Assembly (NCBI GenBank): GCA_030430155.1
Contig: JAUIFV010000023.1
Location: 1 to 39,187, forward strand
DNA: 39,187 bases
Direction of reading: 5' to 3'
From: Gammaproteobacteria bacterium
Lineage (GTDB): Bacteria; Pseudomonadota; Gammaproteobacteria; Xanthomonadales; SZUA-5
The notes beneath the pieces were generated by a model, which was not told the DNA's origin, made no database searches, and was given only the letters and a program-made list of their open reading frames with translations. Of the stretch, positions 1-39,187 are shown piece after piece (positions within the stretch are counted from its first letter, which is position 1; each line of letters begins with the position of its first letter). The position numbers were made by a program, and so were the translations under genes.

Positions 1-54
1 AGATGCGAGTGACGCCAAAACGAAGAGCATCGCAAGCTGCCGCAGCGCGCTCAT
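1..54 (-). CDS. Start of a secreted protein, cut by the window edge
   Basis: Only the first 18 codons are inside the window; they read MSALRQLAMLFVLASLAS, a short basic start followed by a hydrophobic core, which looks like a signal peptide. The ATG (54-52) overlaps the TGA stop (53-51) of the preceding small secreted protein in an ATGA arrangement, so the two are almost certainly translationally coupled and belong to one operon. The function cannot be read from this fragment. Confidence 0.6.
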   Translation of the reverse strand, partial: MSALRQLAMLFVLASLAS

Positions 55-332
55 AGCTCGAACCCGTTGGCAAACAGGGCGTCTCCCAACGCCTCGCGCT
101 GATGGAAGCCGGATTCCAGCACATAGCCGTCCCCGGTCGAGACACCGCTGACCGGTTGCCCCAAGGTACCGTCCAGCACAAATCCGCCGCCCGCGGCCTT
201 GCCCCCGGCAGGCGCGATCACCGCGCGCTGCATCTGCAGGTCCTGAGCTGCCGCGCCGCCCATCAACAGCAACCCAGCCGTCGAACAGAAGGTCCGGAGT
301 AATCGGCGCGGGTGATTGCAAAATCTCGACAC
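51..332 (-). CDS. Small secreted protein with one 'GTLGQP...GF' module
   Basis: A 93-residue protein of unrecognised function. Residues 1-29 form a signal peptide (basic RRLLR, hydrophobic GLLLMGG, cleavage near AAA-Q). The mature part holds one copy of a glycine-rich pattern, GGGFVLDGTLGQPVSG followed by GDGYVLESGF. It resembles the 'sGtiGQp...GgF' module seen in many bacterial surface and secreted proteins. The C terminus is DALFANGFEL; 'FANGFE/FADGFE' tails recur, from memory, on secreted proteins of Lysobacterales, but their role is not known to me. The gene overlaps the next secreted-protein gene by ATGA, so both are probably made together. A role in the envelope or outside the cell is inferred only from the signal peptide. 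Confidence 0.6.
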   Translation of the reverse strand: MSRFCNHPRRLLRTFCSTAGLLLMGGAAAQDLQMQRAVIAPAGGKAAGGGFVLDGTLGQPVSGVSTGDGYVLESGFHQREALGDALFANGFEL

Positions 333-510
333 GTGGATCGTCTCCTGCGGTGGCGTCAGGCGCCGTTGCTGCAGGAGCCGTGCCAGAGAAGGAAGCCGGC
401 GAGATTGTCGGCGCTACTTGCGCGATTCGGCCGCAGGCGCCCAAGAAATCCTCGACACCGAGACAACTATTCCCACAGTAGAGAATTGGCAAGCACGGTG
501 GCGCTTTGGC

Positions 511-547
511 CTTCCTGGGCCCTAAGCCCTGGGCCCTGGGCCCTTTC
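511..547. repeat. Heptamer repeat cluster A
   Basis: Units of 7 bp of the type GGGCCCA and GGGCTTA (minus-strand reading) follow each other. The 28 bases at 511-538 are repeated exactly at 609-636, 98 bp further on. Confidence 0.75.
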
Positions 548-608
548 CCCTCAAGCATCGGCGAATGCTGATGCGCTTCGCACCCTCAGCACTCCGACGC
601 AAGCCTCG

Positions 609-637
609 CTTCCTGGGCCCTAAGCCCTGGGCCCTGA
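609..637. repeat. Heptamer repeat cluster B, at the 3' end of the FHA regulator
   Basis: An exact 28-bp copy of 511-538. It sits 5 bp downstream of the stop codon of the regulator (stop at 641-643, minus strand). The GGGCCC words are self-complementary, so the transcript could fold here, which would suit a 3'-end or terminator role. Confidence 0.75.
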
Positions 638-640
638 TCT

Positions 641-2320
641 CTACTCGCCAATCCCCAACTGACTGATCCGCCGATACAGCGTCGACTTGCCGCAGCCCAG
701 CCGTTTTGCTGCAGCCTCCATATCGCCCTGGCAGTGCGCCAGCGCGTCACTGATGGCCTGGGCTTCGGCCCGCTCCAGCTGCGCCTTCAGGGTGACCTCG
801 CCTGCATCGCCACTGACCCGGTGGAAACGCGGCTGCAGGTGGGTCGATTGCAGCGGTTCGACGCTGGCCAGAAACAGCGAGCAGCGCAGCATCTCGCGCT
901 CCAGCTCACGGACGTTGCCGGGCCATGCGTAGCGGGCCAATACCGCCACCGCGCTTTCCGACAGTCCGCCGAAACGCTTGCCCTGACGACGCATCTCGCC
1001 AGACAGGAAGTGCGCGGCCAGGTTGACGATGTCCTCGCGGCGCTTCCGCAACGGCGGCAGCTCCGCGGTCCAGTCGGCAAGCCGATGGTAGAGGTCGCGA
1101 CGGAAGCCGCCCCCCTCAACCATCGCCTCCAGATCGCGATTGGTGGCCGAGATCACCCGCACTCTGGCCGGTCGCGGCTTGCTGCTGCCGACCCGATAGA
1201 CCTGCTTCTGCTGCAGCACGCGCAGGATCTTGGCCTGGGTCTGCAACGCCATATCGCCGATCTCGTCCAGAAACAGGGTGCCGCCATCGGCCTGCTCGAA
1301 ACGGCCGGCGCGCTCAACCACACCGGTAGCCACGCCCTTGTCGATGCCGAACAGCTCGGCTTCGAGCAAATCGGCCGGCAGCGCAGCGCAGTTCAGTTCC
1401 ACCAGCTGATCTGCGGGTAGTCCGGAGCTGGCATGGATGAAGCGCGCCAGCAGCTCCTTGCCGGTACCGGTTTCGCCGTGGATGAGCACGCCGATTTCGC
1501 TGGGTGCCAGCCGCGCCGCCTGCTCATAGACGCGACGCAGGACAGCCGACTGCGTCGGCGGGTCGGGTGGCGCGGCGACCAGCGACGACGCCGGCGTTTG
1601 CTCGAGCAGCGGCGCTGACCTGTCCGCTTCGACAGCCTGCAACAGGCTCAAGGCGAGTCGGCACAGCGGCTCATTGCGCCCGCTGGTCTCGGCATGCGCG
1701 GCGATCTCGATCGACCAGGGTGCACGAGTGTGCCGTGTCATCTGCCCTTCACCAGCACCTGCCGTGGCGACCAACGCGCCGTCGCGGCGCAGCGTAAAGC
1801 CCGCGTCGGGAACCGCCGCCGCCAGCGCCCCAGCCAATCGCTGAGCGAAGGCCTCTGCCGACAGCCCCGCGGCCAGCGCATCGACCAGCGCGGGCAGATC
1901 GCGCAGCGAAAATCGGGCCAGATCGCCCTCGGCCCAGGTGGCACGCGTCGGCCGCTCGTCGCTCTCCACCTGATCCGGCGCATCGCCTGCCACCGCCAGT
2001 CGCACCTCATCGGCAGCGAGCCGCTCGATGCGCACGCGGATCTCGCCTAGGCGCAAATCCAACGCAGTACCCCCAAGCGCGGCTTCACTGACTCGCTCAC
2101 CGCTCAGCCAGGTGCCATTGCTGGAACCCAAGTCTTTCGCACTTGCCTCAACACCATCAAAGCGCAGCCGCAGATGACGCCGGCTAACGGTCGGGTCATC
2201 AATCTGCAGATCCGCATCGCCGGCCGAGCCCAACACGTGCTCACCCGGCCCCAGCCGAAATCGCCGCTCTCCGCCTGGCAAGGCGGCGGTTACCAGCAAA
2301 TGGGCAGCATCCTGATTCAT
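641..2320 (-). CDS. FHA-domain sigma-54-type AAA+ transcriptional regulator with altered GAFTGA loop
   Basis: A 559-residue predicted enhancer-binding regulator. An N-terminal FHA domain (about residues 20-98, with SRRH and the GSSNGT signature) should bind phosphothreonine peptides. A linker of about 150 residues follows, then a sigma-54-type AAA+ domain: Walker A GETGTGKE at 282-289, Walker B GGTLFLDE at 346-353, and WPGNVRELER near residue 468. A Fis-type helix-turn-helix lies at about 515-559 (AAKRLGCGKSTLYRRI). The loop that normally reads GAFTGA and touches sigma-54 reads GVATGV at 329-334, so a classical sigma-54 activator role is not assured. FHA regulators of this type often work with Ser/Thr kinases; one is encoded at 20660-23017. 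The start ATG has GGAAGG 7 bp upstream. It is divergent from the M48 metalloprotease, with a MITE between them. Confidence 0.9.
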   Translation of the reverse strand: MNQDAAHLLVTAALPGGERRFRLGPGEHVLGSAGDADLQIDDPTVSRRHLRLRFDGVEASAKDLGSSNGTWLSGERVSEAALGGTALDLRLGEIRVRIERLAADEVRLAVAGDAPDQVESDERPTRATWAEGDLARFSLRDLPALVDALAAGLSAEAFAQRLAGALAAAVPDAGFTLRRDGALVATAGAGEGQMTRHTRAPWSIEIAAHAETSGRNEPLCRLALSLLQAVEADRSAPLLEQTPASSLVAAPPDPPTQSAVLRRVYEQAARLAPSEIGVLIHGETGTGKELLARFIHASSGLPADQLVELNCAALPADLLEAELFGIDKGVATGVVERAGRFEQADGGTLFLDEIGDMALQTQAKILRVLQQKQVYRVGSSKPRPARVRVISATNRDLEAMVEGGGFRRDLYHRLADWTAELPPLRKRREDIVNLAAHFLSGEMRRQGKRFGGLSESAVAVLARYAWPGNVRELEREMLRCSLFLASVEPLQSTHLQPRFHRVSGDAGEVTLKAQLERAEAQAISDALAHCQGDMEAAAKRLGCGKSTLYRRISQLGIGE

Positions 2321-2398
2321 GGTGGGCCCTTCCGTTCAATCGGTCGTGGCACGAGCAGCATTCATGCCAGCTGTGCAGGCGAGGGCCAGAGTCTAGCC

Positions 2399-2563
2399 CT
2401 AGTGTGGTGAACCATTAATTCGTTGAATTTAGTTCCGATGGGTTTTTTCCTGAGGCAAGGCGCGAGGAGGAGGCATAGCAGGGCTATGGTGACGACGAGC
2501 AACGCAGCATTCAGGGAAAAAGACGCGGAAATAGATCAATGAATTAGTGGTTCACCACACTAG
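2399..2563. mobile_element. 165-bp palindromic MITE
   Basis: Terminal inverted repeats of 23 bp with one mismatch lie at 2399-2421 and 2541-2563. Imperfect pairing continues inward, and the exact centre is a perfect small hairpin: CATAGC at 2474-2479, loop AGG, GCTATG at 2483-2488. The centres of the outer and inner symmetry coincide at 2481, so the whole element can fold on itself. It has no coding capacity, as expected for a MITE moved by a transposase elsewhere. The outer word AGTGTGGTG is repeated once more immediately outside the right end (2562-2570), so another element end may abut it. Confidence 0.75.
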
Positions 2564-2836
2564 TGTGGTGTCCGCAAATTGCCTTGACTTACCAGCGTCT
2601 GTTGCCACTACGCCACGTCTTCGACCGACCGACCTTCACGGTCAGCGCCACCGCCCTGCTGCACTTCAGCTGCGTAGAGCCGCAGCCGGTCAGACGGCGA
2701 GTGACCGCTGATGCGCAGCGTGCGGCTGAGTGAATGCCCCTACAACTGCGCTGCGCTCGACGTGAAGCTTGCGTGAATATCGCTGTCGCGCTATTGAGCA
2801 ATCTGCATCTGCGGCCCGCACCTTGGGTCGTCGATG

Positions 2837-2851
2837 TGGCCGGAGGCATGC
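2837..2851 (+). promoter_or_regulatory. Candidate sigma-54 promoter (-24/-12) for the M48 gene
   Basis: TGGCCGGAGGCATGC has GG and GC with exactly 10 bases between them, the required -24/-12 spacing; the consensus is TGGCACG-N4-TTGC. The site is about 100 bp before the protease start and next to a sigma-54-type regulator. The match outside the GG and GC pairs is only partial, and a chance hit in GC-rich DNA is quite possible. Confidence 0.22.
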
Positions 2852-2953
2852 GGAACGTTCGTCGCCACTCCGAGCCGGGATCAGAGCTGGCCTCATTGCG
2901 CTTGCGATGCGCGATCCAGCCACCACGCCACTCAACCCAGATCGGAGCGATCG

Positions 2954-5900
2954 ATGAACAACCTGTACCCCGCCGGCCCACAACAGGTGCCGGCCGATCT
3001 GACCCGGCCCGGTCCGGCCTACCGCCGGCATGCCTGGTTGGCGATGGGCGGCCTGCTGACCTTCGTAGGGCTCTATTTCGCCTTGCTCGGTTGGTTCGGC
3101 TGGACCGCCTGGCGGCTGATCGGCAGCCTGGTCGAAGGCAGTGCAGGCAATCCCTTCGAGGCCGCGCTGGTCGGCGGCTGCGCCGCCTTCATGGCGCTGT
3201 TCATGGCCAAGGCGCTGGTGTTCTTGCAACGCGGCGGGGAGTCCACGGACATCGAACTCAAGCCCGCCGATCAACCGCAACTGTTCGCCTTCTTGCACCG
3301 GCTCGCAGACGAGGCCGGCGCACCTCGGCCACACCGGGTTTACGTCTCGCCGCGGGTCAATGCCGCGGTCTTTTACGATTTGAGCCTGGCCAACCTGCTG
3401 TTCCCCTCGCGCAAGAACCTGGAGATCGGGCTGGCCCTGGTCAACGTGCTCAACCTAAGCGAGTTCAAGGCGGTATTGGCCCACGAGTTTGGCCATTTCG
3501 CGCAGCGCACAATGGCGGTGGGGCGCTGGGTGTACATGGCGCAGCAGATTGCAGGGCACATCATTGCTCGCCGCGATGCCTTCGACAGCCTGCTGCAAGG
3601 TCTGTCGCGCATCGACCTGCGAGTGGCCTGGATAGGCTGGATACTGCGCCTGGTGGTGTGGTCGGTGCGCTCGCTGGTCGAGTTGATGTTCCGTCTGGTC
3701 GCCTTGGGTGAGCGAGCGCTATCGCGAGAGATGGAGTTTCAGGCCGACCTGGTCTCGGCCTCGCTGGCCGGCAGTGATGCGCTGGTCCACGCGCTACACA
3801 AGCTGCATGCTGCCGATCTGGCCTGGCACCGCGCGCTGGGCTTTGCCGAGAGCGAGCTGCGCGCCGGCCACGGCGTGGCCGATCTGTTCGCACTGCAAAC
3901 CCGAGTGATCGAGCGTCTGCGTCAAGTCTTCGCCGACCCGCATTTTGGCGCCGCCCCGGAGATTCCGGCCGGCCAGGAGGCCACCCACCGGGTATTCAAG
4001 CGGGACAGCGTGTTGGCGCCGCAGATGTGGGCCACCCATCCGCCGGCAGCCGACCGCGAACACAACGTCAAACGCCGCTATGTCGCCGCAGCGGCCGATC
4101 CGCGTACGGCGTGGCTGTTGTTCGAGCAACCACAGGCGCTGCGCACGCAGATGATCGGTCAGATCTACAAGGGCGAACTGCCGCCGCCGGCACCGCTGGA
4201 ACAAAGCCTGCAACGCCTGGACCAGGAATTTGAGCGTCCAACGCTGGATCGCCGCTATCGCGGCAACTTCCTCAATCGATCCATCGTCCGCCACGCCAAT
4301 AGCGTGGACGAACTCTACGTGCCCATCGATGCGCAAACCAACCTGCAGCAGCATCTGGCTTCCCTTTATGGCGACGATCACGACCTGAATCTGGATCGTC
4401 TGCGCGAACTGCGCGAGGATTTGGACGCGCTTCGGGCACTCGAGGGCGACCGCCTGCACGGTGCTGGCGGGCTGGTCCATTGGCGCGGCCGAGCGTTGGC
4501 CAGGCGTGAATTGCCGCGGGCATTGGCTGAGCTGCAACGAGAAATCGAGCCGGTCGCAGCCAGTGTGCAGGACCACGATGCCCGCTGCCGCAGTTTGCAC
4601 CTGCACGCCGCGCGCCAGCTCGGCCGAGGCTGGGATGGATGGCTGGATGGCCTTACCCGGGCCCTGCACTACGCCGAACACACCCTCGCCGACCTGCGTG
4701 ACGCCCAGGGGTTGGTCGCCAACACCTATGCCGTGGTCACCGCCGACGGCAAGGTCTCGGCCGCCGAACTCAGGCGCCTGGTGACCGACTGCAACATGTT
4801 GCACGGGGTGCTCGCGGGGATACATGCCGGCGCCGCACAGATCAGGTTGGGGACGGCGCTTTCCGAGCGTCTGGGGGTGAGCGAGTGGGCTGCAGCGCTA
4901 GAGGAATTCAAACTGCCTTCCTGTAGCCAGGACAACATCGATCCCTGGCTGAAGGCAATCGACGGCTGGGTAAACGCCACTGCCAATGCGCTCAGCGGCT
5001 TGCGCGATGCGGCGCTGGACCTGCTGGTCAGCGCCGAGGCCACCGTCGCCCGCGCGCTGCAGACTGCAGAGCTGCCGGACTCCGCGCCGCAGGCGCCGCA
5101 GTTCCCTGCCAGCTACGCCACATTGGTCACTGGCCAGGAACGCAAGCGGCAGCAGAAGCTGGGTTGGTGGGACCAGTTTCAGACCGCCAGCGGGCTTCCG
5201 GCCTCCATGGCCCGCCTCACCGTTGCCGGCGCGATCGTCAGCTCAGTGCTGTTGCTTGGCGCCTACAGTGGTCACCAGAAGCTGAGCGTCCACAACGGTC
5301 TGGGGCGGCCGGTACTGATCGAGGTCGCCGGGCAATCGCTGCGCCTGCTGCCGAACGCCAGCGCCGAGCTGAAGATCGACCGCGCCGAGCGCCTGCAGGT
5401 ATCAGCGCATACCGAGCAGGGTGAACTGATCGAGAGTTTTACCCAAACCGAGCAGCTGGATGGCAAGCATCTGGTCTACAACGTCGCCGGTGCAGCGCCG
5501 CTGATCTCATGGACCGCAACCTATGGCAATGCTCAAGAACGTCCCTCGGTGCAGCTGGGCGCGCCGCGGTGGCTGTCCAGCTCGGCAGATCACGTCTTCA
5601 CGGAGCCGCCGGAGACGGTGCGCGCACAGACAGGCGGCAGTACCCGCAGCGTCGTGTCAGCGGTCGGCGATGAGGCGATCTCCGAGATCCTCGATGCGAT
5701 GCCCAAAGATGCCGACCCGAGCGCGTTGATCAGCGCGCACGCGCGCTGGGATGCGGCGCATGCCCGCGGCATTCACGGGTGGCTGCTGATGGCCAGTGGC
5801 AATCCAGAGTTTGAGCAACTGCTCAAGGCGCGGCTGGACAGCGATCCGCTGGACATCGCTACCCGCCGGATAGAGCAGGATCTGTCTCGTGCCGACGTCG

Positions 5901-6778
5901 ACCGTCATGCGGCAGTGTGCGAGGAGCACCGAAGATTGGCCGAGGGCAGTCCGCAGGATGCCAATCTTCGCTACCTGGTCCTGCGCTGTATGAGCGATGA
6001 CGACGAGCAAGACGCCGCATTCGCCGACGCCTTACGGCAAACCCCGGACAACCCGTGGTTGAAGTTTGCTGTTTCCGCCGCTCACTCCTATCGCGGTCAC
6101 TGGGCTGATGCCGGACCCCTGCATGCGTCCGCGATGGCCGGGCTGCCGCAGATGCGCGACCACCGGGCAGTCGATCAGGCCCGCATGCTGCGCGCCTTGG
6201 AGGGCAAGGAGAGTGCGCAACTAGCGGCACTGGCGGGTACCCAGCCGACCGTGCAGTGGTACCTCGAGCTTGACCGTGGTCAAGCCCAAGGCGGCGGCAA
6301 TATCGCCAGCTATGAGCAGCTGCGCCTAGGCAACTTGGCCCAGGCGCTGCAGGGCACCAGCATCGGCGCCACCGACACCCTCGCCCTGCTGATCGCCGCC
6401 TCGGTGGACGCTCCGCCCGAGCACGTGCAGGCCATGCTGATTGCCAGTCAGGTCGATTCGGACAACCCGACCGCCCTGTGGCCCGCCGTCGCCCTGGCAA
6501 TACGGGAGGGCGCTGACCCCAGCATCTACGTCGACGCCGCATTGAATGCGATGGCCGGCGATGACGGGCAAGCCATCCAGCGCTTCCTTTGGGCCGTCGC
6601 CGACGGCGCCGACCCGGGCAACGCCGCCGCTCATCTGGGCTACATCGAGCCAACGGCCCGCGGTATCGCTTACAGCAGCGCCACGACCCTGCTCGGCGAC
6701 CGCACGCCGGTGCAGTGGAAGGAAGAGGCTGGGCGCCTGCTGTTCAGCTTCGAGCGGCCCTATAGGCCCGAAGAGTAG
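2954..6778 (+). CDS. Giant membrane M48-family metalloprotease
   Basis: A 1274-residue membrane protein whose first 300 residues are an M48 (HtpX/Ste24-like) zinc protease: HEFGH at 177-181 gives two zinc ligands and the catalytic glutamate, and EFQAD at 261-265 gives the third ligand. Two hydrophobic segments (about 27-50 and 65-90) precede the active site and another lies near 215-245. A long helical cytoplasmic-looking region follows, with a short DGKVSAAELRRL stretch. One more membrane segment is near 754-775, and then a C-terminal region of about 500 residues with helical TPR-like texture in its second half. M48 enzymes are usually about 300 residues, so this is a strongly extended relative. 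The ATG at 2954 was chosen over upstream in-frame codons because GGAG lies 6 bp before it. Substrate and role are unknown; envelope protein quality control is a reasonable guess. Confidence 0.85.
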   Translation: MNNLYPAGPQQVPADLTRPGPAYRRHAWLAMGGLLTFVGLYFALLGWFGWTAWRLIGSLVEGSAGNPFEAALVGGCAAFMALFMAKALVFLQRGGESTDIELKPADQPQLFAFLHRLADEAGAPRPHRVYVSPRVNAAVFYDLSLANLLFPSRKNLEIGLALVNVLNLSEFKAVLAHEFGHFAQRTMAVGRWVYMAQQIAGHIIARRDAFDSLLQGLSRIDLRVAWIGWILRLVVWSVRSLVELMFRLVALGERALSREMEFQADLVSASLAGSDALVHALHKLHAADLAWHRALGFAESELRAGHGVADLFALQTRVIERLRQVFADPHFGAAPEIPAGQEATHRVFKRDSVLAPQMWATHPPAADREHNVKRRYVAAAADPRTAWLLFEQPQALRTQMIGQIYKGELPPPAPLEQSLQRLDQEFERPTLDRRYRGNFLNRSIVRHANSVDELYVPIDAQTNLQQHLASLYGDDHDLNLDRLRELREDLDALRALEGDRLHGAGGLVHWRGRALARRELPRALAELQREIEPVAASVQDHDARCRSLHLHAARQLGRGWDGWLDGLTRALHYAEHTLADLRDAQGLVANTYAVVTADGKVSAAELRRLVTDCNMLHGVLAGIHAGAAQIRLGTALSERLGVSEWAAALEEFKLPSCSQDNIDPWLKAIDGWVNATANALSGLRDAALDLLVSAEATVARALQTAELPDSAPQAPQFPASYATLVTGQERKRQQKLGWWDQFQTASGLPASMARLTVAGAIVSSVLLLGAYSGHQKLSVHNGLGRPVLIEVAGQSLRLLPNASAELKIDRAERLQVSAHTEQGELIESFTQTEQLDGKHLVYNVAGAAPLISWTATYGNAQERPSVQLGAPRWLSSSADHVFTEPPETVRAQTGGSTRSVVSAVGDEAISEILDAMPKDADPSALISAHARWDAAHARGIHGWLLMASGNPEFEQLLKARLDSDPLDIATRRIEQDLSRADVDRHAAVCEEHRRLAEGSPQDANLRYLVLRCMSDDDEQDAAFADALRQTPDNPWLKFAVSAAHSYRGHWADAGPLHASAMAGLPQMRDHRAVDQARMLRALEGKESAQLAALAGTQPTVQWYLELDRGQAQGGGNIASYEQLRLGNLAQALQGTSIGATDTLALLIAASVDAPPEHVQAMLIASQVDSDNPTALWPAVALAIREGADPSIYVDAALNAMAGDDGQAIQRFLWAVADGADPGNAAAHLGYIEPTARGIAYSSATTLLGDRTPVQWKEEAGRLLFSFERPYRPEE

Positions 6779-6904
6779 TCGGGCTACATAGCAATGCCGC
6801 CGAAGGCGTAGCACCACGGCCGCTGCAGGCGGTGGCGACCTTCGTGTGGCTGCGTCCGGGGGCGTATAGTGGGTCGCGGACTTGCGATGTCGCGGGAGGG
6901 CGAC

Positions 6905-7855
6905 ATGAGCAGCGCAAACGGCTTTTGGCATTCGTCACACCCCGGCGCCAGCGCCCTGCGCGGCAGTCTTTGGTCCGCCGCTCTGGGCGCGATACTGGCG
7001 GGCTTTGGACTATGGGTCCTGGGCTGGTTCAACCATCTGCCGGTCGCCATGGGCGCCTTGATCCTCGGCATGCTGATCGCCTTCGGTGTTCCGATCTATT
7101 TGATCGGCGAGCGCATCCCCATCGCGGTCTATTTGCGCGGCAGCACAGCGGGCCATCTATTTGGCGTCTGCTGCATCGCCCTGGGGATTGCCGGGCTGGT
7201 GCTGTATTGGTTCCTGGTCCCTGAAGCAGCCGACTACAAGGGCCGCCGCAATCCCTATTTCCTGCTTGCGGTGATGTTTGCATTCTTCATCTCCACCGTG
7301 ACCTACGGGGTGCGCTTGTTCATTCGACCATCGAAGAAGGAGCAATCGGCGAGCGAATTCATCAAGCAGCCCCCACTGCGTGATGTCGCCAAAGATCCGG
7401 GCCAATCCCGCCATCCAACCAAGCTGCCCAAAGCGATCATCCTTGGCGCGGTGTTGTTGCTTTCATCGATCGCCTACATACAGTGGGTGGTCGAGGCGGT
7501 CCCGGCAGCTGGCGGCCCGCCGGTGCTGAAGATGGGCTATTTCCGCGTCGGCTCGCTGCAGGGCAATCGGCAGGCCAATGAGCAACTAGTCGAGCGGCTG
7601 AAGGAAAGGCTGCAAGGCGCTCTGGACCGCGTCGACGGGCTGCGCGTGGATCACCGCGGCGCCAGCCACACGCTGGGCGCTGCCGTCGCTCGGACCGACG
7701 AGGCGCTGGAGATCGACCTCAGACTCACTAATCGTCGTCCCGGCGGCTCGAAATGGGAGCAGAAGATCACCACCGAAGACCTGGACCGAGCCGAGGAGCT
7801 GATCGTCGCCGCGGTCAGCGAGCGACTGCTGGGGGACGCCCAGCGCACCGAGTAA
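6905..7855 (+). CDS. Unrecognised polytopic membrane protein
   Basis: A 316-residue protein of no family I recognise. Hydrophobic segments lie at roughly 21-44, 47-66, 80-105 and 120-140, followed by a basic linker and one more segment at about 176-196. The last 110 residues are a soluble alpha/beta-looking domain rich in charged helices. The ATG at 6905 has GGGAGGG just upstream and is preferred to a GTG at 6869. It lies 126 bp downstream of the M48 protease on the same strand, so the two may be co-transcribed and work together at the membrane; this is inferred from position only. Confidence 0.65.
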   Translation: MSSANGFWHSSHPGASALRGSLWSAALGAILAGFGLWVLGWFNHLPVAMGALILGMLIAFGVPIYLIGERIPIAVYLRGSTAGHLFGVCCIALGIAGLVLYWFLVPEAADYKGRRNPYFLLAVMFAFFISTVTYGVRLFIRPSKKEQSASEFIKQPPLRDVAKDPGQSRHPTKLPKAIILGAVLLLSSIAYIQWVVEAVPAAGGPPVLKMGYFRVGSLQGNRQANEQLVERLKERLQGALDRVDGLRVDHRGASHTLGAAVARTDEALEIDLRLTNRRPGGSKWEQKITTEDLDRAEELIVAAVSERLLGDAQRTE

Positions 7856-7948
7856 GGCGCACCGCGCCAAGCTAGCGGCGACACCGCAGCAATCACCGCA
7901 TGATGGCAGATGTGGTACAAGCCGCCTTGCATAGGCTCGAGAGCCGGT

Positions 7949-8281
7949 ATGTACAAGTACGCAGTCGATCTGGAAGGCAAGGGCTGCACTCTGACCGAGC
8001 AGGGACGCAGTTCGGTGCGTCTGTACACCTTGAATCCAAAGAAGAAGCAGTTTCGACTTTGGATTACTGTACTGGTGATGGCCGACAGCGAGGCCAAGTC
8101 GGTCGCGAGTGCAATCAACCTGCTCAAGGCCGATCCGAACTTCCGCGCCTTTGTCGCCAACCCGGACGACGTGCCCTTCCGCGCCATCCAGTCTGCTGCG
8201 ATCGAGCCCGACGAGTGCGAGATCAACGATCCTCCGCTGACCGAGTCGCCGATTCGGGTTGCGGCCTTTGGTTTCGGCTAG
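7949..8281 (+). CDS. Small hypothetical protein
   Basis: A 110-residue soluble protein beginning MYKYAVDLEGKG; no family recognised. It looks like a compact alpha/beta protein, with a basic KKKQFRLW patch near the middle and an acidic tail region. The ATG at 7949 is in frame with a possible upstream start at 7910, but neither has a strong ribosome site. The opposite strand also carries an open frame here, with unlikely amino-acid composition. Codon usage on the plus strand fits the neighbours. A cluster of heptamer repeats begins about 40 bp after its stop. Confidence 0.5.
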   Translation: MYKYAVDLEGKGCTLTEQGRSSVRLYTLNPKKKQFRLWITVLVMADSEAKSVASAINLLKADPNFRAFVANPDDVPFRAIQSAAIEPDECEINDPPLTESPIRVAAFGFG

Positions 8282-8320
8282 CTATCGGCGACGTCGGGCA
8301 CTCCACTCTGACCGACTCGA

Positions 8321-8355
8321 CCCTATGCCCCAGCTCTTGGGCCCTGGGCCCTATG
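8321..8355. repeat. Heptamer repeat cluster C between convergent genes
   Basis: GGGCCCT/GGGCCCA-type 7-bp units, including adjacent GGGCCCT words at 8339-8352. The cluster lies between the stop of the 110-residue protein (8281) and the stop of iscA (8380), 25 bp from the latter, at the shared 3' end of two convergent genes. Confidence 0.7.
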
Positions 8356-8379
8356 CGCCGGTCCCTCGCGGAACGTGAG

Positions 8380-8715
8380 CTAAAAATCCGCGCTCTTTAC
8401 AGTCGAAAAGCTCTCCCCGCAGCCGCACTCGCCCACCGCATTGGGATTGCGGAAAGTGAACACGGCTGACAGACCCTCGCGCTTGAAGTCGATCTCGGTG
8501 CCGTTGACCAGTGGCAGGCTGCTGGCATCGACCACCACCTTCACCCCGCGGTCCTCGAAGACCTGATCATCGGCACGCACCTCCTTGGCCTCGTCGATTT
8601 CATAGGCCCAGCCGCTGCAGCCGGTCTTACGCACGCCCAGGCGCAGGCCTACCGAGCCTTCGGGTAGAAACTGCTGGACTCGGGCGATGGCGGCGTCGGT
8701 TAGGGAGATGGACAT
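8380..8715 (-). CDS. iscA: IscA-type iron-sulfur cluster assembly protein
   Basis: A 111-residue A-type carrier that receives or delivers Fe-S clusters or iron during cluster maturation in the cytoplasm. The three conserved cysteines are present: C33 in TGCSG, and C97 and C99 in GECGCGESF. The body follows the IscA pattern closely (MSISLTDAAIARV, VFEDRGVKVVVD), and IscA is usually about 107 residues. The ATG at 8715 was chosen because a longer frame to 8775 would need TTG and adds a proline-rich stretch absent from the family. It stands alone, away from an isc or suf operon in this window. Heptamer repeats flank both its 3' end and its upstream region. Confidence 0.9.
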   Translation of the reverse strand: MSISLTDAAIARVQQFLPEGSVGLRLGVRKTGCSGWAYEIDEAKEVRADDQVFEDRGVKVVVDASSLPLVNGTEIDFKREGLSAVFTFRNPNAVGECGCGESFSTVKSADF

Positions 8716-8782
8716 GGCGGTGGTGTGGTTTGCTTGGAGTAAGGATAAGTTGGGGCTGGGTGGGGGTGTAGTCAAGGGCTGT

Positions 8783-8880
8783 TTAGGGCCCAGGGCCTAG
8801 GGCCCATGGCCCAGAAGAGAAATTGGATCCGGTTCCGCCGGGCACTTGCTGGGCCCTGAGCCCTGTGCCCTGGGCCCTCC
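8783..8880. repeat. Heptamer repeat clusters D between iscA and asnS
   Basis: Two clusters of 7-bp GGGCCCA/GGGCCTA-like units lie at 8783-8812 and 8849-8880, in opposite apparent orientation, and are separated by 36 bp. They occupy most of the divergent gap between iscA and asnS, so they overlap the likely promoter zone of both genes. Confidence 0.7.
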
Positions 8881-8944
8881 TCCGGCTATCATCGCGGCCT
8901 TCGCGCGGGATCGTCTCCGCCGCCAACGTAAAGGCTAGAACGCA

Positions 8945-10345
<1,401 letters not shown>

Positions 10346-10369
10346 CAGTCGATCTGGCCGGCGACGCTA

Positions 10370-10717
10370 ATGGACTTCGCCGAAACCATGTTGGTCAGCG
10401 CGCTGGCATTCGCGCTGGCCGCGCTGACCATGCTGGCGATTATGCGTCAGCGCTTCGCCAGCCTGATCGCCTACATGCGCCGCAAGCACCCCAACCTGCC
10501 CTACAAGTTCGGTGTGGAGAACACTCAGCACAGCCCGCTGCGCGCACTGGCGCTGAAGTTCAACTACTTCGCCTCCAGGGACTACACGGCAACCCGCGAT
10601 GCGCAGGTGATCCGCCGCGGATACGCGATCAGGCGCTGGTTTGTTGCCGCGATCAGCGCGGCGCTGTGCAGTGTGATTGCCGGCGTGATCGCCTATGCTC
10701 ACAGCATTACCGTCTGA
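10370..10717 (+). CDS. UspB-like small membrane protein
   Basis: A 115-residue protein with one membrane helix at each end (about 6-26 and 91-112) and a basic cytosolic middle. Topology, length and several positions recall E. coli universal stress protein B (111 residues): a YxY/F-G patch near residue 44 and an 'A..fNYFASRDY...D...IRRgyaiRRwF' pattern corresponding to UspB '[24 protein letters not shown]'-like sequence. UspB has been linked to stationary phase and ethanol tolerance, but its biochemistry is unclear. It starts 24 bp after asnS and ends 14 bp before the SDR gene, so read-through from asnS is likely. The assignment is by resemblance from memory, not alignment. Confidence 0.55.
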   Translation: MDFAETMLVSALAFALAALTMLAIMRQRFASLIAYMRRKHPNLPYKFGVENTQHSPLRALALKFNYFASRDYTATRDAQVIRRGYAIRRWFVAAISAALCSVIAGVIAYAHSITV

Positions 10718-10731
10718 ATCTGGATACCGCA

Positions 10732-11523
10732 ATGACTGTTGATCTTTCGCTTGCCGGCCGCCATGCCCTGGTCGGTGGCGCCAGCCAGGGGATCGGCCGT
10801 GCCTGCGCCGTAGCCCTGGCCGGACTGGGCGCGTCCGTGACTCTGCTCGCCCGTCGTGCCGACGTGCTGCAGACCGTGCGTCTATCGCTGCCGGCACCGG
10901 CGCAGGGTGAACACCGCATATTGGTCGCCGACCTCAGCCAGACCGACGAACTGGCGGCGGCAATCAATCCGCTGTGTGCCGAGTCGCCGGTGCACATCCT
11001 GGTCCACAACAGCGGCGGCCCGCCGCCCGGCAGCGCCCACGAAGCCGACCCGGACGCCTACAGACGCGCCTTCGAGGCCCATCTGATCGGCGGCCAGACT
11101 CTGCTCCAGGGCTGCCTGCCTGGGATGCGCGCAGCCGGCTACGGTCGCTTGATCAACGTCATTTCCACCTCGGTGAAAGAGCCCATCAAGGGCCTAGGCG
11201 TGTCCAACACCATTCGCTGGGCGGTGGCCAGCTGGGCCAAGACCCTGGCCGCCGAGCTGGGCGCGGACGGCATCACCGCCAACAATGTGCTGCCGGGCTT
11301 CACCGACACCGAGCGGCTGCACGCGATCATCAGCGGCCGCGCGCGCGGCGCCGACGGCGACGAGGCCAAGGTCGCCCAGCAGATGCGCGCTAGCGTCCCG
11401 GCCGGACGCTTCGCCAAACCGGAGGAGATCGCCAACGCCGTGGCCTTCCTGGCCTCGCCGGCGGCCAGCTACATCAACGGCATCAATCTGCCGGTCGACG
11501 GTGGCCGCACCGGCTCGCTATAG
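10732..11523 (+). CDS. SDR-family protein lacking the YxxxK catalytic pair
   Basis: A 263-residue short-chain dehydrogenase/reductase fold protein. The cofactor motif GGASQGIGRA (about 16-25) and the NSGG element are intact, and the C-terminal LPVDGG signature is present. Where active enzymes have YxxxK, this protein reads VSNTI within GLGVSNTIRWAVASWAKTLA, so both the tyrosine and the lysine are missing. A divergent FabG-like SDR subgroup with this kind of sequence exists, so the change may be typical of its subgroup. The gene lies 10 bp before the 2-aminomuconate-semialdehyde dehydrogenase, suggesting a part in kynurenine or aminomuconate breakdown, perhaps in a later step. The substrate is unknown. 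Confidence 0.8.
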   Translation: MTVDLSLAGRHALVGGASQGIGRACAVALAGLGASVTLLARRADVLQTVRLSLPAPAQGEHRILVADLSQTDELAAAINPLCAESPVHILVHNSGGPPPGSAHEADPDAYRRAFEAHLIGGQTLLQGCLPGMRAAGYGRLINVISTSVKEPIKGLGVSNTIRWAVASWAKTLAAELGADGITANNVLPGFTDTERLHAIISGRARGADGDEAKVAQQMRASVPAGRFAKPEEIANAVAFLASPAASYINGINLPVDGGRTGSL

Positions 11524-11533
11524 AGGTGCACCC

Positions 11534-12988
11534 GTGAGCCACGAACAGCTGCGCTTTGACAACTACATCGACGGCCGCGCCGCGGCGCCGGTCGAAGGCG
11601 CCTATCTGCCGGTCTACGAGCCGGCGCGCGGCAGCGTCTACGCCGGGCATGCCGATTCGAGCGCTGCCGACGTCGAGGCCGCCGTCCAGGCCGCCCATCG
11701 CGCCCGCACCGACTGGGCTGCGCTGCCGGCCGAACAGCGCGCCGACTGGCTGCGCCGCATCGCCGACGCCATTGCCGCCCGCGCCGATGAATTCGCCGCC
11801 GCCGAGAGCCGCGACAGCGGCAAACCGCTGAGCCTGGCCAGCGCGGTCGACATCCCGCGCGCGGTGGCCAATTTCCGCTTCTTCGCGTCCCAGGCCGAGC
11901 TGTACAGCAGCCAGTGCCACGCCGGCAACGGGCGCGGGCTGAATTACACGCTGCGCCAGCCGCTGGGCGCCGTGGCCTGCATCAGCCCGTGGAATCTGCC
12001 GCTGTATCTGCTGACCTGGAAGATCGCCCCGGCCCTGGCCGCCGGCAACACGGTAGTCGCCAAGCCGTCCGAGGTGACCCCGTGCACGGCGTGGATGCTC
12101 GGTCAGCTGTGTGCGCAGATCGGATTGCCGCCTGGCGTGCTCAATCTCATTCAGGGCCGCGGCGCGCAGGCCGGAGCGGCGCTGGTCGGCCACCGCCAGA
12201 TCAAGGCGGTGTCCTTCACCGGCAGCACTGCCACCGGCGCGGCGATCGCCGCCAGCACCGCCGGCCAGTTCAAGAAGCTGTCGCTGGAGATGGGCGGCAA
12301 GAACGCCGCCATCGTCTTCGCCGATGCCGATCTGCAGCGCACCGTGGACGAGTTGGTGCGCGGCGCCTTCAGCAACCAGGGCCAGATCTGCCTGTGCATG
12401 TCGCGCATATTGGTTGAACGATCGATCTGGCCGGCCTTCCGCGAGGCCTTCGTCGCCAAGGTGAAGACGCTCAAGGTCGGCGATCCGGCCGATGCCAGCA
12501 GCAACCTGGGCGCGGTGGTCTCGGCCGAACACATGGACAAGGTGCTGCGCTACATCGAGCTGGCCCACGCCGAGGGCGGACGACTGCTGTGCGGCGGCGA
12601 ACGAGTCCGACTGCCGGCACCCTTGGACCAGGGCTGGTTCATCGCCCCCACGGTGTTCGATCAGCTGCCCTTTGATTGCCGAGTCAACCAGGAGGAGGTC
12701 TTCGGCCCCTTCACGGCCCTGCTCCCCTTTGACGACGAAGCTCAGGCCCTGCAGTACGCCAACGGCACCGTATACGGCCTGGCCGCCAGCGTCTGGACCC
12801 GCGATCTCGCCCGCGCCCATCGCATCGCCGCCGATCTGGAGGCCGGCATTGTCTGGATCAACTGCTGGATGCTCCGCGACCTGCGCACCCCCTTCGGCGG
12901 CGTCAAGCACTCGGGGGTGGGCCGCGAAGGCGGCGAGGAGGCGATGCGGTTTTTTACTGAGGCTAAGAATGTTTGTTTGGGGGGCTAG
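11534..12988 (+). CDS. 2-aminomuconate 6-semialdehyde dehydrogenase (ALDH8-like)
   Basis: A 484-residue NAD-dependent aldehyde dehydrogenase that should oxidise 2-aminomuconate semialdehyde to 2-aminomuconate. Catalytic residues are in place: N154 (SPWNLP), E252 (LEMGGKN) and C286 (NQGQICLC). The C-terminal stretch NCWMLRDLRTPFGGVKHSG and the ICLCMSRI context are typical of the ALDH8A1/NbaE/AmnC group. The context agrees, since a RidA-type deaminase and 3-hydroxyanthranilate dioxygenase lie downstream. The GTG start at 11534 has AGAGGTG about 5 bp upstream and follows the SDR stop by 10 bp. The TAG stop lies inside the first unit of a heptamer repeat array. Confidence 0.88.
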   Translation: MSHEQLRFDNYIDGRAAAPVEGAYLPVYEPARGSVYAGHADSSAADVEAAVQAAHRARTDWAALPAEQRADWLRRIADAIAARADEFAAAESRDSGKPLSLASAVDIPRAVANFRFFASQAELYSSQCHAGNGRGLNYTLRQPLGAVACISPWNLPLYLLTWKIAPALAAGNTVVAKPSEVTPCTAWMLGQLCAQIGLPPGVLNLIQGRGAQAGAALVGHRQIKAVSFTGSTATGAAIAASTAGQFKKLSLEMGGKNAAIVFADADLQRTVDELVRGAFSNQGQICLCMSRILVERSIWPAFREAFVAKVKTLKVGDPADASSNLGAVVSAEHMDKVLRYIELAHAEGGRLLCGGERVRLPAPLDQGWFIAPTVFDQLPFDCRVNQEEVFGPFTALLPFDDEAQALQYANGTVYGLAASVWTRDLARAHRIAADLEAGIVWINCWMLRDLRTPFGGVKHSGVGREGGEEAMRFFTEAKNVCLGG

Positions 12989-13029
12989 GGGCTAGGGGCT
13001 AGGGCCCAGGGCCCAGGGCATAGGGCCCA
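12981..13029. repeat. Heptamer repeat cluster E, starting in the dehydrogenase stop codon
   Basis: This is the clearest of the arrays. Seven consecutive 7-bp units are read as GGGGCTA three times, then GGGCCCA twice, then GGGCATA, then GGGCCCA. The TAG of the first unit is the stop codon of the aldehyde dehydrogenase (12986-12988), so the coding end has been captured by the array or grew into it. Confidence 0.8.
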
Positions 13030-13106
13030 GTCGAAGCGAGCGCCCGCTTGGCCGTGCGGGGCATCACATTTCGAGCCCCCGCAACTGCTGACCGCGAGAC
13101 GCAGAC

Positions 13107-13583
13107 ATGGAGTACGAAGCATTTCTCAACCATCTTGCAAGCCTGGGCTGGTCCGTACAGGGCAAGTCTTTTGCGACCGCTGATTTTGGTCCTTGGCAGG
13201 TCTCCTTCATTCGGATGGGTGGCCGGTTTCAGCGGCCCGGAATGGTGGCTTTCGTGCTCTGCGTGCGACACCAATGTCTACGAGATGTTGATAAGGCGAT
13301 TCCGAGAGACTCAAAGAATCCGTACGACTATCCATTCAAGCTGACTTTGAGCGACATTCAGGCCGGCCATATGAGTTACCAAAGTCGTCTCCTGAACTTC
13401 GAATTGGCAGATTTCCCAATGACCTCAGATTGGGAGCATGTCTATAGTCAAATCGAACGGGCCTGTCGCTTCTTCAGCGATCAAACTGGCTGCTGGCTCC
13501 AGGGAGAGTTGAGCCAACTCGCCAGTCCGGGTTACATCGAGCAGATCTGGCTGGAAGACCTTGCCGGTTTATCGGACGCATAG
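13107..13583 (+). CDS. AT-richer orphan protein inside the aminomuconate cluster
   Basis: A 158-residue soluble protein of no family I recognise (starts MEYEAFLNHLASLGW). It is rich in aromatic residues, with helical segments near the start and at about 120-140. Its codons are visibly more AT-rich than those of both neighbours, which suggests recent acquisition. It separates the dehydrogenase from the deaminase of the same pathway. General appearance (small, acidic, orphan) would suit an immunity-type or other accessory protein, but nothing in the sequence proves this. The ATG at 13107 has only a weak purine stretch upstream. Confidence 0.6.
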   Translation: MEYEAFLNHLASLGWSVQGKSFATADFGPWQVSFIRMGGRFQRPGMVAFVLCVRHQCLRDVDKAIPRDSKNPYDYPFKLTLSDIQAGHMSYQSRLLNFELADFPMTSDWEHVYSQIERACRFFSDQTGCWLQGELSQLASPGYIEQIWLEDLAGLSDA

Positions 13584-13662
13584 CGGGGCGATAGTGGCGC
13601 CGGTTAGCATCGGCGGCTTCTGGCCTCAGCGTTCGTCAATCACGTCTACTTCAATCCCCAGA

Positions 13663-14097
13663 ATGAGTCTGAAATCAATGAGCACTCCGACCACGACATC
13701 TACTGCCCCTAAGCCCGTCGGCGCCTACCCGCACGCTCGCCGCGCCGGTCAGCTGCTGTTTCTATCCGGCATCGGGCCGCGCAGTGCGGCCGACAACAGC
13801 ATTCCGGGCAATGTCTACGGTGCGGATGGCAATCTGGTCGAGTACGACATCGCAGCGCAGTGCAGAAGCGTGTTTGCCAACGTCGATGCGGTGCTGGCGG
13901 CGGCCGGGGCGCGGCTGGATCAGCTGGTTGACGTGACCGTGTTCCTGACCAACATGGCCGGCGACTTCAAGACCTTCAACGCGCTGTATGCCGAACACTT
14001 CGGTAAGGCCCAGCCCTGCCGCACCACAGTGGAGATCAGTTCGCTGCCGACCCCGATCGCGATAGAGTTGAAGTGCATCGCCTACCTGGGAGAATGA
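13663..14097 (+). CDS. 2-aminomuconate deaminase, RidA family
   Basis: A RidA/YjgF-fold enzyme of about 140 residues, predicted to deaminate 2-aminomuconate to 4-oxalocrotonate and ammonia. Features of the group are the [18 protein letters not shown] stretch, the [19 protein letters not shown] helix, and the C-terminal [11 protein letters not shown] with the conserved RidA arginine followed by [11 protein letters not shown]. The ATG at 13663 is used; a second in-frame ATG at 13678 is equally possible because neither has a clear ribosome site. The stop overlaps the out-of-register ATGACC just before the dioxygenase gene, so the two are coupled. Together with the dehydrogenase upstream this forms two consecutive steps of the pathway. 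Confidence 0.82.
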
Positions 14098-14099
14098 CC

Positions 14100-14618
14100 A
14101 TGCAGCCGCTACCCGACACCATCGACTTCAAAGCCTGGCTGGCCGAGAACCGCCATCTGCTCAAGCCGCCGGTGGGCAACAAGCTGCTGTGGCAGGACCA
14201 GGATTTCTACTGCATGGTGGTCGGCGGCCCCAATGTGCGCACCGACTATCACTACGACGAAGGCCCGGAGTACTTCTATCAGCTGGAAGGCGAGATGGTG
14301 CTCAAGCTGATGACCGACGACGGCCCCAAGGACGTCAAGCTCAGCGCCGGGCAGATGTATCTGCTGCCGCCAAAGGTGCCGCACTCGCCGCAGCGGATGG
14401 CCAACTCGGTCGGCCTGGTGATCGAGCGCAAGCGCACCAGCGACGAGAAAGACGGCCTGATGTGGTTCTGCCCCGAGTGCAACCACAAGCTCTATGAGGA
14501 GTACTTCGTGCTGGAAAACATCGAGACCCAGTTCCCGATCGTCTTCGAGCACTTCTACAGTTCGCTCGAGCACCGCACCTGCGATCGCTGCGGGGCGGTG
14601 CATCCGAAGCCGGGTTAG
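14100..14618 (+). CDS. 3-hydroxyanthranilate 3,4-dioxygenase
   Basis: A 172-residue cupin dioxygenase that opens the ring of 3-hydroxyanthranilate to 2-amino-3-carboxymuconate semialdehyde in tryptophan/kynurenine breakdown. The catalytic iron ligands fall exactly at H51, E57 and H95, as in the Cupriavidus enzyme; substrate-binding R47 and R99 are also present. A second rubredoxin-like metal site of bacterial enzymes is formed by C124, C127, C161 and C164. The start at 14100 has GGGAG 7 bp upstream. It is the last gene of the cluster; the decarboxylase that would make 2-aminomuconate semialdehyde from its product is not in this window. Common symbols are nbaC or haaO. Confidence 0.95.
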
Positions 14619-14633
14619 GCAGCCCGTATTTCC

Positions 14634-14696
14634 TGTAGGAGCCAGCCCTGCTGGCGATGCGATGCCTTGCGAATCGCCTGCAGGCAGGCTCCTACA
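14634..14696. repeat. REPIN-like palindromic repeat
   Basis: Two inverted arms (14634-14658 and 14673-14696) begin and end with TGTAGGAGCC / GGCTCCTACA and can pair into a long hairpin around a short loop. The pattern matches the REP doublets (REPINs) common in Pseudomonas and Xanthomonadales. It lies 16 bp after the dioxygenase stop and 46 bp before the purA stop, between convergent genes, where it may also end transcription from both sides. Confidence 0.8.
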
Positions 14697-14741
14697 AAAA
14701 AGACACGCTGCCGCCGCTCTCCTGGCTACTGGCACTCGCCC

Positions 14742-16064
<1,323 letters not shown>

Positions 16065-16178
16065 TCAACCGGTGCCGGCGCGCCGGAAGCAGGTCGATGG
16101 GATAGGCGGATTATCCGGGTCTATGCGGCGCAACGCCAGCCGCGAACGGCAGACCTTCGCCGCTGCCCCGCGGCGGTA

Positions 16179-16347
16179 GGCCTGTAGGCCGTAGTGACCC
16201 GCAGATGATGTCCCGACCGAGCGACGTGGCACACACGGGTCTCTGCGGCGCCCTTCGCTTTGCCATCAAAAGCGCCGCTGAATCTGATCGTGCAGGTGTT
16301 CGGCAGATCAAACAGCCGGATCGATCAGATACAACGGCCTACAGGCC
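16179..16347. repeat. Inverted repeat pair around a 141-bp non-coding stretch
   Basis: GGCCTGTAGGCCGT at 16179-16192 is the exact reverse complement of ACGGCCTACAGGCC at 16334-16347. Each arm is itself nearly palindromic (GGCCTxxAGGCC). No target duplication was recognised. Confidence 0.5.
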
Positions 16348-16370
16348 AAGCGATCGGCTTTGGCTTCTTC

Positions 16371-16400
16371 TCAGCCCTCAGCCCTTAGCCCTCAGCCCTG
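16371..16400. repeat. Heptamer repeat cluster F, 3' of the DUF2065 gene
   Basis: Four 7-bp units of the form TCAGCCC or TTAGCCC (reverse complement GGGCTGA/GGGCTAA). It ends 13 bp downstream of the DUF2065 stop codon, again at a gene's 3' side. Confidence 0.75.
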
Positions 16401-16413
16401 GCTTTAGCGCCTG

Positions 16414-16599
16414 TCAGCCCCGCACCAAATAAAGCAACGCCAACCCAGCCGCCATGCTACCGGCCCCAAACATCCGCAGCCGATTCTCATCCATCTCGGC
16501 AATCTGCCGAATCGCTTCACGCCACAAATTCGGGGCGGCGAAGGGCAGCAGCCCTTCGATCACCAACACCAGCGCCAGCGCCGCCCACAGATCATTCAC
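16414..16599 (-). CDS. DUF2065 (YjeT-like) small membrane protein
   Basis: A 61-residue inner-membrane protein with two hydrophobic segments (about 3-21 and 44-59) joined by a loop with NLWREAIRQIAEMDENRLRMFG, the hallmark of DUF2065/YjeT. In E. coli yjeT also lies between hflC and purA. It starts 6 bp after the hflC stop, so it is co-translated with the hflKC genes. The function is unknown; position suggests a link with the HflKC-FtsH membrane complex. Confidence 0.9.
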   Translation of the reverse strand: MNDLWAALALVLVIEGLLPFAAPNLWREAIRQIAEMDENRLRMFGAGSMAAGLALLYLVRG

Positions 16600-16605
16600 C
16601 GGCCG

Positions 16606-17466
16606 TTACCTGGCCGATTTGCCCAGATCCTCCAGCATCGGCGAATCGCGGCCCAGCACCATCACGTCACCGCCGCTGCCGATGCCCTCGCGATAGACCT
16701 CCTGCCTACGTAGGAAGTCATAGAACTCCGGATCCTTGTTGTAGGCACGGGCGAAGATCCCGGCCGCCTCGGCATCGCCCTGACCGCGCAGCTCCTGGGC
16801 CTTCTGATCTGCCTCAGCGAGTAGGACCTGAACCTCGCGATCGGCCTCGGCCTGCAGCGTTTCGGCGGTTTCCTTACCCTGACTGCGCAGCTCTGAGGCG
16901 ACCCGCTTACGCTCCGAGCGCATCCGCTCGAAGACCGATTCGGTGACCTGATCGGGCAGTTCGATGCGCTTGATGCGCACGTCCAGCACGGTAATGCCGA
17001 GGCTTTCCGCCGCTTCATTGGCCTTCTGGGTGAGGTTCTCAATCATCGTCGAGCGGGCGTCGGAGACCACTTCCTTCAGCGTGCGCTTGTTGAACTCGTC
17101 GCGCATGCGATCCTTGATGATCTGACCCAGGGTCTGATTGGCGCGCAGTTCGTCGCCGCGGGTGGCGGTGTAGTAGGTCTTGACGTCGCGAATCCGCCAC
17201 TTGACCACCGAATCCACGGTGACGTCCTTCTTCTCCGAGGTGATGAAGCGCTCTGGCGTGGAGTCCAGCGACAGCACCCGACGGTCGAAATGCACCGCGT
17301 TGTTGACGAAGGGCGTCTTCAGGTGCAGACCCGGCTCAAAGTCGGTGCGGGTGATCTCACCGAGCCGGAACAGCGCGGCGTACTGATCTTCGCGGACGAT
17401 GAAGAAGCTGTTGAACAGCGTGATCACCAGCGCAACGACGATGATGGCTAGCAGGTGCTTGAACAT
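16606..17466 (-). CDS. hflC: FtsH-associated membrane protein HflC
   Basis: A 286-residue SPFH (stomatin/prohibitin) protein that, with HflK, forms the large cage around the FtsH protease in the inner membrane and modulates its action. An N-terminal membrane anchor (about 3-22, HLLAIIVVALVITLFNSFFIV) is followed by the SPFH domain and a long charged coiled coil (about 160-235, rich in RSERKRVASELRSQ and AEADREVQVLLAEADQ). The ATG overlaps the hflK stop as TAATG and has GGAGGG upstream, so HflK and HflC are made together in equal amounts. Confidence 0.95.
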   Translation of the reverse strand: MFKHLLAIIVVALVITLFNSFFIVREDQYAALFRLGEITRTDFEPGLHLKTPFVNNAVHFDRRVLSLDSTPERFITSEKKDVTVDSVVKWRIRDVKTYYTATRGDELRANQTLGQIIKDRMRDEFNKRTLKEVVSDARSTMIENLTQKANEAAESLGITVLDVRIKRIELPDQVTESVFERMRSERKRVASELRSQGKETAETLQAEADREVQVLLAEADQKAQELRGQGDAEAAGIFARAYNKDPEFYDFLRRQEVYREGIGSGGDVMVLGRDSPMLEDLGKSAR

Positions 17467-18557
17467 TATTGACCCTCCCTGCGGCCGACCGCGGTGTTAT
17501 CGCGCGCGCCGCTACGCGCCTGCTCCAGGAGCTTGTCCAGCGGCACGTACATCAAACTGCCCGAATCGGCATCCATCAGCACCTTCGGCGTGCGCACCAG
17601 GATCTGCCGCAGGGTGTCCAGCGCCAGGCGGCGACGGGTCACATCGGGGGCCGCCTTGTACTCGGCCACCATCAGCTCGAAGCGGGCCGCCTCACCCTTG
17701 GAGCGGGCGATAGTGGCTTCGCGATAGCCCTGTGCCTCGGCCAGGATACGGGCGGCTCTACCGCGCGCCTCCGGAACCACGCGGGAGGCGTAGGCGCGGG
17801 CTTCGTTGGCTAGCCGCTGCTCGTCCTCACGGGCCTTGATGGCATCGTCGAAGGCGTCCTTGACCTGGTCTGGCACGCGCACATCCTGGAAGTTCAGCGC
17901 GCGCACGTTGATCCCGGTTTCGTAGTTGTCGACCAGCGTTTGCATCAGCGCCAAGGCCTCCAGGGTGATTTCGGCACGGGCACCGACCAGCACCTGATCC
18001 AGGGTACGGCTACCGACCACTTGGCGCACCGCGCTCTCGGCGGCCTCGCTCAGCGACTGCTCCGGATCGCGCACCTTGAACAGGAAGGCACGGGGGTCCT
18101 TGATGTCGTACTGCATGGCGAAGTCGATGAAGATCAGGTTCTCGTCGGCGGTGAGCATGCTCACCTCATCGGAGCTGGACCGCACCTGGGTGACGTCGAC
18201 CCTGTACACGCGATCGATGGGTCGCGGCAGATGGAAGCGCAGACCCGGTTCCAGCGTGCGTACATATTCGCCGAAGCGCAACACCACGCCGCGCTCGCGC
18301 TGATCGATGACGTGGAAGGTGTCGAAGAGCAGGAAGACCGCCGCGGCAATGATGGCAAGCACAAAGATCGCGCCGAATCCGGAGCCACCGCTGCCGCCCT
18401 CGTTGCTGTCACCTGAACCGCGCCGGCCGCCGCCAAACAGCGACGCCAGCTGATTCTTGATCCTACTCAACATCTCTTCCAAATCGGGCGGCTGATCTTT
18501 ACCGCCGCCGTTCCCCCAGGGGTCGCGGCGTTTTCCGCCAGGCTCATTCCAGGCCAT
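17466..18557 (-). CDS. hflK: FtsH-associated membrane protein HflK
   Basis: A 363-residue SPFH protein, partner of HflC. The N terminus is the glycine-rich MAWNEPGGKRRDPWGNGGG type typical of HflK, followed by a membrane anchor at about 84-103 and the SPFH domain (DQRERGVVLRFGEY onward). The C-terminal coiled coil is around residues 245-305 (LANEARAYASRVVPEARGR). Its stop codon overlaps the hflC start. A 128-bp gap separates it from hflX upstream, so an internal promoter is possible there. Confidence 0.95.
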   Translation of the reverse strand: MAWNEPGGKRRDPWGNGGGKDQPPDLEEMLSRIKNQLASLFGGGRRGSGDSNEGGSGGSGFGAIFVLAIIAAAVFLLFDTFHVIDQRERGVVLRFGEYVRTLEPGLRFHLPRPIDRVYRVDVTQVRSSSDEVSMLTADENLIFIDFAMQYDIKDPRAFLFKVRDPEQSLSEAAESAVRQVVGSRTLDQVLVGARAEITLEALALMQTLVDNYETGINVRALNFQDVRVPDQVKDAFDDAIKAREDEQRLANEARAYASRVVPEARGRAARILAEAQGYREATIARSKGEAARFELMVAEYKAAPDVTRRRLALDTLRQILVRTPKVLMDADSGSLMYVPLDKLLEQARSGARDNTAVGRREGQ

Positions 18558-18685
18558 CGAAACTACTCCGTTGATCCATTATTGTCGTCGCGCGCCAGGG
18601 TCCTTGCCCAAAGCCGCTGCGGAAGATGGGCGACGATACAGCAGCCGCAACGCAGCTGTCATCGCACTAGCGATCCAGTGCTCGC

Positions 18686-19996
18686 TCATTCCGCCTGTTC
18701 CGCCGTACCCAGCAACTGATGTCGAGCGCAGCTGCCGGAGGCACCCGGCAGATGGCTGAGCTGACGCGCAAGTCGTTCGGACAGCTCCACCTGCATGTGC
18801 CAGCCATCTTCATCGGCAGCGCTTTCGGCGCGCACCGCGCCGTGAGCGATCAACCGAGCGCGCAGCGCCGATGCGGCAAAGGGCACCACCAAATCGTAAT
18901 GTAGCGACTGTTCTGACAAGAGTTCGTTGAGCTTTGCACGCAGCCCGTCGATACCAGTGCCGCTCAGCGCCGACACTCGCACCTGTGGCCGCGGGTCGCC
19001 GGCCAGCAGGCTGTCCAGGGGATCACTGAGCAAATCGGCCTTGTTCAGCACCAGCAGCTGCGGAATCTCCTCGGCGCCGATCTCGCCGAGCACGGCGTCC
19101 ACGTCGGTGATCCGCTGCGCCGCTTCAGGATCGGCACCGTCGACCACGTGGAGCAACAAATCGGCCTCTCTGGCCTCGGTCAGGGTGGAGCGGAAGGCAG
19201 CGACCAGTTCATGGGGGAGATCGCGCACAAAACCCACGGTGTCGGCCAGCACCAGTTCGCCGAAACGAAATCCGCCGATGCGGCGCACGGTGGGGTCAAG
19301 GGTCGCGAAGAGCTGATCGGCCGCATACACACCGGCGCCGGCCAGACGATTGAACAGGGTGGACTTGCCGGCATTGGTGTAGCCCACCAGCGCCACCTGC
19401 GGCAGATCGCTGGCCTGCCGCTGCCGGCGGCCTTGCTCGCGCTGCTTGACCACCTTATTGAGCCGTCGACTGAGCTGCTTGACCCGCTCGGCCAGCAACC
19501 GACGATCGGTTTCCAGCTGAGTTTCACCCGGACCGCGCAGGCCGATGCTGCCGCCGCGCTGGCGCTCCAGATGGGTCCAGCCGCGCACCAGCCGGGTGGC
19601 CAGATGGCGCAGCTGGGCAAGTTCCACCTGCAGCTTGCCCTCATGAGAGCGCGCGCGGGCGGCGAAGATGTCCAGGATCAGACCGGTACGGTCGACCACG
19701 CGAGCCTTGACCAGCGCCTCCAGATTGCGCTCCTGCACCGGCGACAGGGTGCCGCTGATCAACACCAGATCGGCGCCCAGCGCCTGCACCTGCTCGGCGA
19801 TCTCGGCGGCCTTGCCGGTGCCCACGCGGTAGCGCGGATGCGGCCGCGCCAGCGGCGCGTCCACCTCGCCTAGCACCTCAGCCCCGGCTGAAAGCGCCAA
19901 ATCCCGAAACTCGGCGGCTGCGGTCGGGTCGTTCTGGCCCGACTCACGCAGCTGCACCAGCAGGGCCCGGTCGCCCCGATAACTACGATCGAACAG
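18686..19996 (-). CDS. hflX: Ribosome-associated GTPase HflX, probable CTG start
   Basis: A GTPase of about 436 residues that splits stalled or stressed 70S ribosomes. The N-terminal HflX domain carries GLILDIFAARARSHEGKLQVELAQ and the GLRGPGETQLETDRR signature. The G domain has G1 GYTNAGKST, G3 DTVGF and G4 NKAD. No ATG or GTG fits the start. A CTG at 19996 follows a perfect GAGGAG by 7 bases and yields (M)FDRSYRGDRALLV, aligning with the usual MFDR start of HflX. The other candidate, TTG at 20011, lies upstream of that ribosome site and has no good one of its own. Hfq lies 100 bp upstream on the same strand. Confidence 0.93.
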   Translation of the reverse strand: MFDRSYRGDRALLVQLRESGQNDPTAAAEFRDLALSAGAEVLGEVDAPLARPHPRYRVGTGKAAEIAEQVQALGADLVLISGTLSPVQERNLEALVKARVVDRTGLILDIFAARARSHEGKLQVELAQLRHLATRLVRGWTHLERQRGGSIGLRGPGETQLETDRRLLAERVKQLSRRLNKVVKQREQGRRQRQASDLPQVALVGYTNAGKSTLFNRLAGAGVYAADQLFATLDPTVRRIGGFRFGELVLADTVGFVRDLPHELVAAFRSTLTEAREADLLLHVVDGADPEAAQRITDVDAVLGEIGAEEIPQLLVLNKADLLSDPLDSLLAGDPRPQVRVSALSGTGIDGLRAKLNELLSEQSLHYDLVVPFAASALRARLIAHGAVRAESAADEDGWHMQVELSERLARQLSHLPGASGSCARHQLLGTAEQAE

Positions 19997-20096
19997 TGCT
20001 GTGCTCCTCAATGAAAAGCGGACGATGTTCGCCGCTTCGGTGAGGACTAAAGATAGGGGCTATAGCCAAACTCGCAAGTGCCAGCAGTCGCGGATG

Positions 20097-20339
20097 CTAT
20101 TCGTCCCCGTCGCCATCGGCGGAATCGTTGATACGCACGTTGCGCTGCGGGACGACCGTGGAGATCGCGTGCTTGTAGACCATCTGCGACACGGTGTTGC
20201 GGAGCAGGACCACGAACTGATCGAAGGACTCGATCTGACCCTGCAGCTTGATCCCGTTGACCAGATAGATCGAGACCGGGACACGCTCCCTGCGCAAGGC
20301 GTTGAGAAACGGATCCTGCAGTGACTGACCCTTCGACAT
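20097..20339 (-). CDS. hfq: RNA chaperone Hfq
   Basis: An 80-residue Sm-like protein that forms a hexamer and helps small RNAs pair with mRNAs. The Sm1 region shows [20 protein letters not shown] with the conserved Q8, D9 and F11; Sm2 has the YKHAIST sequence characteristic of bacterial Hfq. The C-terminal tail is short and acidic (DSADGDGDE), as in Xanthomonadales rather than the long tail of enterics. It heads the hfq-hflX-hflK-hflC series. Confidence 0.97.
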
Positions 20340-20659
20340 ATGTGAAGCATCCTGACGACAAACTGAACAGGAGCAGAGTGTATCAGGGCTTGCGCGGTAC
20401 GGATGTGGCTGAAGCGCGAGATTTGCTCAGAAGCAGCGAAAGTGGGCCTGTAGAGGGCGATTCGACGAGTATCGAACGCGGTTGGGCACGCGTGTTGGCT
20501 ATCTGGGAGCCCGTTGATGCGGTTCGCTGCGCTCACCACATCCTACTCGGGCATGGTGCATCAAGCTTTCACGCGATGCGCCGAGCCTGGTGGGATGTAA
20601 GGCACGAACCGCATTGATCGCGTGCCGTCGGCGCCACCAACCAGCTCGTGGTGCTGCGG
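20340..20659. other. Intergenic gap upstream of hfq
   Basis: Carries the hfq promoter region, for which no clear -35/-10 pair stands out, and a palindromic repeat (20515-20617) near the 3' end of the kinase gene. A plus-strand open frame of about 98 codons crosses it, but it lacks a ribosome site and overlaps the repeat, so I do not call it a gene. Confidence 0.5.
20515..20617. repeat. Palindromic intergenic repeat
   Basis: The left arm (20515-20546) contains GCGGTTCGCTGCGCTCACCA and CATCCTAC; the right arm (20590-20617) reads GTGGGATGT then GCACGAACCGC, its imperfect complement. This 'GTAGGATGTGGTGAGC...GAACCGC' type of sequence recurs between genes in many gammaproteobacteria. It lies 42 bp beyond the kinase stop. 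Confidence 0.6.
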
Positions 20660-23017
20660 CTAATCCGAGCCCTCCAGCTCGGCCAGCAGCTCACCCGCTT
20701 CGGCGGCGATGGGGTGCTCCGGACCTAATCGCTCGCTGGCCTGCTGCTTAACCTCGCCGATGATCCGTCCGGCCTCGCCGCGGCGCCCGGCGCGCAACGC
20801 CGATTTACCCTGGGCCAGTGCAATGTCGAGCAGTATCGGGTGTTCGGGACCGAATACCGCCGGCCCTTGCTCGGCGGCCCGGCTCAGCAAGGGGTCGGCC
20901 AGCCCGAACTGTCCGGCCGCCACCAGCGCCTGAGCGTAGTTGAAGGAGGTGCCGATGACGTGCGGGTGGTTGTCGCCAAACTTGGCCAGGAAGCCGATAT
21001 AGGCCTTCTCGAAGGCCTCGGCAGCCTCGTCCATCCGGCCCAATCCTTTGAGCGCGCTGCCTTTGAGGCTATGCAGGCTCAAGATGGCCTGATGCTGCTC
21101 GCCGTAGACCTTGAGCGCCCGCGGCGCGCTTTCGTTGATCAGACTCAGTGCATCTTCGAAGCGTCTGGCCTGCAGATAGGCGATCGCCAGCGCCCCCTGG
21201 ACGTGCAGCGTTTGCGCGGCAGACGGCCCCAAAGTGCGCAGCTGGCGGTCGGCTATGTCCTCCAAGAGCGCCAATGCACGCTCACTTTCACCCGCATCGC
21301 TGAGCGCTCGGGCAATCGTCGAGCGCAGGCCCAGGGTGATCTGATCGTCAGGCCCGAATTCGGCCTCCACTTGCGGCAGCAGCGCTTCTGCGGCCGCCAG
21401 TGCCGCGGCCGGGTTCTCCGCGCGCATCAGGTATTCGGTGCGGCTGCTGAGCAGCTGCAACCGATCGGCGCTTCGCGAGTCATCGGCACTGCCCAGCTCG
21501 TCCAGCGCTGCGTCCAGCACCGCAAGCGCCTCCTTGGCCTGACCTAGATCGTCCAGCGCCATGGCCAGATCGTCCACCGTGTCTGCCACCGGCGGGTGCT
21601 GCGCTGCGCTGGCCTGGCGGAGCATGCTCACCGCAGTCTGCGGGTCGCCCAAGCCCCGATAGCTGCGACCGATCACCGCCTGCATGCTAGCCAGCAGCGC
21701 CGGATCATCGTCCAGTTCGGTCGCCGCGCGGGCGGCGGCATCGTCGAGCACGCGGCGCAGCAGGGTCTTGTCCAGATCGCCGGCCACCGACGGATCGACG
21801 CTGGCCAGGATGGACTGCAGAAAGTCGGCGATGCGCTCGGCGCGTTGAGCCTCGCTCTGCGCCAATTCGGCCGCCACCAGCGCCCGTTCGCTCTCGATCT
21901 CAGCGCTGCGCAGTCCGTAGAGGGCCGCGCCCAGGCCGACTACCAGCGCCAGCACCACCGCGACGATCGCCGCCACCGGCGCGGCATGGCGACCGACGAA
22001 CTTGCGCAATCGATACCACCGCCCGGCCGGCATCGCGCGCACGGCGTAGCCGTTGAGATAGCGCTCCAGCTCTTCGGCCAGCGCCAGTGCGCTGTCGTAG
22101 CGATCCTCCTTGGCCGGCGCCAGCGCCTTGCCGATGACGTGGCGCAGCTCGCTCGGCAGTTCGGCCACCACCGCACCGGCGACTTCAGGACCGGTCTGAG
22201 CGTTGGCTATCGCGCGCTGCGAATGCAGCTGGCCGAGCAGATCGTAGACGTCGCGACCGGAAAGCTCAGCAGTATCGCCGGCCAGCTTGCGATCCGGGTC
22301 GCAGAGCATCACATAGAGCACCACGCCTAGCGCGTAGACGTCGGTGCGGATGTCGATTTCGGCGCCGGATTCGCTCTGCTCAGGGCTCATATAGGCGCGG
22401 GTTCCGGCACGGTCTCGGATCGGTTTGGCCGTCCCCGGCAGCGCGCTGTCGCCAAGCAGCGCGATACCGAAGTCGATGACCTTGGGCACCGGGCGATCGT
22501 CGACCTGATCGACCAGGATGTTCTCCGGTTTCAGATCGCGATGGATGATGCCGCGGGTATGAGCGTGATGGACCGCGCGACAGGCGCGGATGAACAGCTG
22601 CAGGCGTGCGCGTCTGTCCAGACCGTGCTCGGCCACGTAACGATCAATGGGCGCGCCATCGACCCATTCCATGGCGAAATAGAGCAGCCCGCCGAGCCGA
22701 CCGGCGTCATAGAGCACCGCGACTCCGGGGTGATCCAACTGCGCCAGCGCCTGCCGCTCGACCAGGAAATAGGCGTCGGCCAGGTCGCCCAGGCCCTTGC
22801 GACGTACAAATTTCAGCGCCAGCCGACGCTGCACCGGACTGAGCTGCTCGGCCAGATAGACCACACCCATGCCGCCGGCGCCGGCCAGCCGTACGATGCG
22901 GTAGGGCCCAATCAGATCGCCGGGCTGAAACTGATCGGCATCATCGACAGCGGCTGGGTCTGCCGCCTGCCCGCCCAGGGTCAGCGAGCTCAGGGATTGG
23001 GTAACCGAGTCGGACAC
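20660..23017 (-). CDS. Membrane Ser/Thr protein kinase with TPR sensor region
   Basis: A 785-residue Hanks-type kinase. The kinase domain (about 38-310) has the G loop GAGGMG, K69, E87, the catalytic loop HRDLKPEN with D161, and DFG at 182-184. Activation-segment elements GTRAYMSPEQ and DVYALG follow. One membrane helix lies at about 345-367 (APVAAIVAVVLALVVGLGAALYG). The C-terminal 400 residues are TPR-like repeats, with 'A..L...a......G..hp' units, predicted to be outside the cytoplasmic membrane. The GTG start has GGAGG 7 bp upstream. It stands alone between hfq and the outer-membrane protein gene. The FHA regulator at 641-2320 could read phosphothreonines made by such a kinase; this is speculation. 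Confidence 0.92.
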   Translation of the reverse strand: MSDSVTQSLSSLTLGGQAADPAAVDDADQFQPGDLIGPYRIVRLAGAGGMGVVYLAEQLSPVQRRLALKFVRRKGLGDLADAYFLVERQALAQLDHPGVAVLYDAGRLGGLLYFAMEWVDGAPIDRYVAEHGLDRRARLQLFIRACRAVHHAHTRGIIHRDLKPENILVDQVDDRPVPKVIDFGIALLGDSALPGTAKPIRDRAGTRAYMSPEQSESGAEIDIRTDVYALGVVLYVMLCDPDRKLAGDTAELSGRDVYDLLGQLHSQRAIANAQTGPEVAGAVVAELPSELRHVIGKALAPAKEDRYDSALALAEELERYLNGYAVRAMPAGRWYRLRKFVGRHAAPVAAIVAVVLALVVGLGAALYGLRSAEIESERALVAAELAQSEAQRAERIADFLQSILASVDPSVAGDLDKTLLRRVLDDAAARAATELDDDPALLASMQAVIGRSYRGLGDPQTAVSMLRQASAAQHPPVADTVDDLAMALDDLGQAKEALAVLDAALDELGSADDSRSADRLQLLSSRTEYLMRAENPAAALAAAEALLPQVEAEFGPDDQITLGLRSTIARALSDAGESERALALLEDIADRQLRTLGPSAAQTLHVQGALAIAYLQARRFEDALSLINESAPRALKVYGEQHQAILSLHSLKGSALKGLGRMDEAAEAFEKAYIGFLAKFGDNHPHVIGTSFNYAQALVAAGQFGLADPLLSRAAEQGPAVFGPEHPILLDIALAQGKSALRAGRRGEAGRIIGEVKQQASERLGPEHPIAAEAGELLAELEGSD

Positions 23018-23117
23018 GCCATCGCCTCCGCAGTGCGCTGTGGCTGCGCCGCCATTGTACGCACCGGAGATGTAGCCCGTCTGATTGCCCGCGGGTCACG
23101 GCGCCAAGGCCGACGTG

Positions 23118-24176
23118 CTACCAGCGATAGGAATAGCTGGCCTGAAGCAGATAGTCGGCGAAGGCGGCATCGCCGTGGCGCCCGTTGCGGCGATCGGCCA
23201 CGCTCTTGACCCGATTGCGCTCGATGGCGACCGGCAGGCTGAAGGAGAAGCGGTGGGCGCTACGTTCTACGCTGACACCCGGCTCGAGGTAGAGCGCGTA
23301 GCCTGGCCGTCTGAAGCCGTCGCTGCCGCCGACCAGATCCTCGGCCGGCACGCCCTCCAGGCGCAGCGCCAGATCGCCGGTCACGCCCTTGTCCGGCGAA
23401 AACACCCGGGCGACGCCGGTACGGACCTGATAGGTATCCGGCACCGACATGACCTCCTCGCCTGGGGCGCTGCGGTGGGTGATGACGCCGTTGGTTTCGC
23501 GCGGATTGATCAAATAGGAGGCGCTGAAGAAGGCGAAATTGCGCTCGCTGAGGAAGCTGCGATAGGCCTGCATCTCCACGATCAATCCGGTACCGCCGTC
23601 ACCAGGCTGGATCGACTGGTCGACATTGCGCCGCTCCGGCCCACCGGGACGAAACGCGGTGTCCTTCACATCGGTCTTGCCGGTAGGCAGCTTGATCCCC
23701 AGGCCCAGAGTCAAGCCGCGCGCGGGCTTGCCCGGCTCGGGCAGCAGCATGTTGCGGTAGGCCATCAGGCGCAGATCGCCTATCCCGTTGGCGTGCATGC
23801 TGTGGCGATTGACCCGGTCGTGCTCGTACAGCGAAGAACGGCTGGCGCGCTGGATCGGCAGCGATGCCGAGAAGCGCCAGCGCTCGTCCATCTGCCAAGT
23901 CAAGGTGTGGTCGAAGGTGTGCACGCTGTTGCGCACATCAGTCTCCAGCTCCTGTCGGTGCGGCTCCTCATGGGAGCCACGAAAGTGCCGGTCCGAATAC
24001 AGGTAGCGATAGCTGACCGCATACTCCCAGCGAGTTGGCTCGGCGCTATGGGCGTCACCCAGATCGAATACCAGCGGTGCGGTCGGGCGCACCACAATGC
24101 AGCCGTTGGCCAGCGCTACCGTCGGCAGCACGAGCAGGGTCGCCGCTAAGGCGAGCGGGAGTGGGGCTCGGCACAT
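23118..24176 (-). CDS. Outer-membrane beta-barrel protein, divergent from the two-component system
   Basis: A 352-residue secreted protein: signal peptide 1-23 (LPLALAATLLVLPTVALA), then alternating amphipathic strands and a final ASYSYRW ending in an aromatic residue, as in outer-membrane barrels. Composition and strand pattern, for example LTLGLGIKLPTGKTDV, recall the 'MetA-pathway of phenol degradation' or transporter-like barrel family. The ATG has AGGAG 7 bp upstream. The gene is transcribed away from a sensor kinase/regulator pair with 133 bp between them, and the regulator box in that gap could also govern it. Confidence 0.72.
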   Translation of the reverse strand: MCRAPLPLALAATLLVLPTVALANGCIVVRPTAPLVFDLGDAHSAEPTRWEYAVSYRYLYSDRHFRGSHEEPHRQELETDVRNSVHTFDHTLTWQMDERWRFSASLPIQRASRSSLYEHDRVNRHSMHANGIGDLRLMAYRNMLLPEPGKPARGLTLGLGIKLPTGKTDVKDTAFRPGGPERRNVDQSIQPGDGGTGLIVEMQAYRSFLSERNFAFFSASYLINPRETNGVITHRSAPGEEVMSVPDTYQVRTGVARVFSPDKGVTGDLALRLEGVPAEDLVGGSDGFRRPGYALYLEPGVSVERSAHRFSFSLPVAIERNRVKSVADRRNGRHGDAAFADYLLQASYSYRW

Positions 24177-24230
24177 GGGTACGCTCCTGCAAGATATCCG
24201 GCCAGTCTGAGAGCGGGAGCTCGGCGCTGA

Positions 24231-24268
24231 GTAATGACGCGGAAAAATCCCGGTAAAAATCGGGTAAA
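24231..24268. promoter_or_regulatory. CpxR-like direct-repeat operator upstream of the two-component system
   Basis: GTAAA at 24253-24257 and GTAAA at 24264-24268 are separated by six bases, an 11-bp period. Two weaker matches continue the same phase upstream: GAAAA at 24242 and GTAAT at 24231. OmpR-family dimers bind such 11-bp direct repeats, and CpxR boxes are GTAAA-N4-8-GTAAA. It lies 41 bp before the sensor kinase start, in the divergent gap with the outer-membrane protein. The same motif with the same spacing recurs upstream of the cytochrome operon at 31309-31324. Confidence 0.6.
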
Positions 24269-24309
24269 GGCCGCCTCCCCGCAGCCTCGATAGTGGCTAC
24301 GATGGGCGT

Positions 24310-25881
24310 ATGCACGCCGACCGCCGATTGCTGTCCGTGGAAATGATTGCGGCACCGCTGCTCGCGGTCGGACTGCTGGCGCTGGCGGTGCTGCAGTACC
24401 ACTGGCTGGATCAATGGCGAATTGCCGAGGCACAAAGTCGGCAGGCAGCCCTGCAAACGCTGGCCAAAGGCACCGCGGCGCGCATCGATGCCGTCGTTGA
24501 GCAGCATCTGAACCTGCTCAGATCGCTGCTCGATGAGAACGGCCTGCTGGATCTGAACGCCGCCCAGCCGCTGCCCGAAGGGCGCTCGGCCCTCGGTCAG
24601 GTGCTGTGGGTCGCCGATGCTGCCGATCCGGACCTGGGCCCGGTGTGGCGACTGGAGCGCGGCCCCCGCCCCCGCTTTGTGCAGTCCGGCTATGCCGAAC
24701 TGGCGCAGACCGCGGCCCCGCTTTGGGCAAACGGCCCCAGCGGTCTATCCGGCGCGTTGGTCGACGGCGGGGCCCCGCTGCTGATCGTGCCCACATTGGT
24801 TCGAACCAGGCCCGAACTGGCGGCAACCAACGGCGCGCTGATCGCTCGGCTGCGCTTGGACACGCTGCGCGCGCTGCTGACGGAACTCAACCGGGACTCC
24901 GACAGCGACTATGCCGTGCTTGCCGAGTTGAGCCGGTCTCCGTCGGCGCATTCCTGGGCGGTCCCGACGCCAGCGAACTTCCCTGGGCAGCCGGCGGCCG
25001 GCCATTGGTCGCTGTTGCTGAACTACCGCGCCGGCTCGGCGGCCGACTTGGCCGAGAAACTAAAGCACCGCAATCTGATCGTCGCCGCCGGGATCCTGCT
25101 GCTGCTGGCGGCCAGCGCCGGCTTGCTGTGGATGGTCACCCGGCAGCGCCGCCGCCTTGCCGCGCAGCGCTTGAGCATGATCGCAACGGTTTCCCACGAG
25201 CTGCGTACGCCGCTGGCGGTAATCGACTCGGCGGCAGCCAATCTGGCCGAGGGCATCACCGCCAGCGCCGAAGGGGTCGCGGCCTACGGACGACTGATCC
25301 GCGACCACAGCCAGCGGCTGCGCCGGCTGGTTGAGCACGCGCTGGCCCCCGGTGTCCTGGCTAGCAGCGGCGAGGGCCGATCACACCGCGACTGCAGCGC
25401 GCCACTATCAACTGCGCTGCAGACCTGCCTGGACAAGCTTGCCGAGGCGCAGGCAAGGCAGCGCCTGCACTGCAGCGGACCTATGCCGTTGATCGCCGTG
25501 GACGCCACCGATTTGGACTTGATGCTCAGCAATCTGATCGGCAACGCCCTGCGCTATGCCGATCCCGGCAGCAGCGTGCGGCTGCACACCGAAATACGTC
25601 GCTCCTGGTTGCGGCTGGGTCTGAGCAATGACTGCCGCGAACTGCAGCCTGACGAGGCGAAACGGCTGTTCGAACCCTTTTTTCGCGGCCAGCACGCGCG
25701 CAGCGTCCATCAGCCCGGCAGCGGCCTGGGTCTGAACCTGACTTTGGCTATCAGCCAGCGCTATGGCGGCGACCTGCGCCACCGCCTGCAAGACGGACAG
25801 ATTCACTTCGAGCTGCGACTGCCGCTGGCGAGCAGCGCTTCAAAAGCGGATGTTTCCAAGCTTGGCGATGCAAAGAGCTGA
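24310..25881 (+). CDS. Sensor histidine kinase with degenerate G1 box
   Basis: A 523-residue membrane sensor. Membrane helices are at about 11-32 and 257-279; the 220 residues between them form a periplasmic sensing region. The dimerisation domain has SHELRTP with phospho-acceptor H296. In the ATP domain the N box is present (NLIGNALRYA) and the G2 motif reads GSGLGLNL, with FEPFFRG before it. The G1 position, normally DxGxG, reads SNDCREL, so its aspartate and glycines are missing; kinase activity may be weak or depend on a different geometry. The start has no strong ribosome site. The response regulator follows 3 bp after the stop. The GTAAA repeat operator upstream suggests autoregulation. 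Confidence 0.9.
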   Translation: MHADRRLLSVEMIAAPLLAVGLLALAVLQYHWLDQWRIAEAQSRQAALQTLAKGTAARIDAVVEQHLNLLRSLLDENGLLDLNAAQPLPEGRSALGQVLWVADAADPDLGPVWRLERGPRPRFVQSGYAELAQTAAPLWANGPSGLSGALVDGGAPLLIVPTLVRTRPELAATNGALIARLRLDTLRALLTELNRDSDSDYAVLAELSRSPSAHSWAVPTPANFPGQPAAGHWSLLLNYRAGSAADLAEKLKHRNLIVAAGILLLLAASAGLLWMVTRQRRRLAAQRLSMIATVSHELRTPLAVIDSAAANLAEGITASAEGVAAYGRLIRDHSQRLRRLVEHALAPGVLASSGEGRSHRDCSAPLSTALQTCLDKLAEAQARQRLHCSGPMPLIAVDATDLDLMLSNLIGNALRYADPGSSVRLHTEIRRSWLRLGLSNDCRELQPDEAKRLFEPFFRGQHARSVHQPGSGLGLNLTLAISQRYGGDLRHRLQDGQIHFELRLPLASSASKADVSKLGDAKS

Positions 25882-25884
25882 CCG

Positions 25885-26571
25885 ATGCCGTCGCGACTAC
25901 TATTGGTGGAGGATGAGCCGGGACTGGTGCTGACCCTGGGCGATCGGCTGCGCGCCGAAGGCTTCGAGGTGGAGTCCACCGGCAGCGCGGTGCAGGCACA
26001 GGCATGGCTGGAGCAGCGTCGCTACGATGCGGTGATCCTTGACCTGATGCTGCCTGACGGCGACGGCTACGCGCTGTGCCGTCAGCTGCGCCAGCGCGAC
26101 GCGCATACGCCGGTGCTGATGTTGACTGCGATGGCCGCTGTGGAGCAGCGGGTGCGCGGGCTCGCCGAAGGCGCCGACGACTATCTGTGCAAGCCTTTCG
26201 ACGGCCAGGAGCTGGTCGCCCGCGTTCACGCCCTGCTGCGGCGCTCCAAGCTCGCTCCTGCCGCGCCTACACAGCGCCTGCGCGTGGGCACCATCGAAGT
26301 GGATCTGATCTCTGCGGTTTGCACGGTTGATGGCCAAGCGGTGGAGCTGACCGCGCGTCTGTATCAGCTGCTGTGCTGCTTTCTGCGCCACCCCAACCAG
26401 CTGCTTTCGCGAGACCGCCTGCTCAACGAGGTGTGGGGTTATGAGTCCCTACCCACGACCCGCACGGTGGACGTACACGTTGGCTGGCTGCGCCGGCAGA
26501 TCGAAGCCGACCCCGCACAGCCGACGCGGATCCTGACCGTTCGTGGCCTGGGCTACAAGCTGGTGGACTGA
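25885..26571 (+). CDS. OmpR/CpxR-type response regulator
   Basis: A 228-residue regulator partnered with the kinase upstream (3-bp gap). The receiver domain has the acidic pair E9-D10, phospho-acceptor D53 (ILDLMLPDGDG), T81 and K103 (CKPFDG). The winged-helix DNA-binding domain covers about 130-228, with the typical LLSRDRLLNEVWGYE, RTVDVHVGWLRRQIE and LTVRGLGYKL sequences. Its sites are most likely the GTAAA-N6-GTAAA repeats found before its own operon and before the cytochrome operon. Its 3' end converges on the CRTAC1 gene with 8 bp between stops. Confidence 0.95.
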   Translation: MPSRLLLVEDEPGLVLTLGDRLRAEGFEVESTGSAVQAQAWLEQRRYDAVILDLMLPDGDGYALCRQLRQRDAHTPVLMLTAMAAVEQRVRGLAEGADDYLCKPFDGQELVARVHALLRRSKLAPAAPTQRLRVGTIEVDLISAVCTVDGQAVELTARLYQLLCCFLRHPNQLLSRDRLLNEVWGYESLPTTRTVDVHVGWLRRQIEADPAQPTRILTVRGLGYKLVD

Positions 26572-26579
26572 CGCGCTGC

Positions 26580-28442
26580 CTACTCGGCCCGCTGTGCAAC
26601 CTCCAACACTTGATTGGCCGCCACCTGCTCCAGCACCGTTTCGCTGCCATCAGGCCAGCGCACGGTCAGCCTGTCGACGACATCGGCCTTGCCCAATCCA
26701 AAGCTGATCACCGGCTCCACCGAGGACAGATAGGAGCGGCCGGGCATCTGCCGCTGGCGCTGGGTGCTCTCACCGGTGGTCAGACTGACCACGGCACCGA
26801 TGGCATCGCCGTTGCCGGGCTGGCCACGCAGCACCACGCGCAGCCAGTGGTGGCCGAGCTGCTGATCGTTGCGCAGCACCAGCGGCGCGCGCCCCACCTG
26901 GGTGATCACCACGTCCAGATCGCCGTCGTTGTCCAGATCGCCATAGGCCGCGCCGCGACCAACGATGGGTCTGGCCAGATCGCCGCTGGCGTCCGCCGCG
27001 ACCGGCACCATCGGCCGAGCGCAGGTCGCGCCGCAGTTCCAGAACAGCTGCGAGGCCTGCTCGTAGTGCTGACTGGGCTGGACGCTGTTGATGCGGTATT
27101 CGATGTGGCCATTGGTCTGCAGCAGGTCCAACTCGCCGTCCAAATCGTAGTCGAAGAAGAACAACCCGAAGCTCAGGGCCTGACGGCTGTCCGGACCGAT
27201 GCCGGATACGATGCTTTCGTCGGTGAATAGGCTGCTGCCGTCTTGGGCGACATAGAAGGAGGTCATTTCGTTGGCAAAGTTGCCGATCGCCACCGCCAGA
27301 TCGCCGCTGTCGTTGTACCAGGCCGCGTCCAGACCCATGGCGCCAGTGGCGTTGCCGGCGTTGTCGTAGGCGAATCCGGTGACCGCGCCGATCTCCTCGA
27401 AGCGCCCGTCACCGAGATTGCGGAACAGGAAGTTCTGCACGGTGTCGTTGCTCACCGCCAGATCCAGCCAACCGTCGGCGTCGATATCCAGCGCGGTAAC
27501 CGCCAGCCCCTTGCCCATCGGCAGCCCGGTGGCAGGGTTGGTGACGTGCACGCCAGCCTCGGCGGAGACGTCGCTGAAGCGGCCTTCGCCCTGATTGCGG
27601 TAGAGGTGTATCAGCGTGCCCGCGTAGTTCATCGGCGGCCCATAGGCGCGACCGATGCCGGTCAACCGATAATCGATCTCGGCATCGATATCCGGCGACC
27701 ACTGCACGTAGTCGACCACCGCCAGGTCGACCAACCCGTCCTTGTCGTAGTCGAAGAACAGGGCCGCGGTGCTCCAGGCCTCCTGCGCGCCACCAACCCC
27801 AGCGCTGGCGGTGATGTCGGCGAAATTGCCGCCACCCAGGTTACGCAGCAATCGATTCTCGCCCACCGCGGTCAGGTACACGTCGCGCAGACCATCGCCG
27901 TCGACATCCGCCACCGCCACGCCTGTCCCGTACAGCGGCTGATCCAGCCCGGAGCCCGCGGTCACATTGACGAAGCGGCCCTGATCCTCGTTGCGGTACA
28001 GCGCTGAGACCGGCGTCGGCTGAGTGGGCTGCTGCCCCGGCCAGTCGCTGCCGTTGACCAGCAGCAGATCCTGCCGCCCGTCGTTATCCATGTCGAAGAT
28101 CGCCACCCCCGAGCCCATGGTTTCGGGCAGCAGGTGATCACCAAAGGCGCCGTTGTGATGCACGAAGTCGATGCCCCACAGGCTACCGACCTCGGTGAAG
28201 GAGACTGCGGGCGGCTGCCGGGTCGGTGCCGGCGCGGCCTGCGGCGCCTGTAGCGGCGCTTCTTCGACCACTGTCTGTACCGGCTTGCTACGAGTCGCCA
28301 GCCAGATTCCAACGGCGATCAGCGCAATGACCACCACGGCCGCCACCGATAGCCGCAATGCGCGGCCGATGACCCGGTCGTCTACCGGCGCATCCAATTC
28401 CGGATCGTGCTCATCGCGCTGGTTGGGATCGAATGCGCTCAT
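26580..28442 (-). CDS. Membrane-anchored CRTAC1-type FG-GAP/ASPIC protein
   Basis: A 620-residue protein with one membrane anchor at about 27-50 and the rest predicted on the periplasmic side. After a proline/alanine-rich linker it starts with SFTEVGSLWGIDFVHHNGAFGDHLLPETMG, the opening of CRTAC1 proteins. Several calcium-loop FG-GAP/VCBS repeats follow (DMDNDGRQDLLLVN, DVDGDGLRDVYLT, DYDKDGLVDLAVV, DIDADGWLDLAVS, DYDLDGELDLLQTN, DLDNDGDLDVVIT), which build a beta-propeller. A C-terminal ASPIC/UnbV segment ends VRWPDGSETVLEQVAANQV. The ATG overlaps the stop of the pentaheme cytochrome gene as ATGA, so the two products are made together. The function is unknown; a periplasmic partner or scaffold for the cytochrome is inferred. 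Confidence 0.9.
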   Translation of the reverse strand: MSAFDPNQRDEHDPELDAPVDDRVIGRALRLSVAAVVVIALIAVGIWLATRSKPVQTVVEEAPLQAPQAAPAPTRQPPAVSFTEVGSLWGIDFVHHNGAFGDHLLPETMGSGVAIFDMDNDGRQDLLLVNGSDWPGQQPTQPTPVSALYRNEDQGRFVNVTAGSGLDQPLYGTGVAVADVDGDGLRDVYLTAVGENRLLRNLGGGNFADITASAGVGGAQEAWSTAALFFDYDKDGLVDLAVVDYVQWSPDIDAEIDYRLTGIGRAYGPPMNYAGTLIHLYRNQGEGRFSDVSAEAGVHVTNPATGLPMGKGLAVTALDIDADGWLDLAVSNDTVQNFLFRNLGDGRFEEIGAVTGFAYDNAGNATGAMGLDAAWYNDSGDLAVAIGNFANEMTSFYVAQDGSSLFTDESIVSGIGPDSRQALSFGLFFFDYDLDGELDLLQTNGHIEYRINSVQPSQHYEQASQLFWNCGATCARPMVPVAADASGDLARPIVGRGAAYGDLDNDGDLDVVITQVGRAPLVLRNDQQLGHHWLRVVLRGQPGNGDAIGAVVSLTTGESTQRQRQMPGRSYLSSVEPVISFGLGKADVVDRLTVRWPDGSETVLEQVAANQVLEVAQRAE

Positions 28443-31234
28443 GGCGATACCTCCGGAGCCAGCTCGAACGCGCCATCACGCTGCAAATCGTAGATCACCA
28501 CCGCATCGGCGGCGTGATCGGCGGCAGGGTTGGCAGCGCGCGCCGCGGCGATGGCGCGATCGCGCGCGTTGTCATCTACCCGGTATTTGGCGTGCAGCGC
28601 TTGGTGCTTTGCGCTGCCTTCGCTGTCGCCGCGCAGCGCCAGCGCCTGGGAGAGCAGATAGTGGCCACGGGCAAACTCCGGGTCGATGGCCAGCGCCTGA
28701 TTGAGCCTCTCGATGGCTTTGTCCAGCCAGCCGTGCCGCGCCTCGGCGCGCGCATCGCCGCGCTCCAGCCGCGAACGCTCGATCTGCGCCTCGGCCAGCT
28801 GCGCCAGCAGGGTGTAATCCTTGCTGAAGTCGAAGCCGCGATCACGGGCGTCCTGCCATGCGGTGTCCGCCACCCGTTCGAAGCCCGCGATGGCCTGGTC
28901 CAGGTTGCCATTCTGCCAATCCACCAGCGCGCTGAACCAGGTCACCGACCAGGGATAGGCCGGCGTGGCGTGCTGCGCCGCCCGGCCCAGCGCGGCCACC
29001 GCATCGTCCAGCCGCCCTTCGCGCAGATAGACCCTGGCCAAATTCAGCGCGCCCTCGGCTCGATCCAACTGCTCGACCGCGCTGAAAGCAACCTCGGCCT
29101 GACGCAGCTCGCCGCTGCCCTGCTTGCGGAACAAGCCAATGCCGTAGTCGTTCCAGCGCTGCCACAGCGGAATCTCCGATTCTGCGTTGCTGACCTGCTG
29201 CCCGGCCTGCAGCGGAAACTGCAGCCTGTCGCTGGCGATGGTGGTGATCGGCAGATCGTTGTAGCGGAATTGCTCGCCCTGGAAATGGCGCATGTAGGTG
29301 GTATCGAACTTGCGGTACTGCAGCTTGATTTCCACATCGATCGGTCCCGTCGCATCGGCAGGCACCTCAAAGGCGAAGTGCACGCTGTCGGCCGCGCCTG
29401 GCGGTATCTGATTGTTGTAAAGGGGCACGAAGATGTCTTCGGGATTGCGCCTGTCGATGCGATTGCCGTTGCGATCGAGCACATACAGGTTGATGAAATG
29501 CGACCAGGGGTCGACCGCCCCGTCAGCCGGATCCATGCCGCCGCTGCGACCGACAATGCGGCCATTATCTCGGACGATGACATCCAGCCAGATCTCGTTG
29601 GAATCGGCCGTGCCCTGGGTGAAGGGATGGCCCAGACGCATGGTCCGCACCACGGTCTCCAGCAGATACCGCTGCCCCGCCTGCAGCTCCGGCACGCTCG
29701 GCCGCAGCGGCGCGATCAGCTCACCCTCGATGCTGCCCTCACGCTTGAGACCGAACAGATCCACCCGCACGCTGCCCTCGAGGAACTCGCGATGGGCCTG
29801 ATTGACCCACTCGGGCATCTTCAGCAGATGCGGAATGGCGGTATTGGCGGCCGGGAACTGGTGGTCATGCACGCTGCGCTGCCCGCTGCCGTCGAAGTCG
29901 CGGGCGGCAAAATCCGCCGACGGATTGAGCGGCATATGGCAACCATTGCAGTTGGACTGTGCCTTGGGCGGGTAATAGAAGGAATTAACGCCGTGCCCGG
30001 AAACGCCGGAGAGCAGGAAAGTGTCGTAGTGATTCTGCCCGCGCAGCCACTTGTAGCCGTTGAACTCCTCGGGCAGATGCACCTTGTGGCAGCTGCCGCA
30101 GAACTCGGTGCTTTGATGCAGCGGCTTTAGGAAACTGCGCTTGTGGAACTCCGGCTTGGCCTTGACCAGCAGCCGGTTGGTCCAGGCCAGCAGCGGGTTG
30201 TCACTGAAGGCGAAGGGATAGTGGGTCGGCTCTTCGATGGTGTAGTCGGCATTGCCGCGCTGGCTGTTGATGTGGGTGATCGCATGGCAACCGGTGCAGG
30301 TGATCCCCGCCTGCGCGGTGGGATGGTTGACGTCGTCGAAATCCGGATCGTCGAAGGCGCCGGAGAAAAACGGCACCAGATCGTGGCAGCCGGCACAAAA
30401 ACGGGCGGCCTGCACGTTGCCGTCGCGCGCCATGGAGAACTCGCGGGTCTTGCGCACCGAGAACAGATAGGCCGGGTTGTTGAAGGAAGCGAAGCGGTGC
30501 GCGCTGTGCGACCACTTCTGATGCGCATCGGCATGACACTCGGCGCAGTAGTCGTCCATCATCATCGTGCGCGCCGGAATGAAATTGCCGGTAGCGGTAC
30601 GCGCCAACGACGGGAAGAAATACTGCTCGCCGCTGGCCGGCCCGGCCTCGTTCCAGCGCCGCGGATCCTGGGCCTGCAGCACCAGCATCCCCAGCGCGAA
30701 TACCGCCGCCACTGCGGCGATACCGCCGCCCACCCGCCAGCGTATCCGCGGTCCGGCCAACCGATGCAGCACAAACAGCCACACCGCCAACAGCGGCGTC
30801 AGCACATGCGCCCAGTAGGCCACGCTGCGAGCGCCCGGATCGCGCAGCTCGACCAGCGGTATACCGCGGGTCAGGGTTAGTCCTGAGAGCAACAGCACGA
30901 TGGCCACCGCGAACAGCGCATAGCCGACCATCACTGCGCGCCGGTTGGGACGGTTGTAGGCGTTTTTGATGTGGATGGCGCCGTAGACGATGATCGGCAG
31001 GATGATCACCAGGCCCAGCAGCAGGTGGGCCAGAAACATCAGCTGATAAAAATAGTTCTGATAGGTCTGCCCGCTCAGCCACTCCGACAGCGTCACCACG
31101 CCCAGGTAGGTGGCGTTGACCGACAGAATCGCAAACAAAGCCAGCAGCAGCACCAGCAGCTTGCGCAAACGGGGGCCGACCGCCGGCACATAGCGCCGAC
31201 GCTGCGGCGCGACAGGGCGTGGTTGCTCACTCAT
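28439..31234 (-). CDS. Membrane pentaheme cytochrome c with C-terminal TPR region
   Basis: A 931-residue multidomain redox protein. Residues 1-195 hold about five membrane helices with several histidines, resembling a small membrane cytochrome b-like anchor. A periplasmic cytochrome-c554-like part carries five CxxCH heme sites at about residues 230 (CAECH), 280 (CAGCH), 313 (CTGCH), 379 (CGSCH) and 429 (CNGCH). A beta-rich region of about 200 residues follows, and the last 230 residues are TPR-like repeats ending at a CRTAC1 gene coupled by ATGA. The likely task is electron transfer from or to the quinone pool through periplasmic hemes; donor and acceptor are unknown. The upstream region carries two TTTAC words with N6 spacing (31309-31324), matching the operator before the two-component system. 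Confidence 0.92.
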   Translation of the reverse strand: MSEQPRPVAPQRRRYVPAVGPRLRKLLVLLLALFAILSVNATYLGVVTLSEWLSGQTYQNYFYQLMFLAHLLLGLVIILPIIVYGAIHIKNAYNRPNRRAVMVGYALFAVAIVLLLSGLTLTRGIPLVELRDPGARSVAYWAHVLTPLLAVWLFVLHRLAGPRIRWRVGGGIAAVAAVFALGMLVLQAQDPRRWNEAGPASGEQYFFPSLARTATGNFIPARTMMMDDYCAECHADAHQKWSHSAHRFASFNNPAYLFSVRKTREFSMARDGNVQAARFCAGCHDLVPFFSGAFDDPDFDDVNHPTAQAGITCTGCHAITHINSQRGNADYTIEEPTHYPFAFSDNPLLAWTNRLLVKAKPEFHKRSFLKPLHQSTEFCGSCHKVHLPEEFNGYKWLRGQNHYDTFLLSGVSGHGVNSFYYPPKAQSNCNGCHMPLNPSADFAARDFDGSGQRSVHDHQFPAANTAIPHLLKMPEWVNQAHREFLEGSVRVDLFGLKREGSIEGELIAPLRPSVPELQAGQRYLLETVVRTMRLGHPFTQGTADSNEIWLDVIVRDNGRIVGRSGGMDPADGAVDPWSHFINLYVLDRNGNRIDRRNPEDIFVPLYNNQIPPGAADSVHFAFEVPADATGPIDVEIKLQYRKFDTTYMRHFQGEQFRYNDLPITTIASDRLQFPLQAGQQVSNAESEIPLWQRWNDYGIGLFRKQGSGELRQAEVAFSAVEQLDRAEGALNLARVYLREGRLDDAVAALGRAAQHATPAYPWSVTWFSALVDWQNGNLDQAIAGFERVADTAWQDARDRGFDFSKDYTLLAQLAEAQIERSRLERGDARAEARHGWLDKAIERLNQALAIDPEFARGHYLLSQALALRGDSEGSAKHQALHAKYRVDDNARDRAIAAARAANPAADHAADAVVIYDLQRDGAFELAPEVSP

Positions 31235-31308
31235 GACGGGAAACCGGAGCGGATCAAAGCCGCATAGTCTGCCCGCCGATCTGCACCGATGCGAGTCGAA
31301 CGCCAGTC

Positions 31309-31324
31309 TTTACAGGAACTTTAC
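31309..31324 (-). promoter_or_regulatory. CpxR-like box upstream of the cytochrome/CRTAC1 operon
   Basis: TTTAC at 31309-31313 and 31320-31324, separated by six bases; on the minus strand this reads GTAAA-N6-GTAAA, pointing toward the cytochrome start 75 bp away. Flanking bases extend the match (CTTTACA twice at 11-bp distance). Spacing and core equal those at 24253-24268. Two identical 7-mers in phase are unlikely by chance in this GC-rich DNA. Confidence 0.6.
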
Positions 31325-31436
31325 ACAGCGCCGGCATTGACTCGCGATCGCAATGTGGCGAACGCGCTGACCCAATACTCGGCGCTGCATTCGTCGGCAG
31401 CGCTTTGAACCGAATACGTCCAACTTACTGATTCAT

Positions 31437-31453
31437 TTGACATGTCGGGTCAA
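31437..31453 (+). promoter_or_regulatory. TTGAC-N7-GTCAA dyad before the 2TM gene
   Basis: A perfect 5+5 bp dyad that also contains a consensus -35 hexamer TTGACA (31437-31442). The base pairs 17-18 bp further on are a poor -10. It may be an operator overlapping a promoter of the 2TM gene (start at 31555). The cognate regulator is unknown. Confidence 0.35.
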
Positions 31454-31554
31454 CGTCAGGTTGCTGTCGTGGTCCCCCTCCAGGCCCGTGGGCAGTATCG
31501 ATTGCGCAAACACCAACGGCGGCCGCCAGACAAGGCCCGAAGCAGGAGCAAAGC

Positions 31555-31905
31555 ATGAGCAACCAACCGTCCACCCTCACCGCCACCCCGAATGCCCGCA
31601 GTGCGCGCTGCCTACGCTGCGCCAACCGTGAACAATCGCGGGCCATTGCGCAGATGGAGAACGTCAAAGGCTTCTACATCCACTTGCTGGTACTGCTGAT
31701 CGTGATGCCCGGATTGATCGCGCTGAACTTCCTGATCAGCCCAGATGCGATGTGGTTCAACTACGTGCTGGCGCCTTGGCTGTTGGCCTTGGCCATGCAG
31801 GCCGCACTGACCTTTCCGATCCTGAAACTGTTCGGATGGCAGCGGAAGGTTTGGAGACGGATTAGCCAGGCACTCCTCGCGCTTTTTTCTGTCGCGGTCG
31901 CCTGA
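31555..31905 (+). CDS. 2TM-domain membrane protein
   Basis: A 116-residue inner-membrane protein matching the '2TM domain' pattern: a short cytosolic N terminus, MENVKGFYIHLLVLLIVMPGLIALNFL forming helix one (about 37-60), a small WFNYVLAPW loop, and helix two (about 69-93), then a basic tail with WQRKVWRRI. Such domains are often found alone or fused to histidine kinases (LytS-type). The ATG has AGGAG 6 bp upstream. It is divergent from the cytochrome operon and lies 108 bp before nadM. The role is unknown. Confidence 0.85.
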   Translation: MSNQPSTLTATPNARSARCLRCANREQSRAIAQMENVKGFYIHLLVLLIVMPGLIALNFLISPDAMWFNYVLAPWLLALAMQAALTFPILKLFGWQRKVWRRISQALLALFSVAVA

Positions 31906-31935
31906 CCGCAATCTGAACCGATCAAAGCGGGTTGC

Positions 31936-31963
31936 TTGACCATTGACCGAGGAGGCGTAAAGT
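31936..31963 (+). promoter_or_regulatory. Putative sigma-70 promoter of the nadM-nadV genes
   Basis: TTGACC at 31936-31941 and TAAAGT at 31958-31963 with a 16-bp spacer, placing transcription start near 31970, about 44 bp before the nadM ATG. Reasonable hexamers and position; not verifiable from sequence alone. Confidence 0.4.
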
Positions 31964-32013
31964 GGAGTAAGGCCATCGGATAGACCGAATGCCACTTACC
32001 GTGAGGGAGCCTC

Positions 32014-33063
32014 ATGGACTTTGATTACCTGGTTTTTATCGGGCGCTTCGAGCCCTTTCACAACGGCCACGCTGCCGTTGCGCGATACGCACTGAGTCGC
32101 GCCAGGAAACTGATCTTCCTGGTCGGGTCAGCCCACACCCCACGAACCATCAAGAACCCCTGGTCGGTGGCCGAACGCAGCGTGATGATCCAGTCGGCGC
32201 TGGAATCCGACCAGTCGCGGCTGATCATCCATCCCCTGCGTGACCATCTCTACAACGAGAGTCAGTGGGTCGCCGCCGTGCAGCGCAAGGTCGGCGAGAG
32301 CATCAAGGCTGATGGCGCGGAATCCGAGCCCAGAATCGGCCTGATCGGGCAGGACAAAGACGCCTCCAGCTATTACCTGCGCGAGTTCCCGCAGTGGACT
32401 CTGGTCGACGTGCAGCACACCGACACCCTGTCGGCGACCGAGCTGCGCAGCTACCTGTTCGATCCCGACCCCGACGACAGCCGCGGCGGTCGGATGCTGA
32501 TCAAGGCCAACGTGCCGGCGCCGGTGTTCGACATGCTGGAGGCCTTTCGCAAGGGTTCGCCGGCCTTTGCGCAGCTGGTGGCCGAGTTTGCCTTCATCGA
32601 GAAGTACAAGGCGGCCTGGTGCGAGGCCCCCTATGCGCCGACCTTCGTCACCACCGATGCGGTGGTGGTGCATTCGGGGCACGTGCTGCTGGTACGGCGG
32701 CGCGCCGAACCCGGCAAGGGGCTGTGGGCCCTGCCCGGCGGCTTCGTCGGTTCGGAGGAAGACCTGCTCTCGTCCTGCCTGCGCGAGTTACGCGAGGAAA
32801 CCCGGCTGAAGATCCCGCTGCCGGTGCTCAAGGGCTCGATCAAGGGCCGCCAGGTCTTCGATCACCCCGAGCGTAGCCTGCGCGGCCGCACCATCACCCA
32901 CGCCTTCCACTTCGAGTTTCCGACCGGCGCGCTACCGCAGGTGCGCCGCAGCGATGATACCGACAAGGCCCGCTGGATCCCGGTCAGCGAAGCGCTGGAA
33001 ATGAGTTCCAAGCTGTTCGAGGACCATCTGCACATCCTCGAATACTTCCTCGGTCGGGGCTGA
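32014..33063 (+). CDS. nadM: Bifunctional NMN adenylyltransferase / Nudix hydrolase
   Basis: A 349-residue two-domain enzyme. The N-terminal domain is a nucleotidyltransferase with GRFEPFHNGH (H16 and H19 of the HxGH motif) that joins NMN and ATP into NAD; the C-terminal half is a Nudix domain with the box at about 242-265 (GGFVGSEEDLLSSCLRELREE; the final glycine is replaced by arginine). NadM-Nudix fusions of this kind are known in Francisella and cyanobacteria, where the Nudix part hydrolyses ADP-ribose. The ATG has GAGGGAG upstream. The nicotinamide phosphoribosyltransferase gene follows after 59 bp, giving a complete nicotinamide-to-NAD salvage pair. Confidence 0.95.
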   Translation: MDFDYLVFIGRFEPFHNGHAAVARYALSRARKLIFLVGSAHTPRTIKNPWSVAERSVMIQSALESDQSRLIIHPLRDHLYNESQWVAAVQRKVGESIKADGAESEPRIGLIGQDKDASSYYLREFPQWTLVDVQHTDTLSATELRSYLFDPDPDDSRGGRMLIKANVPAPVFDMLEAFRKGSPAFAQLVAEFAFIEKYKAAWCEAPYAPTFVTTDAVVVHSGHVLLVRRRAEPGKGLWALPGGFVGSEEDLLSSCLRELREETRLKIPLPVLKGSIKGRQVFDHPERSLRGRTITHAFHFEFPTGALPQVRRSDDTDKARWIPVSEALEMSSKLFEDHLHILEYFLGRG

Positions 33064-33122
33064 CCCGACCTTCCCGCTGGCGGATAGACCGCCAGCTTCA
33101 TCGACGCGAAGGGGCTTCCGTC

Positions 33123-34547
33123 ATGCAATATCTCAACAACCTGCTGCTCAACACCGACAGCTACAAGGCCAGCCACTGGCTGCAGTATCCCCCCGGCACC
33201 GATGCCACCTTCTTCTACGTGGAATCGCGCGGTGGTCGCTACGACCGCACCCTGTTCTACGGTCTGCAGGCCATCCTCAAGGGCTACTTGAGCCGGCCCA
33301 TCAGCCACGCCGACGTCGATCAGGCGCGCGATCTGTTCGCTGCCCACGGCGAGCCCTTCAACGAGTCGGGCTGGCGCTACATCGTCGATCAGCACCAGGG
33401 CAAGCTGCCGATACGCATTCGTGCGGTTCCCGAAGGTGCCGTCGTGCCCACCCACCAGGCCCTGGTCACCATCGAGTCCACCGATCCGGCGGCCTACTGG
33501 GTGCCGTCCTACCTGGAAACCATGCTGCTCCGCCTGTGGTACCCCGTGACCGTGGCCACCACCAGCTGGCACGTCAAGCAGGTGCTGCGCGGCTTCCTCG
33601 AGCGCACCAGCGACGACCCGGAAGGCCAGCTGCCTTTCAAACTGCACGACTTCGGCGCCCGCGGCGTGTCCAGCGCGGAGTCGGCGGCGCTGGGCGGTTC
33701 GGCTCATCTGGTCAATTTCATGGGCACCGACACGGTGTTCGCCCTGCTCGCGGCCAGGGAGTACTACGCCGAGCCAATGGCCGGGCTTTCCATACCAGCG
33801 GCCGAACACAGCACCATCACCAGCTGGGGACGGCAGCGCGAGGTGGATGCCTATCGCAACATGCTGGCCCAGTTCGCCAAGCCGGGCAGCATCGTCGCGG
33901 TGGTTTCCGACAGCTACGACATCTACCACGCGATCACCGAGCACTGGGGCAAGCGGCTCAGACAGGAAGTGATCGATTCCGGGGCAACCGTGGTCATCCG
34001 TCCTGACTCCGGCGACCCGGTGGACGTCGTCCACCAGTGCCTGCATCTGCTCGGCCAGGCCTTCGGCCATCAGCTCAACAGCAAGGGCTACAAGGTGCTC
34101 AATCACGTCCGGGTGATCCAGGGCGACGGCGTCAACCCCGACAGCATTCGCGCCATCCTGGAGCGGGCCACCAGCGCCGGCTACGCCACCGACAATCTGG
34201 CCTTCGGGATGGGCGGCGCGCTGCTGCAGAAGGTCGACCGCGACACCCAGAAGTTCGCGCTGAAGTGCTCGGCGGCCCGCGTCGATGGGCAGTGGATCGA
34301 TGTCTACAAAGACCCGGTCACTGACAAGGGCAAGCGCAGCAAGCGCGGCCGGATGACCCTGGCCAGAGATCGCCAGGACGGACGCTTGCAAACCCTGCCG
34401 CTACCGGCCGGTGCGATCTCGCTGGCCGAGGTATCGGAGGCGACCGATTATGACGACGCCATGGTCACGGTTTGGGAGAACGGGCACCTGATCCGGGACT
34501 GGAGCTTCGCCGAGATCCGCGAACGCGCCGACGCGGCGCGGCTCTAG
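33123..34547 (+). CDS. nadV: Nicotinamide phosphoribosyltransferase
   Basis: A 474-residue enzyme (NAMPT family) that makes NMN from nicotinamide and PRPP. The phosphorylated active-site histidine corresponds to H229 in SIPAAEHSTITSWG; HDFGARGVSS (from H175) and RPDSGDPVD form the substrate and PRPP pocket. The length agrees with bacterial NadV and human NAMPT (about 470-490). The start ATG has AAGGGG about 9 bp upstream. Its product NMN is the substrate of the NadM-Nudix protein encoded just before it. A strong hairpin lies 37 bp after its stop. Confidence 0.96.
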   Translation: MQYLNNLLLNTDSYKASHWLQYPPGTDATFFYVESRGGRYDRTLFYGLQAILKGYLSRPISHADVDQARDLFAAHGEPFNESGWRYIVDQHQGKLPIRIRAVPEGAVVPTHQALVTIESTDPAAYWVPSYLETMLLRLWYPVTVATTSWHVKQVLRGFLERTSDDPEGQLPFKLHDFGARGVSSAESAALGGSAHLVNFMGTDTVFALLAAREYYAEPMAGLSIPAAEHSTITSWGRQREVDAYRNMLAQFAKPGSIVAVVSDSYDIYHAITEHWGKRLRQEVIDSGATVVIRPDSGDPVDVVHQCLHLLGQAFGHQLNSKGYKVLNHVRVIQGDGVNPDSIRAILERATSAGYATDNLAFGMGGALLQKVDRDTQKFALKCSAARVDGQWIDVYKDPVTDKGKRSKRGRMTLARDRQDGRLQTLPLPAGAISLAEVSEATDYDDAMVTVWENGHLIRDWSFAEIRERADAARL

Positions 34548-34583
34548 GCGCGCCTTGCGCCAGATGAGCCGCTTGACAACCCA

Positions 34584-34611
34584 GGCCTGGGCGCAGAACG
34601 TCGCCCAGGCC
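34584..34611 (+). terminator. Hairpin after nadV
   Basis: A perfect 10-bp GC-rich stem: GGCCTGGGCG at 34584-34593 pairs with CGCCCAGGCC at 34602-34611 around an 8-base loop. There is no T-run after it, so it is an incomplete intrinsic terminator or a pause/3'-stability structure. Confidence 0.45.
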
Positions 34612-34639
34612 AAAGTTCGGTAGCCGTCGGGGCAGAGCC

Positions 34640-35464
34640 ATGTTGCGATTGATGATCTTGCTGCTCGCGGTGGTCCTGCCTTTGGCCAACGTCACAGCAG
34701 CGACAGAAATCCGCCCGGTGCATTCCTGGGCGGACTATCGCCAGCAGCTATTGGCCGATGGCAGCAGCGCCGACGCGGCGGACGCGGAAATCGCCGATTT
34801 GATGAGCGGTCTGGCAGAAATGGATCGCTCTGCCGGCGACGACCGCCTCGGCGCCGCCGCACCGCCCTTTCGCTTCGACGCCTGGCTCAACTCCGAGCCG
34901 CTGAAGCTTTCGGAGCTGCGCGGCCAGGTTGTGCTGGTGCGCTGGTGGACCGACACCTGCCCCTTCTGCGCCAGCAGCGCCCCGGCACTTCGTGCGCTGC
35001 ACGACGAATATGCCGACCGCGGGCTGCAGCTGATCGGCGTGTTCCATCCCAAGGGACTCCCTGACCAACACACGTGGCCGCGACGGCACCTGAGAAGTTC
35101 GCCAGTAAGGCGGCGTCGCAGGTCATAGCCTGCGCTCTGGGCAAGACGTCCAACGCAGCTGGCGGACTTCTCAGGCGTCGTCCCGAAGGGTTGCGGCCCA
35201 AATCGCCTGCTGCGGCGTTGCAGCCCTCGGGCATAGAATGACTATGCCTTTCGGGACTGCGCCTACCAGCAGACGATTTGGACTCGCAACGCGGCGCGCG
35301 TGAGTTGGTCAGGGAGTCCCAAGGCCGGTCGCGACGATCCGCTGGACGTTGCCCGGGTCGAGCGCGCAGTACAGGCACGCCAGTTCCGCTTTCCCGTAGC
35401 GATTGATTGGGACTGGCGCAACGGCACGCTGAGAGACTGGTGGCTAACTGGCCCCAAGCGCCAC
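34640..35464 (+). pseudogene. TlpA-like periplasmic thioredoxin gene, broken by a MITE
   Basis: A signal peptide (1-22) and a thioredoxin-like domain with TCPFC as the CxxC redox site (about residues 111-115) are intact up to LQLIGVFHPKG. There a 264-bp element (35055-35318) breaks the frame, adding a short false tail with a stop near 35128. If the element and one copy of the 6-bp duplication are removed, translation continues in frame as GVFHPKAGRDDPLDVARVERAV and on to AIDWDWRNGTLRDWWLTGPKR. After about 35464 the family sequence (normally a further 20-40 residues with a second beta-alpha unit) is missing, so the 3' end is also lost. The product would have been a periplasmic disulfide reductase or redox protein. 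The surviving 162-residue product is probably unstable. Confidence 0.85.
35055..35318. mobile_element. 264-bp MITE inserted in the thioredoxin gene
   Basis: The ends are GACTCCCTGACCAAC and GTTGGTCAGGGAGTC, a perfect 15-bp terminal inverted repeat. CCAAGG at 35049-35054 is repeated at 35319-35324, a 6-bp target duplication; removing the element and one copy restores the host frame. Inside are two further hairpins: CTGAGAAGTTCGCCAG against CTGGCGGACTTCTCAG (35090-35175 region), and GGGCATAG-AATGA-CTATGCC near 35229-35250. Another pair, CCCAAATCGCCTGCTG against CAGCAGACGATTTGG, surrounds the latter. No protein is encoded. The transposase must be supplied from elsewhere. Confidence 0.88.
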
Positions 35465-35496
35465 GCTGCCCGAGCGGTGCCAATCAGGCATTCAAG

Positions 35497-35736
35497 TCAG
35501 AGGCCCGATGATCGGCTGGATACGTTGATGATGGCTTCGAAGAAGAACCTGAAAACCTTGGGAAACAACAGCCCCAACACGGCACCGATGAGCGCACCCA
35601 GCCCGACCTGCCTAAGCAGATCGTCGATACTTTCGAAGGAGTTGCCACCCTGGGCAGCCCAGTAGCTCAGCGGCAGCATCAGGGCGAAGATCAGCGCCGC
35701 GAACAGTGCTGTGAGCAGACGACCAATCGTCGACAT
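35497..35736 (-). CDS. Small membrane protein of unknown function
   Basis: A 79-residue protein with two hydrophobic segments (about 5-27 and 46-68) separated by a short polar loop, SYWAAQGGNSFESIDDLLRQ. No family recognised. The ATG at 35736 has GGAG 6 bp upstream and is preferred to longer starts. It lies convergent to the 3' remnant of the thioredoxin pseudogene. Confidence 0.6.
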   Translation of the reverse strand: MSTIGRLLTALFAALIFALMLPLSYWAAQGGNSFESIDDLLRQVGLGALIGAVLGLLFPKVFRFFFEAIINVSSRSSGL

Positions 35737-35849
35737 GCGCCGCTCCAGATTCGGGTCTCCCCCAACGATGAACCTTAGGCGGGATGGGCGCAAGCGGATC
35801 CCGCCCCGCAGCCGTCACGAAGTCGCGCATAGCACGCTTGCCACCAGTC

Positions 35850-37016
35850 TCAGCCGCTCCCCACCTTCCCATCACCACGAAAGGCCGAGCGTCCCCAGCG
35901 CAGACAGGGCGCCTCGATCAGCCGCCAGGATAGCCAGGCCGCCACCAGGGTCAGCGCGCCACCGATCAGCAGCAGCATCGGCAGCGTGTAGGGCGTGGGC
36001 AAGGCGATCCAGTCCTGTTTGCCCAACCACTGGATGATCAGCTGGTGCCACAGGTAGATGCTGTAGCTGATCGTGCCCAGAAAGACCATCGGCCGCCAGC
36101 GCAGCAATCGCAGGTCGGGATGCTGATCGGAACAGGCGCCGATGATGAATGCGGTCACGCCGATGGAGACGATCAGGTGGAAACAAAACAGCAGCGGATG
36201 GCCTTCCCAGTAGGCCATGACGTTCCAATGCAGCAGCGCCATCATCAGGATCACGATGGCGACGCCGATGATGGTCAGCGAACGCGCCCGTCCGGCGTCC
36301 AGACTGCGCCCATAGTCGGGCCGGGAAGCGATCCATACCGCCGCCACCGAACCGAGCACGAACTGGTCCAGGTGACCGGGCAACTGCTCCAGCAGTACCA
36401 CCTTCTCGCCCACGCTGGCGCCCTTGCCCACCGCGTACTGGAACATCCCGTAGCGATAGGCGACGGTGATGATGATCGCGCTGAGCACTAGCCAGATGCA
36501 GCGCTTGGGGGTCAGCAGCGGGACCAGGAAAGGCAGCAGCAGGTAGTAGCCGAACTCGATCGGCAGCGTCCACCAGACGCCAACCAGCGGCGGCACCGGC
36601 TGCGGCCCCATGTTCAACCACAGCACCAGGTGCGCCGCAATCGCCGAAGGCGCGATCGCCAAACGATCCTCCGCCCACCACACAAAGCCCAACACCAGCG
36701 CCAGCTGCACGTAGTAGGCCGGCATGATGCGCAGCACTCGGCGCTGGAAATAGTCGCGCAAGCGCGGCTGATCACGACCCTCCCTGGCCGCGCTGACAAA
36801 GGGCAAGGCGAGCAAGAACGCACTCAGCGAGAAGAAGATGTCCACCCCGATCCAGCCCATCGAGAATGCCGAGGTGATATCCAGATCGGTAAATCCAAGC
36901 GGAACCAGCATCAACCGCGGCCCCGCCTCTACCCAGGCGTGATAGACCAGCACCCACAGCGCAGCGAAGCCGCGCAGGGCGGTCAGACTGGGGTATTCGC
37001 GCAAACCGCCGCTCAT
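35850..37016 (-). CDS. Acyltransferase-3 family membrane protein (OafA/YrhL-like)
   Basis: A 388-residue integral membrane protein with about ten membrane helices. The family motif near the N terminus is present: R15 and H26 in ALRGFAALWVLVYHAW, which fits the R-X10-H pattern of this family. The downstream RRVLRIMPAYY and FLGTISYSIYLWHQLIIQW sequences are also typical. Members move acyl groups, usually acetyl, onto sugars of O-antigen, exopolysaccharide or peptidoglycan. The substrate cannot be told here, since no glycan-synthesis genes surround it. The ATG at 37016 is used; an upstream TTG at 37037 is less likely. Confidence 0.92.
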   Translation of the reverse strand: MSGGLREYPSLTALRGFAALWVLVYHAWVEAGPRLMLVPLGFTDLDITSAFSMGWIGVDIFFSLSAFLLALPFVSAAREGRDQPRLRDYFQRRVLRIMPAYYVQLALVLGFVWWAEDRLAIAPSAIAAHLVLWLNMGPQPVPPLVGVWWTLPIEFGYYLLLPFLVPLLTPKRCIWLVLSAIIITVAYRYGMFQYAVGKGASVGEKVVLLEQLPGHLDQFVLGSVAAVWIASRPDYGRSLDAGRARSLTIIGVAIVILMMALLHWNVMAYWEGHPLLFCFHLIVSIGVTAFIIGACSDQHPDLRLLRWRPMVFLGTISYSIYLWHQLIIQWLGKQDWIALPTPYTLPMLLLIGGALTLVAAWLSWRLIEAPCLRWGRSAFRGDGKVGSG

Positions 37017-37252
37017 TTCATCCGTCCGTGGGAGCAAACAGCCGCGGAGTTTGGCAGACTGGATCGGGGAGGGCTACGTTCGGCAACTGAATCGTATGCT
37101 CAAGACCGCCAGAACGATCAGCGTGTCGCCTTACCGCAGCGGATAATCCACCACCGCAAAGCCCCAATCAGATTCGTGAGCCGTCAGCCCACTACTAGAT
37201 TCGAATGCGGCATCCCCCGCGTCGGCCCTATGCCGACGCGGGGACCCTCACG
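37017..37252. other. Intergenic gap before the acyltransferase gene
   Basis: A 236-bp gap between the start of the acyltransferase (minus strand) and the stop of the repeat protein. It contains the 12-bp-stem hairpin and otherwise nothing recognisable. The acyltransferase promoter should lie about 37030-37150. Confidence 0.5.
37215..37243 (-). terminator. Strong hairpin 3' of the repeat-domain gene
   Basis: A perfect 12-bp stem (CCCCGCGTCGGC at 37215-37226 against GCCGACGCGGGG at 37232-37243) with a 5-base loop lies 9 bp beyond the stop codon of the downstream-reading gene. There is no U-run after it on the minus strand; the position still makes a terminator or 3'-protective hairpin the best reading. 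Confidence 0.55.
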
Positions 37253-39187
37253 CTACTGAACTGTCGAACTGATGAAGTATGTACTTGTTGGCCCCACAAA
37301 ACTCGGGTCCAATCCTGTCGTCTTCACCCAATACACACGGGTACTGGAACCAGAGTTCGTTTGTCGGAGCACACCAGGCTGTGTACCAAAATCCTGTGCG
37401 CTGACGTTGCCACCTGAGCTGGAAGCCAGCTCCAGTGCGGTGCCGGCGGCATTGGCGACATAGACTTCCGCCCGCCATTGGTCAGACCCTGTAGAGTACG
37501 AGAACGGCTCCAGGATGATCTCGACGGAAACGTTTGGACCAACCGCAAACGTCGTCCAATCTTCATCGGCATAAGTGTGGAAACTGTGTTCCTGAGCCGG
37601 CGACCCGGCGTACAGCGGTTCGGCGGAGACGTGGTCGTGATCAGGCTCATACGCGTCGGCTTGAGGAGTCGCGGGAGACGCAGATGTGCTGATCGAATAG
37701 CTGCTTTGTAGGCCAATGAAGTTGGGATCAATTGAGTAGACCTTGACCCAGTACACTCGGTCGCCGGCGCCAAAATTGCTCTGTCGCAGGGTCAAAGAGT
37801 CGGAGCCAAAACTTCCGACGCTGGTCATTCCCCCGACCTCCGGCGCAAACTCCAAGGCGGTTCCCGCAGCATTGGCGACATAGATCTCAGCTCTCCAATG
37901 ATCCAAAGTACCCGTAGCCAAAGCCTGCAGGTGAACCTCTGCAGAAGTGTTCGACGGCAGGGCAAACGTCACCCAATCCTGATCAGCGTACTGATGGAAG
38001 TTGTGATCCTGCGGCGCCTGACCCGCAACTATCGATGACGCTTCTGTATGAGATTGATCGGGTTCATATGCGTCAGCCTGAGGCGTCGACTCGTACGCCT
38101 CAGAGTGAATCGCGTACTCGCTATCTGGACCGGTAAAGCTAGGATCCAGTGCAAACGTCTTCAACCAATACACTCGAGCAGAAGAACCCAGATTCGTCTG
38201 CGAAAGTGCCAAAGCCCCTACGCCAAAATTTCCAGAGTTGGACATTCCGCTAGTATCCGGGGCCAGTTCCAACGCGTTACCCACAGCATTGGCCACATAG
38301 ATCTCCGTACGCCATCGATCAGGTCCACCCTGCGCAGAAGCCTGCAGAAAGATATCGGCGGTGTAACCTGGAGCCAACGCAAAAGTAGTCCAATCCTCGT
38401 CACCGGCGGAATGGAAACTATGAACCTGGGGGGGCGCCCCTGCCAGCAATGACTCAGCTTCGACATGACTACCGTCCGGCTCGTACTGATCCGGTAGCGG
38501 ACCACCCGCATCCACAGTAGAGCTCACCAAGTACTTGGTCGGCGTACCAAGAAAATTGCTCTGCACGGCACGGGTCTTGATCCAGTAACTTCGCGTAGCT
38601 GACGTCAAATTTGTTTGGGTCAGCGTCAAGGAGCTAGCGCCGAAATAACCCGCATTCGTCATTCCACCAGTAGTGGGGGCCAACTCAAGCGCGGTTCCTG
38701 CTTCGTTGGCAACGAAAACTTCCGAACGCCACTGGTTGGTTCCGTATTGCTCAGGTTCCAACAATACATCCGCACGAACACCGGGCGGCAAGGAAAAGAC
38801 CTTCCAATCCACATCACCGTTGGTATGAAATGTGTGTACTTGAGGTTCCTCCCCTGCTACGAGCGACGTTGCAGTAATGTGGTTATGGTCCGGCTCGTAG
38901 GTGTCAGCCACTGCCTCAACTACCAGCTTATAGGCGTAATCGTCGCAGTCTGTTCGATCGCCACCCCGGGGGCACACCTGATTGCCATCTGCCGGAAAGA
39001 CCAAAACAGCCATACCCCAGGAGCTTTGCCAATGTGACGGTATGAGAAAATCGGCATCTGTCAAACCGATAAATGTCGTATGTGTCGGCCACCATTTACG
39101 CAGCGCATTGTTGACCAGGATAAAGCGATGATCACGATCTTTGGCATAGATATGGTCCGGCAGGTTGTCGATCACGGTACGCAGCAG
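37253..39187 (-). CDS. Chimeric frame: PAS fragment joined to four extracellular-type repeats (partial)
   Basis: The frame is open to the right edge of the window. Its first 45-50 visible residues (LRTVIDNLPDHIYAKDRD, then FILVNNALRKWW and GLTDADF) are the front half of a cytoplasmic PAS domain. Directly after comes a different sequence with cysteines (VCPRGGDRTDCDDYAY) and then four repeats of about 137 residues. They begin near 38905, 38490, 38080 and 37665 and run down to the stop. Each repeat has D-x-YEPD, H-x-F-H, a D-x-DW-x-x-F motif, WR-x-E-x-YVANAxGxALELA, GG/GM turns, QTN/QSN and a YWxKT strand. They recall PPC-type bacterial extracellular domains without matching closely. No signal peptide separates the two parts. 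Base composition is more AT-rich than in the rest of the window. Confidence 0.75.
   Translation of the reverse strand: MLRTVIDNLPDHIYAKDRDHRFILVNNALRKWWPTHTTFIGLTDADFLIPSHWQSSWGMAVLVFPADGNQVCPRGGDRTDCDDYAYKLVVEAVADTYEPDHNHITATSLVAGEEPQVHTFHTNGDVDWKVFSLPPGVRADVLLEPEQYGTNQWRSEVFVANEAGTALELAPTTGGMTNAGYFGASSLTLTQTNLTSATRSYWIKTRAVQSNFLGTPTKYLVSSTVDAGGPLPDQYEPDGSHVEAESLLAGAPPQVHSFHSAGDEDWTTFALAPGYTADIFLQASAQGGPDRWRTEIYVANAVGNALELAPDTSGMSNSGNFGVGALALSQTNLGSSARVYWLKTFALDPSFTGPDSEYAIHSEAYESTPQADAYEPDQSHTEASSIVAGQAPQDHNFHQYADQDWVTFALPSNTSAEVHLQALATGTLDHWRAEIYVANAAGTALEFAPEVGGMTSVGSFGSDSLTLRQSNFGAGDRVYWVKVYSIDPNFIGLQSSYSISTSASPATPQADAYEPDHDHVSAEPLYAGSPAQEHSFHTYADEDWTTFAVGPNVSVEIILEPFSYSTGSDQWRAEVYVANAAGTALELASSSGGNVSAQDFGTQPGVLRQTNSGSSTRVYWVKTTGLDPSFVGPTSTYFISSTVQ

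Follow-up and report, generated by a model that had tools for sequence, protein, structure and literature searches.

The quinone-linked cytochrome families named in the excerpted text of PMC6295460 are CbcL, CymA and ImcH. CbcL joins a b-type membrane domain to periplasmic c-hemes (PMC9129911, in excerpt), with its nine c-hemes in the N-terminal part and its six helices in the C-terminal part (PMC6295460, in excerpt). Members of the CbcL/MtrH/MtoC family mostly have six transmembrane helices, while four members have five and one has four, and the family carries three conserved transmembrane histidines that are possible b-heme ligands; ImcH is described with three N-terminal helices and seven c-heme motifs (both from the same excerpt of PMC6295460). 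Among pentaheme proteins, a family (PHC) that includes ExtKL and Gsu2801, the ExtKL-type cytochromes are reported to be structurally homologous to cytochrome c552, and c552 has been suggested to be kin of the archaeal nanowire AvECN (cable bacteria, 2025; PMC11976967, in excerpt). The active-site motif of NrfA is CxxCK (PMC6976685, in excerpt). As for CRTAC1, a neighboring CRTAC1 gene is described in the excerpted literature for hydrazine synthase subunit homologues outside anammox (PMC12758564), and ASPIC/UnbV genes of Solibacter are named in PMC3174227. No function for bacterial CRTAC1 propellers was found in the literature searched, and the open literature on the pair described here or on CRTAC1, with subscription journals lying mostly outside the search, yielded no paper that, judged by title or the opening of the abstract, deals with the pair.

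Here we describe two overlapping genes of the window, by which we mean the whole stretch of 39,187 nucleotides that was analyzed. The first gene encodes a cytochrome with five predicted helices, then five c-heme motifs and then a TPR region, and the second encodes a CRTAC1 protein. Compared with CbcL/MtrH/MtoC, the domain order is reversed, and the gene for a CRTAC1 partner is adjacent. A few members of that family share the number of five helices. The family as a whole has conserved transmembrane histidines in common with the window cytochrome, in which there are four (90/90 and 60/60 sequences in the two alignments described below). The separation from CbcL is one of described architecture. 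CymA and the NapC/NirT proteins have one N-terminal helix and a NapC/NirT heme domain, whereas the window cytochrome has five helices and matches PF03264 with an E-value of 0.63, below the cut-off. Its five helices and five motifs likewise distinguish it from ImcH. With the pentaheme c552 (PHC) family the cytochrome shares five c-heme motifs in a c552 fold and a beta domain; c552 is a single chain of 435 residues, a length that would leave no room for b and TPR domains. In contrast to NrfA, all five motifs of the window cytochrome are CxxCH. The second protein is like the CRTAC1 family in having FG-GAP repeats followed by ASPIC/UnbV and in having the fold of mouse CRTAC1, and it differs from other CRTAC1 and ASPIC-UnbV propellers in having a membrane helix of its own.

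Layout of the locus

The following features were assigned, all on the minus strand.

28439-31234, minus: coding sequence of the putative b/c cytochrome, 931 aa (ORF list, Pfam, AlphaFold)
30671-31174, minus: five transmembrane helices, residues 21-188, putative di-heme cytochrome b (AlphaFold helices, conserved His/Gly)
30533-30547, minus: c-heme motif 1, CAECH, residues 230-234
30383-30397, minus: c-heme motif 2, CAGCH, residues 280-284
30284-30298, minus: c-heme motif 3, CTGCH, residues 313-317
30086-30100, minus: c-heme motif 4, CGSCH, residues 379-383
29936-29950, minus: c-heme motif 5, CNGCH, residues 429-433
29210-29779, minus: beta domain, about residues 486-675, with a conserved GHxFTQGT..SN..W motif (AlphaFold, alignment)
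28511-29167, minus: TPR solenoid, helical, residues 690-908 (Pfam, AlphaFold)
28450-28454, minus: GGAGG within the cytochrome gene, likely the site at which ribosomes bind for CRTAC1 (sequence)
28439-28442, minus: ATGA stop/start overlap, stop TGA at 28441-28439 and start ATG at 28442-28440 (sequence)
26580-28442, minus: coding sequence for the 620-aa CRTAC1 protein of the pair type (ORF list, Pfam, AlphaFold)
28293-28379, minus: N-terminal membrane helix of CRTAC1, residues 22-50 (AlphaFold)
26604-26804, minus: ASPIC/UnbV domain of CRTAC1, residues 547-613 (Pfam)

The junction of the two genes reads GGAGG-N7-ATGA, with seven bases separating the GGAGG from the CRTAC1 start. An earlier note on this DNA had described a membrane cytochrome with five CxxCH sites and a TPR region, a CRTAC1 protein with its own anchor, a propeller and an ASPIC end, and an ATGA overlap between their genes. 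The cytochrome was borne out by the ORFs, Pfam and AlphaFold, the CRTAC1 protein by Pfam and the AlphaFold helix at residues 22-50, and the overlap by the sequence itself. The note had also read a fixed stoichiometry from the ATGA, which the overlap alone does not imply.

Neither the cytochrome nor the CRTAC1 protein reached the cut-off of any NCBIfam model. The pair is flanked by ordinary genes: a histidine kinase and a response regulator oriented towards it and, on the opposite strand past the cytochrome start, a 2TM-domain gene and genes resembling those of NAD synthesis. No hydrazine-synthase-like gene was recognized among the window ORFs scanned with Pfam, and none of the 20 other ORFs in that scan matched a heme-protein family (E<=1e-4). 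A promoter and terminator scan gave no lead (2 promoters against 1.3 expected, and 6 terminators against 3.1). The window's genome contains four cytochrome c assembly (PF01578) matches above the cut-off.

The two genes remain paired in three clades

A scan of one genome per species revealed at least 574 relatives of the cytochrome, of which the best 80 were kept. Within the window's own order, a close relative (>500 bits) was present in 15 out of 61 genomes, the window's included. In a sample spread over the phylum, only one of 299 genomes, the window's own, had a match at E<=1e-100. For Planctomycetota, 72 out of 246 genomes had a match at E<=1e-25, a count that includes the centre genome, chosen for having one. 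These matches comprised 37 of clade A (>800 bits) and the more distant clades B and C. Identity to the window cytochrome is roughly 60% in clade A, 37% in clade B and 31% in clade C; clade B cytochromes mostly have 880-1070 residues, and those of clade C mostly 700-790. For each clade, 20 loci were picked by hand, with clade C represented by 19 loci from the Planctomycetota scan and one from elsewhere.

A cytochrome was considered paired if a CRTAC1 gene of the same orientation started no more than 1 kb downstream, and loci were evaluated if they had at least 250 bases downstream or a match. This left out one own-order locus, six loci of the best-80 set, none of clades A and B, and one of clade C. 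For the counts, stop-to-stop ORFs were searched with profiles, and broken genes were scored as found (L131, L145). The locus sets overlap: at least two pairs of loci, L042/L164 and L092/L168, each seem to represent a single record. A downstream CRTAC1 gene was found at 13 out of 14 own-order loci and 66 out of 74 loci of the best-80 set; by clade, the fractions were 18/20 (A), 15/20 (B) and 19/19 (C). Adjacency in other genomes was the point on which the earlier note had staked its idea, and there the pairing held. Since the pairing recurs in three clades at such different degrees of identity, chance is excluded, and a complex of the two proteins is likely.

Eight loci of the best-80 set had no CRTAC1 gene within the distance allowed. 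In two of them (L058 and L085), CRTAC1 lies 2.2-2.3 kb off on the same contig and strand. The genomes of the other six (L046, L076, L084, L089, L094 and L095) have one clade A cytochrome each, and five of these six have a close CRTAC1 on another contig, in one or two copies with 48-55% identity; in the L095 genome, no close CRTAC1 was found on any contig. The own-order locus L013 has only 337 bases downstream. In the hand-picked sets, where only the loci themselves were searched, no CRTAC1 gene was nearby in L174 and L178 (clade A) and in L132 and L137-L140 (clade B). Given these five loci, part of clade B looks partnerless.

Co-occurrence was evaluated in the order sample of 61 genomes. The cytochrome was present in 15 and a close CRTAC1 (>390 bits) in 15; 14 genomes had both, one had each gene alone, and 45 had neither (hypergeometric p 1e-11, with kinship uncorrected). 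The two singletons look like assembly breaks: the cytochrome of G032 is cut short, and the CRTAC1 gene of G001 starts 57 bases into its contig. The genes are adjacent in 13 out of the 14 genomes with both, and in the remaining one, G002, they are on two contigs, each gene near an end.

Branch lengths of the cytochrome and CRTAC1 trees were correlated over 53 pairs, including the two non-adjacent pairs of L058 and L085 (r 0.83), while the maximum of 2000 shuffles was 0.15. Because shared ancestry contributes to it, this correlation is weak evidence for interaction. The cytochrome tree is largely arranged by phylum, with 7 changes over 6 groups where the least possible is 5. Joint lateral transfer of the two genes was also considered; the tree, being mostly phylum-coherent, agrees with an ancient pair that was inherited mainly vertically and transferred in some cases.

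The membrane domain resembles a two-heme cytochrome b

In the AlphaFold model of the cytochrome (mean pLDDT 89.2), the membrane helices span residues 21-54, 61-92, 98-121, 133-159 and 166-188. The 230 residues before the first heme motif contain only four histidines: H70 and H88, which the model places on helix 2, and H143 and H157, on helix 4. All four, along with all 15 cysteines and histidines of the CxxCH motifs, are invariant in 90/90 full-length sequences (89 relatives and the window, with five of 95 loci left out for their shorter ORFs). The four histidines are also kept in 60/60 sequences spanning clades A, B and C. Among these 60, the only invariant columns of the membrane domain are the four histidines and two glycines fourteen residues apart, which correspond to G104 and G118 on helix 3 of the window cytochrome. 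Two His pairs on two helices, along with a Gly pair on a neighbouring helix, are the classic pattern of di-heme cytochromes b. From its sequence, the membrane part looks like a two-heme b-type cytochrome, and b-hemes are predicted. The earlier note was right to see a multi-helix membrane part here but overlooked this resemblance, by which the part would be more than an anchor.

Family profiles were less uniform across the 60 membrane fragments. At E<=0.1, DUF4405 was matched by 20/60 (best 1.2e-5) and cytochrome b561 by 9/60 (best 2.1e-6), and one fragment matching DUF4405/cytochrome b561 was traced to clade B. DUF7139, a family of unknown function, was matched by 12/60, and several unrelated membrane families were matched by one to four fragments. 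The window's own fragment has no b561 or DUF4405 match in Pfam even at E<=10; it gave a weak match to cytochrome bd subunit II (E 2.1) and matches to unrelated families. When the membrane profile was compared with PDB sequences, the best match was cytochrome b reductase 1, which was weak (E 0.009).

The distribution of lysine and arginine was used to orient the domain. Over 71 aligned rows, the N-terminus, loop 2-3 and loop 4-5 have means of about 4 each, while loop 1-2 has about 0 and loop 3-4 about 2. By this distribution, loops 2-3 and 4-5 face inwards, as does the N-terminus, and the heme head faces outwards. By this topology, H70/H143 would be the outer pair and H88/H157 the inner pair. 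No quinone-site motif was identified in the cytochrome. Given the invariant histidines of the five-helix domain and the pentaheme c domain joined to it, the protein is probably a b/c cytochrome by which electrons cross the inner membrane.

Proposed mechanism

We propose, with somewhat more confidence than doubt, that the b/c cytochrome links the quinone pool to its pentaheme head and that CRTAC1 is a docking scaffold on the cytochrome. The N-terminal five-helix domain would hold two b-hemes, one bound by H70/H143 on the periplasmic side and one by H88/H157 on the cytoplasmic side, a pairing taken from the topology. Electrons would then pass between the membrane quinone pool and the periplasmic pentaheme c domain. 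The membrane-anchored CRTAC1 protein, which has no heme motifs, would sit on the cytochrome and keep the pentaheme head beside a partner, which in relatives is probably a TPR/FG-GAP protein encoded upstream. The domains, the invariant heme residues, the pairing of the genes and their co-occurrence were observed directly; the heme content, the scaffold role and the quinone link are what we infer for the pair, and the complex is likely. If the proposal is true, the pair forms a new membrane-envelope electron route in Planctomycetota, Verrucomicrobiota, Acidobacteriota and some Pseudomonadota. If the route is quinone-linked, it is a fourth design besides CbcL, CymA and ImcH, the three families named in the excerpt of PMC6295460.

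The pentaheme head and the TPR tail

Pfam models above the cut-off in the cytochrome were Cytochrome_C554 (residues 230-317) and three TPR models, with further TPR models below it. A Foldseek search with the whole cytochrome returned TPR proteins, judged by their titles, as its best 50 matches. When Foldseek candidates were compared again structurally, penta-heme cytochrome c552 from Thermochromatium tepidum (5ze8) ranked first, with a Z of 15.8 and an rmsd of 3.7 over 344 residues; the match covers residues 220-673 of the model. Both fold searches barely probed the membrane part. Sequence agreement with c552 is weak: the profile E-value is 1.8e-4, and heme motifs 1 to 3 align in order.

Outside the motifs, the histidines of the head common to clades A, B and C are those at positions 246, 364, 458 and 536. 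H246 is replaced by Arg in 1/90 sequences, and H536, a candidate heme ligand, is kept in 59/60, with one gap. Conservation of H373 and H402 is confined to clade A. With four cross-clade non-motif histidines for five hemes, at least one heme is expected to have a clade-specific or missing distal ligand. This shortage would suit a head that is itself an enzyme, in which one heme without a fixed distal ligand is a small-molecule active site, the b domain feeds or drains that heme, and CRTAC1 shapes the substrate route; a CRTAC1 gene also occurs among the genes of hydrazine synthase homologues (PMC12758564, in excerpt). We regard an enzyme as unlikely, since the additional histidines conserved in clade A would suffice for bis-His ligation of all five hemes, the five window motifs are CxxCH and not the CxxCK of NrfA, and no substrate site was recognized.

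The earlier note had named the TPR tail, like the propeller, as an interaction module. Clade C cytochromes end at about 650-680 of the clade A profile, before the start of the TPR solenoid at 690, and they still pair in 19/19 loci. The TPR tail therefore does not define the pair, and we rejected it as an essential docking module.

The CRTAC1 partner

The CRTAC1 protein has Pfam matches above the cut-off to FG-GAP_3 (six stretches), FG-GAP and UnbV_ASPIC. In its AlphaFold model (mean pLDDT 86.6), one long N-terminal helix at residues 22-50 is followed by a beta propeller and the ASPIC domain, and the best fold match is mouse CRTAC1 (9etn, E 7.7e-32; profile E 1.9e-26). Among the paired CRTAC1 proteins, 54 are 47-59% identical to the window's. 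Residues 18-33, which run up to and into the membrane helix, have a column identity of 0.68, equal to that of the propeller (residues 79-620, 0.68), and the stretches on either side are less conserved (0.30 for residues 1-17 and 0.36 for residues 34-50). The loop at residues 259-270 has a pLDDT below 50, yet its mean column identity is 0.79, a combination that would be expected if the loop became ordered on binding a partner. Both stretches, 18-33 and 259-270, are candidate contact sites. The loop was also considered as a contact specific to the pair, but other CRTAC1 proteins have similar loops, and it may be a feature of the family.

None of the CRTAC1 ORFs listed contains a CxxCH motif. A heme-less protein whose gene overlaps and follows that of the cytochrome might be an assembly or stability factor for it, outside the working complex, and the conserved membrane stretch 18-33 could then guide insertion. 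We consider this improbable, because the mean column identity of CRTAC1 (54%) is near the cytochrome's 57%, which would suit a working subunit, and because about 600 residues is, in our opinion, large for a chaperone.

A third gene in relatives and the neighborhood of the pair

Among the 81 clade A loci with enough flank, 13 encode a protein of about 1100 residues with TPR and FG-GAP domains directly upstream of the cytochrome, and parts of it can be seen in 11 own-order loci whose flanks are short; the domain content was determined from six of the upstream proteins. In the order sample, this TPR/FG-GAP protein (>=37% identity) was found in 13 genomes, every one with the cytochrome, and by coordinates its gene is directly upstream in 12 of the 13, the exception being G018. 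The window's genome and two sampled congeners have only divergent versions (27-32% identity), and in the window's genome the divergent gene has a TPR gene and a CRTAC1 gene as neighbors on a contig other than the window's. Hence the two-gene pair of the earlier note stands as a pairing, but the module of the order usually has a third gene, which is absent directly beside the window's pair. The upstream protein was found in 0/20 loci of clade B and 0/19 of clade C, where two loci (L156 and L158) have a partial match elsewhere.

In clade C, TPR is located at the C-terminus of the CRTAC1 partner in 3/3 long partners scanned, of 19. TPR modules on different proteins of the system favor physical contact. 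The structure models were each of a single chain, and the two envelope proteins might instead only be co-expressed under the same condition without touching. We find this quite improbable in view of the pairing in three clades, the co-occurrence even when the genes are unlinked, and the position of TPR, on the cytochrome in the window but on CRTAC1 in those clade C partners.

ORF clustering was applied to 89 of the 95 loci, many with short flanks, with six GC-rich loci left out. Apart from the cytochrome genes and a CRTAC1-like cluster, into which the upstream TPR/FG-GAP proteins also fell, nothing recurred; the next cluster occurred in 8 loci at scattered positions, and the idea of conserved pathway genes around the pair was rejected. 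With no other family in more than 8/89 loci, the module looks self-contained. It is very improbable that the pair serves at the inner membrane as the entry into an extracellular electron-transfer route, its head being kin to nanowire cytochromes: the T. tepidum c552 fold, likened to the ExtKL type and suggested to be kin of AvECN (PMC11976967, in excerpt), and a domain set that works like CbcL, CymA and ImcH speak for it, but no further family lies beside the pair in more than those 8/89 loci, whereas mtrH/mtoC are often found among other cytochrome genes (PMC6295460, in excerpt).

CRTAC1 proteins beyond the pair

If the docking scaffold proposed above is true, it gives a testable first role to the abundant and unexplained CRTAC1 proteins of bacteria. 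By extension, we tentatively suggest that bacterial CRTAC1 propellers serve for docking in electron-transfer machines of the envelope, of which some may feed pentaheme cytochromes of a nanowire-like kind. Across the 12 genomes scanned, CRTAC1 matches comprised a close group with 47-57% identity to the window's protein and a remainder that, except for one fragment at 45%, does not exceed 43%; a single genome had as many as 21 matches.

Conserved stretches of CRTAC1 and variants of the cytochrome

Two stretches of the window CRTAC1 (26580-28442) are candidate contact sites. The first, residues 18-33, is conserved where the chain enters the membrane on the cytoplasmic side, and the second, residues 259-270, is a loop that is conserved despite low model confidence.

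Among the more distant relatives of the cytochrome, the first c-haem motif of clade C (about 31% identity to the window protein) was CX4CH, as in CGTSGCH, rather than CxxCH in all six cytochromes examined (L144, L147, L151, L153, L161 and L163); at locus L151 this motif lies at residue 236. In a subgroup of clade B (about 37% identity; loci L137, L138, L139/L191 and L140/L192), the cytochromes are approximately 880-920 residues long and keep every b and c haem residue, and no CRTAC1 gene was found nearby at these loci.

Other genes of the window

Three further features of the window were recorded:

2834-6778, + strand: protein of 1314 residues, in which Pfam places an M48 peptidase domain at 145-413
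24310-26571, + strand: histidine kinase and OmpR-type regulator genes, convergent with the cytochrome-CRTAC1 pair
32014-34547, + strand: nucleotidyltransferase-Nudix fusion gene and adjoining nicotinamide phosphoribosyltransferase-like gene

At E<=1e-4, Pfam gave no match in the 1314-residue protein besides the M48 domain. The kinase and regulator genes end 8 bases from the CRTAC1 stop. The genes at 32014-34547 are probably an NAD-synthesis pair.

Other CRTAC1 gene groups

The window's own genome carries a second CRTAC1 group on contig C27 (L184:1175-7289), which comprises a TPR/FG-GAP protein, a TPR protein and CRTAC1, without a cytochrome. At three loci of relatives (L046, L062 and L064), several CRTAC1 and TPR genes stand in runs upstream of the cytochrome. 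At E<=1e-30, 18 CRTAC1 matches were counted in the genome of L046 (G062), and 21 in that of L062 (G070).
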